Assembly: GCA_945868725.1 (NCBI GenBank)
Contig: CAMBMU010000004.1
Span: 1 to 63,783 of the forward strand
Reading direction: 5' to 3'
DNA length: 63,783 nt
From: Spirosoma fluviale
GTDB lineage: Bacteria; Bacteroidota; Bacteroidia; Cytophagales; Cyclobacteriaceae
The position numbers and the translations under genes were made by a program. Below, in pieces: positions 1 to 63,783 of this stretch (its first letter is position 1; every line of letters begins with the position of its first letter). The notes under the pieces were generated by a model. It was not told the DNA's origin and did no database searches. It worked only from the letters and a program-made list of their open reading frames with translations.

Positions 1-530
1 TCCAATCCCTCTTTTCGACTTTTCGCCTCCAAGTACTGGATTTCTGTTCCGATCTTTTGATTCCATAGACGCTCCTGCTTTTCAAAAACGGTGCGCGCAA
101 GGGAGAGATTATTCTCCAACTCCTCAATGCTACGTTGAATGGATTCAGAATCGATTTTAGCAAGCACCTGTCCTTTGCTCATACGCATTCCTTCAATAGC
201 AGGGATATCGAGGATTCTACCCCCTGTTTCGGAGCTTATATTGACATTTTTCTTGGAGAGTACGGAGCCTGTGACTTCTACAAAATGGGTGAATTCTCCC
301 TTTGTAGCAGCCACGGTCGTGATCAGCAAGGGCTTTTTGGCAGCAGCAGCAAAGGCTGGATCAGCTGCAATTAGCTCCGCTTCCAAGGTTTTGATTTCTG
401 TAGTAAGCTCAGAAAGCTGGCTTTTTAATGATTCCAATTCAGCTTTCTTTGCATCAAGGTCGTTGCCTGCGCAAGAGGCTACTCCAAAGGAAAGGAGTAG
501 TAAAGAGGCATAGGTTAGTAGTGATTTCAT
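1..530 (-). CDS. RND efflux periplasmic adaptor (HlyD/AcrA family), partial
   Basis: The gene is read leftward from an ATG at 528-530 and runs off the left edge, so only about 176 N-terminal residues are visible. It opens with a lipoprotein signal peptide (lipobox GVASC, Cys20). A predicted coiled coil (about residues 24-54) follows, then a biotinyl-lipoyl-like segment (VTGSVLSKKNVNISSETGGRI), and then the start of the alpha-hairpin. This is the layout of membrane fusion proteins linking an RND pump to a TolC channel. A TolC-family gene and a TetR regulator lie immediately upstream in the same direction, so a tripartite exporter operon is likely, with the inner-membrane pump expected beyond the left edge. 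The substrate cannot be told from sequence. Confidence 0.88.
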   Translation of the reverse strand, partial: MKSLLTYASLLLLSFGVASCAGNDLDAKKAELESLKSQLSELTTEIKTLEAELIAADPAFAAAAKKPLLITTVAATKGEFTHFVEVTGSVLSKKNVNISSETGGRILDIPAIEGMRMSKGQVLAKIDSESIQRSIEELENNLSLARTVFEKQERLWNQKIGTEIQYLEAKSRKEGL

Positions 531-559
531 GGGAATGAGTGGTAAAAGAAAATGTTGGT

Positions 560-1918
560 TTAGTTAGTCAAATCAGGCTGCAATACCCCAAGGGCTTTTT
601 CAAGATTTATTTTTGAAATCAATCCATCGTAGAGTGCTCCGAGGTAATTGATTTCTGCTTCAATCAAAGCGGCATCGGCATTCACCACTTCCAGGTTGGA
701 GCCAATCCCCTCTTTGTATTTGATACGCGCAATTTGGTAGACCTCTGTGGCCAATTGCAAATTGGCTTCTTGCACCTCCAGAATATTTAAATCGTTGCGA
801 AGATTTGCTTTGGCAGCATACAATTCGCTTTTAAAAGATTCTTTCAAAAATGAGCGCTGGTTTTCGAGTTGGGTAAGCTGCACGCGATTTTTTTGAATTC
901 TAGCTGCCTTTGAAAATCCATCAAAAATGGGCACCGACATGCTTACACCCACCAAGGAGCTACCAAACCAGTTGGATTTGTTAAAGACCCTATCCAGCTC
1001 ATTGCCTGCACCGCTTCTTCTCATATTCCCTACAAAATTAATTTTGGGCATGTACTGGCTGAGGTTATTTTTCAAGTCTAAGCCCACTAGGGTGATTTGC
1101 GAGGCTACCTGATCAATTTCGATACGGTCCGCTCCTTCCACGCCTACTAGTTGAAGAAGCTCCTCTTTGGTGGTCAACTCTTGCAAGGACTCCGATAGCT
1201 CAACCTCATATTCTACGGGGATGCCCATCTGTAGCTTCAAGATTTGTTTGCTAATGTCTAAGGCTGCTTGACCGCGTTGGATCTGGGTGTAGGTATTGTT
1301 GCGCTGTACCTGAACTCGAGATACATCAATTTTCTCAACAAATCCAGCCTCGTAGAGGGCAGTGGTTTCCTTAAGTAAGGTATCGATACGGGACAAATTG
1401 GCTCCGGCAAGACGAATTCGCTGTTGATTGACCAAAACCCCAAAATACGCCTTCTTCACGTTCTCTACAACATCAATTTCTGCCTTCTTCAGATCCTTAT
1501 TGGTCAATTCCAGGAGGGTTTTGGCCGCACGTAAGCCTACAAAAAAGGAACCATCAAAGACCATTTGGCTAACTGTAACCCCAAGACCCGAGGAATAGCT
1601 CACTCCAAATCGAGCAGGAATCACATCGCTAGGATTCGACGGATCTCCAAATGGAGGTTGGTTTGGAAGAAAAATCACTGGAATTTTAGGATTGTAATCC
1701 AAATTGTAGGCCCCATTGATCTGAGGCAGGCCCCTGGCGGTCGTTTCCTTAATCGTAGCCTTGGATATGAGGAGTTCCAATCGGGCATTTTTAGTGTTCG
1801 GATTGTTTTCCAAGGCATAGTCTACTGCTTCAGAGAGACTAAGGGTGACCACCTGTTGGGCTGCAACAGGAGCACCACTCAGCCCTAAAAAGAGCGCTAG
1901 GAGAAGGTAGTTTTTCAT
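560..1918 (-). CDS. TolC-family outer membrane efflux protein
   Basis: 452 residues with a cleavable signal peptide (ending near AAQQ, residue 20). Two helical repeats of the outer membrane efflux protein fold follow; the N-terminal one begins with LSLSEAVDYALENNPN, typical of TolC homologues, and the second half carries SVPIFDGFSKAARIQ. It should form the trimeric outer-membrane duct of the tripartite exporter. It lies 12 bp after the TetR gene and 29 bp before the adaptor gene, so the three genes are probably co-transcribed. Length is normal for the Bacteroidota family. Confidence 0.92.
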   Translation of the reverse strand: MKNYLLLALFLGLSGAPVAAQQVVTLSLSEAVDYALENNPNTKNARLELLISKATIKETTARGLPQINGAYNLDYNPKIPVIFLPNQPPFGDPSNPSDVIPARFGVSYSSGLGVTVSQMVFDGSFFVGLRAAKTLLELTNKDLKKAEIDVVENVKKAYFGVLVNQQRIRLAGANLSRIDTLLKETTALYEAGFVEKIDVSRVQVQRNNTYTQIQRGQAALDISKQILKLQMGIPVEYEVELSESLQELTTKEELLQLVGVEGADRIEIDQVASQITLVGLDLKNNLSQYMPKINFVGNMRRSGAGNELDRVFNKSNWFGSSLVGVSMSVPIFDGFSKAARIQKNRVQLTQLENQRSFLKESFKSELYAAKANLRNDLNILEVQEANLQLATEVYQIARIKYKEGIGSNLEVVNADAALIEAEINYLGALYDGLISKINLEKALGVLQPDLTN

Positions 1919-1930
1919 ATACTAGTTGGT

Positions 1931-2542
1931 TTAATTCAATAGGTCTTTTTGTACTAAAAATGCTTGTCTTCCTTTATCCGTAAAAATACCATGAAGAAAG
2001 TGGTCTAGAATTACCAGCTGCTCTTCAAGCAGATTGAATTCGGGATCTGCAAAATTTCTTGGGTCAAAGGCAGTAGTGATTTGGCTCAATCTCACTTTGG
2101 CCAGCACGCGAGAATCAATTTCGGCTCGGAAATACCCTAGCTTTTTTCCAAGCTCCAAAACGTTGAACAAGTCTTTTTGGATGGTTTGATCTTTGAAAGA
2201 TTCAAAAAGCTTCCAGGCCTCTGGATAGTATTTCTGTACCTCTAGGATCACAAGTGGATTGATAGAGGTCAAGCGGTCCCGCATCATTCGGGACGTCTTC
2301 ACCAGGTGCTCGATGACTCCATCCCCCTGTTCTAGGATAAAGGAAAGCTTCTGCTGATCTTCTTCTAAAATGGCAGCAAATACAGCCTTCACCAAATCCT
2401 TCTTGTCTTCAAACTCTTGATAAATGGTCTTTTTAGAAATCCCTGCCTGCCTTGCAAGGTCCTCCATCGTAAACGTACGAACACCAAAGCGTGCAAACTG
2501 CTCCGTAGCTATCTCTAAAATTCGTTGCCTTGTCTCCACCAC
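1931..2542 (-). CDS. TetR/AcrR-family transcriptional regulator
   Basis: 203 residues. The N-terminal 55 residues are a TetR helix-turn-helix (RILEIATEQFARFGVRTFTMEDLARQAGISKKTIYQEF, given here in parts: FTMEDLARQAG and SKKTIYQEF are diagnostic). The C-terminal all-helical part is a ligand-binding and dimer domain. The start is GTG: two GTG codons stand in tandem at 2537-2542 and no ATG lies upstream in frame. As first gene of the efflux operon it is likely an autoregulating repressor of the TolC-adaptor-pump genes. A promoter box and an inverted repeat sit just upstream. The inducer is unknown. Confidence 0.9.
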   Translation of the reverse strand: MVETRQRILEIATEQFARFGVRTFTMEDLARQAGISKKTIYQEFEDKKDLVKAVFAAILEEDQQKLSFILEQGDGVIEHLVKTSRMMRDRLTSINPLVILEVQKYYPEAWKLFESFKDQTIQKDLFNVLELGKKLGYFRAEIDSRVLAKVRLSQITTAFDPRNFADPEFNLLEEQLVILDHFLHGIFTDKGRQAFLVQKDLLN

Positions 2543-2559
2543 TCTCTTTATTTAAAGGA

Positions 2560-2567
2560 CAAAACTA
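2560..2567 (-). promoter_or_regulatory. Promoter -7 box of the efflux operon
   Basis: TAGTTTTG on the minus strand matches the Bacteroidota sigma-A -7 consensus TAnnTTTG. It lies 17 nt upstream of the TetR GTG start. No clear -33 TTG is visible at the usual distance. Confidence 0.6.
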
Positions 2568-2568
2568 C

Positions 2569-2596
2569 GGAAACTATTTTTTTATTTAAAGTTTCC
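2569..2596. promoter_or_regulatory. Inverted repeat, candidate TetR operator
   Basis: A 7-bp inverted repeat, GGAAACT ... AGTTTCC, with a 14-bp AT-only spacer lies directly upstream of the -7 box of the efflux operon, where a repressor would block RNA polymerase. The decamer TTTATTTAAA occurs three times around it (2547-2556, 2581-2590, 2602-2611). That the local TetR protein binds here is inference from position and symmetry. Confidence 0.4.
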
Positions 2597-2749
2597 ATGG
2601 TTTTATTTAAAAATATTATTTCAAAATAGACTATATTGTTAGCGTTTTGAAGAATATTTGATTGTTTATTTGATTAATAAAAAATATAATTTTTTAAAGG
2701 GGTGATATTAATAGTTAATTATTTTCTAGAAAATCCTTTTGACAAAAGT

Positions 2750-2757
2750 TAATTTTG
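2750..2757 (+). promoter_or_regulatory. Promoter -7 box of the alpha/beta hydrolase gene
   Basis: TAATTTTG fits TAnnTTTG exactly and ends only 5 nt before the ATG at 2763. This spacing would give a leaderless or nearly leaderless mRNA and argues against the in-frame TTG start at 2739. Confidence 0.5.
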
Positions 2758-2762
2758 CCCTC

Positions 2763-3608
2763 ATGGAATTTGTCAGGCACGCAACTGGTAAACTAGCCTA
2801 CCGCAGCTTCGGCAGCGGTTCGGAAGTCTGGATATTCTTCCATGGTTTTGGCCAGCATCACCAAGACCTACTCGCCTTTGACAAACTCCGAACATCCAAG
2901 CAGCGCTACCTTTTTGTGGACCTAATCTACCACGGACAAAGCAGTTGGAATACCTCAGAAAAACCACTTAAAAAAGAGGAATGGAAAGTAATCCTGCTAT
3001 CCCTACTCCAGCAAGAGTCCATCGACACGTTTCATTTGGTGGGCTACAGCATGGGCGGCAAATTTGCCTTGCTCAGTTATGAGTTGCTCCCCGAGCGGAT
3101 CAGCAGCCTAAGCCTCCTAGCTCCGGATGGTATCAAAACAGGCCTCTGGTACAGCATGAGCAACTACCCCACTGGCATTCACCCATTATTCAAACAGGCC
3201 GTCTTTCGGCCACAGCGATTTTTTACACTAGTCGATGGCCTCAAAACAGCCGGACTGCTGCAGAAAAGTCTGGTAAAGTTTGTCAGAACCCAACTCGAAA
3301 CCCGCTCCAAAAGAGCGCAAGCCTACCTCGTCTGGAAAGTCCTGGGTGGCCTCCACCTGCAGCTGGGTACCATCATCCGGCAGCTACGGCTGCATCCCAT
3401 TCCCGTGACCGTAGTTTTGGGGGAGTTTGACCGAATGGTAGCCCCAAAAAACCTGGAGCGATTTACGGCCAAAGTCCCACAACTCAGACTCCTTCTGCTT
3501 CCTGTGGGACATGGACAACTCATCGAATCCACGGTTTCCTACCTGCAACAAGCTCAAGAAAAAGAGCACAGCTCATCACCCCAAGCGACGACGGATAATC
3601 CGAGGTAA
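2763..3608 (+). CDS. Alpha/beta-fold hydrolase
   Basis: 281 residues from the ATG at 2763. An in-frame TTG at 2739 would lie inside the promoter region, so the ATG was preferred. The alpha/beta-hydrolase core is visible: oxyanion-loop HGFGQHH, nucleophile elbow GYSMGGK (catalytic Ser), Asp in GEFDRM, and catalytic His in VGHGQLIES. No signal peptide is seen, so it is probably cytoplasmic. The specific substrate (ester, lactone, thioester) cannot be inferred. It stands alone between the divergent efflux operon and purL, which has its own promoter. Confidence 0.82.
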   Translation: MEFVRHATGKLAYRSFGSGSEVWIFFHGFGQHHQDLLAFDKLRTSKQRYLFVDLIYHGQSSWNTSEKPLKKEEWKVILLSLLQQESIDTFHLVGYSMGGKFALLSYELLPERISSLSLLAPDGIKTGLWYSMSNYPTGIHPLFKQAVFRPQRFFTLVDGLKTAGLLQKSLVKFVRTQLETRSKRAQAYLVWKVLGGLHLQLGTIIRQLRLHPIPVTVVLGEFDRMVAPKNLERFTAKVPQLRLLLLPVGHGQLIESTVSYLQQAQEKEHSSSPQATTDNPR

Positions 3609-3655
3609 AAAGCAAAAACTTACCCCTACTTTTTACGATCTCAAAGCCAAATTCT

Positions 3656-3663
3656 TACCTTTG
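3656..3663 (+). promoter_or_regulatory. Promoter -7 box of purL
   Basis: TACCTTTG, an exact TAnnTTTG match, ends 20 nt before the purL ATG and starts 47 nt after the upstream stop codon. It suggests that purL is transcribed separately from the hydrolase gene. Confidence 0.55.
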
Positions 3664-3683
3664 CAACTTACCCGCCCAAGGAC

Positions 3684-6600
3684 ATGATTTTCTTCTTTGA
3701 ATCCCCTCAGAAACTCATTTATGGAGTTCAAGTACCTCAACCCCTGCATGCAGAAGACTTACAAAAGTTAAGCTGGCTTTTTGGGGAGGCAAAAGCCATC
3801 CAAACGGATAAAATTAGCAGTACGTACTCAGGACCACGCAAAGAAATGATTACCCCATGGTCTACCAATGCGGTAGAAATCACAGGGAATATGGGTATCC
3901 TAGGAATTCAACGAATCGAAGAATTCATTCCACTTCATGCCGGTGAGCAGATTGACCCCATGCTCCAAAAAGCCTATGATGGCTTGGATCAAGCGGTTTT
4001 TGACATTCACCTTCAACCAGAGCCTATCAAAGTAATTACAGACATTGCTGCCTACAATAAAAGTGAAGGCCTTGCCTTGAGCCAAGAAGAAGTGGATTAC
4101 CTCAATCAAGTCGCTGCACAACTTGAACGCCCCCTCACCGACTCGGAAGTATTTGGCTTTTCACAAGTCAACTCCGAACATTGCCGTCACAAGATCTTTA
4201 ACGGCACCTTCATCATCGATGGAGAAGAAAAGCCGATGACACTTTTTCAATTGATCAAGGAAACCTCCAAGCGTCATCCCAACCGCATCGCCTCGGCCTA
4301 CAAAGACAATGTGGCCTTTGTACATGGACCACGCATCCAGCAATTTGCCCCTAAAACACAGCATCAGCCTGATTTTTTTGAGCCCCGAGACATCGACACG
4401 GTCCTTTCCCTCAAAGCAGAAACGCACAATTTCCCTACCACAGTGGAGCCCTTCAATGGTGCCGCTACTGGTGCCGGTGGTGAAATCCGTGACCGCCTCG
4501 CTGGAGGCACGGCTTCCATCCCACTAGCAGGTACGGCGGTATACATGACTTCCTACCCTAGGTCAGAAGCAGGCCGTAGCTGGGAGAAAAATCTACCCAA
4601 TCGCCCTTGGCTCTACCAAAGCCCGATGGACATCCTCATCAAAGCCTCCAATGGAGCTTCTGACTTTGGAAATAAATTTGGCCAACCCCTAATCGCAGGC
4701 TCAGTGCTTACCTTCGAACACGAGGAAAACGAGAAACAGCATGGTTTTGACAAGGTCATCATGCTTGCAGGAGGCGTAGGATTTACCAATGCCAAGTACA
4801 CCAAGAAAGCAGAACCCAAAGCCGGTGACCAGATCGTCATTATGGGCGGGGACAACTACCGCATCGGCATGGGTGGATCAGCGGTGTCTTCCTTGAATAC
4901 TGGGGAACTATCCAATGCCATCGAACTGAATGCCATCCAACGCTCCAACCCGGAAATGCAAAAGCGCGTGTCCAACGTGATTCGTGCCATGGCAGAAAGC
5001 GAAAACAACCCCATCGTCTCCATCCACGACCACGGCGCAGGTGGACACCTCAACTGCCTCTCCGAATTGGTCGAAAGCACAGGAGGCACCATTCACATTG
5101 ACCAGCTTCCTGTAGGCGACCCTACCCTATCAGCCAAAGAAATCATCGGCAACGAGTCCCAAGAACGCATGGGTCTAGTGGTAGGTAAAAAAGACATCCC
5201 CTTATTGCAACAACTCTCCGAGCGCGAGCGTGCTCCATTCTACGTGGTGGGCGAAACGACCGGAGACATGCACTTTAAATTTGAAAACCAGAAAACTGGT
5301 GAAAAACCGGTGGACTGGAATCTTGGATACCTATTTGGCTCCTCTCCAAAAACTATTCTTGAAGATGTAACTGAAAAAGGTTCATCCTTTGCAGACACCT
5401 CCCACCAAGAAAGACTACTCCTTACGTATCTGAAAGAAGTACTTCAACTTGAGGCAGTGGCTTGTAAGGATTGGTTGACCAACAAGGTGGACCGCTCCGT
5501 AACTGGGCGTGTGGCCACCCAACAAACCGTCGGTGAGATTCAATTGCCCCTCAACGATGTTGGGGTGATGGCACTAGATTTCACAGGCAAAAAAGGCATT
5601 GCAACCTCCATCGGACATGCTCCAGTGGCAGCATTGGCCAACCCGGAGGCAGGCAGCCGCTTGGCCATTGCCGAAGCACTGACCAACTTGATCTTTGCTC
5701 CCATCACAGATGGATTGAAGGGAATTTCCCTTTCTGCCAACTGGATGTGGCCCGCAAAAAACAAGGGAGAAAACGATCGCCTATACCGTGCAGTACAGGA
5801 AGTTTCTGAGTTTGCGATTGCCTTGGGTGTCAACATCCCTACCGGTAAGGACTCCCTGTCCATGACCCAGAAGTACCCTGACGGCAAGGTGGTTTACTCT
5901 CCAGGCACAGTTATCATTTCTGCCATTGGTGAATGTTCTGACATTCAGAAAACGGTGAAAACCGCTCTTATCCCAGTGGCAGGCACGAAAGTACTTTACT
6001 TAGACTTCTCCAAAGATGCTGCTAAGCTTGCAGGTTCATCGCTCTACCAAGCACTGAATAAAATTGGTCAAGAACCACCTACGGTAGTCGATGCTGCCTA
6101 TTTCGCAAGCGCTTTTGAAACTGTTCAGCAGCTCATCTCTAAAGGATTAGTCCTAGCAGGACACGATATTTCTTCTGGAGGTATGCTGACCGCGCTTTTG
6201 GAAATGTGTTTCCCAAGCCAAGCTGTAGGCATGCATGTGGATGTGGCACAACTTGAAGAAAAGGGCTTGGTGAAAGCCTTGTTCTCCGAAAACCCAGGCA
6301 TCCTCATTCAAGTGGGAGCTGATGGAGAAGTTGAAAAACTGCTTGCTACCGCTCAGATCGGATTTAAAACACTTGGAACAATTACTCGAAACGGAAAAAT
6401 CGAACTCGCATCTCAAACCTTGGTGGTCTCCGAATGGAGAGATATCTGGTTCCGTTCTTCCTACCTGCTTGACAAAAAGCAAAGCGGAGAAAAGTTAGCT
6501 CTCGAACGATTTACCAATTACAAAAACCAACCCCTGCAATACAGCTTCTCCCCAGGTTGGGAAGGTAAATTTGCAACCTTGGGCCTCGATCCTTTACGTA

Positions 6601-7364
6601 CCAAAAAAGGAAAAGCGACCGCAGCGATTATTCGCGAAAAAGGAGTGAATGGAGACCGAGAAATGGCCTATTCACTCTGGCTTGCTGGATTTGAGGTGAA
6701 AGACGTTCACATGACCGACCTGATTTCAGGACGGGAGAATTTGAGCGAAGTGCAGATGATCGTATTTGTGGGCGGCTTCTCCAACTCAGATGTATTGGGA
6801 TCTGCCAAAGGCTGGGCAGGCGCATTCCTATACAATCCAAAAGCAAAACAGGCGCTCGATGCATTTTACGCACGCCCCGATACCCTTTCCTTGGGTGTTT
6901 GCAATGGCTGCCAGCTGATGATTGAATTGGGTCTAATCACGCCAGATCACGCTGAAAAACCTAAAATGTTGCACAATGCGAGCCACAAGTTTGAGTCTGG
7001 CTTTGTCAATGTGACCGTCCCTGAAAACAAATCGGTGATGCTAGGTACCCTCAGTGGACAACGCCTCGGCGTATGGGTAGCCCATGGAGAAGGTAAATTT
7101 GCGCTTCCTAAAGGAGAAAATGCCTACCATTTCGCGATGAACTTTAGTTATGCTTCCTATCCGGGCAACCCGAATGGATCAGACTTTGCGACTGCAGGCA
7201 TCGCTTCGGAAGATGGCAGACACTTGGCCATCATGCCCCATATTGAGCGCAGCTTAAAGCCTTGGAACTGGGCACATTACCCAAGTGAGCGAAACGATGA
7301 ATTTACCCCTTGGATGGAAGCTTTTGTCAATGCAAGACGCTGGGTAGAAGCACGAATCAACTAA
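3684..7364 (+). CDS. purL: Phosphoribosylformylglycinamidine synthase, long single-chain form
   Basis: 1226 residues. The enzyme converts FGAR, glutamine and ATP to FGAM in de novo purine synthesis. It is the large fused type, with synthetase and glutaminase in one chain, and not the PurS/PurQ/PurL split type. The sequence EHCRHKIF (about residue 165) and LKAETHNFPT (about 243) mark the first synthetase half. GKDSLSM and GHDISSGG mark the second half. The C-terminal class I glutaminase has GVCNGCQ with nucleophile Cys1073, plus His1186 and Glu1188 in MPHIERS. All key residues are present. A hairpin at 7395-7425 near the convergent neighbour's stop may end transcription. Confidence 0.97.
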   Translation: MIFFFESPQKLIYGVQVPQPLHAEDLQKLSWLFGEAKAIQTDKISSTYSGPRKEMITPWSTNAVEITGNMGILGIQRIEEFIPLHAGEQIDPMLQKAYDGLDQAVFDIHLQPEPIKVITDIAAYNKSEGLALSQEEVDYLNQVAAQLERPLTDSEVFGFSQVNSEHCRHKIFNGTFIIDGEEKPMTLFQLIKETSKRHPNRIASAYKDNVAFVHGPRIQQFAPKTQHQPDFFEPRDIDTVLSLKAETHNFPTTVEPFNGAATGAGGEIRDRLAGGTASIPLAGTAVYMTSYPRSEAGRSWEKNLPNRPWLYQSPMDILIKASNGASDFGNKFGQPLIAGSVLTFEHEENEKQHGFDKVIMLAGGVGFTNAKYTKKAEPKAGDQIVIMGGDNYRIGMGGSAVSSLNTGELSNAIELNAIQRSNPEMQKRVSNVIRAMAESENNPIVSIHDHGAGGHLNCLSELVESTGGTIHIDQLPVGDPTLSAKEIIGNESQERMGLVVGKKDIPLLQQLSERERAPFYVVGETTGDMHFKFENQKTGEKPVDWNLGYLFGSSPKTILEDVTEKGSSFADTSHQERLLLTYLKEVLQLEAVACKDWLTNKVDRSVTGRVATQQTVGEIQLPLNDVGVMALDFTGKKGIATSIGHAPVAALANPEAGSRLAIAEALTNLIFAPITDGLKGISLSANWMWPAKNKGENDRLYRAVQEVSEFAIALGVNIPTGKDSLSMTQKYPDGKVVYSPGTVIISAIGECSDIQKTVKTALIPVAGTKVLYLDFSKDAAKLAGSSLYQALNKIGQEPPTVVDAAYFASAFETVQQLISKGLVLAGHDISSGGMLTALLEMCFPSQAVGMHVDVAQLEEKGLVKALFSENPGILIQVGADGEVEKLLATAQIGFKTLGTITRNGKIELASQTLVVSEWRDIWFRSSYLLDKKQSGEKLALERFTNYKNQPLQYSFSPGWEGKFATLGLDPLRTKKGKATAAIIREKGVNGDREMAYSLWLAGFEVKDVHMTDLISGRENLSEVQMIVFVGGFSNSDVLGSAKGWAGAFLYNPKAKQALDAFYARPDTLSLGVCNGCQLMIELGLITPDHAEKPKMLHNASHKFESGFVNVTVPENKSVMLGTLSGQRLGVWVAHGEGKFALPKGENAYHFAMNFSYASYPGNPNGSDFATAGIASEDGRHLAIMPHIERSLKPWNWAHYPSERNDEFTPWMEAFVNARRWVEARIN

Positions 7365-7390
7365 GGACCGCAGGTGATTTGACCGAAATC

Positions 7391-8197
7391 TTATAGGGGA
7401 TGGCTATTCAGAATCATCCCCTCTTTGACTGTTTTAAGGTAGGTGACCGCCTTCCCATCTTCACCTACCTCACACACTCGGTAACTTGGGAAAGGATTGC
7501 CCCAAGACCCTCCAAAGTGCCCCGCCCATAAAAAAAGCTTCTTTTTATACACCATCAAGCCATCTAGGTCGTGGTCGTGTCCATGAAAGGTGGCTTTCAC
7601 ATTCGAGTAAGAAGCGATTAAATCCATAAACTCTTGGCAAGCCACTCCATTTCGAGTCCAATCCTGCTGGGAAATATGGATGAATACATACACTTGCTCC
7701 AGCTTTTCATAGGAAGCCAACACCCCTCTCAGGTAATTCAAATCCGCACAAAGGTAGTCGCCAGCTACATTGGAGGAGTCCAATAGGATAACCCCGAACT
7801 GATCCTTCAGGACAAAGGAGTGATTGGTGGAATGCCCCATGATTCGACGAAAAGTATCGGCATCCACCCGATCATGATTTCCTCGTGTAGCGAAAGTTGG
7901 AAATTGCACTTGATCATACACCGTCTTTACCTCAGGTAGAAAAGAAGGCGTATCGTGTATCAAATCTCCATTAAATACCACAAAATCCACTCCTTTTTCA
8001 CGGTGAATCGCTTCAATCAGTTGCCGATGCGATCCTACAAAATCTGTATTGGCCTGTCCCCAATGCCCATCTGAAGCGGTGATAAATTTGAGACGAGTTG
8101 CTCTTGGGAGGCTTACCTTTCCGTAAGTTGCAAAAGGCAGGGTAAGTAATCCTGTGCTGATCAAACTGAGTTTCTGTAGAAAAGGGCGTCTTTGCAT
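7391..8197 (-). CDS. Metallophosphoesterase, secreted (calcineurin-like)
   Basis: 268 residues from the ATG at 8195-8197, chosen over an upstream in-frame ATG at 8257 because it places the signal peptide (MQRRPFLQKLSLIS...) at the N-terminus. The metal-binding motifs of the calcineurin-like family appear in order: ASDGHWGQ (a variant of DxH), FNGDLIHD, RGNHDR and FHGHDHD. The first motif has Asp-Gly-His as expected. It probably hydrolyses a phosphomonoester or phosphodiester in the periplasm; the substrate is unknown. It is convergent with purL and divergent from the M20 peptidase gene. Confidence 0.85.
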   Translation of the reverse strand: MQRRPFLQKLSLISTGLLTLPFATYGKVSLPRATRLKFITASDGHWGQANTDFVGSHRQLIEAIHREKGVDFVVFNGDLIHDTPSFLPEVKTVYDQVQFPTFATRGNHDRVDADTFRRIMGHSTNHSFVLKDQFGVILLDSSNVAGDYLCADLNYLRGVLASYEKLEQVYVFIHISQQDWTRNGVACQEFMDLIASYSNVKATFHGHDHDLDGLMVYKKKLFLWAGHFGGSWGNPFPSYRVCEVGEDGKAVTYLKTVKEGMILNSHPL

Positions 8198-8302
8198 GGC
8201 TTGAAAATACAACATTGCTTGCAATTTCCGAATTGCTAGGATCCCTTGAATCACCACCTTCTCAAAAAGATTGGATTCGACTTGGCCTTTTACTTAGACG
8301 AA

Positions 8303-8333
8303 TTGCTGAAGCCATCCCTTTTGCTTACTTTTC
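8303..8333 (+). promoter_or_regulatory. Possible promoter of the M20 peptidase gene
   Basis: TTG at 8303-8305, a 20-bp spacer, and TACTTTTC at 8326-8333 (one mismatch to TAnnTTTG) lie 16 nt upstream of the ATG at 8350. The spacing is typical, but the last base of the -7 box deviates. Confidence 0.35.
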
Positions 8334-8349
8334 GAAAAACCCTCCTCCC

Positions 8350-9870
8350 ATGCGAAGCTACTTGTTCACTTCCCTATTTCTTTTGATTGGCATCAGCCTT
8401 TCCGCACAAACAATCGATCAAGCTCGACTAGAAGCGCTCACTGAAAAACAATGGCAATCAAGCCTTCGCCTCCTCAACGAGCTGGTTTCTATGCCCAATG
8501 ACGCGGTGTTTCCCGAGCAAATCGCCGTGAATATCGCCTGGTGCGAAAAGGCATTCACCTCAAGAAATTGGTCGTTAGAGCGTTTAGAAACAGGTGGAAT
8601 CCCATTACTCCTCGTAGAGAAGAAACAACCGAATGCTAAAAAAACAGCCCTCTTCTACTTTCACGTAGATGGGCAAGCGGTAGATATCAGCAAGTGGGAC
8701 CAAAAAGATGCCTACCAGCCGGTGCTCAAAGCTCAATCGGCCAATGGTACCTGGGAGGCAGTCCCTATGGAAAAATTACAAACCGAATACAATGCCGATT
8801 GGCGGATATTTGGCCGCTCCACCTCAGACGACAAAGGCCCTCTAGCCATGCTAATCACCGCTTGGGATGCACTCACCGCAGCTGGAATTTCGCCCGACTA
8901 CTCCATAAAAATTATTTTGGACTTTGAAGAAGAACAAGGTTCTCCCCGACTTCCAGCAGCCGTAGTCAAATACAAGGAAAAGCTTGCTGCTGACCTGATG
9001 CTCATCATGGATGGACCACGTCACACCTCCAACCTCCCTACACTTAGCTATGGTGCAAGGGGCATCTCTGAACTTTTCTTGACCACCTATGGTCCCAAAC
9101 TTCCCCAGCACAGTGGGCACTATGGTAACTATGCCCCCAACCCTGCCCTGCTGATGTCACAGCTTCTTTCTTCTATGAAAGATGAAAATGGCCGCGTGGT
9201 GATTCCAGGATTTTACGATGGGATTACCTTTACCGAAGCGGAGCGCAAAATCTTCGCTGCCGTACCTGATAACGAGCCTGCTGTTAAAAAGCGATTGGGT
9301 CTAGGCCGAACAGATCAGGTGGGACAGAGCTACCAAGAGAGCATCAACTACCCTTCCTTGAATATCAAAGGGCTATCGGCAGGATATACCGGCGCACAGG
9401 CGACTACCATCATCCCTGCTATTGCCCTAGCAGAACTAGACATGCGTCTGGTACCCGAATCTGATCCCGTTCGCTTATTTGAACTGATCAAAGACCATAT
9501 CCGAAAGCAAGGATTTTACATCACGGAAAAAGACCCTAGCGATGAAGAGCGAATGGCACATCCCAAAATCGTCAAAGTAGGCACTTCCATCTCCTACCAG
9601 GCTTTCCGCACTCCTATGGATTCTCCAGTGGGTGCATGGCTGAGAAAAGCGATGAACCGTTCCTTTGGAGCAGATCCGGTACAGATTCGAATTTCTGGTG
9701 GCTCCATTCCAATTTCCCCATTCGTAGATGCATTGGGCATCCCAGCCGTCACCATTCCTACCGTGAATGCAGACAACAATCAGCATAGCCCGAACGAAAA
9801 CCTCCGCCTAGGAAATTACAAAGAAGGAATTCGCGCGATTATGAGTGTATTGACAGAGAAGATGTATTGA
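8350..9870 (+). CDS. M20-family metallopeptidase, exported
   Basis: 506 residues. The ATG at 8350 was chosen because it opens a signal peptide (MRSYLFTSLFLLIGISLSAQ); an ORF extension to 8215 overlaps the divergent gene's start region. M20 zinc motifs are present: HVDGQAVD, RSTSDDKGPLAM, the catalytic Glu in DFEEEQGSP, and MDGPRHT. The C-terminal HSPNE segment supplies a later zinc His. The family includes dipeptidases and carboxypeptidases that trim short peptides; this one should act in the periplasm. It is monocistronic. Confidence 0.9.
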   Translation: MRSYLFTSLFLLIGISLSAQTIDQARLEALTEKQWQSSLRLLNELVSMPNDAVFPEQIAVNIAWCEKAFTSRNWSLERLETGGIPLLLVEKKQPNAKKTALFYFHVDGQAVDISKWDQKDAYQPVLKAQSANGTWEAVPMEKLQTEYNADWRIFGRSTSDDKGPLAMLITAWDALTAAGISPDYSIKIILDFEEEQGSPRLPAAVVKYKEKLAADLMLIMDGPRHTSNLPTLSYGARGISELFLTTYGPKLPQHSGHYGNYAPNPALLMSQLLSSMKDENGRVVIPGFYDGITFTEAERKIFAAVPDNEPAVKKRLGLGRTDQVGQSYQESINYPSLNIKGLSAGYTGAQATTIIPAIALAELDMRLVPESDPVRLFELIKDHIRKQGFYITEKDPSDEERMAHPKIVKVGTSISYQAFRTPMDSPVGAWLRKAMNRSFGADPVQIRISGGSIPISPFVDALGIPAVTIPTVNADNNQHSPNENLRLGNYKEGIRAIMSVLTEKMY

Positions 9871-10026
9871 AAGAATTAGGATAATCGTTCACAGACCGCA
9901 GTCAAAGGCACATGGAATTGGATCACCATCCTAGTTTCCTATATATACCTTTCAAAGAGTGGATATAACTTAGGCCAAGAACTGCCTGATTTTTCCTTTT
10001 AAATCCATGATTGTATAAAAAAATCC

Positions 10027-10191
10027 GATCCGCAGTGGCGGATCAAATCTTGCATAGCCCCAGGTTCACCTGCCGCGGCAGGTAAACCTGGGGAAAATGA
10101 TCATTGCATGCCGCACAACCCCCAACGGTGGGTTGAACATATTCGTAAATTAATCCTAAGGTTAAAATGGTTCGATCCTCCCCGGCGGATC
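10027..10191. repeat. Palindrome-bounded repeat element, copy 1
   Basis: The copy is bounded by GATCCGCAGTGGCGGATC (10027-10044) on the left and GATCCTCCCCGGCGGATC (10174-10191) on the right. The interior starts with AAATCTTGCATAGCCCCAGG and holds a hairpin: outer stem CCCCAGGTT/AACCTGGGG, with the inner palindrome ACCTGCCGCGGCAGGT in its loop. A second hairpin, AACCC ... GGGTT (about 10119-10135), and a conserved AT-rich tail ending ATGGTTC follow. The same parts recur in the same order in copy 2. Confidence 0.8.
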
Positions 10192-10247
10192 GGAAATATC
10201 TATCTACCCTTTTCTGCACGGGCTGCACCCGCGGCTATTCAAAGTTA

Positions 10248-10265
10248 GATCCGCCACTGCGGATC
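10248..10265. repeat. 18-bp palindrome GATCCGCCACTGCGGATC
   Basis: An imperfect palindrome of the same family as the boundaries of the two 137-bp elements, standing at the left end of the tandem array. Confidence 0.75.
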
Positions 10266-10320
10266 AGTCCGCCGTGGTGGATCAGTCCGCCGTGGTGGAT
10301 CAGTCCGCCGTGGTGGATCA
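10261..10320. repeat. Tandem repeat, 18-bp unit, three full copies
   Basis: The unit GGATCAGTCCGCCGTGGT occurs three times without mismatch (10261-10278, 10279-10296, 10297-10314) and is followed by a partial GGATCA. Each unit spans one arm-to-arm step of the GATCCGCC palindrome family, so the array looks like palindromes amplified by slippage. It joins directly to copy 2 of the larger element. Confidence 0.9.
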
Positions 10321-10465
10321 AATCTTGCATAGCCCCAGGTACACCTGCCGGAGGTAGGTGTACCTGGGGAAAATGATCACGAGCCAGCAGCCAACCCCCA
10401 ACGGTGGGTTGAACATTCGTAAATTAATCCTAAGGTTAAAATGGTTCGATCCGCCGTGGTGGATC
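10316..10465. repeat. Palindrome-bounded repeat element, copy 2
   Basis: Near-duplicate of copy 1: the same AAATCTTGCATAGCCCCAGG start, a hairpin with a longer outer stem (14 bp, CCCCAGGTACACCT/AGGTGTACCTGGGG), the AACCC...GGGTT hairpin, and the conserved tail. It ends in GATCCGCCGTGGTGGATC (10448-10465). The hairpin stems differ in sequence between copies but pairing is kept (GGTT/AACC against GGTACACC/GGTGTACC), which points to selection for, or generation by, structure. Confidence 0.8.
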
Positions 10466-10557
10466 CCATACAAAAACGAGCCACTCATTTTTTAAAATTC
10501 AAAAGCTTAGCAGACTAATGCATACCAAGCCAGAAAAACCGACTTGTAATCGCCTCC

Positions 10558-11655
10558 TCAAAATCGATACGCTAGGGAACTAATTAAAAAGAAATTGGTG
10601 GCTGTGGGTGACTCGGGATATAAAAATACTTGGTCTCTGCTCCGGTAATTACTTGCTTCTATTCTCCACAACAAACCTTTCCAAAGGCTGTAATCCACAT
10701 TAACCGATAGCGCAGTGGTGGCAAAGCCATTGGGATGGGCATTCTTTACCCGGATGCCTGTTCGATCCTGGTAATACTCCACGCGGACAGCTGATTTGAT
10801 CCGCTGGTTCCACTTCACCTGACCAATCACAATCGGGCTAAACCAAGGATCGTACGCACTACTTCTCCGCTTTTGTTGTTGCACCCCCATATCCATTCCC
10901 ACCCTCAATGCCAAGGCATCGGTCACTTGAAATTGACCATATAAATTGGAAAAATAACGACGTCTTCTAGTAGCATCGGGATCATCTGATCCCAGGAAGG
11001 TACTCCAATTTATAAGTACATTGTCTTTAGGCCGATAAACTACCTGCGTTCCAAAGGAGGGTTTGGTACTGCCTTCCACATTCGTAATTCGTTGCCAACC
11101 ATTGAAGATTAAACCAGAAAAAAACCACTTTTCAGAAGGCTGAAAACTCACCTTTCCACCTGTTAAAAAATAGGGGGTGTTTTCCGCTAAAATGGAACGC
11201 GTCAACGTCAAATTATCTGTAGAAATAGCACTTTCAAATCCAATATGGGAAGGCAGTAAGCCAGCATCTAACCATACATTGCCTTTTTTCGAAATCAAAA
11301 CCCCTACATTTGCCTCAAATACATGTTTCAATATCCCAGGTTCATCTGCATAGTTATCTACTGAATAGGCTCCAGCATGTAGCGCAACATTGCTTCGAAA
11401 CTGCCCTTTGGTCATTGCGATTTTTATCAAACCCAAATTGAGCGCTACCTGATTGTGTCGATTATGGTTGCAAAGAAAAGGTAGTCTAGTTTTGCCTTCA
11501 GGCTGGTTAAAATCATAGCCGTAAAAGAAATCTACTACTCCGGATACGACTCCCTTGAACTCAGTGGAATTAGGAAGACTGTCTTGCTGACCAAACACTG
11601 GAGTTCCAGCAACTAGTAAAAAAATGAGGGTATTAAACCACCAAATCTGCTTCAT
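10558..11655 (-). CDS. Outer-membrane beta-barrel porin-like protein
   Basis: 365 residues from the ATG at 11653-11655, chosen from three closely spaced ATGs because it begins a signal peptide (MKQIWWFNTLIFLLVAGTPVFGQ). The mature part alternates short amphipathic strands and ends with phenylalanine (SSLAYRF), the usual C-terminal signature of outer-membrane barrels. It resembles the BBP2-type putative porins of Bacteroidota, so the role is diffusion or substrate-specific uptake; the substrate is unknown. It is alone, with the helicase gene about 100 bp upstream in the same direction. Confidence 0.72.
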   Translation of the reverse strand: MKQIWWFNTLIFLLVAGTPVFGQQDSLPNSTEFKGVVSGVVDFFYGYDFNQPEGKTRLPFLCNHNRHNQVALNLGLIKIAMTKGQFRSNVALHAGAYSVDNYADEPGILKHVFEANVGVLISKKGNVWLDAGLLPSHIGFESAISTDNLTLTRSILAENTPYFLTGGKVSFQPSEKWFFSGLIFNGWQRITNVEGSTKPSFGTQVVYRPKDNVLINWSTFLGSDDPDATRRRRYFSNLYGQFQVTDALALRVGMDMGVQQQKRRSSAYDPWFSPIVIGQVKWNQRIKSAVRVEYYQDRTGIRVKNAHPNGFATTALSVNVDYSLWKGLLWRIEASNYRSRDQVFLYPESPTATNFFLISSLAYRF

Positions 11656-11753
11656 CGCCATTTGTTGCGCTTTCTTTTCAAAATGCAAAGATAGCTTAAG
11701 GAAAAGGCTAAAAAGCTAAAATTCAGAAAATCAATTTATAATTTAGATCAAAC

Positions 11754-14003
11754 TTATTTATTCGCCTGCAAGACCAACCTCAAGGTGTCGTAATCGTACT
11801 TACCTTCAAAGTGTTCAAAATAGGCCTTTAAGGAACCTGGTTTTTCGGTTACCCCTTGAATCTCCCAGATAGCTTCTTGATCCACCAAGTCCTCTACCTG
11901 AATCTGACCCATTTTGACTCCATGACTGAGGTGCGTCATAATGGTACCTAACGTGTAGCCCCGTTCAGATGCAATTTCCTCCCTGGTCTTTCCCTCCAAA
12001 AAAAGGCGTATAGTCTGCTCCTTCGTATCCTCTTTCTTCTCTTTTGCAGGTTGGACTTTGGTAGACTTCTTCCTTCCTGTCTTATTTTTTGTAGGCGAAG
12101 CGGCAGGCAGTGCCTCTCGAAATTGGGACACCAGCTGCTGACGAACCTGCCGAATTCGAAGATCTACCGCATCCAAAGATCCGATTCCTTCACCTTTAAA
12201 AATTCCTTGAATCAGCATGCTGCTTCGAGCGATAGCCGTGTACTTGGAAAGAAATTCCAGTTCTAACTCTTCCATGGATTGCTGGTAACTCTTCACCCGT
12301 GATAGCCGCTCAATTTTTACCAAATGACGCAGCAAAATCTTCATGCCCTCCAGCAAAAGTTCCAAGTAATAGGCAGAACCTTTTTCCAAGCGTTCCAGCA
12401 ACCGCTCCTCTTCTTTATTCTGAATCAAAAACTGAAGCTGCTGACGGAATTTGCGGGTATTTTCCCGCTCTACATCCAGAAGTCGGTACAAGGCTGGGAG
12501 GTCGTCTTGTAACTCTTCCTCCTCAAACTCCATAGAGGACGTCTGCTCTTTTTGAAATTGGATCAGTGCACCAATTAAACTCTCGAACTCAAAGGTTCGC
12601 TCCACCAACTGGAACAAATAATTCTCTTGATGCACACGTAGCAACTCTGGTAAATCCTGCTGATTGGACTTTTCCTGGGTAAACCCAACCACCTTGGCAT
12701 CAGAAAAAATCACCTCCGTTTGGATGCGGGTTCGTAAAATCAGCCCCTCCAAACTCCGAAGTCTACTCAAAGCCACATACACCTGCCCCGGCGCAAAAGC
12801 CTGACCCACATCCACAATGGCTTTATCAAAAGTAAGCCCCTGACTTTTGTGTACGGTCACTGCCCAGGCCAGTTTGATTGGGTATTGGGAGAAAGTACCA
12901 ATTACTTCCTCTTCCAACTCTTTCGTTTCTGCATTGAGTTGGTAGCGTTTATTCTCCCAGTTCTCCTTTTTGAGTACATAGTTCACCTGCTGATCATCCA
13001 TCTGCACTTTTACCTCATCCGCAGCCAGATGAATCACAGTAGCTAACTTTCCATTGAAGTAATTCGCATTGCCCGAGGAATCATTCTTGATAAACATCAC
13101 GCGGGAACCCACCTTGAGCTCTAGGATGGGAGGCAGTGGAAACATGCTCTCAGGAAATTCACGATCTAAATCCGCATCGTAAAAAAAAGAGGGGCTAGAC
13201 AAGCTCCGTAGCTCGCGCAAATTCAGTTCGTCTGCCTTGTAGTTGTGTGTCGTCAGCGTGATGCAAGGCATCAATTCCTGAATCTCATCCAAGGTTTTAA
13301 ACTGCTGATTGAGGCGGCGAACATCCTCTGGGGTGGATTTATTGTCTCGAAGGTTATTAAGAATGCGGATAAAGGTGTCATCCTGCTGCCGGAAGATCTT
13401 GTCTAGCTCTAGGTAAACCATCCCCGACTGCTGCAGGGCCTTGGCCTCAAAGAAATGCATAGAGGTATAAAATTGGCTCAAGACGGCCCACTCCTCATCC
13501 TTGACGATGGGTGGCAACTGGTACAAATCGCCAATCAACAGCACCTGAACTCCTCCAAAAGGAACCTGATAGTTACCCTTCACATGACGCATCCGGTAAT
13601 CAATCGCATCCAAAATATCGGCACGCAGCATGCTGACTTCGTCAATCACCAGCAGGTCAATGGCTTTAAGCACCTTCCTTCTAAGCTGGTTCAAGGGATG
13701 CCGCCGTGCCAAAGTTTGCTGGGTAAAGAACCCTTGCCGATCCGTAAAATTCCCTTCCGGTTCACGCGTCGGTAAAAAAGAACCAAAAGGAAATAAAAAC
13801 TGAGAATGAATGGTTACCCCCTTTGCATTGAGCGCTGCAATGCCCGTAGGAGCCAAGATTACATAGCGTTTGTGTGTGCGCGCCGCAAGGTCCCGAAGAA
13901 AAGTTGTTTTTCCTGTACCCGCTTTACCCGTCAAAAAAATTGGAGCTCCCGTCGTATTTACAAATCTCGCCGCTAGCTCCAGTCGGTCCGTAGAAGTATT
14001 CAT
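11754..14003 (-). CDS. PIF1-like DNA helicase with C-terminal helix-turn-helix domain
   Basis: 749 residues. Superfamily 1 helicase motifs occur in order: Walker A GKAGTGKTTFL (about residues 23-33), Walker B VIDEVSM, motif III GDLYQLPPI, and the C-terminal VHKSQGLTFD. This matches the PIF1/RecD-like family acting 5'-to-3' on DNA. After a charged linker, residues about 650-749 resemble the HTH_40 type domain (TREEIASERGYTLGTIMTHL), also found in RecQ-like helicases. It likely unwinds structured or recombining DNA. It stands beside a repeat island rich in hairpins, but that proximity need not be functional. Confidence 0.9.
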   Translation of the reverse strand: MNTSTDRLELAARFVNTTGAPIFLTGKAGTGKTTFLRDLAARTHKRYVILAPTGIAALNAKGVTIHSQFLFPFGSFLPTREPEGNFTDRQGFFTQQTLARRHPLNQLRRKVLKAIDLLVIDEVSMLRADILDAIDYRMRHVKGNYQVPFGGVQVLLIGDLYQLPPIVKDEEWAVLSQFYTSMHFFEAKALQQSGMVYLELDKIFRQQDDTFIRILNNLRDNKSTPEDVRRLNQQFKTLDEIQELMPCITLTTHNYKADELNLRELRSLSSPSFFYDADLDREFPESMFPLPPILELKVGSRVMFIKNDSSGNANYFNGKLATVIHLAADEVKVQMDDQQVNYVLKKENWENKRYQLNAETKELEEEVIGTFSQYPIKLAWAVTVHKSQGLTFDKAIVDVGQAFAPGQVYVALSRLRSLEGLILRTRIQTEVIFSDAKVVGFTQEKSNQQDLPELLRVHQENYLFQLVERTFEFESLIGALIQFQKEQTSSMEFEEEELQDDLPALYRLLDVERENTRKFRQQLQFLIQNKEEERLLERLEKGSAYYLELLLEGMKILLRHLVKIERLSRVKSYQQSMEELELEFLSKYTAIARSSMLIQGIFKGEGIGSLDAVDLRIRQVRQQLVSQFREALPAASPTKNKTGRKKSTKVQPAKEKKEDTKEQTIRLFLEGKTREEIASERGYTLGTIMTHLSHGVKMGQIQVEDLVDQEAIWEIQGVTEKPGSLKAYFEHFEGKYDYDTLRLVLQANK

Positions 14004-14070
14004 TTGGCTAAATTAGGTTTTTGTTGCATACCTTGAAGGAGCTTAGTAAAAATTACTAAAAATTTCAGTG

Positions 14071-14123
14071 GTACGAATTAACAAGTACGATGTACCAGGT
14101 ACCAAGTACAATGTACTTTGTGC
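14071..14123. repeat. GTAC heptad array A
   Basis: GTAC starts at 14071, 14085, 14092, 14099, 14106 and 14113, with GTGC at 14120: every start is a multiple of 7 bp from the first, with one register position (14078) lost. Spacer triplets are GAA, GAT, CAG, CAA, AAT and TTT. AGA at 7-bp spacing follows at 14143-14152. Confidence 0.9.
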
Positions 14124-14150
14124 CAGGATCCATCTTGAGGCAAGAAACAA

Positions 14151-14365
14151 GACTAGTGGAAGACCTTTCTATTCCTTTGCGTCCTGCCTGCCTACGGTAG
14201 GTAGGTCTGCCGACAGGCAGGCTCTGCGTCTTTGCGAGAATAAAAAAATAAGGCGCGCAAAGCCGCCAAGGCCTGCCTACCTCAGGTAGGTGTCTTGCAT
14301 CTAAAAAGAGTTTAGAGACAAGAATTTCGGGAAACGAGATACAAGAGCCAAGAAATTAGAAGCAA
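14151..14365. repeat. 215-bp direct repeat, copy 1
   Basis: The unit runs from GACTAGTGGAAGACC to AGAAGCAA. It includes CTTTGCG-type motifs, a 39-bp nested palindrome (14183-14221), a 19-bp palindrome CCTGCCTACCTCAGGTAGG (14272-14290), and AGA at 7-bp period in its right third (G at 14308, 14315, 14322, then 14338, 14345, 14352, 14359). Copy 2 differs at only a few bases. Confidence 0.92.
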
Positions 14366-14383
14366 CTGCCTGCGGTAGGCAGG
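14365..14383. repeat. 19-bp palindrome between the two 215-bp copies
   Basis: ACTGCCTGCGGTAGGCAGG, one base off the 19-mer found at 62871-62889. It separates the two direct repeats. Unlike the two cases near 62.8 kb, the AGA register is only partly kept across it. Confidence 0.75.
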
Positions 14384-14388
14384 TGAGA

Positions 14389-14604
14389 GATTAGTGGAAG
14401 ACCTTTCTATTTCTTTGCGTCCTGCCTGCCTACGGTAGGTAGGTCTGCCGACAGGCAGGCTCTGCGTCTTTGCGAGAATAAAAAAAATAAGGCGCGCAAA
14501 GCCGCCAAGGCCTGCCTACCTCAGGTAGGTGTCTTGCATCTAAAAAGAGATTAGAGACAAGAATTTTGGGAAACGAGATACAAGAGCCAAGAAATTAGAA
14601 GCAA
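14389..14604. repeat. 215-bp direct repeat, copy 2
   Basis: Near-identical to 14151-14365, with one extra A in the A-run after TTTGCGAGAAT. It has the same 39-bp palindrome (14421-14459) and 19-bp palindrome (14511-14529). The high identity in non-coding DNA implies a recent duplication or ongoing conversion. Confidence 0.92.
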
Positions 14605-14613
14605 TAGTCAAAA

Positions 14614-14640
14614 AAAATCCTGCTCAATAAGCAGGATTTT
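14614..14640. terminator. Hairpin with terminator shape
   Basis: AAAATCCTGCT, 5-nt loop, AGCAGGATTTT: an 11-bp perfect stem flanked by A and T runs on both strands, so it could end transcription in either direction. It lies about 270 bp after the GH109-like gene's stop on the minus strand, so assignment to a gene is uncertain. Confidence 0.5.
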
Positions 14641-14663
14641 CGTTTTGGTAGAAATAAGTCTAA

Positions 14664-14702
14664 CCTGCCTGCCTACGGTAGGTAGGTCTGCCGACAGGCA
14701 GG
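14664..14702. repeat. 39-bp nested palindrome, third copy
   Basis: Same 39 bp as at 14183-14221 and 14421-14459, here outside the direct repeat. It can be read as a 19-bp unit (CCTGCCTACGGTAGGTAGG) lying inside a 20-bp palindrome (CCTGTCTGCCGACAGGCAGG). Confidence 0.85.
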
Positions 14703-14720
14703 TCTCTTCCCTCTTGAAAA

Positions 14721-14751
14721 GAGATTAGAGACAAGAAACAAGAAATTAGAG
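14721..14751. repeat. AGA heptad array
   Basis: The G of AGA falls at 14721, 14728, 14735, 14742 and 14749, an exact 7-bp period, with variable bases between. Confidence 0.8.
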
Positions 14752-14879
14752 CAAGTTCTGTTGGGCAAAAAAGCCTGCTACTGGCATAATCTCCAGTTTC
14801 CCCACTTCAAAATTCTTCACTCGGCGTTGGATATTCTACATTGGTAAAAATCCCGTATTTCGCCTGCATTCACAGGCAG

Positions 14880-14911
14880 GTACCTCGTACTTGGTACTTA
14901 GTACTTAGTAC
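14880..14911. repeat. GTAC heptad array B
   Basis: Five GTAC at 14880, 14887, 14894, 14901 and 14908, with spacers CTC, TTG, TTA and TTA. These triplets are largely reverse complements of those in arrays A and C, so B is in the opposite orientation. It ends 6 bp from the stop codon of the GH109-like gene. Confidence 0.9.
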
Positions 14912-14916
14912 TTTCT

Positions 14917-16323
14917 TTAAACCCGTACCTTAGTAGTTCCTCCACCCTTCAGGGTGATTTCCAAAGGTGCATTCGTCTTCCAATGTCCTCCCGTAAAGTC
15001 AGGAATGTCTATAGAATTGGATCGGTGGGCGACAGACCATTCACTCATCGGGGTGATGCAACTCCACAAGGCAGCATCATACACATCCTGATCTAGTGGA
15101 AGCCCATTGCGCAAGCAATCGATCAATCTCCAGTCCATCATGAAATCCATGCCTCCATGACCGCCAATTTGCTTGGCTAGCTCACCTACCCTTTGGACAA
15201 TCTCAGGGGTGTATTTTTCCTTGAGGTCCTTCATCTCCTCCTCCTTCATCCAGCTGTGCCCTTTGGCCACTTTTTGCTCAGGATACTTTTGGGCGTAGCC
15301 CTCAGTACCACTCACCACGTGTAGTCGAGAGTAGGGTCTCGGTGAGGTCACATCGTGCTGAATGACAATGCTCTTACCTAGTTTGGTTTTTACCACCGTA
15401 GTATTCATGTTGCCACGGTAGGTCTTCTCCGCATAGCCGTTCCAGAAGGAATCCTGGGCAGCAAGTTCCTGCGCCTTCTTTTGCATTTGAAAATCATTGG
15501 AGGACAACGAAGTCAGGTAATCCATCTGATCCCCTCGATTGATATTCAGAATCTGACAGATCGGACCCAATCCATGAGTGGGATACAGGTTTCCATTTCT
15601 AAAGTTTTCTTCAAGCCTCCACATGCCTTGGTAGCCCTTGTCCTTGTCAAAGTTGAGCCAAACCAAGTCATGAATGTAAGCCCCTTCCACATGCACCACC
15701 TCCCCAAAGAAGCCCTCTCGAGCCATTTTTAGGGTCATCAACTCAAAGAAATCATAGCAGCAGTTTTCCAGCTGCATGCAATGCTTTTTGGTACGTTCGG
15801 AGGTTTCCACCAGCTGCCAGCAATCTTCCAAGGTTCTAGCTGCAGGTACCTCCACAGCAGCATGCTTGCCTGACTCCATGGCATAAACTGCCATTGGGGT
15901 ATGCCACTCCCAAGGAGTAGTGATGTAAATCAAATCTAGATCGGGGCGCTCACACATTTTTTTCCATGCATAAGGCGAGCCCGAATACAATTCAGGACGA
16001 TGGATAGTTCCTTCCAAGGATTTCTTTGCTGCCTCAGCGCGCTCAGGCAAAAGATCACACAACGCTTTGATCTCCACTCCTTCAATTTTACTTAGGCGAT
16101 CTACCGCTCCAGGTCCACGCATTCCCAAGCCCACAATCCCCACACGAACAGTGGCTATTTTTGGGGCAGCAAAACCGGACATGTTGAAGGACTGCATTCG
16201 GGAAGCTCCATAGGATGCTTCCAAAGGCAATACCTTCATGGAGTCTGCCAAGACGCTTCCTGCTCCAAATAATCCTAGACCTGCAAGTCCAGTTGTCTTT
16301 AAAAATTCTCTTCTATGATTCAT
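14917..16323 (-). CDS. Gfo/Idh/MocA-family oxidoreductase, GH109-like glycosidase
   Basis: 468 residues with a twin-arginine type leader (MNHRREFLKTTGLAGLGLFG), so it is probably exported folded with its cofactor. The Rossmann motif is VGIVGLGMRGPG (about residues 61-72). The segment ENCCYDFFELMTLKMA and THGLGPICQILNI match the GH109 group, which cleaves alpha-N-acetylgalactosaminides by an NAD-dependent oxidation-elimination route. Function as a glycosidase is family-based inference; other sugar-oxidising roles are possible. The gene is monocistronic, with repeats downstream. Confidence 0.82.
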   Translation of the reverse strand: MNHRREFLKTTGLAGLGLFGAGSVLADSMKVLPLEASYGASRMQSFNMSGFAAPKIATVRVGIVGLGMRGPGAVDRLSKIEGVEIKALCDLLPERAEAAKKSLEGTIHRPELYSGSPYAWKKMCERPDLDLIYITTPWEWHTPMAVYAMESGKHAAVEVPAARTLEDCWQLVETSERTKKHCMQLENCCYDFFELMTLKMAREGFFGEVVHVEGAYIHDLVWLNFDKDKGYQGMWRLEENFRNGNLYPTHGLGPICQILNINRGDQMDYLTSLSSNDFQMQKKAQELAAQDSFWNGYAEKTYRGNMNTTVVKTKLGKSIVIQHDVTSPRPYSRLHVVSGTEGYAQKYPEQKVAKGHSWMKEEEMKDLKEKYTPEIVQRVGELAKQIGGHGGMDFMMDWRLIDCLRNGLPLDQDVYDAALWSCITPMSEWSVAHRSNSIDIPDFTGGHWKTNAPLEITLKGGGTTKVRV

Positions 16324-16411
16324 AAGGCTGTGCTTTTTTGGGTTTGTATCCCCTAGTTACTAAAAAATCAAAAAAAGTCCTTACCGTCAATCCAAAAAAG
16401 GAGGTCTTCTG

Positions 16412-17167
16412 CTAGTTTTCTGGAAGTGAGGAGGTACGGATATTTTCCAAATTAATTTCCGAAAGCTTTTCCAATGCACCTTTTTCATACAAGTACTGCA
16501 TTGAATCCAAGGGCGTTGCCTTGTTCACCGCTTTCAAATTGATGTAGTCCTGAAAGCGAATCCCTCCAACTTCGCGCGCCTCGCGAACTTCTCGCATTCG
16601 AACTCCTCCACCATCGGTATGGTAGCTGTAGGCCATGTAATCCATAAGAGAATCTTCTACCCCAAACCAATACAAAAACTCATCTTCAAAGTGCTCTCCT
16701 CCCCCCTCTGCTTGAAAAGTCACCTTTACCTGGTGATACTCTTTTCCCTTAATCTTTGATCGACCGAGGTAGGTTTTAATTGCTGCTACATCATTTAACC
16801 CATAGGGCAAAAAGGCAAAGTACGCAACCGAATTGATCGAACGAGAAAATGCTCCAATCCGCTCTTCAGTTAAGGTATCGATCCCCACTCCATCGACCTT
16901 CCGCGTAAATCCAGCATTATTCAAAACATCCACTACCTGTCCAGTGGAATCGGTAAACTCCCTGCTGTATTCAAATGCGGTGGCCGACTTGAAAATGGCA
17001 TAATGTGTACCTCGGAAATCAAAGGTGATGGCCGTTTTTTCGTAAAGATTTCCCCCATAGGCAGCAATGGCTGCATCGACGATTTTCTCTGCCTCGCTTC
17101 TAGAATCGCAAGAAATCTCGAAAAATGTAAGGGATACTAAAACCAACCTGAGAACTAACTTTTTCAT
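16412..17167 (-). CDS. Lipoprotein, DUF6503-like (paralogue 1)
   Basis: 251 residues with a lipobox-like FEISC (Cys20). The mature start AEKIVDAAIAAYGGNLYEK resembles the N-terminal region of the next gene (LDLLDKSIAAHGGKEGWEN), and both proteins then show a strand-rich body like outer-membrane lipoprotein-sorting domains. No catalytic motif is visible. The family occurs widely in Bacteroidota without known function. It follows paralogue 2 by 58 bp in the same direction, suggesting tandem duplication and co-transcription. Confidence 0.65.
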   Translation of the reverse strand: MKKLVLRLVLVSLTFFEISCDSRSEAEKIVDAAIAAYGGNLYEKTAITFDFRGTHYAIFKSATAFEYSREFTDSTGQVVDVLNNAGFTRKVDGVGIDTLTEERIGAFSRSINSVAYFAFLPYGLNDVAAIKTYLGRSKIKGKEYHQVKVTFQAEGGGEHFEDEFLYWFGVEDSLMDYMAYSYHTDGGGVRMREVREAREVGGIRFQDYINLKAVNKATPLDSMQYLYEKGALEKLSEINLENIRTSSLPEN

Positions 17168-17225
17168 AACTATAATTAGTAAGGATTAAAACTACTTCTT
17201 TCAAAAGAATCGCAGGAACTAAGAA

Positions 17226-17948
17226 TTAATGTATCAACTCAAAGTTTGAATAGCGGTACTCCGCCCGGAGAAACAAGCGCTTTCCTGCCTCATCCACCCG
17301 CCAACTTTTTCGGGTACCGTGAAACAGCAGATCGTCGGCTTTCTCAGTAGACAGGTCGTACACCAAACTTCGGTGATCCTTGAGCTGTACTTCATTGCCC
17401 ACCATCAGGTAGCTGCTTGGATCAAAATAATACCACCAAGTATCCGAGTTTAGGCCGTAATCCACGCGAATAGCAGCTACTTCCTTGCCATTCTCTAATT
17501 TCTTAATTCCCTCATAAAAGAGAACTCCTCCCTTGTCCAGCAGCTTCCAAGGCTGAGCAACCGTGTAGAATGCCGCATCAAAATCCTTCTTTTTTGAAAC
17601 TAAAAAATCAGCATTCAAGACCTCATTCTCTCCCATCTGGTAGCGAAAGACCGCACCGTCCCAAGTCATCGAATGCGGAATGCTGTCCTTGGCCCAGCTG
17701 ATTTTCCCCTCAAATCTTGGGGTAAATCGAAACTCATGTCCTTGATCCAATTCGGATTCGATATTTCCTTCTGCATCCAACATACGCGTCCACTTTTGGA
17801 ATTTGATCCCCTTCAAATTCTCCCAACCCTCCTTGCCTCCATGCGCTGCGATGGACTTGTCCAAAAGATCTAGCGCCTGCTCTTCCGGGCTTGGGGTACA
17901 GGCTGTCCAAGCAAACAGAATTACAAAAAATAAAACTGCGTTTTTCAT
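17226..17948 (-). CDS. Lipoprotein, DUF6503-like (paralogue 2)
   Basis: 240 residues from the ATG at 17946-17948; a longer ORF to 18209 runs through the upstream glycosyltransferase in another frame and was not used. The signal peptide ends in a lipobox, AWTAC (Cys17). The body has the DUF6503-like pattern AAHGGKEGWENLKGIKFQ. The start overlaps the upstream gene's stop by 4 bp (ATGA), so translation is likely coupled to the GT-C gene. The role may be carrying or sensing lipid in the periplasm, which is speculation. Confidence 0.68.
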   Translation of the reverse strand: MKNAVLFFVILFAWTACTPSPEEQALDLLDKSIAAHGGKEGWENLKGIKFQKWTRMLDAEGNIESELDQGHEFRFTPRFEGKISWAKDSIPHSMTWDGAVFRYQMGENEVLNADFLVSKKKDFDAAFYTVAQPWKLLDKGGVLFYEGIKKLENGKEVAAIRVDYGLNSDTWWYYFDPSSYLMVGNEVQLKDHRSLVYDLSTEKADDLLFHGTRKSWRVDEAGKRLFLRAEYRYSNFELIH

Positions 17949-19276
17949 AAACCTAAGGTAGCAGTTCTTTTCTTCCGAAAATAGTCCAAGTAAAGCCCAA
18001 GTAGCACCAATCCATATTCCAGAACCAAAAACAGCAGTTGCTCCTGAACTGGATTTTGGCTGTAGGCCTGGTAGGAAAAAATTGCTCCAAACGACCAAAG
18101 CAGGAAGGTCCATTGGCGAGAAAGCAAAGACAAGCCCAATCCAGGCAACAAGTACCAGGGATGTACCACCGGCTGCAGCAAGAAGTACAAGACATACAGC
18201 TGCACCCATACACTAGGGATTTCGAAGAGGGGGACGTTTGACCGCTTCCGGGAGAGCCAAACTGCTCCAAGCAGTGCACATCCCATTCCAACTTTCGTCA
18301 GGTACCAAATGGTATTGAAACCTGCTAGCTCAAAGCCTAGCGCTCGAAACAAGTAATAAAGCGAGGCATTGAACTCAAATTTACCTTGGTACAGCTGCAA
18401 ACTTTGGAAGAAATTTTGCCAAGCATTTGAATACAAAAGTGGTAAAAAAGCCAGCACTAAGGTTCCCAGACCCATACCCCAGAAGGGAAGCGATTTTCGA
18501 GTACCCTTCCAAAAGAAAAAAGCCGGAGCCAGCAAGAATGGGAGCAATTTCATCCCCACGGCCAATCCCCAAAATATGCCTGATAACCCAAACTTCTGCC
18601 GAGATAAACTCAGAAGTGAAGCAAGTAAAAACAAGAGTACAAATCCTTCAAAATGCAGGTTACCCACTACCTCCATGATCACCAAGGGATTATACCAGTA
18701 CAAAAGAATTTGTTTCTGAGGGAGCTCAAATCGGGCAAGAAGGCCCCAAATCAGGTAAAAAACACCAATTTCCCCCAACAATAGGATACACCGAAGTGCA
18801 AGATATCCCTGCTCCAAATTCCCCTTCGCTGCCATTGCACCTAGCCAAAAGAGGGCTTGATTGATGGGGGGATACACAGAATAGTAGTTTGGTGAATTAA
18901 TAGCTTCAAAAAGCTGGGCACTTAGCCCAATCACCTCACCTTGTTGCACATGCCATTCGGCTGGGGTAAGTAAGTAGGGATTTTGCCCTTGGCGCAAAAG
19001 CTCCCCATCCCATAAAAAGCGGACTCCGTCCTCAGACCATTGTGGAGCAAAAAAGAAAAGAGATATCCTGAAAAGGATCCCTATAGTGAGCAACCACTTG
19101 AAATTAACCTGCTCACCCGAGAGCAAATAACTTCCCAGCATGCCTCCAAATGCAAGAGAGAATAGGAGAAACGTCAATCCGAAATTTTCCCGAGGAACCT
19201 GTGCTAAAAGCAGTAAAGCTCCAGCCAAAAGAACGACTAAGCCAACTTTAAATCCTCTTTTCACTGGATCACTCAA
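17945..19276 (-). CDS. GT-C membrane glycosyltransferase (polyprenyl-P-mannose-dependent type)
   Basis: 443 residues with about ten hydrophobic membrane spans. After the second or third span comes SEDGVRFLWDGELLRQGQNPY, matching the acidic loop (D..RYxWDG...NPY) of GT87/MptB-like transferases that use a polyprenyl-phosphate sugar donor. It would add a sugar on the periplasmic side of the inner membrane. A gene for a DPM1-like GT2, which makes such donors, lies two genes upstream in the same operon. Start and stop overlap both neighbours by 4 bp. Acceptor unknown. Confidence 0.78.
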   Translation of the reverse strand: MSDPVKRGFKVGLVVLLAGALLLLAQVPRENFGLTFLLFSLAFGGMLGSYLLSGEQVNFKWLLTIGILFRISLFFFAPQWSEDGVRFLWDGELLRQGQNPYLLTPAEWHVQQGEVIGLSAQLFEAINSPNYYSVYPPINQALFWLGAMAAKGNLEQGYLALRCILLLGEIGVFYLIWGLLARFELPQKQILLYWYNPLVIMEVVGNLHFEGFVLLFLLASLLSLSRQKFGLSGIFWGLAVGMKLLPFLLAPAFFFWKGTRKSLPFWGMGLGTLVLAFLPLLYSNAWQNFFQSLQLYQGKFEFNASLYYLFRALGFELAGFNTIWYLTKVGMGCALLGAVWLSRKRSNVPLFEIPSVWVQLYVLYFLLQPVVHPWYLLPGLGLSLLSRQWTFLLWSFGAIFSYQAYSQNPVQEQLLFLVLEYGLVLLGLYLDYFRKKRTATLGL

Positions 19277-20169
19277 AGCCCCAATTCCTTACGCAGGGAT
19301 TCATACACCTTCTCGTTTTGTTTCCAATACGGCAGTTGCCTCAAGTGCGTGCGTGTCGCCGTAGTCACCTCCTGCTGCCCATTTTCTTTGGTCCAGGTTT
19401 CCGTAAAGCCAGTAATCTCGTAGGGGAATAGTTGCTGGTAGCGGATGGCAACCTTCCGACCAATCTGCTCATAAACTACCTTTAGCTCAGTTTGATCTGA
19501 ACCCAAGGCTTTTCGTGAAATAGTTGCCTGCTCGCCTTTGAGGGGGATATGTGCAAAACGCTGAAAAATAAGGCTTGGAATCAAGGTCACATTGCCGAGA
19601 GGAACTAAATCGGGATGAAGGCGAATCAAGGTAAATAATTCCTCTTCGGTTTTTCCATCGATCTTGGATTCCAGATCACCTTCGGATTCAAAATAGGAAA
19701 ACTGCTTTGCAATGTATTTTCCAGTCTTGTAATTGAGCTGCGTAAAGGATTGCCCACACCACTCAGTCACCGAAGCAGTCAATTTTGGAGCCGGGCTTTC
19801 ATCATACACCGGCGTAAATACCGATAGCATGGTGTGGTAGGGATACACGCCCGTCACAAACTCCCGAGTCATATTCAACTTCAACACCTTCTGTGCATCG
19901 GAAGGCCTGTCCTCCGGAGCATCCAACTTCACCTGCTTGCTTTTGGAAAAATCTTCGGTAACAAAAATCATCACTGCCTTTCCCTGCCGCAGCTCCCCAT
20001 ACCTGCTTTGCTGCAAATCAAATACATTGATCTCAGCAGTGCCTTGGTACCAGTAACTTGCAAACTGGGTTTCTACCACCCCTTCTCGATTTTCTGGAGC
20101 ACAAGCCATAAGTGCTACTATAAGAAGCGGGAAAAACACAACTGGGCTTTGTCTTGCTATTTTTTGCAT
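19273..20169 (-). CDS. Uncharacterised lipoprotein
   Basis: 298 residues from the ATG at 20167-20169; an ATG 15 bp upstream is also in frame but gives a poorer signal peptide. The N-terminus reads MQKIARQSP... with lipobox ALMAC. The remainder is hydrophilic and mostly beta-like, without motifs I recognise. Its stop overlaps the GT-C start by 4 bp, so it likely works with the glycan genes. Orthologues in related genomes may carry unrelated product names; I see no support for a septum or Maf role. Confidence 0.65.
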   Translation of the reverse strand: MQKIARQSPVVFFPLLIVALMACAPENREGVVETQFASYWYQGTAEINVFDLQQSRYGELRQGKAVMIFVTEDFSKSKQVKLDAPEDRPSDAQKVLKLNMTREFVTGVYPYHTMLSVFTPVYDESPAPKLTASVTEWCGQSFTQLNYKTGKYIAKQFSYFESEGDLESKIDGKTEEELFTLIRLHPDLVPLGNVTLIPSLIFQRFAHIPLKGEQATISRKALGSDQTELKVVYEQIGRKVAIRYQQLFPYEITGFTETWTKENGQQEVTTATRTHLRQLPYWKQNEKVYESLRKELGL

Positions 20170-20205
20170 GGGCAGTGGATCCAAATAGGTAACAATCTGA
20201 AGCGG

Positions 20206-20910
20206 CTATCGAAAGGGACGCCAATACTTAAATATCGTGAAAATAATCTTATATCCGGCTCCAATCACTCCTTTCACCGTCCCGCTCACTTTCGAAACAC
20301 CGATGCGTTTTCGGTAGGTGACGGGCAGTTCCATATACCTGAGTTTGGCCTGATGCGCTTTGATCTGCATTTCGATGGTCCATCCAAAATTCTGATCCAC
20401 CATTCCCAAGGCAAGTAATTTACTCCAAGAGATTGCTCGAAAAGGGCCTAAATCTGAAAATTTAGCCCCATACATCCAGCGCATCAAGGTAGTGGCTAGT
20501 TCATTGCCAAATACTTGAGGAATAGTCATTGAACCAGCTTCACGCTCACCTAAGGATCGAGAACCAATCACCAAATCAGCCTTCCCTGCTAGAATCGGTG
20601 CTATTAATCCCTCCAATTCCTGAGGATAATCACTGTAATCCCCATCCAAAAATACCAGAATATCAGGTTGTACTTCTTGACACTTAATCCATTCCATGGC
20701 CGTCAAACAAGCCTTTCCATAACCTTTTTGCGGTTCAAACACCACCTCAGCACCCATTGCTGTTGCCACCTCAGCAGTACGATCTGTAGAGTTATTATTG
20801 GCAACCACCACATGCCTAACCAGTTTGGGAATATCCCCAATCACTTTAGCGATAGACTTTTCCTCATTAAATGCAGGAATGATGACATCAATAATCGGCG
20901 TTGGATTCAT
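20206..20910 (-). CDS. GT2 glycosyltransferase, DPM1-like (polyprenyl-phosphate sugar synthase)
   Basis: 234 residues from the ATG at 20908-20910, 7 nt after the upstream stop; a longer ORF to 20976 overlaps that gene and adds a hydrophobic stretch foreign to the family. GT-A motifs are IPAFNEEKSI, FLDGDYSDYP (Asp-x-Asp) and GSRSLGEREAGSMT. No membrane span is present, as in soluble DPM1-type enzymes. It likely transfers mannose or glucose from a nucleotide sugar to polyprenyl phosphate, feeding the GT-C enzyme encoded two genes downstream. Confidence 0.8.
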   Translation of the reverse strand: MNPTPIIDVIIPAFNEEKSIAKVIGDIPKLVRHVVVANNNSTDRTAEVATAMGAEVVFEPQKGYGKACLTAMEWIKCQEVQPDILVFLDGDYSDYPQELEGLIAPILAGKADLVIGSRSLGEREAGSMTIPQVFGNELATTLMRWMYGAKFSDLGPFRAISWSKLLALGMVDQNFGWTIEMQIKAHQAKLRYMELPVTYRKRIGVSKVSGTVKGVIGAGYKIIFTIFKYWRPFR

Positions 20911-20917
20911 AGCAAAC

Positions 20918-22375
20918 TTAACGGGTACGAAGGGAGGAAATAAACACAAGACTATAACCCAAAGCCAATAGCGCATGAAATATCAAAAACAAGTATTGAC
21001 CGTAGACGACTCCCATCACCACCATCCCAGTAAACAACAAACCAAATCCCCCTTCAAGCCATGTGCTCAAAGGTAGCGAGCGAAGGCGGTATACATTGGC
21101 CTGCAGCGAGGCAGATCCAGATTCTAAATTAAATTTAGGAGTACGAATGAAAGGAGACTTTTTGCCGGTCAAACCTTCCAATGCTGCCTGGGAATTGTGT
21201 AGGGCTAGTCCCATGGAAACCGAAAAAAAGAGGGGCAACTTCCAAATAGCTCCAAGAATTGATTTCCAAGAATACTGCTGCGCTGTAAGGTAGGATACCA
21301 AATAGACACCCGCTACTAGCACAAAGCCAATCATGGAAATTCCTGAGGCCCAAAAAAGCTCCAAAGGAATCATCTTCATCTGTACCCCCCACCAGAGCCC
21401 GATGCTGCAAAAGCTTGTCAAGAGTATGGCAATGAAAATAGTAGAATTGAAGAGGTGAGCCAATGCATGAAATTTAATGCCCATGGGATGGTTTTCTTTG
21501 AGAACCTTCCCTGCATGTTTGACTGCACATTCAGCACCGCCCTTGGTCCATCGGAATTGCTGGGATTTAATTGCCGAAAGAATAGGTGGTAGTTCCGCAG
21601 GGGATTCGATTTCGGGTCGGTAGACAAACTTCCATCCTTTTCGCTGGGCACGGTAGCTCAGATCCAAATCCTCGGTCAATGTGTCGTCCTGCCAGTTGCC
21701 AGCATCTAGAATGCAGCTTTTTCTCCAGACCCCAGCCGTACCATTGAAGTTGATAAAGGCCCCTTGCTGATTTCTTCCCTGCTGCTCGATCAAAAAATGG
21801 GCATCCAGGGCAAAGGCTTGCAGCTGTGTGAGTAAGGAGTAGTTTTGGTTGAGATGTGTCCATCGACTCTGAACCATGCCAATCTTTGGAGAGGAAAAAT
21901 AAGGCAAGGCTTTAATTAAAAAATCCGGCTCCGGTACAAAATCTGCATCAAAGATGGCCACAAACTCACCTTGAGCGGAAGGCAAGGCCTCTTTCAATGC
22001 TCCCGCCTTAAACCCGATTCGGTTGCTACGGTGAAGATACTCGAAATTCAAATTTGGGTAAGCCAATACCTTCGTTTGAATCAAGTCGCCAGTCTCATCC
22101 GTGCTGTCATCCAAAATCTGGATTTGAAGCAGCTCATGAGGATAATTTAAGTTGGCAACTGCATCTATCAGTCGCTCCACCACGTACCGCTCGTTGTAGA
22201 TCGGAAGCTGTACGGTGACCTTCGGCCAAGGATTAGGCGCTTGCGGAGGAGTTTGATTGGGATCCTTTTTGAACTTAAAAAAGTGAAACAATAAATGACC
22301 TTGCGCCAGACTGTAAAGGAAAATAAAACCCATACCCAAAAAATAAAGCCCTGCAGCAAAATAAAGAATACTCAT
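20918..22375 (-). CDS. Membrane GT2 glycosyltransferase (cellulose-synthase-like)
   Basis: 485 residues. An N-terminal membrane span (residues 1-30) precedes a processive-type GT2 domain: QLPIYNER, DDSTDETGD, FDADFVPEP (DxD) and QQFRWTKGGAE (the QxxRW motif of cellulose synthase-like and hyaluronan synthase-like enzymes). Three or four further spans end the protein. No PilZ domain is seen. Such enzymes make a beta-glycan or glycolipid at the inner membrane. It begins one base after the stop of the ferredoxin-type gene, so it sits inside a tight operon. Confidence 0.87.
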   Translation of the reverse strand: MSILYFAAGLYFLGMGFIFLYSLAQGHLLFHFFKFKKDPNQTPPQAPNPWPKVTVQLPIYNERYVVERLIDAVANLNYPHELLQIQILDDSTDETGDLIQTKVLAYPNLNFEYLHRSNRIGFKAGALKEALPSAQGEFVAIFDADFVPEPDFLIKALPYFSSPKIGMVQSRWTHLNQNYSLLTQLQAFALDAHFLIEQQGRNQQGAFINFNGTAGVWRKSCILDAGNWQDDTLTEDLDLSYRAQRKGWKFVYRPEIESPAELPPILSAIKSQQFRWTKGGAECAVKHAGKVLKENHPMGIKFHALAHLFNSTIFIAILLTSFCSIGLWWGVQMKMIPLELFWASGISMIGFVLVAGVYLVSYLTAQQYSWKSILGAIWKLPLFFSVSMGLALHNSQAALEGLTGKKSPFIRTPKFNLESGSASLQANVYRLRSLPLSTWLEGGFGLLFTGMVVMGVVYGQYLFLIFHALLALGYSLVFISSLRTR

Positions 22376-22376
22376 T

Positions 22377-23921
22377 TTACATTCTTAGTTTGATGGAATC
22401 GTTGCCGATCAAAATCGGGAACTCGTGGATTCGTCCCTCCTCTGGACCATTTTCCAACTTCAATACACCACGAGGACATACAGATGCACAGACCCCACAA
22501 CCTACGCAAGAAGATCGAACGATATTTTGACCCTGCTGGGCATAGGCTCGTACATCAATTCCCATCTCGCAGTGGGTGGAGCAATTGCCACAGGAGATGC
22601 ATTGTCCTCCATTGGTAGTAATTCTAAATCGAGATTTAAACCGTTGCACCAATCCCAAATAAGCAGCCAAAGGGCAGCCAAAACGACACCAGACCCGATT
22701 TCCCATCAAAGGATAAAACCCTGTTCCCACTACCCCTGCGAATGCAGAGCCAATCGCAAACCCATAAAAGGAATGCAATTGATTCGTGACCTGTCCCAAA
22801 AGGCTGAAGGAGGAAAAATAATTGACAATGGTGAGGGTGGTCATGACTACAGCTAAAGCCAGCACTCCATGAATCAACCAACGCTCCCATTGCCAGGCTT
22901 TGAGGGACTTATCCGACAGGTGACGGAAGCCATCCCCTACCGTCTCTGCCAATCCTCCACAACCACAGACCCAGGAACAATACCAGCGTTTGCCATAGAA
23001 ATAGGTGAATAATGGAACACCCAAGACAATCAACAAAATCCCCCAAATCAACATAAATAGGCCCAACCCCCCACTAGAAATAAAGGTGTCCAGCTGGTAA
23101 TCGTAGAAAAAATCATAATCCAAAGGCCAAATATTCTTAAAATCAAAATAGGGCTTATTCAACAAAACAAGCACTTCAGGAATAAGAAAAGCAAAGGCGG
23201 TTTGAAAAAACACCAAGGATGCAGTCCGAAGTTGCTGGTAACGGTTGTCTCGATATTTCAACAACATCCGAACTCCCATCACCCCAATCGCTAGCGTATA
23301 CACTAGCCCATACAGAAACCACTGGCTAGCTGGCCCTCCAGAGAGAAATTGGGAAATGGGTTCGACCATCCATACCAATGAGGCTAAATAGGCTGGAAAC
23401 CAGTATAAAATCACATAGAATAGAATCAAATAGGTCCCAGTCAGCATTCCCAATAACCCTCTATTCTTTAAAGTAGAATGAAATACGCCCGTATGGGCCA
23501 GGCTGGCATGCGCTGTACCCTGCCTTCTAAAATTAAATAGGATTCCCCCCAAAACGATCAGCCCAATAGATAAGCCCAAATTGATCCAGGGATTGGTTCT
23601 ACCTGGTCCATCCATAGCTGCTTTGGCCAATGCAAAACCATAATCATCCCAGATCACCTGATCCCATGCTTGATTTGCTTTCAGTTCCTCGTTGTAAGGG
23701 TCAAAATTGGACGAATAAGCCCTTAAAAAAGCATGCGTGGAAGAGTAACTTTGTCCATACATCGGCTGAATGAGTTCTGCGAGCTTGTCACGGTGTTCCT
23801 CTTTTACTTGATCCCGAACCATCGCCTCACTTAAGCGATAACTACTCAAAAACGGCAGTGCAGTGAAGACAGACATCCCCACTATAAACAAGATTAAACC
23901 TATAATTTCGCTTTTTCTCAT
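22377..23921 (-). CDS. Polytopic 4Fe-4S protein, NapH/NosR/CcoG-like
   Basis: 514 residues. It has about eight membrane spans with two cytoplasmic-side cysteine motifs (RWYCSWVCGCGG and RVWCRFGCPL), as in NapH and NosR. Two ferredoxin clusters follow (CISCGNCSTHCEMG and CVGCGVCASVCPRG, residues about 430-480). No FMN-binding domain is seen at the N-terminus. It probably moves electrons across or within the inner membrane. Its ATG overlaps the stop of the FAD oxidoreductase gene by 4 bp, pointing to a paired electron route. Confidence 0.85.
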   Translation of the reverse strand: MRKSEIIGLILFIVGMSVFTALPFLSSYRLSEAMVRDQVKEEHRDKLAELIQPMYGQSYSSTHAFLRAYSSNFDPYNEELKANQAWDQVIWDDYGFALAKAAMDGPGRTNPWINLGLSIGLIVLGGILFNFRRQGTAHASLAHTGVFHSTLKNRGLLGMLTGTYLILFYVILYWFPAYLASLVWMVEPISQFLSGGPASQWFLYGLVYTLAIGVMGVRMLLKYRDNRYQQLRTASLVFFQTAFAFLIPEVLVLLNKPYFDFKNIWPLDYDFFYDYQLDTFISSGGLGLFMLIWGILLIVLGVPLFTYFYGKRWYCSWVCGCGGLAETVGDGFRHLSDKSLKAWQWERWLIHGVLALAVVMTTLTIVNYFSSFSLLGQVTNQLHSFYGFAIGSAFAGVVGTGFYPLMGNRVWCRFGCPLAAYLGLVQRFKSRFRITTNGGQCISCGNCSTHCEMGIDVRAYAQQGQNIVRSSCVGCGVCASVCPRGVLKLENGPEEGRIHEFPILIGNDSIKLRM

Positions 23922-25267
23922 AGCCTTGCTCCGAAAATTTTTTGTAAAAAAGATCGTTTCTTGATAGAAATCTCTAGGCCAAATTGGCTTTGGAATGCCT
24001 GCTGAATCTGAAGGTGGTAGGGTGCATAGAATTCAGAATCAAAAACACCCTCTTCGAGCCTTTGGATAACCAATTGACCGGACCATTTTTCTCGGATTGC
24101 CCGATCAAAAAATTCATGCCGCAGTCGAAATCCTAGGTTGATCACCCCTGCAATTTTTCCCGCTTCATCCAATTCCATTCGAAAAGACACCTTCCCCAAT
24201 CGGTGCTCCCAATAGAAATAAGGTGCCATTTCGGAAGGTTCTGTACTGACTAATCCATAGATTTGAAATTCAATCGCAAAGAACTTGGCTGAGTTAAACC
24301 AAACCCCAGGCTGATACCGCACCCGCTGATTACAAAAATTATGTGCCAAGGTCTCCCCATGCATTCTCCCCGTATACCAAACTTGTTCCAAGGTACGACG
24401 ACCTGGTCCAGGAGGCTGTTCAAACTCTGCACAATCTCCTATGGCATACACATCAGGCACAGAACTCTCGAAATAGGAATTTACTTGGATCCCCTTATCA
24501 ATTGAAAGCCCAGTATTTTTTAAAAACTCCACATTCGGTATGACTCCAGTGGCAATCCCTACAAAAGAACAGGTAATCTCCTCCCCAGCCGATGTGACCA
24601 CTGCACGAACATTTCCCTGTTCATCCGCTAAAATTTCCTTCAATTCAGTTTTTAGATGCAAATCAATGGAATGTTCTACGATATGATTTTGAACAAGTGA
24701 TGCTTCTTGCTCGGGAAGTACTTGTTCCCAAAATCGGCTTTCGCGAACCAAGAAAGTAACCGGGATTTTCTTGTAAGTCAGCATTTCTGCCATTTCAATC
24801 CCAATCAATCCACCACCTACAATCACCGCCCGTTGGATCCCATTACTGGTCGTAGTTTCCATCAATTCCAAATCTTGTTTGGTATAGAGCCCTTGAACTC
24901 CTTTCAGATCCTCCCCAGGCCAACCGAAGAATGCAGGCTTGGAACCTGTAGCCAAAACCAAAATATCGTAATTCAAAGTCTCTCCAGAGGCTAAACCCAA
25001 GGTTTTGGTTTCAAAGTCCAAAGTCCTTACCCAGGCCTGCAGAAGTTCGATGCGGTTTTTCTTCCAAAAATGCGGTTCATAGGGATGGGTATGTTCCCAC
25101 TTCATTTGCCCCATATACACATACATCAGGGCTGTACGCGAGAAAAAGTAGGGGGATTCTCCAGAAATAACGGTGATTCGTGCCTGTGAATCACCCTTTC
25201 GCAGATGCCTAGCGAAAGTGATGCCTGAAACACCATTTCCAATAATCACATAGTGACGAGAATCCAT
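23918..25267 (-). CDS. NAD(P)/FAD-dependent oxidoreductase
   Basis: 449 residues. The FAD Rossmann motif is IIGNGVSGITFARHL (residues 8-22), the ATG motif is LVLATGSKP, the NAD(P) motif is VIVGGGLIGIEMAE, and the second flavin motif is VYAIGDCAE. It is of the nitrite-reductase-NirB/ferredoxin-reductase class and has an extra C-terminal part of about 130 residues. No redox-active CxxC is seen. It likely passes electrons between NAD(P)H and the membrane ferredoxin protein translated directly after it. Confidence 0.85.
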   Translation of the reverse strand: MDSRHYVIIGNGVSGITFARHLRKGDSQARITVISGESPYFFSRTALMYVYMGQMKWEHTHPYEPHFWKKNRIELLQAWVRTLDFETKTLGLASGETLNYDILVLATGSKPAFFGWPGEDLKGVQGLYTKQDLELMETTTSNGIQRAVIVGGGLIGIEMAEMLTYKKIPVTFLVRESRFWEQVLPEQEASLVQNHIVEHSIDLHLKTELKEILADEQGNVRAVVTSAGEEITCSFVGIATGVIPNVEFLKNTGLSIDKGIQVNSYFESSVPDVYAIGDCAEFEQPPGPGRRTLEQVWYTGRMHGETLAHNFCNQRVRYQPGVWFNSAKFFAIEFQIYGLVSTEPSEMAPYFYWEHRLGKVSFRMELDEAGKIAGVINLGFRLRHEFFDRAIREKWSGQLVIQRLEEGVFDSEFYAPYHLQIQQAFQSQFGLEISIKKRSFLQKIFGARL

Positions 25268-25305
25268 AGACTAAAGTTGATCCTAAACTTACCCAAAAAT
25301 TCAGC

Positions 25306-26070
25306 TTACTCGTTCAACTTCCAATTGTATTCCAGAAAAGAAATAGAAGCTGAAGGTGAAATTTTGACTTTTGAATACTTATTTATAAAGTCAATAAGCG
25401 TTCCTTTTTTGGTGAAATCTCCTTTAAACCAAGAAAAAATTGGGGATAGTTGAAGTCTAGTTACGCCTAGGTTATTTCGGGTAGGGTCGTTGACAAATGC
25501 CGTTGCTACACGAGTTAGCTGCTCTTCTAATCTATCCGCAACAAAAGCCTCATTAAGTAGTGGAGGGCAAGAAACAGAGGCACAGTTAATTGCAAAATGT
25601 ATTCGAGGCTCCTCAAATTCTTTCCTCAAAATGCTATGTTCTACCTCATCCAAACTCATATCCACCCCAGCGATTTTAAAAAATTTGTAGTGCCACACGT
25701 CCTTTATGAGTGGGATTTTAATTTTTGGCCCTAAATCACGTATGCTTTTCGTAGGATAAAAATCTACAATCAACTTCACTGTAAAGGCATTGTACACATT
25801 AATCCAATAGGCAAGCTGCTGATTTTTGGACCAGGTTTTTCGATCTGGAGCATTCTCCGAAAGAAGTTTGAGGTAGCTTTCCAACTTTGGCTTTTCACGA
25901 ATAAAGCCTTTGTAATCCACCTGACCGTTAGGTTTTACGTTTGCTTTCAGCAACTCATTCCAAAGTTGATGGCTTGGCGGCATACTTCCTGCCTTTCCCA
26001 CTACTGGGCTTTGGCAGGATACAAGAACGAGAAGCAACAGCAGGGAAAAGATTCGAGAAATTAAGGTCAT
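25306..26070 (-). CDS. DUF547 lipoprotein
   Basis: 254 residues. The ATG at 26068-26070 starts a lipoprotein signal (MTLISRIFSLLLLLVLVSC, lipobox LVSC); a far longer in-frame ORF to 26316 overlaps the rhodanese gene and is discarded. The DUF547 domain shows its hallmarks AYWINVYNAFTVKLI, HYKFFKIAG and FAINCASVSCPPL. Function is unknown in bacteria; DUF547 proteins often sit beside redox or envelope genes. It lies 38 bp before the FAD oxidoreductase gene. Confidence 0.85.
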   Translation of the reverse strand: MTLISRIFSLLLLLVLVSCQSPVVGKAGSMPPSHQLWNELLKANVKPNGQVDYKGFIREKPKLESYLKLLSENAPDRKTWSKNQQLAYWINVYNAFTVKLIVDFYPTKSIRDLGPKIKIPLIKDVWHYKFFKIAGVDMSLDEVEHSILRKEFEEPRIHFAINCASVSCPPLLNEAFVADRLEEQLTRVATAFVNDPTRNNLGVTRLQLSPIFSWFKGDFTKKGTLIDFINKYSKVKISPSASISFLEYNWKLNE

Positions 26071-26122
26071 GTGGAGGTAAGAAATGAAATTTTGAATTGT
26101 GGTTCTGTTGGACTGAACGAAT

Positions 26123-26614
26123 TTAGTACACTTTTTCTCCTTTGGTGAGCCAAATACTCCAGGGTTTGGAGTAGGTATGCACTTTTTGCGTTGGCTTTCC
26201 ATTGGCAAAAACTGTCCGCCCCTCATTTGCCCAATGAAGGATCCCGCCATAAAGATTGTACACTTTTTTAAACCCTGCTTTTTGAAGTGCTTTTCCAATC
26301 TCCTCAGAGCGTGCACCTACCGTACAATAAATAAGCACCGGTTTATTTTTATCCAATTCAGCGACTGTTTTCAAGGTAAAAGTCTCATGTCCCACCCATT
26401 TTGCATGTTGCAAATGGCTCACCTGATACTCCACTTTTTCTCGAGCATCCAGTACCTGATAATTCGTTAGTTCAGTGATTTGCTCAGGTTTGACCACTGG
26501 AAAACTGGAATCATACAAACCCTTTAACAGGGTTTGGTAAGGCAAAGACTGCCCATAGGCGTGCAACCCGAAAAACAGGAAGCAACACAAGAAGTTAAGT
26601 CTGAATGGAGTCAT
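26123..26614 (-). CDS. Rhodanese-like domain protein, exported
   Basis: 163 residues. The ATG at 26612-26614 was chosen because the promoter box TAAATTTG ends 5 nt before it, which excludes the upstream in-frame ATG at 26632. A signal peptide (…LCCFLFFGLHAYGQ) is followed by one rhodanese domain with VLDAREKVEY and active loop YCTVGARSEE (Cys followed by TVGAR). It can carry persulfide sulfur in the periplasm. It is the first gene of the long leftward run that continues to DUF547, redox and glycosyltransferase genes. Confidence 0.85.
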   Translation of the reverse strand: MTPFRLNFLCCFLFFGLHAYGQSLPYQTLLKGLYDSSFPVVKPEQITELTNYQVLDAREKVEYQVSHLQHAKWVGHETFTLKTVAELDKNKPVLIYCTVGARSEEIGKALQKAGFKKVYNLYGGILHWANEGRTVFANGKPTQKVHTYSKPWSIWLTKGEKVY

Positions 26615-26619
26615 GGTAG

Positions 26620-26627
26620 CAAATTTA
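26620..26627 (-). promoter_or_regulatory. Promoter -7 box of the rhodanese operon
   Basis: TAAATTTG on the minus strand, an exact TAnnTTTG match, lies 5 nt upstream of the ATG at 26614. It implies a very short or absent 5' leader. Confidence 0.55.
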
Positions 26628-26662
26628 ATCAACTAACTCCAATTGAACCATTGAAGTTCTGA

Positions 26663-26830
26663 TTACGCATAAAAATCTGAAAGTCGGACCAATCCTTTCT
26701 TGTCTTTAATTCTAATTTTCTTGCCATCAAGCTCATTTAATCCATCTTTTTTAAATTCAGATAGCAATCGGATCACTGACTCTGTTGCCGTTCCTACCAT
26801 CCCGGCAATTTCTTCTCGAGTGAGGATGAG
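26663..26830 (-). pseudogene. Crp/Fnr-family regulator, 3' remnant (HTH only)
   Basis: Reading leftward, an open frame ends at TAA 26663-26665 and encodes the C-terminal helix-turn-helix of a Crp/Fnr regulator: LTREEIAGMVGTATESVIR then LLSEFKKDGL. The cyclic-nucleotide-type sensor domain is missing. A stop (TAA at 26840-26842) stands four codons beyond the conserved start of the motif and no start codon precedes the HTH. The first two thirds of the gene have therefore been lost, possibly when the neighbouring HsdR-N gene arrived. The remnant frame is uninterrupted, so the loss may be recent. Confidence 0.85.
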
Positions 26831-26892
26831 TGATGTTAGTTAGAATTTATGAAAAAATTAAAAATCATTTTTAAATACTATTTCATACTGTG

Positions 26893-27345
26893 TTAGGGTA
26901 CTGGAGGTAAGGTCAGTTGTTGGGTAAATTTGCCCTCATCTTCAACATAGCCCATAAAAACATGCCTTTCCCCATTACTCAACGCAATAAATGGACATTT
27001 TAAGGTTTGGTTGTAGGCTATTGCCTGAGAAAGCACTTTTTGATTGATCTCGATTTCAGGGGATTTGCACTCAATCAAAAAGTACGGAAGACCCTGCCGA
27101 TCAAAAACTAGCAGGTCGGTCCTCTTTTGCAGGCCATTGTAGGTCAAGCCTCTTTCACTGGTAACCAAGCCCTTGGGAAATCCCTTACTAGTAATCAAGA
27201 AATGAATCCAATGCTGGCGAACCCATTCCTCAGGGGTCAAAAGAATGTTTTTTTTACGCAACACATCAAAAACGAAAACCTTCTCCCCTTCTCTGGTTAG
27301 TTGAGGGGCAATCGCTGGCAAATTCAGTTTAGGTAGCGTGATCAC
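26893..27345 (-). CDS. Type I restriction HsdR N-terminal-like protein (solo)
   Basis: 150 residues, start GTG at 27343-27345. The protein is a single nuclease-type domain: LTPEEWVRQHW, then KRTDLLVFDRQGLPYFLIECKSP with the Asp...Glu-x-Lys catalytic pattern of PD-(D/E)XK nucleases. It is like the N-terminus of HsdR (HSDR_N_2) but lacks the helicase part. No methylase or specificity subunit is nearby. Solo forms are common in Bacteroidota and probably are not restriction enzymes. It lies about 60 bp from the Crp/Fnr remnant. Confidence 0.82.
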   Translation of the reverse strand: MITLPKLNLPAIAPQLTREGEKVFVFDVLRKKNILLTPEEWVRQHWIHFLITSKGFPKGLVTSERGLTYNGLQKRTDLLVFDRQGLPYFLIECKSPEIEINQKVLSQAIAYNQTLKCPFIALSNGERHVFMGYVEDEGKFTQQLTLPPVP

Positions 27346-27410
27346 AGCTGAAACAATTGTCTAAAACACAAAATAACCCTTTTCCAACATAAATTCTAGC
27401 TAATCCTACA

Positions 27411-28109
27411 CTACCTTTTTTCAATTGGTTCAAAACTTAGGTAAGGAACAATTTTTCCGACCCATTCCTCTTTGAAAATTTTTATTCCCAAAAGATCCAT
27501 GGGCTCATGATATCCCCCATGCTGCAAACGATAGGCAACTAGAACCTTGGCTTCTTGGTAACTGATATAGGGATGGGAAGCAAGGTCTTCAACTGTAGCA
27601 CGATTGATGAATAGCTTGCGAATGGGTGCAGCGTCAAAATCAAAATAATCCCAAATCAGGGGAATGACCTCAGGCTTGAGCCCATATACTTCATTTAGCT
27701 GGGCTATTTGAGTAAAGCCACCTAACTTCTCCCGGTGCTTGATGATCCTTCCTGCAGTCAATGCGCCGATACCAGGCACAATTTGTAAAAGCACGGAATC
27801 AGTTTCGGAAAAAGGCAAGCGATTAATCCGCTCAGAAACTTTAGTTGAATGAGAACGGATGATCGTATCCTGGACATTGAATGTCGGCAATGGAGAAACC
27901 GAAAGTTGAAACCCAGCCTGTTCCAAACTATCCACTTCATGAAGATATTGCAGGTATATCGCTGAGGCCTTTTGATTTTTTGCCCAAGCAAGCACCTGAG
28001 AAGCGGCCACTAATACCATTAGAAATGGAATTAAAAGGAAAAACCCTCGAGATTCTTTTGCTGAAAATCCGAGATGAGTCTTAGTCCAAAAAATTACCCG
28101 CTGCCACAT
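27411..28109 (-). CDS. Helix-hairpin-helix protein (ComEA-like)
   Basis: 232 residues from the ATG at 28107-28109; an upstream in-frame ATG at 28184 gives 25 further residues and cannot be excluded. One membrane span (FFLLIPFLMVLVAASQVL) is followed by two or three helix-hairpin-helix segments (VLLQIVPGIGALTAGRIIKHREKLGG and YISYQEAKVLVAYRLQHGG, here in part). ComEA-type repeats bind DNA non-specifically, so a membrane-anchored DNA-binding role in uptake or repair is plausible. It is divergent from hemA. Confidence 0.78.
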   Translation of the reverse strand: MWQRVIFWTKTHLGFSAKESRGFFLLIPFLMVLVAASQVLAWAKNQKASAIYLQYLHEVDSLEQAGFQLSVSPLPTFNVQDTIIRSHSTKVSERINRLPFSETDSVLLQIVPGIGALTAGRIIKHREKLGGFTQIAQLNEVYGLKPEVIPLIWDYFDFDAAPIRKLFINRATVEDLASHPYISYQEAKVLVAYRLQHGGYHEPMDLLGIKIFKEEWVGKIVPYLSFEPIEKR

Positions 28110-28263
28110 GGAATGAAGTTGAAAAAGTATCTGAACTGAAGTTACAGGTTCTACCCCTTCAAACCAAACATACTTCCAGCTCACAAGCTGAAAGTATTAT
28201 TTAGATTGATTTTAAATTAGATAAGTCTTACTAGAAAGAAACTTTTGAGGGGTCATCACCTGT

Positions 28264-28271
28264 TAAATTTG
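28264..28271 (+). promoter_or_regulatory. Promoter -7 box of hemA
   Basis: TAAATTTG, exact TAnnTTTG, ends 18 nt before the hemA ATG. A TTTTG at 28243-28247 could serve as the -33 element, with a 16-bp spacer that is somewhat short. Confidence 0.6.
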
Positions 28272-28289
28272 CAGCCTTAGTTCAACCAA

Positions 28290-29561
28290 ATGCAGACCAA
28301 ATTTAGAGTTGTCAGTTTATCCCATAAAAGTGCTCCCGTTCATATCCGGGAGTTAATTTCCTTAGATGAATTGGCTATTGAACGTCTACTGCTCAAACTC
28401 AAAGAATTCTTTAGTATCACAGACGCATTGGTTCTCTCAACCTGCAACCGAACTGAAGTCTACTACAGCCACGAATTGGATCTCAGTAGTGAACTAATCA
28501 AGTTGATCGGGATCGAACGAGGATTAACTGACGCAATTAGCTATCTGGATTATTTTCAAGTTTTAAATAACGAACAGGAAGCAGTCACTCACTTATTTCG
28601 TGTATCTATGGGCCTTGAAGCCCAGGTTATAGGTGACATTCAAATCTCAAATCAGGTAAAAAGAGCCTACCAAACAGCCGCTGACTTAGCGCTTGCAGGA
28701 CCATTTTTGCATCGTTTAATGCATACCATTTTCTTTACCAACAAGCGGGTAGTACAAGAAACTGGATTCAGAGACGGTGCCGCCTCTCTTTCTTATGCCA
28801 CGATTGAGTTGATAGAAAGCCTTACCCAGAATATTTTTCAACCCAGAATTTTACTAATTGGTGTAGGAGAAATTGGAGAGGATGTAGCCAAAAATATGGT
28901 GCATCTACCCACTGCACAAGTAAAAATCGCAAATCGAACGCTTGCCAAAGCAGAAGAAATTGGGATTCCACTTGGTTTTGAAGTCATTGCATTTGAATCC
29001 TGCCTAACAGCCATTGAAGAAGCAGATGTAGTGGTTTGTTCGGTACGAATGCCAGAACCTCTCCTTACCAAACAATTGATTAAAGCGATCAATATTCCTA
29101 GCTATAAGGTCCTAATTGACCTTTCTGTACCTCGAAGTATTGAAACTTCAGTCGAAGAACTCCCAGGGGTAGTTCTATATAATGTGGATAATATCCAAAG
29201 CAAAGCTACGGCAGCTCTACAAAATCGATTGGAATCCATCCCTTCAGTTGAAGCTATTCTCGAAGAAAGTATTGAGGAGTTTGGTGCTTGGCAAAAAGAA
29301 ATGATAGTATCCCCTACCATCCAAAAACTAAAGCAGGCCTTGGAGCAAATTCGGCAAGAAGAAATGAGTAGGTATTTGAAAAACGCGGATGAAAAAGAAT
29401 ATTTGTTGATTGATAAAGTCACCAAAAGTATGATGCAAAAAATACTGAAGGCACCCGTTGTTCAATTGAGAGCTGCCTGTCAGCGAGATGAGGCAGCAGA
29501 AATGATTGAGCTAATTACAGACCTTTTTGATTTAGAAAAGTCAAAAAATGAGAAAGAATAA
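28290..29561 (+). CDS. hemA: Glutamyl-tRNA reductase
   Basis: 423 residues. It reduces glutamyl-tRNA(Glu) to glutamate-1-semialdehyde, the first committed step of C5-pathway haem synthesis. The catalytic STCNRTE motif is intact with nucleophile Cys52. The NADPH Rossmann motif is LIGVGEIGEDVA (about residue 190), and the C-terminal dimerisation helix runs from about 330. The next enzyme, HemL, is encoded at 44065-45354, so both early haem genes lie in this window but in separate operons. Confidence 0.96.
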   Translation: MQTKFRVVSLSHKSAPVHIRELISLDELAIERLLLKLKEFFSITDALVLSTCNRTEVYYSHELDLSSELIKLIGIERGLTDAISYLDYFQVLNNEQEAVTHLFRVSMGLEAQVIGDIQISNQVKRAYQTAADLALAGPFLHRLMHTIFFTNKRVVQETGFRDGAASLSYATIELIESLTQNIFQPRILLIGVGEIGEDVAKNMVHLPTAQVKIANRTLAKAEEIGIPLGFEVIAFESCLTAIEEADVVVCSVRMPEPLLTKQLIKAINIPSYKVLIDLSVPRSIETSVEELPGVVLYNVDNIQSKATAALQNRLESIPSVEAILEESIEEFGAWQKEMIVSPTIQKLKQALEQIRQEEMSRYLKNADEKEYLLIDKVTKSMMQKILKAPVVQLRAACQRDEAAEMIELITDLFDLEKSKNEKE

Positions 29562-29623
29562 TCTCTACGGATGATATCCTAAGGTAGAAATCCATAATTT
29601 CACAATCCTACTGTTTAAATGCC

Positions 29624-31198
29624 ATGAGAAATCTGTTTTACCCAGTTTTAGCAAGTTTTCTAATCTTGGCCAGTCCTAGCCTAGGACAAACCTGGGAAGT
29701 CTACGACTTTAGTGGAAGCCTTCAGACCCGTGCGGACTTCCAGGACATCGATTTACTCGGTGAATCTGTAAGTGTTGGAAAAAATACAAACGGATTATTT
29801 CTACTATCCCCAGATTTAAGACCTGTAGTAGACCTTCAAGGTCAGGAAGTAGTTCAATACCTCAAGCCTTGGATTTTAGTGAAAGGACCCAAAGGAATTG
29901 GAGCCTTCCATGAATATGGTCAACTTGCCCTACCCTTGGAATACGAGGAAATCCTTACCTACACCAATCGCCTATTAGCCAGAAAAGGAAATGAGTATTG
30001 GGTATTTGAAAAATCTACTGGGAAAGTTAAATGGTTGGGAACAGCCGAACATGCCAAGCTCACACGCAATGGGCAAGTGATTCTAAAAAATCAGGGTCAG
30101 TTTTTTTTACCCCTTTCTTCAAATCCTGAAAAAACGTATGACTTGCTAATTGAAAACCAAAGTAATTTTCTTTTGGCAAAAGAAACCTCAGGATACGGTC
30201 TGATCAACCAAGCCGGAAATTATGTCCTGAATCCAGTGCTCGACCAGTTGGAGTACACACGAGGTGACAATTACTTTGGCTTTGATGAAAACCAATACCT
30301 TTTGATTCGTGGATTTGAAGAGCGCGCTCAAGTACGCTACAACTCCTACCACAAAATCACCAAAGACGGCGATCTTTTGCTAGAATACATCCACGGTAAA
30401 TTGAGACGGGTTCTAGAGGAAGAAGGGATTTTACTCGATGCAGTGGGCATGGAATCTGTGAAATTGATTGGTCCTGATGCATTCAACATTAAATTCAGAG
30501 AAAACAAATTAGGCCTACTCGGAAAAAATGGATGGCTGGTGGCTCCCAACTCTGATGCAGAGTGGATTGGGGTAGGTACTGAGGGACTTTTCCCTGCACT
30601 TAAAAATGGCAAATATGGCTACTTAGATGCAACAGGGAAATGGATTATTCCACCAAGTTTCTTGGAGGTTGGGACTTTTTCGGAAAAATTCAGTACCTAC
30701 AGAAATACTACTACCTGGGGCACTATCAATACCGATGGGAAAATGGTCGCTGAGGCGAAATGGGATAAAATAAACAGTTTCATTGGAGGAGTAGCCATCG
30801 CTGAATCTGCAAACAAACAGTATCTAATTCTGCCAAATGGCGAACTCGCTTATCCAGAAGGATTAGATAAAATAGTACGATTAAAAGAGGGGCATTTTTT
30901 GGTGGAAATTAACACTAAATCTGGTCTTCTAAATTCTCAAGGCAAACTCATTCTTCCAATCAGTTTTGATCAGATTCAAGTAGAGAATAAAGATTTTTTC
31001 ATTGTTTCCAAGGAAGGACTTTCTGGGATTATGAGGGCAAGTGGAGATGTGTTTTTGCCACTTCAATACACACAAATTGCGATTGATTGGAGCGAACAAA
31101 AAGTATTCGCAAAAAGTCTCCCAGATCAAGTGGTCGAAGAAAATCCGGAAACAAATCCAGTAAAAGCTCCCCTGTTAAAAAGAAAAAAGGGAGCTTAA
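29624..31198 (+). CDS. WG-repeat protein, exported
   Basis: 524 residues with signal peptide (MRNLFYPVLASFLILASPSLGQ). The body consists of WG-type repeats: motifs such as GYGLINQAGNYVLNP, KYGYLDATGKWIIPP, TWGTINTDGK and GLLNSQGKLILP recur through the protein at about 40-60 residue spacing. These beta-rich repeats often mediate binding and have no known enzymatic activity. It starts 62 bp after hemA and ends in a clear terminator, so it may be co-transcribed with hemA. Confidence 0.82.
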   Translation: MRNLFYPVLASFLILASPSLGQTWEVYDFSGSLQTRADFQDIDLLGESVSVGKNTNGLFLLSPDLRPVVDLQGQEVVQYLKPWILVKGPKGIGAFHEYGQLALPLEYEEILTYTNRLLARKGNEYWVFEKSTGKVKWLGTAEHAKLTRNGQVILKNQGQFFLPLSSNPEKTYDLLIENQSNFLLAKETSGYGLINQAGNYVLNPVLDQLEYTRGDNYFGFDENQYLLIRGFEERAQVRYNSYHKITKDGDLLLEYIHGKLRRVLEEEGILLDAVGMESVKLIGPDAFNIKFRENKLGLLGKNGWLVAPNSDAEWIGVGTEGLFPALKNGKYGYLDATGKWIIPPSFLEVGTFSEKFSTYRNTTTWGTINTDGKMVAEAKWDKINSFIGGVAIAESANKQYLILPNGELAYPEGLDKIVRLKEGHFLVEINTKSGLLNSQGKLILPISFDQIQVENKDFFIVSKEGLSGIMRASGDVFLPLQYTQIAIDWSEQKVFAKSLPDQVVEENPETNPVKAPLLKRKKGA

Positions 31199-31217
31199 AA
31201 AACTCCCTTTTATTTTT
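31185..31217 (+). terminator. Rho-independent terminator after the WG-repeat gene
   Basis: Stem AAAAGGGAG / CTCCCTTTT with a 9-nt loop, followed by a T-rich run. The stop codon of the WG-repeat gene lies in the loop. It also faces the end of floA on the other strand and may serve both. Confidence 0.75.
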
Positions 31218-31228
31218 GCTGATTAGGA

Positions 31229-32224
31229 TTACGAAGTTCCTGAATCTTTGGAATCCTTCCCTGATTTGGCAATGGAATCACGCATAGCCGTGTCAGACTT
31301 TACATTTTCCATCTTGTAGTAATCCATCACTCCAAGCTGACCAGAACGGAATGCCTCAGCGATTGCCTTTGGAATCTCTGCTTCAGCCTCAATCACCTTG
31401 GCTCGCATCTCCACATTCCTAGCTTTCATTTCCTGCTCCAAAGCTACAGCCATGGCTCTACGCTCCTCAGCTCTTGCCTCTGCAACTTTCAAGTCTGCAG
31501 ATGCTTGATCTATCTGAAGTTTAGCTCCAATGTTGGCCCCTACATCGATGTCTGCGATGTCAATGGAGAGGATTTCAAAGGCTGTTCCTGCGTCAAGGCC
31601 TCTAGATAAGACCAGCTTAGATATTTTATCAGGATTTGCCAACACAGACTTGTGATCTACAGAAGAACCAATAGAAGTAACAATACCTTCACCTACTCTA
31701 GCCAAAATGGTTTCTTCACCCGCTCCTCCTACTAGCTGCGCAATGTTTGCCCGAACGGTTACCCGTGCTTTAGCCACCAACTGGATCCCATCTGCTGCTA
31801 CTGCAGCCACATTGGGAGTATTGATCACCTTAGGGTTAACAGATATTTGAACTGCCTCAAACACATCTCTACCTGCCAAGTCAATCGCAGTAGCCTGCTT
31901 AAAACTTAAGGTAATATTGGCCTTATCGGCAGAAATCAACGCTCGAATGACCGTGGGAACATTTCCTCCAGCCAAATAGTGGGTTTCTAAGTCATTGGTA
32001 GTTAATTGCAAACCAGCCTTGGTCGCTGTAATCATCGCATTGACAATCAAACTTGGTGGCACTTTTCGAATTCGCATTCCAATCAACTCTCCGATTCCAA
32101 CTTTAACATTCGAAAATTGAGCCGTAATCCAAAGGTTTACTGGAACAAAATACAAGAAAATAAATAGGAGAACGATGCCAGCAAAGGCAGCAATCAAAAC
32201 GAATAATGAACTTTCTTCAAACAT
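31229..32224 (-). CDS. floA: Flotillin-like protein FloA
   Basis: 331 residues. An N-terminal membrane hairpin (residues 6-30) is followed by the SPFH domain ([19 protein letters not shown] near residue 44) and a long charged coiled coil with [20 protein letters not shown]-like repeats from about 225. Length and sequence match bacterial FloA (YqfA), which organises membrane microdomains. It follows an NfeD-family gene by 7 bp, the standard floA partner arrangement. Confidence 0.94.
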
Positions 32225-32231
32225 ATTTTTT

Positions 32232-32690
32232 TTAGTTTACACTGATTTTATTGTTTTCAATTTTAATGATGGTAACTGAACTATTCACCTCAATAAATCC
32301 AGACTCAGACTTCACCTCTACCCAAAGCTCATTAAATGATGCTTTTCCGTAAGGCTTGATATCCGAAACTGCCAATCCCTTCATTCCTACTTCTAGACCA
32401 TCTGTTCTACCATCGAAAGTTCCGCCCGACTGGGTTGACTTCAGCGAAAATTTATTCCAAACGCCTGAACTAAACCCATACCAAACTGCTCCAAAATTGA
32501 TCGCTAGGGCAATGCCTGCAATCCACAAGGCCATGGAATATTCAAAATTTAAAAACGCAAATACAAGTCCTGCCCCACTTACCAGAAATCCAAAAATTCC
32601 CACAACAGTTGTTCCAGGGATAAAGATAATTTCAACCAATAGCAAAACTAAGCCAATGAGCAGCAGCGTACTTAAGACTAAAATTTCCAT
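32232..32690 (-). CDS. NfeD-family membrane protein
   Basis: 152 residues from the ATG at 32688-32690; an in-frame ATG at 32711 adds only seven hydrophobic residues. Three or four N-terminal spans are followed by the C-terminal OB-fold domain ([25 protein letters not shown]). The short NfeD form without protease domain pairs with flotillins and is thought to assist SPFH oligomers. It is directly upstream of floA. Confidence 0.88.
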
Positions 32691-32751
32691 AAAAATGAAG
32701 ATGAATAACAACTAATCTACATGATTCTTACGAATTCTTACCGAAAAAGAA

Positions 32752-32777
32752 AAAAACCCGAGAATTTTCGGGTTTTT
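32752..32777 (-). terminator. Rho-independent terminator of proS
   Basis: AAAAACCCGA, 6-nt loop, TCGGGTTTTT: a perfect 10-bp stem with T runs on both sides. It lies 13 bp beyond the proS stop codon on the minus strand and 60 bp upstream of the NfeD gene start. Confidence 0.85.
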
Positions 32778-32790
32778 CATTGGCTAAAAA

Positions 32791-34272
32791 TCAATAGGCC
32801 TTGGCAAAAAGCACCCTCCCAGTAGAGGGCTTTCCACTGTACACGCAGACCCCTTGCTCCGATACTTGATCCAGAGGAATGCATCGAATGGTGGCTTTAG
32901 TCAGCTCCTTAATTTTCTCTTCAGTCTCAGCGGTTCCATCCCAATGCGCGGCCAAAAACCCAGCTTTTTGTTCCAAAACCTGCTTAAATTCTTCCCAGCT
33001 ATTTACTTCGGTGGTATTTTCTTTTCTAAAATCAAAAGCCTTTTGATAAATCTGCTCCTGAATATTAGCCAAAAGTGTGCCGATTTTATCTGCAATTGGC
33101 ATCTCTTCCCATTGGAAAGATTCCTTAGTCAAGGTATCTCTTCTGGCAATTTCTAAGGTCTTATTTTCTAAATCTCGAGGACCTAGCGCAATCCGAACAG
33201 GCACTCCTTTCAATTCGTACTCTGCAAACTTCCAGCCTGGCTTCTGAGTATCTCGATCATCGTATTTGACACTGATACCAGCTTTCCTCAGCTCTGCCAT
33301 GATTTCCTTCGCCTTTACCGAAATCATCGCTAATTCTTCCTCTCCTCTGTAAATCGGTACGATGACCACTTGAAATGGAGCAAGTTTGGGAGGCAACACC
33401 AAGCCGTTATCATCCGAATGCGCCATAATCAAGGCACCCATCAAACGCGTACTCACTCCCCAAGAAGTTCCCCATACATATTCCAAGCCGCCTTCTTTGG
33501 TTGCAAATTTAACCTCAAATGCCTTGGCAAAATTCTGCCCTAAAAAGTGGGATGTACCTGCTTGAAGCGCTTTACCATCTTGCATCAAGGCTTCAATACA
33601 TAAAGTTTCATCTGCACCAGCAAATCGTTCATTCGCTGTTTTTTTACCCTTCACAACAGGGAGCGCCATAAACTCTTCCGCAAACTGTGCATAGATATTC
33701 ATCATTTGTACCGTCTCGGACATCGCCTCTTCTGACGTAGCATGAGCAGTATGCCCTTCTTGCCATAAAAATTCGGTAGTTCTCAAAAACAAACGGGTTC
33801 GCATTTCCCAGCGTACCACATTTGCCCATTGGTTGACTAACAACGGCAAATCCCTGTAGGATTGAATCCAATTTTTATAGGTACTCCAAATGACTGTCTC
33901 TGAAGTAGGGCGAACAATTAACTCCTCTTCTAATTTAGCCTCAGGATCAACAATCAACCCCGAACCATCGGCTGCGTTTTTTAAGCGATAGTGCGTGACC
34001 ACAGCGCATTCTTTGGCAAATCCTTCCACATGGCTTGCCTCTTTACTTAAAAAAGATTTGGGTATAAATAGTGGAAAATAGGCGTTGGAATGGCCTGTTT
34101 CCTTAAACATTCGGTCCAATTCAGCTTGCATTTTCTCCCAAATGGAATACCCATAAGGCTTAATTACCATACATCCTCTCACCGGGGAATTCTCAGCCAA
34201 ATCGGCCCTTTTTACCAGTTCATTGTACCAGAGGGAATAATCTTCACTCCGTTTTGGAAGTCCTTTACTCAT
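32791..34272 (-). CDS. proS: Prolyl-tRNA synthetase
   Basis: 493 residues, the short archaeal/eukaryote-like type that lacks the editing insertion domain of E. coli ProRS. Class II motifs are visible: motif 2 around [16 protein letters not shown] and [24 protein letters not shown], and motif 3 near [18 protein letters not shown]-terminal anticodon-binding domain follows ([12 protein letters not shown]). It charges tRNA(Pro). The gene has its own promoter and terminator and is transcribed alone. Confidence 0.96.
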
Positions 34273-34321
34273 TTACTTGTTGTATAAGAAGAAATGTGTT
34301 TATTTTGATCAGTTGGAAGTA

Positions 34322-34329
34322 CAAATATA
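34322..34329 (-). promoter_or_regulatory. Promoter -7 box of proS
   Basis: TATATTTG on the minus strand, exact TAnnTTTG, about 49 nt upstream of the proS ATG. The intergenic region is shared with the divergent lipoprotein gene. Confidence 0.5.
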
Positions 34330-34390
34330 ACCCAAAAAGTACAACCTCTACTTGGTCATTCCGTTTAACCAAGCATAAACTACTTCACCC

Positions 34391-35803
34391 ATGAAGAAAA
34401 TCGCCTTTATTTCCGCCTCTGCACTGCTGTGCACTTCTGTGTTAGTTTCCTGCACCTCAAATAAAATGGCAGTAAACTCCTTTGAAGACAATTTGTATTT
34501 CATGTCTGCTGACGTGAAAAAAGCAACTGAAAATATGGTAGCAAATAACCAGCCTGCCACTTTTCAAAATCTTGCCAATTCTACCGTAGTACCGCAGGAA
34601 AATTTTAGCTCCAAAAATGTCAATCCAGAATACCTTTCTAGATATGGACAGCTGAATACCTCTTCTGGAGAGGATGTGGTCTACTTTGAAGAAAATCAAT
34701 CGGCTACTAGCACTTCCACTCCCGATATTGATATCTACAATACCTTTCGGGTATCAAACTTTAATTCTGGATGGGGTAATTCAGGCTGGGGCAATTCTGC
34801 CTTCAATTTTGGATATAGTCCTTACGGAATGGGAATGAATCCATTTGGAATGGGCATGATGGGAATGAATTCATTTGGAATGGGCATGATGGGAATGAGT
34901 CCTTTCGGAATGGGTATGTATGATCCATTTTTCAACTCTGGTTGGGGATATAGACCGGGTTTCAATCTAGGCTTTGGCATGGGTTGGGGAAGTCCTTACT
35001 ATTCTCCCATGTATTCGTATATGGGGAATGGTGGCTTTTTCAATTCTTTCTGGGGAGGAAACTCTTGGGGTTCTTCTTGGGGGGCAATGGGTAGACCAAT
35101 TTATGCTACTGGACCGATCATTATACTTCCAGGAATTGATAATGGTGGACGCAATGTGGTGTATGGTGCAAGACCTAGTCGTGGTTCTTCCATGGGCAAT
35201 GGTGTTGGCGGTGTAGCACAATCTGCCGGAACTCCCAATACCGCAAGATCTCAAGCTAGAGAAAATGTAGCCAACTCAGATGGCGCCTCGCCAAGAAGAT
35301 TGGGGTCAACTGAATCTAATCGTTCTGCCGCTCGTGACTTCAGTACCTCACAAAATGATTACTATACTTCTGGAAGAAGTCGTGTAGAAAGTGATTCAAG
35401 AAATGTAAACTCAGCAGCTTCGAGTAGAGGTGAAGGTACCCCTTCTCGGAATTCAGCACAGTCCGCAAGACCATCTTCGACACCAGGTAGTACCGGAAGA
35501 GGTTATTCTAGCAGCCCAAATACGGGTTCATACGATACAGGAGCTACTCGTTCGACGAACAGCAGTCCTTCTTACAATAGATCTACTGGATCAAGTAATG
35601 GAGCAACTCGTTCTACCTATGGTCGAAGTGAGTCAAACGGGTACAGCACAGGAAGCGCACCGAGCAGGTCGAGCTCCAACTCTTCAGACTACAGTGCTCC
35701 GAGCAGATCTAGTTCTGGCGGTGCCATGAGCGCCCCTAGTAGAAGTTCAAGCGGATCCTCAGGCAGCAGTAGCTCAGGAGGATCCAGAGGAAGGGGGAAT
35801 TAA
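34391..35803 (+). CDS. Gly/Met-rich low-complexity lipoprotein
   Basis: 470 residues with lipobox VLVSC (Cys21). Residues about 126-235 are rich in Gly, Met, Trp and Phe, with tandem units of the form PFGMGMMGM (three near-copies at 151-178) and GWGNS. The rest (about 290-470) is almost wholly Ser, Arg, Gly and Thr, with no hydrophobic core, so it is probably disordered. I do not recognise the function. The high Met content could bind metal or make the protein sticky at the cell surface. It ends in a strong terminator. Confidence 0.8.
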   Translation: MKKIAFISASALLCTSVLVSCTSNKMAVNSFEDNLYFMSADVKKATENMVANNQPATFQNLANSTVVPQENFSSKNVNPEYLSRYGQLNTSSGEDVVYFEENQSATSTSTPDIDIYNTFRVSNFNSGWGNSGWGNSAFNFGYSPYGMGMNPFGMGMMGMNSFGMGMMGMSPFGMGMYDPFFNSGWGYRPGFNLGFGMGWGSPYYSPMYSYMGNGGFFNSFWGGNSWGSSWGAMGRPIYATGPIIILPGIDNGGRNVVYGARPSRGSSMGNGVGGVAQSAGTPNTARSQARENVANSDGASPRRLGSTESNRSAARDFSTSQNDYYTSGRSRVESDSRNVNSAASSRGEGTPSRNSAQSARPSSTPGSTGRGYSSSPNTGSYDTGATRSTNSSPSYNRSTGSSNGATRSTYGRSESNGYSTGSAPSRSSSNSSDYSAPSRSSSGGAMSAPSRSSSGSSGSSSSGGSRGRGN

Positions 35804-35818
35804 TTCCCCTTTTTTTTT
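35794..35818 (+). terminator. Rho-independent terminator
   Basis: The perfect 16-bp palindrome GGGGAATTAATTCCCC is followed by nine T. The stop codon TAA of the lipoprotein gene lies within the palindrome. Confidence 0.85.
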
Positions 35819-35879
35819 GGATAATTTATCCGAAATCAAACTTTGCTTCGTTAACTACTACAACCTAACCCTTCACTAT

Positions 35880-37391
35880 ATGAGGTTATTTGCCCTATTC
35901 CTATGCTTTATCTCACTGACTTCTAGGAGCGTACTAGCCCAAAGTGGCTATTTCGAAGATGCGTATCGATTTAGCAAATCCACCCCTGCTGGTTCTGCTA
36001 GGATTATAGGCGTGGGAGGTACACAATGGTCTCTTGGTGGAGATGTATCCAACCTTTCTGGTAACCCAGCAGGACTTGGCTTTTTTCGAAACTCTGAAGC
36101 AAGCATAAGTTTGGGCTACGACCTTTGGTCCACAGATGCCACCTATTTGGATCAAACTAAGTCCTATTCTACTTCTAATTTCTCACTTCCCAACTTGAGT
36201 TTTGTTGGTGCCAGTCCCAAGGGCCCCTTAGAAAAAGGCGCCTTCAAAGGAGGAGCATGGGGATTCAGCATTCAACGAATCGCCAATTTTTCGAATGAAT
36301 TCGGGTACTATTCCGATAAATTAGGAAATAGCTCCATTATTGATTTTTATTTGGGAGATGCTTCTGGGGTGCCTGAAAGCCAAATTGAAAACCGCGGACT
36401 TACCGGTTTGGCCTATCAAACTTATCAGATCAATCCTATTGCAGTAGATGCCAATGGCAAACCCATCACCAATCCCAATGCGTACGACTCTTTCGTTTTG
36501 GGTGTTCCATTTCAAGACGAAAATATTACCCAGAAAGGAAATGCAAGCCAAATTAATTTTGGCTATGGTGCCAACTTTAACCACAAACTTTTCATTGGAG
36601 GAAGCCTAGGAATTCGCTCCATCGAATTCTCCTCCATCAAAAAATACAATGAAGCGTTTGCAAATGAACCTCTAATCAATTCCTCCTTGCTAGAAAACTT
36701 GTATATCAATGGTACGGGAGTAAATCTTAATTTAGGCTTGATATACAAACCTATCGATTACGTAAATCTGGGGTTCGTACTTCAGACACCCACTTGGTTT
36801 GCTTTAAACGAAGAATATGAGGCGAGCTTGTCTGCAACCTATGCTAACTATTTTTTCGCACAAGAAAATAAGACCTTAGGTGCGGAAAATGCGGTTTCAG
36901 ATGTCTTTCTGAGCAATTACGGACTCCGAACTCCATTTAAAATAGGAGGTGGGGCCACAATCTTTTTGGGTAAACATGGATTTATCTCCGCAGATGTGGA
37001 TTGGGTGGATTACAGTGTAGCCCGAATCAATTCTACAGATTTCAACGAAGGCCCCGACAACCAAGTCATCCAAGATTTGTACACCAGCACGGTCAATTAT
37101 AGACTAGGTGGAGAAGCCAAAATTGAACGATTCAGAATTCGTGCCGGCTATGGCTACGTTGGAGATCCTTACCTTAATTCTTCACTAGATCAAAGCACAC
37201 AGCTACTTTCCGGTGGATTTGGAATTAAGTTTGATTCCTTCAACCTAGATTTTTCTCTGGTAAACCAGAAGTTCAACAGCCTCTATCGAAGCTATAAAGT
37301 GCTGGATAAAAACGGGGTTAACTATGGACCCTTGACCGAAATAAAAAATTCAATTACCTCAGGGGTGATTACGGTCGGATTTAACTTTTAA
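35880..37391 (+). CDS. FadL/OmpP1-type outer membrane protein
   Basis: 503 residues from the ATG at 35880; an ORF extension to 35817 would start inside the preceding terminator. Signal peptide MRLFALFLCFISLTSRSVLAQ. The mature start has the FadL-like pattern GSARIIGVGGTQWSLGGDVSNLSGNPAGL, followed by a beta-barrel ending in phenylalanine (VGFNF). FadL-family barrels carry hydrophobic compounds across the outer membrane. Its 3' end overlaps convergent aroK by 11 bp. Confidence 0.85.
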   Translation: MRLFALFLCFISLTSRSVLAQSGYFEDAYRFSKSTPAGSARIIGVGGTQWSLGGDVSNLSGNPAGLGFFRNSEASISLGYDLWSTDATYLDQTKSYSTSNFSLPNLSFVGASPKGPLEKGAFKGGAWGFSIQRIANFSNEFGYYSDKLGNSSIIDFYLGDASGVPESQIENRGLTGLAYQTYQINPIAVDANGKPITNPNAYDSFVLGVPFQDENITQKGNASQINFGYGANFNHKLFIGGSLGIRSIEFSSIKKYNEAFANEPLINSSLLENLYINGTGVNLNLGLIYKPIDYVNLGFVLQTPTWFALNEEYEASLSATYANYFFAQENKTLGAENAVSDVFLSNYGLRTPFKIGGGATIFLGKHGFISADVDWVDYSVARINSTDFNEGPDNQVIQDLYTSTVNYRLGGEAKIERFRIRAGYGYVGDPYLNSSLDQSTQLLSGGFGIKFDSFNLDFSLVNQKFNSLYRSYKVLDKNGVNYGPLTEIKNSITSGVITVGFNF

Positions 37392-37914
37392 GTCTAGAAA
37401 TCAATTCAGTCAATAAGAGCTCAGCGGAAAAATCTTCCCCGCTGAGCTTTATTTTTGATTGGTTATAAAAGTATTCTCGAGACACCAATAAAGACTTAAG
37501 TTTTAAGGTAATCTCCCCTTGATCCAGGCCTTGAAATAATGGCCTTTGCTGTACCTTGGAAGTTTGCAATCGGCTAGAAATTGACCCTAGAGGCACTTCT
37601 AGATACACTGATACCCCATGGGTGTTGATTAAATCCATGTTGTCATTGAAACAGGGTGTCCCTCCTCCTGAAGCCAAAATAAAGGCGCGATCTTGATTCA
37701 ATGTTTCCTGAAGAACCGCCGTCTCCCATTCACGAAATTTTCCTTCTCCATGGAGCGAAAAAATTTCTGAAATCTGAAGTTGGTAACGCTCCTCGATCAA
37801 TTGATCTAGATCCAAAAAAGGAAAGCCCAATTCTTTGGCAAGCTGCCTACCAAAAGTGGTTTTTCCTGAACCGGGAAGACCTACCAATACAACTTTGAGC
37901 AACTTACTCATCAA
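37381..37914 (-). CDS. aroK: Shikimate kinase
   Basis: 177 residues. It phosphorylates shikimate in aromatic amino acid synthesis. P-loop GLPGSGKTT (residues 12-20), shikimate-binding Asp in FLDLDQLIEER, Arg in FREWE, GGG motif SGGGTPC, and the lid arginine in QQRPLF are all present. The start overlaps the stop of the DoxX gene by 4 bp, so it is the last gene of a leftward DUF1599-DoxX-aroK operon. Confidence 0.94.
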   Translation of the reverse strand: MMSKLLKVVLVGLPGSGKTTFGRQLAKELGFPFLDLDQLIEERYQLQISEIFSLHGEGKFREWETAVLQETLNQDRAFILASGGGTPCFNDNMDLINTHGVSVYLEVPLGSISSRLQTSKVQQRPLFQGLDQGEITLKLKSLLVSREYFYNQSKIKLSGEDFSAELLLTELISRLKS

Positions 37915-39005
37915 AATAGTTCAAGCACTTCCAAGGCCTCTGGCGTATTGTTGTGGTGGTATTTACCTACCACTACCCCATCTTTCAATAGCATGATTCC
38001 TGGATTGGCGCGCATGATTGTTTTTACGACGGTTGCATCCGCCTGTAAGCCCTTAATCTTCCATCCATTCCTTGCGATTACCGCATCGATCTCCTCCTGT
38101 GTAGCAGCTGCCATAAAGATGATTTCAACAGGTGCTTTTTCGAGTGAGGAAAAAAGCTGGCTGAGCCGCTCAAGGTTAGCATCACTCATCTTCGTTAAGT
38201 TGCTGCTCAACAAAATCACTTTATTGCCTTGAAACAAAAATTCCGATTGGTCCCCTTCGCTATTCCAAGCTGCAAAATCAGAAATTTTGGGTAAGGCTTC
38301 CGGATTGTTGAGCGTCATCTCCACAAACTCATAGCTTTCATCCGTAGGGTACTGATCGAGGTACACGAGCTCCCCTCCTTTTTTCATCACATAGGTATAC
38401 ACCATTGGTGCGGATGGCTGCATGTTGACAGGAATATTCACTCCAATCTTATAGGCTCTGAAATCGATAAAAGGCAGGTTTTGAATCGCATATACTGCCA
38501 AAGCAAGGGAGAGAAATAAGCTTAGCCCAGCCGTGTAATTTGCCCAACGAGGGGCATTCTTGGGAAGATCCTTACTGAAGAAAAACAGGAAAGAAATCAA
38601 TACCAACAAGATGATGTCTTTGTAGAAGGATTCCCAAGGAGTCAACTTGATGGCGTCACCAAAGCAACCACAATCGGTAACTTTATTGAAATAAGCCGAG
38701 TAAAAAGTGAGAAAGGTGAAAAAGAGGATCATCGAAGCCAAGGCCCATACCGTCTCTTTTAGACGCACCCCCACTAAAAGCATGATTCCCAAAACCACTT
38801 CAAAAACCACCAAAAATACAGCCAAAGGAAGCGCATAAGGCTTTAATTGGTAGAAAAATGGAGCAATATCATTTGAAAACACGTCAAAATACTCTTCCAA
38901 CTTGATGGCAGTACCTACCGGATCGTTGACCTTAATCAAACCAGAAAATACAAAAAGCCCCCCCACCAAAAGACGGAGAATCCAGAAAAATAGATTCTTA
39001 TTCAT
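37911..39005 (-). CDS. DoxX/MauE-family membrane protein with thioredoxin-like tail
   Basis: 364 residues. Residues 1-150 hold four spans of the DoxX/MauE type with the conserved VTDCGCFGDAIKLTPWESF, where a cysteine pair could handle disulfides. A fifth span (about 156-175) precedes a soluble periplasmic part. Its end (EIIFMAAATQEEIDAVIARNGW, in part, then ANPGIMLLKDGVVVGKYH) resembles a thioredoxin fold but lacks the CxxC motif. It may assist disulfide chemistry or scaffold a partner. It overlaps both neighbours by a few bases. Confidence 0.82.
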   Translation of the reverse strand: MNKNLFFWILRLLVGGLFVFSGLIKVNDPVGTAIKLEEYFDVFSNDIAPFFYQLKPYALPLAVFLVVFEVVLGIMLLVGVRLKETVWALASMILFFTFLTFYSAYFNKVTDCGCFGDAIKLTPWESFYKDIILLVLISFLFFFSKDLPKNAPRWANYTAGLSLFLSLALAVYAIQNLPFIDFRAYKIGVNIPVNMQPSAPMVYTYVMKKGGELVYLDQYPTDESYEFVEMTLNNPEALPKISDFAAWNSEGDQSEFLFQGNKVILLSSNLTKMSDANLERLSQLFSSLEKAPVEIIFMAAATQEEIDAVIARNGWKIKGLQADATVVKTIMRANPGIMLLKDGVVVGKYHHNNTPEALEVLELF

Positions 39006-39543
39006 GGTATCCTAATTTAATAAGGCAAAATACTGCATAATTAATCATGTCTTGGTAGTTGGCTTCAATTCCTTCAGAAACCAAGGTATTTCCTTGGTTA
39101 TCTTCGATCTGTTTGACTCTAAACAATTTCATCAATACGATATCAGTCATCGAGCTGACGCGCATGTCTCTCCAAGCTTCTCCATAGTCGTGGTTCTTAT
39201 TTTCTAAAAGTCCTTTAGTGGCGCTAGTCCAATGATCGTAAAGCGGTTCTAATTCGTCGAAAGGAATTTCCATCCGCTCCTCTTCTGTAAGAGAAATTTG
39301 AATCAAGGCAATCAAGCAGTAGTTGATGATTCCCACAAACTCATCGACGATGGGATCATTCACCTTTTGGTTTCCTTTTTCTTGAATAGACCTCACCCGT
39401 TGGGCCTTAATGAAAATCTGGTCCGTGAGCGAAGGCAATCTCAAAATTCTCCAAGCTGTCCCATAATCGATAGTTTTCTTACGGAACAATTCTTTACATC
39501 GGGCGATTACTTCCTTATATTCGTTGCTAGTCTGCGTCTCCAC
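38998..39543 (-). CDS. DUF1599 protein
   Basis: 181 residues. It contains two copies of a similar motif: KTIDYGTAWRILRLPSLTDQIFIKAQRVR and KNHDYGEAWRDMRVSSMTDIVLMKLFRVK (shown by the shared pieces DYG.AWR.(L/M)R and TD...K..RV). This is the internally duplicated DUF1599 fold, probably related to nucleotide pyrophosphohydrolases of the MazG group. No activity is established. It starts the leftward operon with DoxX and aroK and is divergent from folP with a short shared spacer. Confidence 0.85.
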   Translation of the reverse strand: METQTSNEYKEVIARCKELFRKKTIDYGTAWRILRLPSLTDQIFIKAQRVRSIQEKGNQKVNDPIVDEFVGIINYCLIALIQISLTEEERMEIPFDELEPLYDHWTSATKGLLENKNHDYGEAWRDMRVSSMTDIVLMKLFRVKQIEDNQGNTLVSEGIEANYQDMINYAVFCLIKLGYHE

Positions 39544-39574
39544 ACTGCTGGATTTAATATTTGCTGGATCAACT

Positions 39575-40441
39575 ATGATTTCTTCTACCGAAGATAAATT
39601 ATTTCCCCAAAAATATACATTTCAAATCAAGGGATGCCTATACTCTTGGAATAAACCCAAGGTAATGGGAATTATAAACCTGACCCCAGATTCTTTTTTT
39701 GAAGGGAGCAGAGTTCCAACTGACAAAAAATCTGTGCTACTCGAAGCCGCCAAAAAAATAAAAGAAGGGGCGGATTTTTTAGATTTAGGGGGATACAGCA
39801 CGCGACCAGGAGCAGAAAATATTTCCATTGAAGAAGAGATCAACCGGGTGATTCCCGCAATCCTAGAAATCAAAAATAGCTTTCCTGACACACTCATTTC
39901 AATTGATACTTTTCGTTCGGAAGTAGCAAAAGCAGGCATTGAAGCCGGGGCTGACCTAGTGAATGACATTTCAGCAGGCAATTTGGACCCACAGATGCTC
40001 CCAATAATTGGAGAGCTTGGTGTGCCTTACATAGCGATGCATATGAGGGGAACACCTCAAACGATGCAAAATGAAACAGACTATTCGGATCTTATTTCGG
40101 AAGTTTTATCCTATTTTGGGAATAAAGTTGAGCAATTCGCAAAATTTGGCATTAAAGATGTAATTATTGATCCAGGTTTTGGTTTCGCAAAGACAAGTGC
40201 ACAGAATTTCGAACTCTTGCGCCATCTAAGCAGTTTAAAACGTCTAGGGCTTCCGGTTTTGGCAGGAATTTCTAGAAAATCAATGATTTATAAAACACTG
40301 GATATCAGTGCCAATGAAGCATTAAATGGGACTACGGCCCTGAATATGTATGCTTTGTTGCAAGGTGCTGCTATCTTACGCGTACATGATGTAAAGGAAG
40401 CGAAAGAAACTATCCAACTATTCGAACAATTGTACCCTTGA
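39575..40441 (+). CDS. folP: Dihydropteroate synthase
   Basis: 288 residues from the ATG at 39575; the longer frame from 39524 overlaps the divergent DUF1599 gene. It joins dihydropterin pyrophosphate and p-aminobenzoate in folate synthesis. Motifs: GIINLTPDSFF, LGGYSTRPGA, SIDTFRSEVA, NDISAG, DPGFGFAKT and GISRKSM. The stop codon overlaps the TTG start of cdaA (TTGA), so the two are coupled, the usual arrangement in Bacteroidota. Confidence 0.95.
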   Translation: MISSTEDKLFPQKYTFQIKGCLYSWNKPKVMGIINLTPDSFFEGSRVPTDKKSVLLEAAKKIKEGADFLDLGGYSTRPGAENISIEEEINRVIPAILEIKNSFPDTLISIDTFRSEVAKAGIEAGADLVNDISAGNLDPQMLPIIGELGVPYIAMHMRGTPQTMQNETDYSDLISEVLSYFGNKVEQFAKFGIKDVIIDPGFGFAKTSAQNFELLRHLSSLKRLGLPVLAGISRKSMIYKTLDISANEALNGTTALNMYALLQGAAILRVHDVKEAKETIQLFEQLYP

Positions 40442-41313
40442 ACTTACTTTTCAAAATAGGCTTTTTAGATATCTCCATCGTCAATATAATCGATATTGCG
40501 TTGGTAGCAGCCCTGTTGTATCAGGTCTACAAGCTTTTGAAAGGTTCTGTTGCAATTAAGATCTTCCTAGGATTCCTTTCCCTGTATTTGATCTACTTAT
40601 TGGTACAGGCAATACGGATGGAGCTACTTACCATCATCCTGGGGCAATTTATGGGAGTGGGTGTGATCGCTGCTATCATAATTTTTGCTCCAGAATTTAG
40701 AAAATTCTTACTCATCCTGGGCCGCTCTTCCATTTTTTCAAACGATAATGGATGGAAAGACATGCTCTTTTTCTGGAAGAAAAAAGAAAATTCCGCCTTC
40801 AATATCAACCCCATTATCGATGCAGCCAAAGTCCTGGCAGGATCGAATACAGGGGCCTTGATTGTAATTTCAAGTACGGTAGAATTGAAATTTTATGCGG
40901 AAAGTGGCGATATCTTGGATGCTGAATTATCGAAAAGACTCTTGATTGCTATTTTCAACAAGCATAGCCCACTGCATGATGGAGCAGTAATTATCCATAA
41001 GGGAAAAATCAAAGCTGCACGCTGCATTCTCCCGGTTACCGAACGTGAGGTGCCTGCACAGTTTGGACTCCGCCACCGAGCTGGAATCGGCATGTCAGAA
41101 GCCACAGATGCTCTAATCTTGGTTATTTCAGAGGAGTCAGGACAAATCTCCATGGCTAAAAATGGAAAGGTATTGCACAACCTATCTTTTCAAGAAGTTC
41201 GTGAAATCATCAACGACTACCTCAACAACGAGGACCTGTACGATCGATTTGAAAATCTTTCGGAACACGATTTTGCCAAGAAAAAAGGCTTGCCTACCAA
41301 AGTAGGAGGATAA
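40438..41313 (+). CDS. cdaA: Diadenylate cyclase CdaA
   Basis: 291 residues. It makes c-di-AMP from two ATP. Three N-terminal membrane spans (residues 10-95) are followed by a DAC (DisA_N) domain with HSPLHDGAVII (the DGA motif) and LRHRAGIGMSEATDA (the RHR motif). The start is TTG at 40438-40440, overlapping the folP stop; no ATG lies near with a full first span. No CdaR partner gene follows. c-di-AMP usually controls potassium, turgor and wall stress. A bidirectional terminator follows at once. Confidence 0.94.
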   Translation: MNLLFKIGFLDISIVNIIDIALVAALLYQVYKLLKGSVAIKIFLGFLSLYLIYLLVQAIRMELLTIILGQFMGVGVIAAIIIFAPEFRKFLLILGRSSIFSNDNGWKDMLFFWKKKENSAFNINPIIDAAKVLAGSNTGALIVISSTVELKFYAESGDILDAELSKRLLIAIFNKHSPLHDGAVIIHKGKIKAARCILPVTEREVPAQFGLRHRAGIGMSEATDALILVISEESGQISMAKNGKVLHNLSFQEVREIINDYLNNEDLYDRFENLSEHDFAKKKGLPTKVGG

Positions 41314-41346
41314 AAAAATGGGATGAAAAACTTCATCCCATTTTTT
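41313..41346. terminator. Bidirectional rho-independent terminator (cdaA/kbl)
   Basis: A perfect 15-bp stem (AAAAAATGGGATGAA / TTCATCCCATTTTTT) with a 4-nt loop lies between the convergent cdaA and kbl genes, with A/T runs on both sides. Confidence 0.92.
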
Positions 41347-41350
41347 GATG

Positions 41351-42547
41351 TTACTCGATTACTCCCAATTCTTTGCCTACTGCTATAAATGCAGCGATGG
41401 CCTGATCCAAATGCTCCTGCTGATGGCCTGCGGAGATTTGAACGCGAATTCGAGCCTGCCCTTTGGGAACTACTGGGTAGTAAAATCCAATGACATAGAT
41501 TCCTCTTTCCAATAATTTTTCCGCCATCTTCTGGGAAAGTACCGCGTCGTAGAGCATAATTGGCACAATGGCATGTTCCCCTGGTTTAATATCAAATCCA
41601 GCTGCCTCCATCTTTTCACGGAAGTAGCGCGTGTTTTTTTCTAGCGTATCTCTTAGCTCTGTAGTTTTTGACAACAATTCAAGCACTGCTAAAGATGCTC
41701 CTGTAATGGAAGGCGCTAAGGTATTTGAAAACAAATAAGGTCTAGATCGTTGACGTAGCAATTCAATAATTTCCTTTCTTCCAGAAGTAAATCCACCAGA
41801 AGCTCCACCCAAGGCCTTGCCTAGTGTACCGGTGATGATATCGATCTTGCCCATCACTCCTCTATGCTCGTGCACTCCCCTTCCCGTTTTCCCCATAAAT
41901 CCAGTGGAGTGACACTCATCGGTCATGACCAAGGCCTGGTATTTTTCTGCTAATGCAACAATTTTATCCAGCTTTGCGATGGTACCATCCATAGAAAATA
42001 CACCATCTGTTACAATGATCTTCTGTTGGGCCCCTGCTGCCACAGCATCCTGGAGTTGCTTCTCCAAGTCCTCCATGTTGTTGTGTTCGTAGCGGTAGCG
42101 CATGGCTTTACACAAACGAACCCCATCGATGATGGAAGCGTGATTCAATGCATCCGAAATAATGGCGTCTTCTGCTCCAAATAGGGGCTCAAAAACTCCT
42201 CCATTGGCATCAAAAGCTGCAGCATACAAGATGGTATCCTCTGTACCCAAAAATTCGGAAAGCTTTTTTTCGAGCTCTTTATGAATATCCTGAGTTCCAC
42301 AGATAAAGCGTACAGAAGATAGTCCAAAGCCATGGGTATCTATCGCATCTTTAGCTGCTTGGACTACATGCGGATGGGAAGATAATCCTAGGTAGTTATT
42401 GGCACAAAAATTCAATACCTGCTTCCCTCCAGAAATGGTGATTTCTGCTGCTTGTGGCGAAGTAATGATACGCTCTCTTTTAAAAAGACCCGCTTCCTCT
42501 ATGGACTGTAATTCTTGTTCTAATTTGGGTTTAAACTGCTCGTACAT
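41351..42547 (-). CDS. kbl: Glycine C-acetyltransferase (2-amino-3-ketobutyrate CoA ligase)
   Basis: 398 residues, the same length class as the E. coli enzyme. It splits 2-amino-3-ketobutyrate with CoA into glycine and acetyl-CoA. The PLP lysine is Lys244 in [10 protein letters not shown]. Other family motifs are [20 protein letters not shown] and [11 protein letters not shown]. The divergent neighbour is an SDR-type threonine dehydrogenase that makes its substrate, so the pair forms the two-step threonine-to-glycine route. Serine palmitoyltransferase-like relatives are less likely given this context. Confidence 0.94.
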
Positions 42548-42629
42548 GGTCGGTTAATTAGAGATTTAATCTTGACTAAAATTTAAATTACTACTGATCA
42601 AAAAACAGCTAGAAACAGGTGTTTTTTAC

Positions 42630-42637
42630 TATTTTTG
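42630..42637 (+). promoter_or_regulatory. Promoter -7 box of tdh
   Basis: TATTTTTG, exact TAnnTTTG, 34 nt upstream of the ATG at 42672 and 67 nt upstream of the second possible ATG at 42705. Confidence 0.55.
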
Positions 42638-42671
42638 CGCAAGTGAACCCAAATATAAAACAAAAACCCTG

Positions 42672-43661
42672 ATGGCAAATATGGGTTTTTTGAAAGACCA
42701 CCCTATGGACAAAATCCTTGTTATCGGAGCAGCGGGACAGCTTGGCTCAGAATTAACCCAGGCGCTAGCCGCTCAATTTGGCGGGGACCAAGTGATCGCA
42801 ACTGACTTAAGGGCCACTGCCAGCGTACAGTTTCCCTACTGCAGGTTTGAAGTATTGGATATAATGGATAAGGATGCCTTAGGCGCCTTGGTGAAGAAGG
42901 AAAGGGTAACACAGATCTACCACCTCGCTGCAGTATTATCCGCTACAGGTGAAAAAAATCCACAATTTGCTTGGCAGCTCAACATGGATAGCTTGCTCCA
43001 TGTATTGGAACTCGCGAAAGAGCAAGGTTTAGAAAAAATTTATTGGCCATCTTCCATTGCTGTATTTGGTCCTGGAACACCCAAAATAAATACCCCACAG
43101 TTTTGTGAAAAAAATCCAAGCACGGTGTATGGGATAAGCAAACTTGCAGGGGAAGGTTGGTGTAACTACTACTTTGAAAAATATGGGGTAGATGTACGGA
43201 GCCTTCGCTTTCCCGGCCTAATCGGCTACAAATCTTTACCTGGAGGAGGAACCACGGACTATGCAGTGGATATCTACCACAAAGCGATTGCAAACCAGCC
43301 CTTTACCTGCTTTTTGAGCGAGGACACCTACCTCCCCATGATGTACATGCCGGATGCCATCAAGGCTACCTTAGATTTGATGAATGCACCAAGAGAAGCA
43401 GTCAAAATCCGATCAAGCTACAATCTCGCGGGCATGAGTTTTTCTCCAAAAGAGATTTTTGCAAGCATCAAAAAAGAGGTGCCTAACTTTGAAATTAACT
43501 ATCAAGTGGATTTTCGTCAATCCATCGCTGATTCTTGGCCTGACAGCATCGATGATAGTCATGCCCGAGCAGATTGGGGATGGAAGCCTTCCTATGATTT
43601 GGATGGCATGACCCAAGATATTTTAACACATTTGCCTACATTTTTTCCACCTCAACCCTAA
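42672..43661 (+). CDS. tdh: L-threonine 3-dehydrogenase, SDR type
   Basis: 329 residues from the ATG at 42672; the family usually begins near MDKILVIGAAGQ, so the ATG at 42705 (318 residues) is at least as likely. NAD-binding GAAGQLG and catalytic YGISK (Tyr153/Lys157 in the longer numbering) are present. The later segment LRFPGLIGYKSLPGGGTTDY and the DTYLPMMYMPDA loop match SDR-type threonine dehydrogenases and not generic sugar epimerases. It oxidises threonine to 2-amino-3-ketobutyrate for Kbl. Confidence 0.87.
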   Translation: MANMGFLKDHPMDKILVIGAAGQLGSELTQALAAQFGGDQVIATDLRATASVQFPYCRFEVLDIMDKDALGALVKKERVTQIYHLAAVLSATGEKNPQFAWQLNMDSLLHVLELAKEQGLEKIYWPSSIAVFGPGTPKINTPQFCEKNPSTVYGISKLAGEGWCNYYFEKYGVDVRSLRFPGLIGYKSLPGGGTTDYAVDIYHKAIANQPFTCFLSEDTYLPMMYMPDAIKATLDLMNAPREAVKIRSSYNLAGMSFSPKEIFASIKKEVPNFEINYQVDFRQSIADSWPDSIDDSHARADWGWKPSYDLDGMTQDILTHLPTFFPPQP

Positions 43662-43700
43662 ATCAAGCCCGGAGGAATCTCCTGGATAAAGCGACCCTAC

Positions 43701-44060
43701 TTACTTTAGTTTTGAGGCGATCTGGTCGGGTACAAATCCCAAGGTGATACTTCCATCGGAATATTCGATCAAGGGCCTTTTGATCATGCTAGGCTGCGCA
43801 ATCAAAATTGGAAATGCCGTTAATTCCTGTCCTACCGCCTCTTTCTGCGAATCATCCAACTTTTTGTAGGTGGTCCCCTGGCGATTTACTAAGGTATCCA
43901 AACTAGTTTTTGAGTGGAAGCTTTTGAGTAATTCCAAAGTAGGAGCCTGCTTTTTGTAATCGATAAACTCGAAAGAAATGCCTCTCCCTTCGAGAAAGGA
44001 AAAGGTTTTCTTCATCGTATCGCAATTTTTGATGCCGTATACTTTCAAGATCATCGTCAA
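43701..44060 (-). CDS. ArsC/Spx-family protein (YffB-like)
   Basis: 119 residues. The thioredoxin-like ArsC fold has GIKNCDTMKK at residues 9-18 with a single cysteine, and the C-terminal part has KRPLIEYSDGSITLGF. The single-cysteine NCDT form is typical of YffB/Spx relatives and not of true arsenate reductases, so a role in thiol or RNA-polymerase-linked stress response is more likely than arsenate reduction. It is the last gene of the leftward porX-tsaE-ald-hemL run, 4 bp after hemL. Confidence 0.85.
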   Translation of the reverse strand: MTMILKVYGIKNCDTMKKTFSFLEGRGISFEFIDYKKQAPTLELLKSFHSKTSLDTLVNRQGTTYKKLDDSQKEAVGQELTAFPILIAQPSMIKRPLIEYSDGSITLGFVPDQIASKLK

Positions 44061-44064
44061 TTAG

Positions 44065-45354
44065 TTAATGAATTTCTTTCATGCTTTCCTCATGCGCTTG
44101 CAGGATCTTGCCGATCAATTCGCTCGATAAAGCAGTCGATAAAAAGAGGCTTTCAAACTGAGACGGGGCTAGATACACCCCACGTTTGAGCATACTTTGG
44201 AAATAGCGGCCAAACAGCTGGGTATCTGATTTTTTGGCAGATTCAAAATCAGTTACTGGGACAGAAGTGAAAAACAAGGAATACATGCTCCCTAATTTGT
44301 TGAGGGTATAGTCTAGCCCCAAGGTTGAATTGATGCTATTTATTCCTGCAGTTAGCTCTTCCCCAATAGCTTCCAAGCGATCGTAGATTTCTGGGTGAGT
44401 ATCAAGATGATGTAGCATGGCCAGGCCTGCTGCCATCGCAATGGGATTACCAGATAGCGTACCTGCTTGGTACACAGGACCTGCAGGAGAAACAAAGTCC
44501 ATGATTTCCTTTTTTCCTCCATAGGCCCCAACTGGCATTCCTCCACCAATGATTTTGCCCAGCGTAGTGAGATCTGGAGTCACACCAAATCGCTCCTGAG
44601 CACCGCCTTTGGCCAATCGAAAACCGGTCATTACCTCGTCAAAAATCAAGACTATCCCTTCACGGGTGCAGATTTCCCGAAGACCCATTAAGTATCCTTC
44701 TTGGGGCAAAGTGAGTCCCATATTTCCTGCTACAGGCTCCAAAATCAAGGCGGCGATTTCGCCCCTAGTGGCCTCCACCAAAGACTCAACAGCGTTTAAG
44801 TCGTTGAAGGGTGCTAAAAGTGTGTCTTTTGCTGTACCCAGGGTTACCCCAGGTGAATCCGGATGTCCCATGGTGATCGCGCCAGAGCCAGCAGCAATGA
44901 GAAAGGAATCTCCATGTCCATGGTAATGCCCTTCCATTTTTATGATTTTGTCCCGCCCAGTATATCCTCTCGCAACGCGGATAGCAGACATGGTGGCTTC
45001 AGTACCCGAATTGACCATGCGGACTTTTTCAACAGATGGTACCATCCGAACCAATAGCTCTGCCATTTCAACCTCGCGAGCGGTAGGTGCTCCAAAGGAA
45101 GTTCCATCCTCCATGGCACGAATCACCGCCTCACGGATCAGCGGGGAATTGTGCCCCAAAAGCATCGGCCCCCAACTGTTGATGAGTTCAATGTAGGAAT
45201 TGCCGTCTTCGTCGAAGATAAATGCTCCATCAGCTCTTTTTATAAAGATCGGTTCACCACCTACTGCACGGAAAGCCCGAACGGGAGAGTTTACGCCTCC
45301 AGGAATAAAATTTTTAGCATGGGCAAAAAGCCTTTTGCTTTCAGAAATTTGCAT
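44065..45354 (-). CDS. hemL: Glutamate-1-semialdehyde 2,1-aminomutase
   Basis: 429 residues, normal length. It converts glutamate-1-semialdehyde to 5-aminolevulinate. The class III aminotransferase fold shows SGTEATMSAIRVARG, EGHYHGH, FDEVMTGFR and the PLP lysine Lys267 in TLGKIIGGG. It acts directly after HemA (28290-29561). It starts 3 bp after the stop of the upstream binding-protein gene, so they are co-transcribed. Confidence 0.96.
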   Translation of the reverse strand: MQISESKRLFAHAKNFIPGGVNSPVRAFRAVGGEPIFIKRADGAFIFDEDGNSYIELINSWGPMLLGHNSPLIREAVIRAMEDGTSFGAPTAREVEMAELLVRMVPSVEKVRMVNSGTEATMSAIRVARGYTGRDKIIKMEGHYHGHGDSFLIAAGSGAITMGHPDSPGVTLGTAKDTLLAPFNDLNAVESLVEATRGEIAALILEPVAGNMGLTLPQEGYLMGLREICTREGIVLIFDEVMTGFRLAKGGAQERFGVTPDLTTLGKIIGGGMPVGAYGGKKEIMDFVSPAGPVYQAGTLSGNPIAMAAGLAMLHHLDTHPEIYDRLEAIGEELTAGINSINSTLGLDYTLNKLGSMYSLFFTSVPVTDFESAKKSDTQLFGRYFQSMLKRGVYLAPSQFESLFLSTALSSELIGKILQAHEESMKEIH

Positions 45355-45357
45355 GGT

Positions 45358-46995
45358 TTAGTTTAATGGGATCAATTCCCCAGATTCAAGCTTAAAAACA
45401 GGAGAATAGCTGTTGTTGTTCACTTTTTGAAAATTAAATCCCCAGGTAAGTCGACCGGGCTGCTTCCCGTTTTTATCTAAACTTGGGCGGAGATCAAAAT
45501 CTTGCGCAAATTCCGCATTGGTATGGACCCAATGAACTAGTTCAGCACCTAGAAGGGAGTTGGTGGAAGGGAATTGCAGGTGTTTGGAATAAAACAGTTT
45601 TCGGAAATCATCCATCGCCTCCGAATGATACTTTGGGGTATTGTTGGAAATGAAATAGAAATTAGCGTACTCCAACATCTCGAAATTAGAAAAATTAAAG
45701 CCTAGCCAAGAATCCATGACCAACAAGGGTACCTCAGCAGAAATGCTTTCCATCAGGGAAAATACCGGCTGCGCAAGTGCTGGATCATCTGAAAGTAAAA
45801 TCACCTGGTTTACCGCAGGTTGGTTTCCTCTTCGTACACCCAAACCTTGAAGGAAAGCATTGGCATTCTTAGAATCGACTTTTTGAATTTTTACCAGGTT
45901 AAATCCCTCTTTTGTCAATAGATTCTGTAGCAGAAGCCCAAGCTGCTCGTCACGAGAATTACCACTGTAGCCAATAGCAACTGTTTTTCCCCATCCTTGC
46001 TTTTTCAGGGCATCCACTACCCCATTGGCGAGAGAACTTAGTGCCGGCCTAAATAAGTAGCTAAATTGACTTTCTTCATACCTATCCCCGAGATTGGAAA
46101 GTGGGTGTATAAATGGAATTTTTTGTGCCTCCGCAAAAGCACTTACAAGGGCTGTTTCCTCTGGATAAACAGGGCCTACGATTACATCTGCTGCAAGAAC
46201 AGTTGGGTCTTTTACGAGTGCGTTTAGGTATTCCAGATTTCGCTTTGAATCGAAGGTGTGGAGCTGAATCGCTACTCCATTGGCTTTAAGTCTAGCCACT
46301 TCTAATTCAATTCCTTGGTAGAGTTCCAGCAAGAAATTAGTAGATTCTATCAAAGAAATATCCTGTTCTGCACTAGTGGTAAACGGTAAGATCAAAACGA
46401 CATCTAGCACCTTATCTTTCAAAATTCCTTGAGTACCAGATTGAAGAATTTGGTTGAGGGTGCTACGCTCGGAAGCCGACATACTAACCTTCTGCTGCAA
46501 GACATAAGCTAATGCAGCAGTATAGCCTTGATTTTCCTTGAACTCATTGAGGTGAGTGATCAGAAAACTCGAGGAGCTCAATTTTAATTTTTCAAATGAA
46601 GCGCGGTAGACCTTACCTGCAAAAGGATCACGCGTAAGCGTTTTCATCGTTTGCAGTCCTTCCAAAAGCTGATTATTCTGAAAATACGCCTGCCCAAGCA
46701 AATAGGTTTGCGCTTCCAATTGCTCCCAAATTTTACCTTTCAGTGCTAAAAGCAATTCAATCGCTTCGGGTGCCTGACCCAATTGTATCGCGGCTTCTGC
46801 GCTATGAAAGGCCGCATAATAAGAGAGAGTCCCATATTTTGTCTCATCGAGAAAAGTCGCAAATCCATCTTTAGCCATTCCATAAGCTTTGGCTTCCAAA
46901 TCTGCTTTGGCTTTGAGGTACGCGGCTGGAGGCTGTTGCGCCACTGCATAAGCAGTACTTAAAAAGAAGGAAAGAACAAGGAGAACTTTTCGCAT
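45358..46995 (-). CDS. Periplasmic binding-protein-like protein with TPR-like N-terminus
   Basis: 545 residues from the ATG at 46993-46995, which starts a signal peptide (MRKVLLVLSFFLSTAYAVAQ); a longer frame to 47076 lacks one. Residues about 25-185 are helical TPR-like repeats. From about 200 a type 1 periplasmic binding fold is seen (DVVLILPFTTSAEQD, then ADVIVGPVYPEE and IGYSGNSRDEQ). The combination resembles LpoA-type activators of penicillin-binding proteins, but amino-acid receptors share the fold. It sits between ald and hemL. Confidence 0.75.
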   Translation of the reverse strand: MRKVLLVLSFFLSTAYAVAQQPPAAYLKAKADLEAKAYGMAKDGFATFLDETKYGTLSYYAAFHSAEAAIQLGQAPEAIELLLALKGKIWEQLEAQTYLLGQAYFQNNQLLEGLQTMKTLTRDPFAGKVYRASFEKLKLSSSSFLITHLNEFKENQGYTAALAYVLQQKVSMSASERSTLNQILQSGTQGILKDKVLDVVLILPFTTSAEQDISLIESTNFLLELYQGIELEVARLKANGVAIQLHTFDSKRNLEYLNALVKDPTVLAADVIVGPVYPEETALVSAFAEAQKIPFIHPLSNLGDRYEESQFSYLFRPALSSLANGVVDALKKQGWGKTVAIGYSGNSRDEQLGLLLQNLLTKEGFNLVKIQKVDSKNANAFLQGLGVRRGNQPAVNQVILLSDDPALAQPVFSLMESISAEVPLLVMDSWLGFNFSNFEMLEYANFYFISNNTPKYHSEAMDDFRKLFYSKHLQFPSTNSLLGAELVHWVHTNAEFAQDFDLRPSLDKNGKQPGRLTWGFNFQKVNNNSYSPVFKLESGELIPLN

Positions 46996-47082
46996 GAGTA
47001 CTGATTGGAAATTCGAAGATAATTCCATCAAAAATAAGTCATTTTTTTTTAATCTGAGATGAGGCGCTAACACCAATCCCTA

Positions 47083-48294
47083 TCAATAACGAGCCGCTAG
47101 CAGCAGCTGCAATTCCTTATGGCTTAACCCAAATTTCTTTGCCATAAAGGCATTGGTAAGACTTCCTCGGTAGGTGTACACCCCTTTGAGAAACCATTTG
47201 TAGGTAAATATCATTTCCTCAGCTCCTCCCAAATCATTCATCTGGAGAAGTATTGGTGTAAAGATGTTACTCAAAGAATACGAGGCTGTTCTGGCTACTC
47301 TAGAAGCAATATTCGGTACCCCATAATGGATCACCTCATGCATGCGATATACTGGGTTTTCATGGGATGTTACCTGAGCTGTTTCAATGCAGCCACCTTG
47401 GTCAATACTAACATCAATCACAATGCTTCCAGGAATCATTTTTGAAATCATTTCTTCGGAAACTACAATTTTATTTTTCCCCTTCTCGGCACGCAAGGCT
47501 CCGATCACCACATCTGCCTCAGCCAAGGCCTGTGAAAGATTTGCATTATCGATGGTGGAAGTCGCAATCTGCTGTCCTAGTAGCTGTTTGATTCGTCGGA
47601 GTTTGTAAAGGTGATTGTCAAAAACTTTAATGTTTGCACCCAAACCTAGGGCGGTGCGAGCGGCATATTCCGCCACAGTACCTGCACCAATGATGACGAC
47701 CTGAGTCGGTGGCACCCCCGTAATTCCTCCTAAAATCAATCCTTTCCCTTCGTTTACGCTAGAAAGGTATTCCGAAGCAATCTGCATCACCGTACTTCCA
47801 GCGATTTCTGACATGGCACGCACCACGGGCATCCCTCCCACCTTGTCTTCCAAGTACTCAAAAGCAAGGGAAGTGATTTTTTTTAAGTTGAGGGCCTGGA
47901 TGTAACTTGATGTTTGCTTTTCAAGTTGCAAGGCTGAAATCAAACAGGCACCAACGGACATGTCTGCTATTTCTTCCTCCGTGGGGGCATTTACTTTGAC
48001 GACCACATCAGCGGCAAATGCCTCCTTGCGAGAATAAACTATTTTTGCCCCTGCATCCGAAAACTGTCGGTCTGAAAACTTAGCGCGGTCCCCTGCTTGG
48101 GTTTCCACCATTACTTCAATGCCATTTTGATTCAAAATTCGAACCGCTTCAGGGCTTAAAACCACTCGCTTCTCTTCGGAGGAAGTTTCCTTAGGCAAAC
48201 CTATGGTGATGGGTTTACCTCCTTTTTTTAGTTGGGAGGGATACTCTTTGGGGATCAATCCCACGGCAGCTACTCCAGACAAATCAGTGGCCAT
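47083..48294 (-). CDS. ald: Alanine dehydrogenase
   Basis: 403 residues. It has the AlaDH/PNT layout: substrate part with IGLPKETSSEEKRVVLSPEA, a Rossmann segment VVIIGAGTVAEYAARTALGLGA, and DVSIDQGGCIET with catalytic-loop residues. It interconverts L-alanine and pyruvate with NAD. An N-terminal extension of about 28 residues before GKPITIGLPKE is seen in Bacteroidota homologues; start choice is supported by its 11-bp overlap with tsaE. A transhydrogenase alpha subunit is less likely as no membrane domain or beta subunit follows. Confidence 0.9.
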   Translation of the reverse strand: MATDLSGVAAVGLIPKEYPSQLKKGGKPITIGLPKETSSEEKRVVLSPEAVRILNQNGIEVMVETQAGDRAKFSDRQFSDAGAKIVYSRKEAFAADVVVKVNAPTEEEIADMSVGACLISALQLEKQTSSYIQALNLKKITSLAFEYLEDKVGGMPVVRAMSEIAGSTVMQIASEYLSSVNEGKGLILGGITGVPPTQVVIIGAGTVAEYAARTALGLGANIKVFDNHLYKLRRIKQLLGQQIATSTIDNANLSQALAEADVVIGALRAEKGKNKIVVSEEMISKMIPGSIVIDVSIDQGGCIETAQVTSHENPVYRMHEVIHYGVPNIASRVARTASYSLSNIFTPILLQMNDLGGAEEMIFTYKWFLKGVYTYRGSLTNAFMAKKFGLSHKELQLLLAARY

Positions 48295-48715
48295 TTTGAT
48301 GGTGATGAAGGGTTAATATTCTTCCTGTTTCAGAGGCTAATTCAAGCTCAATATGGAAAAATCGCTCCGGCAAAAAGGGAGCAATCTTTTCAGCCCACTC
48401 GAGCCAACAGTAGTTTCCACTATAAAAATACTCTTCTATTCCGATATCCAAGGCCTCCATGGGGTCATCTAAGCGATAAAAATCAAAATGATAGAGGAGC
48501 CCCTTCGCTTGAGTTTGGTATTCGTTGACGATTCCGAAGGTAGGGCTACTCACCGAATCCGCTACCTGTAATACTTTTGCTAGGGATTTGATCAAAGTAG
48601 TCTTTCCTGCACCCATTTCACCTCTGAAAATCCAAATTTTTTGATCGCCCGCTTCCTGAATTAACAGATTGGCTATGTCATCAATATGGTCTAAGGTGTA
48701 GGAGATGGTGTGCAA
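48284..48715 (-). CDS. tsaE: tRNA threonylcarbamoyladenosine synthesis ATPase TsaE
   Basis: 143 residues. The P-loop GEMGAGKTTLIKSL (about residues 33-46), SSPTFGIVNEY and HFDFYRLDDPMEALDIGIEEYFY match TsaE, which drives TsaB-TsaD in t6A37 modification of ANN-decoding tRNAs. Its 3' end overlaps ald by 11 bp, and it begins 5 bp after porX. Confidence 0.94.
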   Translation of the reverse strand: MHTISYTLDHIDDIANLLIQEAGDQKIWIFRGEMGAGKTTLIKSLAKVLQVADSVSSPTFGIVNEYQTQAKGLLYHFDFYRLDDPMEALDIGIEEYFYSGNYCWLEWAEKIAPFLPERFFHIELELASETGRILTLHHHQNGH

Positions 48716-48720
48716 AATAA

Positions 48721-50280
48721 TCAGGTCTTAGACCGCAAATGTACAATAGGAACAATCATTTCCTCAAGAGAAATACCCCCATGCTGGAAAGTATCCTTAA
48801 AGTGATTTACGTAATAATTGTAATTATTGGGGTAAGCAAAGAAATAATCTTCCACTGCAAAGACATAGGAAGAGGATACATTTAGTCTCGGAAGCTTGGC
48901 TTCCTCGGGGCGCCGGACTTCAAAAACTTTCCCTGCCTCAAAATTCAAATTCTTTCCTTGCTTGTATCGCAAGTTTGTCGAGGCATGCTTATCTCCAATA
49001 ATCCGGTAAGGCCTATTTACCCTCTTGGTACCGTGATCCGTGGTCAAAATCACCTCCCCTCCTGCTTGCTGTATTTTTTTCATCAGCTCAAATAAGGAGG
49101 AATGTTCAAACCAACTTCGGGTCAAGGAGCGGTAAGCCGACTCATCCGGCGCTAGCTCACGGATCATTTTCATGTCTGTGCGCGCATGAGAAATCATGTC
49201 TACAAAATTGTATACCAGTACATTAAATTCGTTCTGAAGCAAACTATGGAATTGATCCAAAACAGCTTTCCCTTCCTGCATTTGTAAAATTTTATGGTAG
49301 GAAAACTTTAGTGGAATTTTATTTTTTTCTAAGTTGATTTTTATCCAAGCCTCTTCATTTTTATTTTTTCCTTCTTCCGAATCCTCATCTTCCCATAGCT
49401 GTGGATAGCGACTAGCCATCTCTGAAGGCATCATGCCAGAGAACAATGCATTTCTAGCGAAGGCGGTGGTAGTAGGGAGAATGCTGTAGTAGGTGGATTT
49501 TTCTTCCACATGAAAGTATGCACCCAGTAGTGGCTCAATTTCCTCCCATTGGTCTAGGCGGAGGTTATCCACTAAAATAAAAAATACGGGTCTTTTCTTT
49601 TTCAAAATAGGAAACACCCATTCCCTGAGTACTTGAGGGGATAGCAGTGGCGCATCGGTTTCTGGGTTTGCTACCCAATCCAGGTAATTTGCTTTGACAA
49701 ATCGCCCAAAAGCACTATTTGCCTCAGTTTTTTGAGCTTCAAGCACTTCTAGCATGTTCTTGTTTTCGGTGCGGTCAATTTCCATTTCCCAAAAAGTAAG
49801 CTTTTTGTAAAGATCAGCCCATTCCTGCGGGGTGGATGCTTCATCCAATGCTTGGCCTATTTGTCTAAATTCTTGCTGGTAATTTTGGGCCGTCTTTGAT
49901 TCTACTAGCTGTCGGTTTTGAAGTATTCTTTTGACTGAAAGCCAAATTTGACTGGGATTGAGAGGCTTGATTAGGTAGTCTGCGATTTTGCCCCCTATCG
50001 CCTCATCCATCAGCTGCTCTTCCTCGCTTTTGGTAATCATGACCACTGGGATCTGAGGCTTGAGCTGCTTGATATGCTGAAGCGTCTCCAATCCGGTCAT
50101 TCCAGGCATCATTTCATCCAAAAACACCACATCAAAATTGGCATTTTCGACTTCTTCGATCGCATCTATCCCTGAATTGACGGTCGTAATGACACAGCCC
50201 TTTCCCTCTAGAAATAAGAGATGGGGTTTGAGTAGATCAATTTCATCGTCTGCCCACAATACCTTGAATTTTTGAGACAT
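48721..50280 (-). CDS. porX: PorX-type response regulator with PglZ domain
   Basis: 519 residues from the ATG at 50278-50280; an in-frame ATG at 50328 precedes a non-conserved stretch. The receiver domain (1-125) has acidic Asp11/Asp12, phosphoacceptor Asp55 in FLDEMMPG and Lys84 in MITKSE. A helical linker follows, then a PglZ alkaline-phosphatase-like domain (about 215-519) with FILVDNLRLDQW, PTTTAFARNALFSGM and ILTTDHGTKR. PorX with kinase PorY regulates type IX secretion in Porphyromonas and is a nucleotide-cleaving phosphodiesterase; that role here is by homology. No porY is in the window. Confidence 0.93.
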   Translation of the reverse strand: MSQKFKVLWADDEIDLLKPHLLFLEGKGCVITTVNSGIDAIEEVENANFDVVFLDEMMPGMTGLETLQHIKQLKPQIPVVMITKSEEEQLMDEAIGGKIADYLIKPLNPSQIWLSVKRILQNRQLVESKTAQNYQQEFRQIGQALDEASTPQEWADLYKKLTFWEMEIDRTENKNMLEVLEAQKTEANSAFGRFVKANYLDWVANPETDAPLLSPQVLREWVFPILKKKRPVFFILVDNLRLDQWEEIEPLLGAYFHVEEKSTYYSILPTTTAFARNALFSGMMPSEMASRYPQLWEDEDSEEGKNKNEEAWIKINLEKNKIPLKFSYHKILQMQEGKAVLDQFHSLLQNEFNVLVYNFVDMISHARTDMKMIRELAPDESAYRSLTRSWFEHSSLFELMKKIQQAGGEVILTTDHGTKRVNRPYRIIGDKHASTNLRYKQGKNLNFEAGKVFEVRRPEEAKLPRLNVSSSYVFAVEDYFFAYPNNYNYYVNHFKDTFQHGGISLEEMIVPIVHLRSKT

Positions 50281-50310
50281 CTTTCTTCCCTTTTCTTCTA
50301 AAATTATAAT

Positions 50311-50318
50311 TACTTTTG
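50311..50318 (+). promoter_or_regulatory. Promoter -7 box of the HD gene/lpx operon
   Basis: TACTTTTG, exact TAnnTTTG, ends 21 nt before the TTG start at 50340. The 59-bp spacer is shared with divergent porX. Confidence 0.55.
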
Positions 50319-50339
50319 AGTCAATCAAATCCGTGGTGA

Positions 50340-51572
50340 TTGAAAAGCCAGAAAATAATCAATGATCCTGTTTATGGTTTTATAACCATCCCTAGCGAGT
50401 TAATTTTTGCCATCATTGACCATCCTTACTTTCAGAGATTACGCCGAATCCGTCAATTAGGTTTAACTGATTTTGTATACCCCGGGGCTTTACATACCCG
50501 ATTTCACCATGCTTTGGGTGCCATGCACCTGATGAGCATTACTTTGGACAATCTACGCATTAAAGGAACCGAAATTACAGAAGAGGAATACGAGGCTGCA
50601 CTTTTAGCTATTCTCCTACATGATATTGGACACGGCCCCTTTTCTCACGCCTTGGAATACAGCCTATTGCGAGGGATTCCACACGAAGAACTTTCATTGC
50701 TTACCATAGAACTGCTCAATGAGGAGTTTGGAGGGCAATTAACTTTAGCACTTCAGATATTCAAAAATCAGTACCCTAAAAAATTCTTTCATCAGCTCGT
50801 TTCAAGTCAGCTAGACATTGATCGATTGGACTACTTACAGCGGGACTGTTTCTTTACAGGGGTATCTGAGGGCACCATTGGTGCTGATCGAATCATCAAA
50901 ATGATGGCCGTCAAGGACGATCAGTTGGTGATTGAAGAAAAAGGGATTTATTCAATCGAAAATTTTTTAAGTGCGCGGAGGCTGATGTATTGGCAGGTGT
51001 ATTTGCATAAAACGACCGTTAGTGCGGAGAAAATGCTCATCAACCTGATTCAACGCGCAAAAAAATTAGCGCAAGATGGAAGAACCTTTTTTGTTACCGA
51101 AGAGATGGCCTACTTCATGAGTCAGGAGGTGTCACTAGCAGATTTTAAAGCAGACTCAAGCTTGCTCAAAAAGTTTTTACAGCTGGATGATTTTGATATT
51201 TGGGGGGCCATTAAGCTTTGGAAAAATGATCCGGACTACGTCCTTCAAAACATATCACAAATGTTTCTGACGCGTAAACTGTTTAAAATCAACCTGGTGA
51301 ATGAACCTTTTTCAAGCCAAGAGATTGAACACCTACGAACCAAAGCACAGAAAAAACTGCAAGTACCTGACGAAGATTTAGGGTACTTTTTCTCTACGGG
51401 CACGATCAGTAACTATGGGTATTTGGAAAAAGACCGCATTTCAATTTTAACCAAAAAAGGTGAAGTGGTCGATGTTGCTAGTGCTGCCGACTTACCGAAC
51501 ATCAAGATTATGAGCAAGATGGTGGAAAAACATTACGTATGCGTAGCAAAAAGTTTAATTTTACCCAACTAA
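50340..51572 (+). CDS. HD-domain phosphohydrolase (dNTPase-like)
   Basis: 410 residues, start TTG at 50340; a stop codon directly precedes it in frame and the protein begins at once with the conserved INDPVYGFI. The metal-binding pattern is RFHHALGAMHL and ILLHDIGHGPFSHALE, as in SAMHD1/dGTPase-like enzymes. The family removes triphosphate from dNTPs or related nucleotides; specificity is unknown. Its 3' end runs 14 bp short of the lpxD ATG, so it leads the lipid A operon, a common order in Bacteroidota. Confidence 0.9.
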   Translation: MKSQKIINDPVYGFITIPSELIFAIIDHPYFQRLRRIRQLGLTDFVYPGALHTRFHHALGAMHLMSITLDNLRIKGTEITEEEYEAALLAILLHDIGHGPFSHALEYSLLRGIPHEELSLLTIELLNEEFGGQLTLALQIFKNQYPKKFFHQLVSSQLDIDRLDYLQRDCFFTGVSEGTIGADRIIKMMAVKDDQLVIEEKGIYSIENFLSARRLMYWQVYLHKTTVSAEKMLINLIQRAKKLAQDGRTFFVTEEMAYFMSQEVSLADFKADSSLLKKFLQLDDFDIWGAIKLWKNDPDYVLQNISQMFLTRKLFKINLVNEPFSSQEIEHLRTKAQKKLQVPDEDLGYFFSTGTISNYGYLEKDRISILTKKGEVVDVASAADLPNIKIMSKMVEKHYVCVAKSLILPN

Positions 51573-51586
51573 ACCAATTGCCACCT

Positions 51587-52609
51587 ATGGAATTTTCATT
51601 GGAACAAATTGCTGGTATTTTGGAGGGAACTGTAGACGGAGACTCTACGCAAAAAGTTTACCGCCTCGATAAAATCCAGGAAGGTCAACCCGGAGGCATT
51701 GCCTTTTTGGCTAACGATAAATACGAAGCCTACCTCTACGAAACCGCTGCCACGGCAGTGATCGTTTCGGAAAACTTTGTTGCCTCAAAACCCCATACGG
51801 CCACCTTAATCCGCGTAAAAGACGCTTACACTGGCTTTACCACCTTGCTAGAAGCCTACAATCAGGTCAGCAGGGGAACGTTGGTGGGCGTTGAAGAACC
51901 TAGCTACTTGGGCGAAAATAGCCTTGTAGGCGAAGGTGTTTACCGAGGAGCCTTCTCTTACATAGGAAAGGATTGCGTATTGGGCGAAGGTGTCAAAATC
52001 CACGCACATGCCTTCATTGGCGACCGAGTCAAGATTGGCGACGGCACAGTGATTCACCCAGGTGCCAAAATTTGTTCGGACACGCAAATAGGTAAGCAAT
52101 GTGTGATTCACTCAGGTGCCGTACTGGGTGCGGACGGATTCGGCTTTGCACCCCAGGCAGACGGCTCCTACAAAACCATCCCTCAAATCGGTAACGTCGT
52201 CTTGGAAGACCAGGTGAGCATCGGAGCAAACAGTACGGTAGACCGAGCCACGATGGGATCTACCCTTCTTTGTCAAGGAGTCAAAATTGATAACCAGGTG
52301 CATATCGCCCACAATGTAGTGGTTGGCGCACATACGGCTATCGCAGCACAAGCAGGCATTGCAGGATCCACTACCCTTGGTGCCTATTGCATCATCGCAG
52401 GTAAGGCCAGCATCGTAGGACACCTCAAAATTGCAGATCACACCACTATTGGAGGAAATACTGGGGTGATCAAGTCGATCAAAAAATCAGGACAAACCCT
52501 ATTTGGATTCTTGGCAATGGACTTAAATCATTTTCTCCGCTCCTATAGCATATTCAAAAATCTGGACGATCTCCAAAAACGAATTCAACAACTGGAAAAA
52601 AAGGGGTAA
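51587..52609 (+). CDS. lpxD: UDP-3-O-acylglucosamine N-acyltransferase
   Basis: 340 residues from the ATG at 51587, where family similarity begins (MEFSLEQIAGILEGTVDGD); a frame from 51539 overlaps the HD gene. It N-acylates UDP-3-O-acylglucosamine in lipid A synthesis. The N-terminal uridine-binding domain (1-110) precedes left-handed beta-helix hexapeptide repeats. The catalytic His lies in HIAHNVVVGAHT, followed by GQAGIAGS-like AQAGIAGSTTLG. It is followed by lpxC-fabZ after 34 bp. Confidence 0.95.
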   Translation: MEFSLEQIAGILEGTVDGDSTQKVYRLDKIQEGQPGGIAFLANDKYEAYLYETAATAVIVSENFVASKPHTATLIRVKDAYTGFTTLLEAYNQVSRGTLVGVEEPSYLGENSLVGEGVYRGAFSYIGKDCVLGEGVKIHAHAFIGDRVKIGDGTVIHPGAKICSDTQIGKQCVIHSGAVLGADGFGFAPQADGSYKTIPQIGNVVLEDQVSIGANSTVDRATMGSTLLCQGVKIDNQVHIAHNVVVGAHTAIAAQAGIAGSTTLGAYCIIAGKASIVGHLKIADHTTIGGNTGVIKSIKKSGQTLFGFLAMDLNHFLRSYSIFKNLDDLQKRIQQLEKKG

Positions 52610-52614
52610 ATTTG
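52607..52614 (+). promoter_or_regulatory. Possible internal promoter for lpxC-fabZ
   Basis: TAAATTTG, exact TAnnTTTG, overlaps the lpxD stop codon and lies 29 nt upstream of the lpxC ATG. It may give extra transcription of lpxC-fabZ-lpxA. Confidence 0.45.
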
Positions 52615-52643
52615 CATCCCAAATATCCTTTTAGTGTAAAAAC

Positions 52644-54038
52644 ATGACAGTTAAACAACATACCATTCAAAGGCAGGTAGAATTATCAGGGGTAGGGCTG
52701 CATACCGGCGTGGTATCCAACATGACCTTTTTGCCGGCAGCTGCGAATCATGGAATAAAATTCCAACGGATTGATTTGGAGGGTCGACCCACTGTAGATG
52801 CAGACTGTGATTTGGTAGTAGATGTGTCACGAGGCACTACTTTGGAACAAAATGGAGCTCGAGTATATACTGTAGAGCACGTGTTGGCGGCTCTTGTGAG
52901 TATGGAGATAGATAACGTCTTGATTCAACTTGACGGACCAGAGCCACCGATTATGGATGGATCCTCTATCCAGTTTATCGAGGTACTTGAGGATGCTGGA
53001 CTTGAGGAACAAAATGCTTTGAGAAGATTTTTTGAAGTTCAAGAAACCATCCAATACAAAGACTCTTCCAGAGAAGTGGAGATGGTGGCTTTGCCTGCAA
53101 GCAACTACAGAGTGACCGTAATGGTTGACTACAATTCACCAGTACTTGGTAGTCAGCATGCCTCAATAACAGACATCAGTCAATTTAGACCAGAAATTGC
53201 TTCTTGTAGAACCTTTTGTTTTTTGCATGAACTCGAGATGCTTTACAAATCCAACCTCATCAAAGGTGGGGATTTGAACAATGCAATTGTAGTGGTAGAC
53301 CGAGTCCTTGAAAAAGAGGAATTGGCACATTTAGCCAAAATGTTTAACAAGGAGTCCGTTGAAGTAAAAAAAGAGGGGATCCTCAATAATGTGGACTTGC
53401 GCTATAAAAACGAACCTGCACGCCACAAGCTTTTGGATGTGGTGGGTGATTTGGCTTTGGTAGGTCGTCCATTGAAAGCCCAAATACTTGCTGCTCGACC
53501 TGGGCATGCTGCCAACGTAGCCTTCGCAAAAAAATTGAAACGAGCGATGGAAAAAATGGGGGCTTCCCACATCCCTTTTTACGATCCAAAGCTTCCTCCA
53601 GTAATGGATATCAATCAGATAAGCAATATTTTGCCACATCGCTATCCTTTTCAGCTGATAGATAAAATCATCTACCTTGATGAGACCGTGGTAGCTGGGG
53701 TGAAAAATGTAACCATGAACGAACCCTTCTTCATGGGCCATTTTCCCGGAAATCCAGTAATGCCTGGGGTCATGCAAGTAGAGGCTATGGCACAAACGGG
53801 AGGCATATTAGTCTTGAGCTCAGTAGAAGATCCCGAAAATTACTGGACCTATTTTCTAGGAATTGAAAGTTGTAAATTTAGAAAAATGGTTTTGCCTGGT
53901 GATACCATTGTCTTTAAATGCGAACTCCTTGCCCCTATCCGTAGGGGAATTGCTAAAATGAAGGGAGAAGCATACGTAGGCAATACACTAGTTTGTGAAG
54001 CCATCATGACTGCAAGCATTACCCGAAAAGATATATGA
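52644..54038 (+). CDS. lpxC-fabZ: LpxC-FabZ fusion: UDP-3-O-acyl-GlcNAc deacetylase / 3-hydroxyacyl-ACP dehydratase
   Basis: 464 residues. Residues 1-305 are LpxC, the committed zinc deacetylase of lipid A synthesis: VEHVLAAL (zinc His), CRTFCF, and HKLLDVVGDLAL (zinc His and Asp). Residues about 312-464 are FabZ: ILPHRYPFQLIDKI, active-site His in GHFPGNPVMPG and Glu in QVEAMAQ. The fusion is a known Bacteroidota trait and links the two enzymes that compete for hydroxyacyl-ACP. Its stop overlaps lpxA by 4 bp. Confidence 0.97.
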   Translation: MTVKQHTIQRQVELSGVGLHTGVVSNMTFLPAAANHGIKFQRIDLEGRPTVDADCDLVVDVSRGTTLEQNGARVYTVEHVLAALVSMEIDNVLIQLDGPEPPIMDGSSIQFIEVLEDAGLEEQNALRRFFEVQETIQYKDSSREVEMVALPASNYRVTVMVDYNSPVLGSQHASITDISQFRPEIASCRTFCFLHELEMLYKSNLIKGGDLNNAIVVVDRVLEKEELAHLAKMFNKESVEVKKEGILNNVDLRYKNEPARHKLLDVVGDLALVGRPLKAQILAARPGHAANVAFAKKLKRAMEKMGASHIPFYDPKLPPVMDINQISNILPHRYPFQLIDKIIYLDETVVAGVKNVTMNEPFFMGHFPGNPVMPGVMQVEAMAQTGGILVLSSVEDPENYWTYFLGIESCKFRKMVLPGDTIVFKCELLAPIRRGIAKMKGEAYVGNTLVCEAIMTASITRKDI

Positions 54039-54814
54039 TCAGCTCCATGTGTTCTATTCATCCTGATACCACTTTAGGTTCAGGAGTACATATTGACCCC
54101 TTCACCATGATCCATGAAGATGTGATCATCGGAGACAATACTTGGATTGGCTCCAATGTAACCATCTATCCCGGAGCGAGGATCGGTAAAAATTGCAAGA
54201 TTTTTCCTGGTGCCGTCATTGCAGGAATTCCACAAGACCTCAAATTTCAAGGCGAAGAATCTACGGTAGTTATTGGGGATAACACCACCATTCGTGAATG
54301 CGTGACTATCTCTCGCGGTACGGTAGAAAAGCAAACCACCGTAGTAGGCACCAATTGCCTATTGATGGCCTATGTACACGTAGCACACGATTGTGTGATT
54401 GGGAGCCATGTCATTGTAGCCAACTCGGTTCAAATCGCTGGCCATGTATCCATCGAAGATTGGGCGATCATTGGCGGATCAAGTGCGGTACATCAGTTTG
54501 TGAGAGTAGGCATGCATGCCATGATTTCAGGTGGATCTTTAGTCAGAAAAGATGTGCCTCCCTTCACCAAGGCTGCAAGGGAACCCCTTACCTACGCAGG
54601 TGTCAATTCCTTAGGCCTGCGCAGAAGAGGCTTCTCTAGCGAAACTATTGCACACATTCAGGAAGTATACCGTTACCTATTCTTGAATAGTTTAAATAAT
54701 AGCCGTGCCCTTGAAGAAATAGAAATCAACCTACCAGCTACCAAGGAGCGAGATGAAATTTTAAATTTTATCCGTTCATCTGAACGTGGGGTAATGAAAG
54801 GCTACATCAACTAG
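54035..54814 (+). CDS. lpxA: UDP-N-acetylglucosamine acyltransferase
   Basis: 259 residues, the normal length. It O-acylates UDP-GlcNAc as the first step of lipid A synthesis. Hexapeptide repeats fill residues 1-190, with the catalytic His in YVHVAHDC and the acyl ruler region near GGSSAVHQFVRVG. The C-terminal helical part is LGLRRRGFSSETI onwards. The ATG overlaps the lpxC-fabZ stop (ATGA). Having lpxD, lpxC-fabZ and lpxA together gives the first three lipid A steps in one operon. Confidence 0.96.
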   Translation: MISSMCSIHPDTTLGSGVHIDPFTMIHEDVIIGDNTWIGSNVTIYPGARIGKNCKIFPGAVIAGIPQDLKFQGEESTVVIGDNTTIRECVTISRGTVEKQTTVVGTNCLLMAYVHVAHDCVIGSHVIVANSVQIAGHVSIEDWAIIGGSSAVHQFVRVGMHAMISGGSLVRKDVPPFTKAAREPLTYAGVNSLGLRRRGFSSETIAHIQEVYRYLFLNSLNNSRALEEIEINLPATKERDEILNFIRSSERGVMKGYIN

Positions 54815-54815
54815 C

Positions 54816-55436
54816 ATGTTTACCATCCAGGTTCAAAACGCTTCCAAGCGCTTTCACCACGAATGGATTTTTAAAAATCTTGATCTGGAACTTATCACCG
54901 GGGACAGGATCGCCATTACCGGAGGAAATGGATCTGGAAAATCCACCCTTTTAAAATGCCTTTCTGGAGCCATTCCATTGACATCTGGGGCAATTCAGTA
55001 CCAATCAGGAGCAACTCAAATTGTCGAAGAGCAATGGTTTCGTAGCCTCGCGCTCGCTACCCCCTACTTAGAATTGCCGGAAGAATTCACGCTTAGCGAA
55101 GTACTTTCCTTTCATTTTCAATTTAAAAATCCGCTTCAGCAGCGATCTAACGCAGAAATTCTTGAGGTATTAGGGTTAGAGAAACATAAATCAAAAGCCA
55201 TATCCCAGTTTTCCTCAGGCATGAAGCAGCGGGTAAAGCTTGCTTTAGCCATTTTTTCTGAGGTCCCTTTCCTCCTTCTAGATGAGCCTACTACCAACTT
55301 AGACAAACAAGGTGTGACTTGGTATTTAGACCTTATCCAGCAGTTTACGCAGCATCGAATTGTAGTGATTTGCTCCAATGACCCAAGAGAATTTGATTTT
55401 TGTGAAAAAAAAATAGCCATGGAAGACTTTAAATAA
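54816..55436 (+). CDS. ABC transporter ATP-binding protein, orphan
   Basis: 206 residues. Walker A GGNGSGKSTLL (residues about 35-45), Q-loop region, signature FSSGMKQRVKLALA and Walker B FLLLDEPTTNLD are complete, with an H-loop replaced near the end (VVICSNDPREFD has Asn where a His is usual). It follows lpxA by one base. No permease gene is adjacent. It may serve a separately encoded lipid or envelope exporter. Confidence 0.88.
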   Translation: MFTIQVQNASKRFHHEWIFKNLDLELITGDRIAITGGNGSGKSTLLKCLSGAIPLTSGAIQYQSGATQIVEEQWFRSLALATPYLELPEEFTLSEVLSFHFQFKNPLQQRSNAEILEVLGLEKHKSKAISQFSSGMKQRVKLALAIFSEVPFLLLDEPTTNLDKQGVTWYLDLIQQFTQHRIVVICSNDPREFDFCEKKIAMEDFK

Positions 55437-55488
55437 GTCAAATGGCTCATATTCGTATGCTTTTACTATTCAAAAAATTACATCTCAA

Positions 55489-55974
55489 ATGAATTCTCGA
55501 TATCTCTCCATTTTCCCAGTTCTTCTAATTTTTAGCCTCCTATTTGCTTGTAAGAAGAAGGGAGAAACGCCTGACACAAAAAAAACTCCAGAACAAATCG
55601 CTACAGAATCCCTAACGGGAACAGGAACCGCAAAGTGGACTGTGGCAGGAGGGGGATCAGTTACTCGTGATGGACAGAATGTAACCAGCACCTTTGCTAC
55701 CTTTGAGATATTCCTCAATGCGGGTGCCTCCAAAACCTATTCCACTAGAAATTCAGCCGAATTATTTGATGACAACGGCACTTGGAGTTTTGCTGGAACC
55801 AACTTTGATAAATTTATATTGACAGGTAGTAAGCCTGCGGCAACGCGTGAAATCTCCTTTACTCAAACAGGAACTACGCTACGATTGGACTTTCGAATTC
55901 CATTGCCAGGAGCCCGCGTAGATGGAACTTCCGCCCTAGCAGGAAACTACACCTTTAACCTCGTGAAAAAATAA
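55489..55974 (+). CDS. Uncharacterised lipoprotein
   Basis: 161 residues with lipobox LLFAC (Cys21) followed by a lysine-rich stretch. The rest is beta-rich and ends as a short domain with DNGTWSFAGTNFDKFILTG and LAGNYTFNLVKK. It resembles small lipocalin-like or Ig-like lipoproteins of Bacteroidota; no active site is apparent. It is transcribed rightward after the lpx operon and is convergent with mutS2. Confidence 0.72.
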   Translation: MNSRYLSIFPVLLIFSLLFACKKKGETPDTKKTPEQIATESLTGTGTAKWTVAGGGSVTRDGQNVTSTFATFEIFLNAGASKTYSTRNSAELFDDNGTWSFAGTNFDKFILTGSKPAATREISFTQTGTTLRLDFRIPLPGARVDGTSALAGNYTFNLVKK

Positions 55975-55984
55975 GTCCTAGTAA

Positions 55985-58372
55985 TTACTTAAGGCTTATT
56001 AAGGTTACTCCAGCTCCGCCTCTATCGGCGTGCTCATCCTCCAATTTCCCAACTTGGGGCATGGCTCGTAATAAATTACGGCTTATCTCACGCAGAATCC
56101 CATCTCCTTTACCATGGACGATCCGTAAATTTTTCACTCCTAGCATATTCCCTTCGTCAATAAAGGTTTGAATAAGTGGGAGAATTTCTTCTCCCCTTTT
56201 TCCCCTCAAATCCAAGTTGGAGGAAAAATCCATCATTTTGGTTGTCGTTTGGTAGCTCCCCCTTTTTTCAATAGACTTTAATTCCTTCTTCACTTCTGCT
56301 CTCGCGATTTTCTCTAGTCGGGAAAGTTTCACATTAGATTTTAAGTCTCCAATCAGAAGTTCAACATCTTTATTTTTTATAGCGACCACCTCTGCAATGG
56401 CAGAATTATCCTTCAGCCGTACCCAATCACCCACTTGAATTTGACCCCCTACCACTTGAATACTGGGCTCCTTGATCGTGGTTTTTTCAGGTTTAATTTC
56501 TTCCTTAAAGACATCAAGCTCCTTCCTGAGAAATTTGGTTACTTCCTTCTCTGCCTTTCCCTCTTTAATTTCTCGAATTACAGACTCTATCTTTTTATTG
56601 GCTTGATCCAAGATTGATTTTGCTTCCAACTTAGCTTCTTGGATGTATTGTTTTTTGGTTTGCTCCAAAGTTTCTTTCAGTTGTCCATACTCCTTCAGGG
56701 TCAACTCAAGTACTTTATCCTTTTCTTTAACCTCCTTCAAGAGGATGTCGTAGTGGTTTTTTTCATTTTCCAATTGGGTCAATAATCGATCGTAGCGAAC
56801 GCGCTCTTCACCAATTTGCTGCTTTGCATAGGCTACAATCTCTTTGGAAAGTCCAATTTTTGAAGCTATTTCCAAAGCGAAAGAAGAACCTGGCTTCCCA
56901 ATTTCCAATTGGTAAAGTGGCTCCAATTTTTGCACATCGTAGCGCATGGCACCATTCACTAAGCCCTGCTGCTTTTCCGCCAACTGCTTTAGGTTGCCGT
57001 AATGGGTGGTTATTACGCCATAAGCACCTAGTTTGGCTAAAGTGAGTAGGATGGATTCTGCAATCGCCCCCCCGAATTGCGGCTCCGTACCTGTGCCAAA
57101 TTCATCGATAAAAAGAATCGTTTTCTTAGTGGAAAACTGTGTGAAATGCTTCATACTCATCAGGTGTGAGGAGTAGGTACTTAGGTCATTTTCCAAGCTT
57201 TGCTCATCGCCGATATCAATAAAAAAATGATCAAATAAAGAACTCTTCGAATCAGGATGAACTGGTAGTAAGAGTCCGCATTGCAGCATGTATTGCAAGA
57301 GGGCTACTGTTTTGAGCGCAACGGATTTACCTCCTGCATTGGGGCCAGAAATAAGTAGGAGTCGCTGTTGGCTATCAAGCTTGATCGTTAACGGAACTAC
57401 CTGTTTTCCTTGGGCTTTTAAGGAAAATTCGAGGATAGGATGCCGTGCCTGGGACCAGGAGAGCGTTCTTTCTTGGGTGAGAATGGGTTTATGGCTATCC
57501 GTTTTAAGGGCAAACCGAGCCTTGGCACGTACAAAATCCAGCACACCCAGAAAATTGGTAGCTTTACGAAGTGCAGGAATAGTAGGTCGAAGCTGGTCCG
57601 TTAGACGAGTAAGTATCCGAATGATTTCGCGTTTTTCCATGTACTCCAAATCGCGAATTTCATTGTTAATATCAAGAGCCTCCTCTGGCTCCATAAATAC
57701 CGTCTGCCCAGTTGCGGACTCATCGTGAATAAAGCCACGAAGCTTACGCTTATTTTCAGCAGCAATAGGAATCACCATTCTACCGCCACGAATAGTCATT
57801 GCTGCATCCTCAGGCATCAAGCCTTTAGCACGAGCATCTTTGAATATCCGCTCCATCACTTTCCTTAGCCGACCCTCTTCGTACAGGATCTGGGTGCGAA
57901 TCAATTGCAACTCCTTGGAAGCATTGCTTCTAAGTTTGCCTTTCTCATCCAGCACCTGATCGATCACCTGGAGCAGTTTGAGATCCAGGTCAATCAAAAG
58001 ACCCAATAATGCCTTCAGCGTTGGATAAGGATCTCCAAACTTTTGAAAAAAAGTAATGCAAGATTTGAGGGTTTGAAGGGCAAGTTTAACCTCTTGGAAT
58101 TCTTCTTGCTCCAAAAAAGCACCCTCCAACTTGGCTTTTTCCAAGTAGGGGTTCAGATTAGTAAAGTGGGATGAGGGAAAGGACTCTCCAGCAATGAGGA
58201 GCTGACGAAACTCTTCTGTTTGGTCCAAAAGCCGCTGTACCAAGGAAAAATCAGTAGAATAGGAAATGCTATCTACATAGCTTTGCCCTAAAGGAGAAGT
58301 ACACTCTGCTTTGAGGAGCTCTTTAATCTTTACAAAATTTATTTTTTGCTCAAGGTTGGCTGGATACAGCAT
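55985..58372 (-). CDS. mutS2: Endonuclease MutS2
   Basis: 795 residues. It lacks the mismatch-recognition domain of MutS. The lever/clamp region is followed by the ATPase: Walker A SGPNAGGKSVALKTV (about residue 340), DIGDEQSLENDLSTYSSH, and Walker B ILFIDEFGTGTEP. A long coiled coil (about 520-640) leads to a KOW-like region and the C-terminal Smr nuclease domain (LDLRGKRGEE and IVHGKGDGILRE). MutS2 acts on recombination intermediates and, in some bacteria, collided ribosomes. Confidence 0.95.
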   Translation of the reverse strand: MLYPANLEQKINFVKIKELLKAECTSPLGQSYVDSISYSTDFSLVQRLLDQTEEFRQLLIAGESFPSSHFTNLNPYLEKAKLEGAFLEQEEFQEVKLALQTLKSCITFFQKFGDPYPTLKALLGLLIDLDLKLLQVIDQVLDEKGKLRSNASKELQLIRTQILYEEGRLRKVMERIFKDARAKGLMPEDAAMTIRGGRMVIPIAAENKRKLRGFIHDESATGQTVFMEPEEALDINNEIRDLEYMEKREIIRILTRLTDQLRPTIPALRKATNFLGVLDFVRAKARFALKTDSHKPILTQERTLSWSQARHPILEFSLKAQGKQVVPLTIKLDSQQRLLLISGPNAGGKSVALKTVALLQYMLQCGLLLPVHPDSKSSLFDHFFIDIGDEQSLENDLSTYSSHLMSMKHFTQFSTKKTILFIDEFGTGTEPQFGGAIAESILLTLAKLGAYGVITTHYGNLKQLAEKQQGLVNGAMRYDVQKLEPLYQLEIGKPGSSFALEIASKIGLSKEIVAYAKQQIGEERVRYDRLLTQLENEKNHYDILLKEVKEKDKVLELTLKEYGQLKETLEQTKKQYIQEAKLEAKSILDQANKKIESVIREIKEGKAEKEVTKFLRKELDVFKEEIKPEKTTIKEPSIQVVGGQIQVGDWVRLKDNSAIAEVVAIKNKDVELLIGDLKSNVKLSRLEKIARAEVKKELKSIEKRGSYQTTTKMMDFSSNLDLRGKRGEEILPLIQTFIDEGNMLGVKNLRIVHGKGDGILREISRNLLRAMPQVGKLEDEHADRGGAGVTLISLK

Positions 58373-58377
58373 CAGAT

Positions 58378-58722
58378 TTACTCCTTTGGCTTGGGATTAT
58401 TTTCGAGTACTACCAGGGAGTCGATGACACGAGCATAGATACGGTCCATCTTTTCGGCAGATTCTAGGTAATATTCCATATTTTCTATAAAAACAGAATC
58501 AGTCACCCCATGTTTCGAAAAAATATCTTTTTCTAGTAAAGAATATAAAACTTGAGAAGAGTCGTAGGAAATAGGCAAGGAACTGACTTTCCCTTCCGCG
58601 AGTTGTATATCTACGAGGATGGACGCCATCAAATTCTCATCCAGAATCCCTTGAGGGGAAGAATTGCTCGTGCAAGAAAGGCCTAGCGCTAGAAAAAGAA
58701 AGGAAATGAATCGATAAATCAC
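58378..58722 (-). CDS. DUF4296 lipoprotein
   Basis: 114 residues with lipobox LGLSC (Cys17). The DUF4296 core is ILDENLMASILVDIQLAEGKV and the later YLESAEKMDRIYARVIDSL. These small lipoproteins are confined to Bacteroidota and have no known function. It precedes mutS2 by 5 bp in the same direction and is divergent from the DUF58 gene. Confidence 0.82.
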   Translation of the reverse strand: MIYRFISFLFLALGLSCTSNSSPQGILDENLMASILVDIQLAEGKVSSLPISYDSSQVLYSLLEKDIFSKHGVTDSVFIENMEYYLESAEKMDRIYARVIDSLVVLENNPKPKE

Positions 58723-58827
58723 AGCTTAAAATTAGGTTTTTTTAACGGATAAAATCCACTGAGGTAGCTGCTCTCAAATTTTAATTTTCGCTTCAAGACT
58801 TTAACTTAGCCAATTCAAATCCTACAC

Positions 58828-59706
58828 ATGGATCAGCTATTTAGCAAACTTAGAAAATATGAGATTATGATCCGAAAGGTGGCTAACAACCACCTTCAAG
58901 GAGAGTACCAATCGCTTTTCAAGGGGTCTGGCTTAGAGTTTGATGATTTGAGGCCTTATCAGTATGGTGACGATGTGCGGACTATCGAATGGAAAGTTTC
59001 CGCCAAGGGTCATGGCACCTTTGTAAAGACCTTTAAAGAGGAAAAAGACCAGTCTGTTTATTTTTTACTGGATATTTCAGGAAGCCAGGATATTGGTCAG
59101 CAGGGTCTAAAAAAAATCGACCAGGGAAAATTAATTGCTGGCGTACTTACCCTTGCCGCGGTCTACGATGGCAGCCAAGTGGGGCTGATTTCTTATTCCG
59201 ACCAACAAGAAAAATTAATTTTACCCTCCAAGGGAAATAAACAAGGTGTAAAAATTATTCGTGGGATTTTTGACCATGAAAACAAGAGTTTAAAAACCAA
59301 TTTGAATGGGCTTTTCACCTTTGCACTGAATCTCATTAAAAAGAAAAGCATCATTATAATTATTTCTGACTTCATCGATCAGGGTTACGAACGGTCCTTT
59401 AGAGCACTTGCAGAGCGTCACGACCTGGTAGCCATCCAACTGACAGACCCACGGGAGGCTGCTCTCCCAACCTTGGGAATTGTACCCATCTTTGATAAGG
59501 AAAGGGGGAGGACCACTTGGGTAAATACTGTTTTTGGTAGCTTTTCTAAGAAAATTGCAGATACTTTCACCAGTGAACGTGAACATTTGAAAGAAATCTG
59601 CAAAAAAAATCAAATCAATTACTTGGCCATAGATTCTAGACAAGATATTGTCATTCCTTTGATTGACTTATTCAAGTACCGAAATAAACGAATGAAGCGT
59701 GGGTAG
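58828..59706 (+). CDS. DUF58 protein of the Bat type
   Basis: 292 residues. The DUF58 hallmark GSGLEFDDLRPYQYGDDVRTIEWKVSA (in part: EFDDLRPYQ and DVRTIEWK) is at residues 32-60, followed by a von Willebrand A-like domain with a MIDAS-type start LLDISGS. In other bacteria such proteins act with a MoxR ATPase on envelope assembly or stress resistance. It overlaps the next gene by 8 bp. No moxR gene is adjacent upstream, where it is often found. Confidence 0.87.
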   Translation: MDQLFSKLRKYEIMIRKVANNHLQGEYQSLFKGSGLEFDDLRPYQYGDDVRTIEWKVSAKGHGTFVKTFKEEKDQSVYFLLDISGSQDIGQQGLKKIDQGKLIAGVLTLAAVYDGSQVGLISYSDQQEKLILPSKGNKQGVKIIRGIFDHENKSLKTNLNGLFTFALNLIKKKSIIIIISDFIDQGYERSFRALAERHDLVAIQLTDPREAALPTLGIVPIFDKERGRTTWVNTVFGSFSKKIADTFTSEREHLKEICKKNQINYLAIDSRQDIVIPLIDLFKYRNKRMKRG

Positions 59707-60595
59707 AGGCATTCTTTTACTTTTCCTTCTTAGCACATCCCTACAACTTTCAGCACAAAAAGTGCAGGTGAGCGGATATTTTACAAAGGATTCTGCCCAG
59801 CTTGGTGAGCGAGTAGGATTTGTCTTGAAAGCAAGTTACCCTCAATCAGCGCAGCTAATCTTCCCCGACTCTACCTTCGATTTCTCTCCATTTGTCTTTC
59901 TGGAGAAGAAAACGTTTGTTTCAGCCACTGCGGATGGGGTCACCCAGGATAGTGCAATGTACTTCCTGTCCAATTTTTCATTGGAGCCCTCCTCCTTTCT
60001 TTCGCTACCAGTTTTTGAATTAGCCCGATACGATAGCATCACTTACTTTACGAACGAGGCAGAGTTAAAGTTAAAACTCAACCTAGATTCCATACCCGAG
60101 CAACTGCAATTCAAAGAAAATAATGTGTACCAAGCCTTGGATAAACCGTTCAATTGGTTTGTTTTTAGTGCTGTCATTGTAGGCATACTGCTAGGCTTAG
60201 GAATCATTTTCTTTGTTTTTGCAGAACGAATCAAACGCCTCTTCCGAAAAAATAGAGAAAAACTTCGATGGGTACAGTTTGAGCGAAAATGGAAAAAACT
60301 AGCTGAAGTACTGCAGCAGAACCCAAATCAAACGCTTGCTGATGAGGCGATTGGCCTATGGAAGGGCTATCTAGAACATTTGCGTTCCCAACCAATCCAA
60401 GAATGGACTTCCAGCGAAATTGCAGCTGCCTTAGAAGACAAGGAGGTATTTAAAGCCTTGCGAAGCATTGATATGATTATTTATGCCGGCGTAGAGGGAG
60501 ATACAAGTGCTGCTACTAGTTACCTTTTGGAAGTTGCACGCACAAATTACCAAGCCACCCTAAACCAAATCACCCATGAGAGAGTCACTCGTTGA
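59699..60595 (+). CDS. BatD/DUF4381-like membrane protein
   Basis: 298 residues, start GTG at 59699 inside the end of the DUF58 gene. A signal peptide (ending LSAQ) is followed by a periplasmic beta domain (about 20-145) with a repeated Ser/Phe-rich strand pattern. One membrane span (about 154-178) and a cytoplasmic helical tail follow, as in BatD and DUF4381 proteins that sit between DUF58 and VWA genes. It likely bridges the periplasm and the DUF58/VWA/MoxR machinery. Confidence 0.75.
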   Translation: MGRGILLLFLLSTSLQLSAQKVQVSGYFTKDSAQLGERVGFVLKASYPQSAQLIFPDSTFDFSPFVFLEKKTFVSATADGVTQDSAMYFLSNFSLEPSSFLSLPVFELARYDSITYFTNEAELKLKLNLDSIPEQLQFKENNVYQALDKPFNWFVFSAVIVGILLGLGIIFFVFAERIKRLFRKNREKLRWVQFERKWKKLAEVLQQNPNQTLADEAIGLWKGYLEHLRSQPIQEWTSSEIAAALEDKEVFKALRSIDMIIYAGVEGDTSAATSYLLEVARTNYQATLNQITHERVTR

Positions 60596-61619
60596 GTTTT
60601 TTTCTTGGTCTTGGTTTTTGCCAGAGACGTTTCAATCCTATGAATGGGAAAACCCATTACTTTTGAATTTACTGTGGTTGATTCCTTTATTGGTGTTAAT
60701 TCGAAAGTTTATCAAATTCCTCAAAAAACCAGTCCTTGAGCTATCCTTACCGAAGAGTGTAGCCAAAGCCAACCCTTGGACCTACCTCCGTTTGATTCCA
60801 ACTGGCTTTTTCTTTCTATTTCTAATATTTGTAGTTCTTGCATTGGCCAGACCTCAACGGAACAATGAGCGGGTAGAACAATATACTGAGGGGATTGATA
60901 TTTTGTTGGTCATGGATATTTCTGAATCCATGGACTTACAAGATTTTAGTCCCAATAGACTGGAAGCTGCCAAAAAAACTGCAGTGGAATTCATCAATGG
61001 CCGATTTGGAGACCGAATTGGAATGGTTGTCTTTTCAGGTGAGGCCTATTCGCTTTCTCCATTGACCAACGATTACCAATTGCTTACTAGCTTGATTGAA
61101 GAGATCAATTTCTCCATGATCGAAGCCAAGGGGACTGCGATAGGGTCGGCAATAGCTGCAGGAACCAACCGCATGAAGGACAGTGAATCTCCTTCTAAGG
61201 TGATGATTCTTTTGTCTGATGGAGAAAGCAATGCAGGCAATGTTGACCCTATTTTTGCTGCTCAACTGGCAACAGCATTTGGTATAAAAATCTATACCAT
61301 TGCTGTAGGAAAAGATGGAATGGTACCCTATGGAACTGATTTTTTCGGCAGACCACAAATGGTAGAGAGTTACCTAGACGAAAGCACCCTACGAGAGATT
61401 TCCACCATTGGGGGCGGGCAATTTTTTAGAGCCTCGGAAGGAAAGGCCTTGAATCAAATCTTCGAACAAATTGACACCCTCGAAAAAACAGAGATTCTTG
61501 AGAATCGATATAAGGAAACCGCTGATTTTTATAGGATATACTTATTCTGGGGAATGCTGTTTTTTGTGATTTGGATGGCTTTGAAGAGCAGTTTCTTCAA
61601 TAATTTCCTACTCGACTAA
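60576..61619 (+). CDS. VWA-domain protein BatA-like
   Basis: 347 residues. Membrane spans at about 28-46 and 66-92 precede a von Willebrand A domain with an intact MIDAS: DISESMDLQ (DxSxS), Thr in AKGTAIG, and Asp in LLSDGESNAGN. A last span (about 325-345) ends it. This is the BatA layout of the aerotolerance operon. It overlaps the upstream gene by 20 bp. batB, batC and batE do not follow; alkB is convergent with a 12-bp overlap. Confidence 0.87.
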   Translation: MRESLVEFFSWSWFLPETFQSYEWENPLLLNLLWLIPLLVLIRKFIKFLKKPVLELSLPKSVAKANPWTYLRLIPTGFFFLFLIFVVLALARPQRNNERVEQYTEGIDILLVMDISESMDLQDFSPNRLEAAKKTAVEFINGRFGDRIGMVVFSGEAYSLSPLTNDYQLLTSLIEEINFSMIEAKGTAIGSAIAAGTNRMKDSESPSKVMILLSDGESNAGNVDPIFAAQLATAFGIKIYTIAVGKDGMVPYGTDFFGRPQMVESYLDESTLREISTIGGGQFFRASEGKALNQIFEQIDTLEKTEILENRYKETADFYRIYLFWGMLFFVIWMALKSSFFNNFLLD

Positions 61620-62690
61620 TTCAATATTCCGTTCTTTTTGCCAGTCCGATAGTCGAGGATCCATCACAGAAAACCAGAGCGGAGGAATACAAGCCAAGAT
61701 AATCATTGCTGAATATCCTGCAGGCAATTGGGGACTATCCTCGTTGTGATCTAATACCTGATACCTCTTGTGTGCAGAAGCATGGTGGTCGGAATGGCGT
61801 TGCAACTGAAAAAGGAGAAAATTACTCACCAATTGAGAGGCGTTCCAAGAATGAAGGGGGGTTACTTTTTCGTACTGTCCTGAAGGCAATTGCTTTCGTT
61901 GCATTCCATAATGCTCTAAGTAGTTCACTAACTCCAAAAGTGAAAACCCTAAAATACTTTGAACAAAAAAGAAGGCGGGAACTTCCCAAACCAATCTTCC
62001 TTGAGCGTAAGAAAATAGACCAAAAAAGAAGGCGACGAATAGCAGAGGTAGGATTTGAAACCAAATCATTTGATTGGAAAGAGACCAGAAGCCTTGGCCT
62101 TTCTTTTTCAGACGTTCTGTCTCTAAATGCCAAGAACTGAGGTAACCCTGAGTAACAGATCGCCACCAGAATGCATAGAAAGTCTCTCCTTTTCGACTTG
62201 TAGCTGGATCCTCAGGAGTGGCTACGCGTACATGATGTCCTCGGTTGTGTTCGATAAAAAAGTGCATGTAGCAGACAGTCATCAAGAGAATCTTGGAATA
62301 GATCTGTTCTACCTTTTCGGTTCGATGACCCAACTCATGTGCCACAGTAATGCCGATGCCACCAGTTATCAGAGCCATTCCGGTAGCAAAGGCAATCCAG
62401 GAGATCAAAGACAATTCCTGTGTACTCACCACATAGAAACCCCAGATCAGCACTGCCAATTGTACATAAACCCAAACAAAGGTAATCAGCTTGTAAAATT
62501 GAGCCTTCATAGATTCGCTCACTTCAGCTACTGGAATATTGGCTTTATCCTTTTGAATCACATAATCCATTAGGGGAACAAGCAAGAAAACAAAGACATG
62601 AATCATCCATAGGAAGGGGCCTCCCCACTGCATTCCCAAAAAGAGTAGTGTAGGCAGAATCAGTGCACTAAAGAATCCGATTTTTTTCAT
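61608..62690 (-). CDS. alkB: Alkane 1-monooxygenase (AlkB-type integral membrane di-iron enzyme)
   Basis: 360 residues. Six membrane spans and the histidine boxes of the AlkB group are all present: HELGHR (box 1), EHNRGHHVRVATPEDPA (box 2), LQRHSDHHA (box 3), and the extra NYLEHYGMQR motif that separates AlkB from fatty-acid desaturases. It would hydroxylate terminal carbons of alkanes or related chains using O2 and a rubredoxin. No rubredoxin or reductase gene is nearby. It is a single gene, with a repeat island and an rRNA operon upstream. Confidence 0.92.
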   Translation of the reverse strand: MKKIGFFSALILPTLLFLGMQWGGPFLWMIHVFVFLLVPLMDYVIQKDKANIPVAEVSESMKAQFYKLITFVWVYVQLAVLIWGFYVVSTQELSLISWIAFATGMALITGGIGITVAHELGHRTEKVEQIYSKILLMTVCYMHFFIEHNRGHHVRVATPEDPATSRKGETFYAFWWRSVTQGYLSSWHLETERLKKKGQGFWSLSNQMIWFQILPLLFVAFFFGLFSYAQGRLVWEVPAFFFVQSILGFSLLELVNYLEHYGMQRKQLPSGQYEKVTPLHSWNASQLVSNFLLFQLQRHSDHHASAHKRYQVLDHNEDSPQLPAGYSAMIILACIPPLWFSVMDPRLSDWQKERNIELVE

Positions 62691-62766
62691 GTCTTTTAAA
62701 AACCTGTAAACATCCTAAAAAGTTATGAATTAGTCGCAAAAAAAACAATTGGAAGTAGCAAGAACT

Positions 62767-62805
62767 GTACGAAGTACAATGTACGAGGTACGAAGTACCA
62801 AGTAG
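62767..62805. repeat. GTAC heptad array C
   Basis: GTAC at 62767, 62774, 62781, 62788 and 62795, with GTAG at 62802: exact 7-bp period. Spacers are GAA, AAT, GAG, GAA and CAA. It runs on into an AGA array. Confidence 0.92.
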
Positions 62806-62810
62806 ACTCA

Positions 62811-62852
62811 GATGCGTGCCTGCGGTAGGCAGGCAAGAGACGAGAACAAAGA
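62811..62852. repeat. AGA heptad array interrupted by a palindrome
   Basis: The G of AGA falls at 62811, then 62837, 62844 and 62851. The 26-bp step equals 7 plus 19, and a 19-bp palindrome occupies the gap, so the register is kept once the palindrome is removed. Confidence 0.85.
62815..62833. repeat. 19-bp palindrome CGTGCCTGCGGTAGGCAGG
   Basis: One base different from the copy at 62871-62889. It is followed by CAAG, as is that copy. Removing it joins GATG to CAAGAG, giving GATGCAAGA, a string that occurs uninterrupted at 63170-63178. Confidence 0.85.
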
Positions 62853-62859
62853 CTTCATT

Positions 62860-62910
62860 GTACTAGGTACCCTGCCTGCGGTAGGCAGGCAAGTACAATG
62901 TACAAAGTAG
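62860..62910. repeat. GTAC heptad array D, interrupted
   Basis: GTAC at 62860 and 62867, then 62893 and 62900, with GTAG at 62907. The central step of 26 bp is 7 plus 19 and contains the palindrome at 62871-62889. Without it the sequence would read GTACCAAGTAC in perfect phase, a string found intact in arrays A and C. Confidence 0.92.
62871..62889. repeat. 19-bp palindrome CCTGCCTGCGGTAGGCAGG
   Basis: Imperfect palindrome (CCTGCCT / AGGCAGG arms, 5-nt centre) standing exactly between GTAC and CAAGTAC of the heptad array. No target duplication is evident. Confidence 0.92.
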
Positions 62911-62914
62911 ACTC

Positions 62915-62945
62915 AGAAGCAAGAATCGAGAGACAAGAAACGAGA
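62915..62945. repeat. AGA heptad array
   Basis: The G of AGA falls at 62916, 62923, 62930, 62937 and 62944, exact 7-bp period, immediately after GTAC array D. Confidence 0.88.
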
Positions 62946-63040
62946 CTCATTGCGTTGTGGTACGAGATTCGTGTGATTCACGAATTTCAACTTCTTCAGT
63001 CTCCAATCGGCGTTCGGCGTTCGACATTAAAAAAAGAAGC
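62937..63040. repeat. ~104-bp direct repeat, copy 1
   Basis: Runs from GAAACGAGACTCA to AAGAAGC. It includes a stem ATTCGTG/CACGAAT (5-nt loop) and TCG at 7-bp period (63007, 63014, 63021). Copy 2 follows after 16 bp. Confidence 0.85.
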
Positions 63041-63056
63041 AGGAGCCGAGAACCAC

Positions 63057-63159
63057 GAAACGAGACTCAATTGCGTTGTGCTACGAGATTCGTTTGGTTT
63101 ACGAATTTTCACTTCTTCATTCTCCAATCGGCGTTCGATATTCGATATTAAAAAGAAGC
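63057..63159. repeat. ~104-bp direct repeat, copy 2
   Basis: About 90 percent identical by eye to copy 1. The stem is kept as ATTCGT/ACGAAT, and TCG again has a 7-bp period (63128, 63135, 63142). A more decayed relative of its right half lies at 14803-14850. Confidence 0.85.
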
Positions 63160-63184
63160 GAGAAACAAGATGCAAGAACCGAGA
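63154..63184. repeat. AGA heptad array
   Basis: The G of AGA falls at 63155, 63162, 63169, 63176 and 63183, exact 7-bp period. Confidence 0.85.
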
Positions 63185-63233
63185 TAAATGCTGCTCCTTA
63201 TTAGCAGGAGTTTCCTAGCGGCAGAATTTAATG

Positions 63234-63264
63234 TCTAATTTCTTGTCTCTTGGCTCTTGGTTCT
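63234..63264. repeat. TCT heptad array (AGA on the minus strand)
   Basis: The C of TCT falls at 63235, 63242, 63249, 63256 and 63263, exact 7-bp period. It is followed by GTAC array E, so on the minus strand the order is GTAC array then AGA array, as at C and D. Confidence 0.88.
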
Positions 63265-63273
63265 AACCGTCTC

Positions 63274-63312
63274 GCACTTCGTACTTTGTTCTTTGTACCT
63301 GGTACTTAGTAC
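63274..63312. repeat. GTAC heptad array E
   Basis: GCAC 63274, GTAC 63281, GTTC 63288, GTAC 63295, 63302 and 63309: exact 7-bp period with two decayed units. Spacers TTC, TTT, CTG and TTA are reverse complements of triplets in arrays A and C. It abuts the rRNA terminator. Confidence 0.9.
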
Positions 63313-63313
63313 A

Positions 63314-63347
63314 ACAAAAAAGCCCTTCGAAACGAATCGAAGGGCTT
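63314..63347 (-). terminator. Rho-independent terminator of the rRNA operon
   Basis: On the minus strand AAGCCCTTCG, 8-nt loop, CGAAGGGCTT, then a T-rich run. It lies 6 bp beyond the 5S 3' end and fits as the end of the rRNA transcript. Confidence 0.9.
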
Positions 63348-63353
63348 GAATAA

Positions 63354-63463
63354 TGTGGCGGCGACCTACTCTCCCGGGTGTAACCCCAGTACCATCGGCG
63401 CTGCAGGGCTTAACTTCTCTGTTCGGGATGGGAAGAGGTGGGACCCCTGCGCTAGGCCGCCTA
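63354..63463 (-). rRNA. rrf: 5S ribosomal RNA
   Basis: About 110 nt on the minus strand. The ends pair (TTAGGCGGC... with ...GTCGCCGCCACA), and the conserved loop segments are present, including CCGAACAGAGAAGTTAAG and the later GGTGTAACCC-type arm (read on the minus strand). Ends are estimated to within a few bases. It lies about 170 bp downstream of the 23S gene in the same direction. Confidence 0.95.
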
Positions 63464-63472
63464 AATCTTTGC

Positions 63473-63596
63473 AAGACTTCTAGAGATTAGATACAAGAGC
63501 CAAGACTTATCGTCTTGCTTCTCGTTTCTTGTTTCTAGTATCTCACTTAATATCTAATGTTCATCATCTTGGTACTTGGTACATGGTACTTCGTAC
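63473..63596. repeat. Heptad arrays filling the 23S-5S spacer
   Basis: Three arrays with 7-bp period lie in the spacer: AGA (G at 63483, 63490, 63497, 63504), TCT (C at 63514, 63521, 63528, 63535, 63542) and GTAC (63572, 63579, 63586, 63593; spacers TTG, ATG, TTC). The AGA and TCT parts are inverted relative to each other around TTATCG and could pair in the rRNA precursor. No tRNA is present in the spacer. Confidence 0.9.
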
Positions 63597-63636
63597 TCAA
63601 AATCAACACATATCGGTAGAAACTGTAACCATTCGT

Positions 63637-63783
63637 AGGTAAGCCTTTGGGCAATTAGTACTGCTCAGCTATGCCATTACTGACTTTACACCTGCAGCCT
63701 ATCAACCTAGTAGTCTCCTAGGGCCCTTATATGGAAGTCTCATCTTGAGGTGAGTTTCGCACTTAGATGCTTTCAGCGCTTAT
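63637..63783 (-). rRNA. rrl: 23S ribosomal RNA, 3' end, partial
   Basis: The last ~147 nt of 23S read leftward from the right edge. Minus-strand landmarks are AAGCGCTGAAAGCATCTAAG, the GAAACTCACCTCAAGATGAGA segment (in part), GTTGATAGGCTGCAGGTGTA and GAGCAGTACTAATTGCCC. The 3' end near 63637 is estimated from the usual terminal helix and could be off by a few bases. The rest of the gene lies beyond the window. Confidence 0.96.

Follow-up and report, generated by a model that had tools for sequence, protein, structure and literature searches.

The analysed DNA, here called the window, is a stretch of 63,783 nucleotides and represents contig C4 of a 2.81-Mb Algoriphagus-type MAG that is 82% complete. 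On its minus strand a gene at 61617-62690 encodes a protein of the fatty-acid-desaturase family (PF00487), the best matches of which in named genomes were from MAGs titled Spirosoma fluviale, Cyclobacteriaceae bacterium, and Algoriphagus sp., followed by Algoriphagus isolates; hence the term Algoriphagus-type genomes. This gene adjoins an interval of repeat arrays, and between it and the 5S and 23S rRNA genes lie two 19-mers, CCTGCCTGCGGTAGGCAGG (62871-62889) and CGTGCCTGCGGTAGGCAGG (62815-62833). In array D, GTAC starts at 62860, 62867, 62893, and 62900, while in the neighboring array AGA starts at 62810, 62836, 62843, and 62850, with its G at 62811, 62837, 62844, and 62851. The coordinates of both 19-mers and their 7+19 spacing, as given in the original prediction, were all correct. 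Its further claim, that excision of either 19-mer restores a string found intact nearby, was accurate for GATGCAAGA, which is joined by removing 19 bp and occurs at 63169, but less so for GTACCAAGTAC, of which exact copies stand at 14099, 14887, and 63572, the last two on the opposite strand, whereas the string of the nearest array (at 62795) reads GTACCAAGTA followed by G.

In the sister species, inspected by eye, this interval is pieced together from 7-bp arrays (GTACNNN, TCTNNNN, GAANNNN, and TACNNNN) with similar hairpins placed differently. Degenerate arrays of these several kinds also make up the intergenic DNA at 62760-63340 and 14090-14900 of the window and in loci L062-L072, together with 8-bp arrays (GCAAAGNC); the core of such 7- or 8-bp arrays is constant and the remaining bases are drawn from a small set, unlike in simple slippage. 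At 14183-14686 the window holds a row of near-identical modules with 23-bp palindromes (three copies) and 19-mer variants, and the 23-bp form fits one 19-mer nested in another, as at C51:15787 of the same genome (G000). The features are listed in Table 1.

TABLE 1 Hairpin units and heptad arrays of the window
Feature	Position	Strand	Basis or remark
19-bp hairpin unit in GTAC heptad array D, CCG-loop strand minus: CTTG^CCTGCCTACCGCAGGCAGG^GTAC	62871..62889	-	Exact copy; G011 ortholog empty by exactly 19 bp
One-base variant of the 19-bp unit, in AGA heptad array	62815..62833	-	Sequence and 7+19 register; G011 copy with other flanks
GTAC heptad array upstream of the unit	62767..62806		GTAC at 62767, 62774, 62781, 62788, 62795
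GTAC heptad array D, split by the unit, in register after removal of 19 bp	62860..62906		
AGA heptad array, far side of the 62815 copy	62836..62852		AGA at 62836, 62843, 62850
23-bp CCTGCCTGCCTACGGTAGGTAGG, same family	14183..14205		Resembles nested form at G000:C51:15787 and 16298
19-mer variant CCTGCCTACCTCAGGTAGG	14272..14290		
19-mer variant ACTGCCTGCGGTAGGCAGG	14365..14383		
23-bp nested-type copy	14421..14443		Repeat of the 14183 module
19-mer variant CCTGCCTACCTCAGGTAGG	14511..14529		
23-bp nested-type copy	14664..14686		

We then determined the abundance of the unit. The pattern CCTGCCTN5AGGCAGG was found in 20 exact copies in the window's own 2.81-Mb genome, against none for the reversed control, and with up to two mismatches it had 14 matches in the window, a number not reached in any of 100 shuffles (mean, 2.04). 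A search of the same genome with a loop of any length between 1 and 12 nt returned 23 places, of which 20 were 19 bp, two were 20 bp, and one was 17 bp long, so the copies genome-wide are mostly of exactly 19 bp; this search is unbiased for the genome in question, while length counts from the fetched loci are biased because those loci were fetched by the 19-bp pattern. The CCG-loop form was present in 40 of the 72 genomes of the genus, with the reversed control at zero in each, and in 34 of 390 genomes of an order-wide sample (controls, 0), 31 of the 34 belonging to the same family as the window. The fetched loci yielded 121 CCG-type copies, which vary mainly at one base: CCTGCCT is followed by G (48 copies), A (42), or T (17) and then by CCGCAGGCAGG, and 14 copies are of rarer forms. 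Both strands of the three commonest forms fold with a 7- or 8-bp stem, and the folding energy of the hairpin is -10.7 to -13.0 kcal/mol (RNA parameters). A separate 15-bp family (101 contexts) was rejected as mostly an artefact: in a recount of 98, 92 lay inside a 19-mer and 6 did not.

The sets of copies analysed below comprised all exact CCTGCCTN5AGGCAGG copies from G000, G002, G003, G005-G008, G011-G013, G019, G020, G034, and G035, all listed CCG-type copies from G058, G062, G069, G071, and G078, part of those from G021 (7 of 11), G075 (3 of 4), and G064 (1 of 3), and one each from some other genomes; copies of G088, G090, and G091 entered only where they stood in orthologous loci fetched for C51 or C77, and those of G085 and G087 were left out. 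None was dropped for short flanks from the set of 142 copies, and one (short flanks or N) was dropped from that of 186. The counts do not represent independent events, as many copies are inherited, and the group preceded by GCGA^ (32 of 186) belongs mainly to a larger carrier element described below.

Orthologous sites were compared between the own genome and its relatives. In the sister species G011, with the alignment anchored on both sides by the desaturase-family and 5S genes, TGTACTAGGTAC and CAAGTACAATGTACAAAGTA are joined directly where the window has its copy at 62871-62889; a related genome with an empty site, the lack of which was to count against the original prediction, thus exists. 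For the copy at 62815 no empty ortholog was found, G011 being filled there too, with different flanks. At C51:13379, in an 8-bp array, G091 was empty by exactly 19 bp within long matching flanks; the unit was also absent from G013 and G088, G090 carried a 20-bp variant, one module of G005 had an oppositely orientated unit one octad upstream while the neighboring module was empty, and G008 gave no clean outcome. G091 and G007 were likewise short by exactly 19 bp at C77:5898, a weaker site because the agreement of the right flank is limited to CAAGA, after which it diverges; a related 19-mer with a different left flank was found there in G090, and G005, G008, G013, and G088 gave no clean outcome. 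A graded series was obtained at C51:16298, with no copy in G035 (CTTGGCGGCTTTGCG), one in G005 (CTTGGCGG[CCTGACTGCGGTAGGCAGG]CTTTACG), and two nested copies (38 bp) in the own genome, where the second 19-mer lies within the first, the gaps being 38 bp in G035 and 19 bp in G005; G013 gave no clean outcome. The nested module occurs twice in the own genome (15787 and 16298), and either may be the strict ortholog; C51:15787 was informative in G005 only (19-bp gap). C51:2688 gave no clean outcome, and C77:221 gave no alignment.

The orthologous sites empty by exactly 19 bp, together with the series of zero, one, and two nested copies, bear out the proposal of a tiny insertion unit with precise junctions. 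They also agree with the proposed lack of target duplication, with the caveat that a 19-bp unit without duplication and an 18-bp unit with a 1-nt duplication are indistinguishable where the empty site already holds G/C; at the majority of sites the junction has a G (or, read from the opposite strand, a C). The comparison brought no support at C51:1281, the ortholog of which in G091 (L368) carries a different, 22-bp hairpin, CCTGTCCGCCGCGGCTGACAGG; this could reflect either a hot spot or the change of one hairpin into another.

A broader excision test was run on 186 distinct copies in 99-nt contexts, identical contexts being merged: after removal of d bases, 18 bases of each flank were joined, and matches of at least 30 of the 36 bases were sought in 1.83 Mb of fetched DNA, ignoring any place that had a hairpin of this kind 25 bp away or less. 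Removal of 19 bases gave a match for 64 of the 186 copies, many of the matches being paralogous arrays and not strict orthologs, while values of d of 16, 17, and 18 gave 3, 1, and 7 matches and those from 20 to 25 gave 5, 0, 0, 1, 0, and 2. The rise to 14 at d = 26 is expected, because 26 is 19 plus one heptad. A previous run on 142 copies, with a threshold of at least 31 and no filter against self-matches (L021 and L023, removed in the later run), gave 38 of 142 at d = 19, then 1, 0, 0, 0, 0, and 0 at 20 to 25, and 8 at 26. Targets outside the arrays were also among the matches, including the dispersed repeat CATTGCGAGG...GACCGAAG^CAATCTC of G021 (L242) and a hairpin array next to a Y1 gene, filled in L304 and empty in L339. 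The dispersed CATTGCGAGG...GCAATCTC repeat, besides, carries the 19-mer at one shared position, GACC?GAAG^CAATCTC, in L326 (G021) and L342 (G058), and L326 also holds an empty copy of this repeat.

The register of the arrays was assessed in the 142-copy set after removal of the 19 bp. Matching across the junction peaked at a lag of 7 (0.437 versus 0.280 with shuffled flanks; z = 9.8), with further peaks at 14 (z = 10.8), 21 (z = 8.1), and 8 (z = 6.3), the last of which fits the fact that some copies sit in 8-bp arrays. In 16 of the 21 copies flanked by GTAC on both sides the GTAC-to-GTAC spacing was a multiple of 7.

When the copies were orientated by the CCG loop (n = 121, the copies not being independent), 70 had G at -1 without C at +1, 12 showed the mirror arrangement, 22 had both, and 17 had neither (P = 4e-11 for 70:12). 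Among the 112 copies that do not follow GCGA or GCAA, the frequency of G on the CCG-loop strand was 0.82 at the junction, compared with 0.04-0.40 at other offsets within 14 bp, and that of YTNG was 0.35, compared with 0.00-0.23 elsewhere. The 5' tetranucleotides on this strand among 142 copies included CTTG (19), TTCG (14), GCGA (10), and TGCG (10), GTAG occurring once and CGTC never. The preference for the CAAG side had been read correctly in so far as CTTG^, its complement, is the commonest array flank, with an orientation ratio of 17:1; more broadly, however, the unit tends to follow a G at -1 of the CCG-loop strand, also in TGCG^ (10:1), TTCG^ (13:6), and AAAG^ (5:3). A bias toward the lagging strand found no support: all six CCG-type copies of G021 lay on one strand, but in several genomes together 23 of 45 orientable copies agreed with the local 20-kb GC skew, a weak proxy of the replication strand (2 of 47 were not orientable and were set aside).

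In the larger Algoriphagus genomes many copies of the unit are found at a single site (GCGA^GATTCCAT) within a dispersed element ~115 bp long, which begins with ATGAAATCGAG, ends with AAACAGATGAAA, and is located at gene starts; in several of these genomes the hairpin stands ~37 nt upstream of start codons. The unit thus also travels inside the ~115-bp element, which is one reason why its copies are not independent events. Of 40 rows of this element, most of which were fetched because of a filled copy, 28 were filled and 12 were labelled empty, the latter resolving by eye into eight plain empty sites, two stretches of unrelated coding DNA (L170 and L240), and two degenerate fillings (L323 and L237). 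The element itself (L305-L343 in G062, G069, G078, G021, and G058; L226-L243 in G034, G019, and G021) lies at the start codons of different genes, to which it seems to provide a new 5' leader and start codon, and tandem copies are present. In L311, L312, L304, and L317 its palindrome GATTATAATC is replaced in place by the hairpin CCCCGATGTATCGGGG.

At 19 nt the unit is far too short to encode a transposase. The statement in the original prediction that no RAYT gene is encoded holds for the window alone; the genome has three Y1_Tnp (HUH/Y1) genes. By eye, the motifs DH[VI]H, WQ, and Y[IV]xNQxxHH were recognized in five Y1 proteins of the own and sister genomes, while in a sixth, from contig C76 of the own genome, the contig end cuts off the last two. 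The motifs DH[IV]H, WQ, and YIKNQKEHH have been tabulated for subclass 1.2, a group near IS200 TnpA that is found mostly in Cyanobacteria and Bacteroidetes and generally has no typical IS200 ends (PMC6006769). As far as the motifs show, the Y1 transposases of this genome appear to be of this orphan subclass 1.2 type.

Each Y1 gene of the own genome stands, as judged by eye, amid its own small palindromes with sequences other than the 19-mer. Among 16 Y1 loci scanned the 19-mer was found in none and loose CCTGCC-type hairpins were found in four (L174, L175, L177, and L202), and no Y1 gene among those examined had the 19-mer at both ends. In L225 and L339 a single 19-mer adjoins a Y1 gene inside the gene's own, different hairpin array, and these two look like later insertions. 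Across 27 genomes at least 90% complete, the element was present in 10 of the 22 in which the C76 protein fragment had a match and in 1 of the 5 in which it had none (Fisher P = 0.62); for a closer C76-type gene (at least 65% identity) the figures were 6 of 10 versus 5 of 17 (P = 0.22; rank test, 0.058), kinship being ignored in both comparisons. The C76-type gene was rejected as the specific mover, since the hairpins flanking it in the own genome and G005 are CCTGCC/CCTACC-like and not the 19-mer, and the genome-level association is weak. As a separate observation, the Y1 genes in L035, L036, L037, L175, L225, and L339 stand, by eye, in small-palindrome arrays, the stems of which differ between relatives at the same position (ACCTGCC/GGCAGGT in L037 and ACCTACC/GGTAGGT in L175), forming a covarying REP-like set.

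Judged from these sequence comparisons, the 19-bp unit is real, precise, and nestable and almost certainly moves by insertion; its length, its precise junctions, its empty, filled, and nested sites, and the strand bias of its target are seen directly. As a whole, the explanation we favor as the probable one is that CCTGCCTNCCGNAGGCAGG is a mobile 19-nt hairpin with an 8-bp or 7-bp stem and a 3- or 5-nt loop, which inserts as 19 bp 3' of a G and is moved in trans by an HUH/Y1 enzyme. The hairpin would be recognized as single-stranded DNA, and an HUH/Y1 single-strand transposase supplied in trans would paste it 3' of the target. Insertion takes place without target duplication (or with an indistinguishable 1 nt) and mostly immediately 3' of G on the CCG-loop strand, often at CTTG^, TTCG^, or TGCG^; many copies are found in the intergenic 7- and 8-bp repeat arrays, and the unit also enters itself, giving nested copies. 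The best candidates for movers would be the orphan subclass 1.2-type TnpA genes of these genomes. We regard the odds on an HUH/Y1 single-strand mechanism as even.

Copying of the hairpin between arrays by replication template switching or gene conversion, with the fold bounding the patch, would require no transposase, and would suit the frequent location of targets in repeat arrays, the fact that most junctions have 1 nt or more (G/C) in common with the unit, and the heavy rearrangement of the surrounding arrays among sister species. Such a process is not expected, however, to yield one patch length at many junctions, including those outside arrays (L242, L304, L306, and L330), an open-ended process does not predict a strong strand bias, and the flanking array bases stay behind instead of being copied along; we consider this origin unlikely. 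Less likely still is an RNA route, in which the hairpin, as a 19-nt RNA, would become part of a second RNA and be reverse-transcribed back. The lack of target duplication agrees with it, as does the fact that the loop-adjacent base varies in such a way that the CGG strand keeps a G-C or G-U pair in most copies, and there is a precedent in that RNA-mediated movement has been suggested for organelle hairpin elements without duplications (PMC2800124) and in part for yeast GC42 (PMC4478555). In 17 of the 121 CCG-type copies, however, T stands opposite C, a mismatch on either strand.

It is very improbable that the ancestor had the filled state and that genomes differ through precise hairpin deletions, even though the deletion of hairpins during replication is a known event: within one locus the filled positions vary from species to species, so the ancestor would have needed all of them, the deletions of 19 bp would have been guided by a direct repeat of ~1 nt at most, and the nested series is most simply read as two insertions. 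A conserved regulatory or terminator structure that does not move has an equally small probability. The unit folds well and, in several larger Algoriphagus genomes, keeps its distance of ~37 nt from start codons, but this position is explained by the larger dispersed carrier element; moreover, the listed 3' flanks have no general T-run, and the hairpin is present in arrays, in other repeats, and within itself.

A more speculative step, which we put forward as doubtful, is that the orphan HUH/Y1 subclass 1.2 proteins may be dedicated movers of bare mini-hairpins, with the cyanobacterial SDRs as the counterpart in another phylum; such a system would then have the 19-bp unit as its minimal transposable substrate. 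By its behavior, the hairpin ranks among the smallest insertion units known. To our knowledge, the precise insertion of units too short to possess transposon ends has been an open question since the cyanobacterial SDRs. The present unit is a second case, from another phylum, and offers a fixed length, a strand bias, sites that are empty, filled, or nested, and a small set of candidate enzymes, all of which makes the question of insertion bench-testable. It also shows that intergenic bacterial DNA can grow by nested micro-insertions. None of five spellings of the hairpin was printed in the literature searched, and there was no report of a 19-mer element among the matches listed for Algoriphagus and Cyclobacteriaceae palindromes and hairpins, cyanobacterial mobile, dispersed, and heptamer repeats, SDR5, Bacteroidetes RAYTs and heptameric repeats, and mitochondrial hairpins.

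Short dispersed repeats (SDR, including SDR5) of Nostoc and Anabaena were reportedly described by Elhai et al. SDR5-like tiny repeats are the closest known kind, since both they and the present unit are dispersed, measure ~20 nt, and show precise insertion into other repeats; in the present unit one length prevails (19 bp in 20 of 23 places), and empty sites reveal the precise insertion. The likeness concerns behavior, as told in citing papers (PMC4390886, PMC2884548, and PMC3116915), one of which describes small dispersed repeats as about 20 bp long and possibly mobile (PMC2884548). The unit differs in belonging to another phylum (Bacteroidota, mostly Cyclobacteriaceae) and in its target, G^ on the CCG-loop strand.

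Like the ends of IS200/IS605 elements, the unit is a hairpin, and TnpA_IS200 relatives of the subclass 1.2 type are present. The bias of 70 versus 12 and the exact 19-bp gaps would fit strand-specific insertion 3' of a short target without target duplication; the target, however, is a loose G^ and not one fixed tetranucleotide, and 12 copies are reversed. The ends of IS200/IS605 and REPs carry a guide tetranucleotide 5' of the hairpin (PMC6006769). No such tetranucleotide occurs within the 19-bp unit, which starts with the stem, 19 nt leaving no room for it, and the unit is a single bare hairpin without an internal transposase. A class II MITE, with its target-site duplication of at least 2 bp, was rejected, as the empty sites differ by exactly 19 bp.

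REP/BIME sequences (RAYT, TnpA_REP) are likewise small, imperfect, and largely intergenic palindromes, and Y1 genes are present in the genome. The tag at the foot of a REP is given as GTAG or CGTC (PMC3733652) or as GT[AG]G (PMC6006769). Movement of the unit as a REP by a RAYT was rejected, since both the tag test (GTAG in 1 and CGTC in 0 of 142 copies) and the flanking test (0 of 16 Y1 loci) failed; unlike a REP, the unit has ~20 copies in its own genome, measures 19 bp, and is not a hairpin that flanks a Y1 gene. The mitochondrial GC42 of yeast, the RHE of sponges, and the double hairpins of Allomyces resemble it in being tiny palindromes that spread through intergenic DNA and merge (PMC4478555 and PMC2800124), although these elements are organellar and GC42, at 42 nt, has a putative target duplication of AG, whereas the 19-bp unit is bacterial and has no (or a 1-nt) duplication. 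Given the failure of the REP tests and a behavior like that of SDR5 and the organelle hairpins, we class the 19-bp unit with the very small mobile hairpin repeats and not with the REPs.
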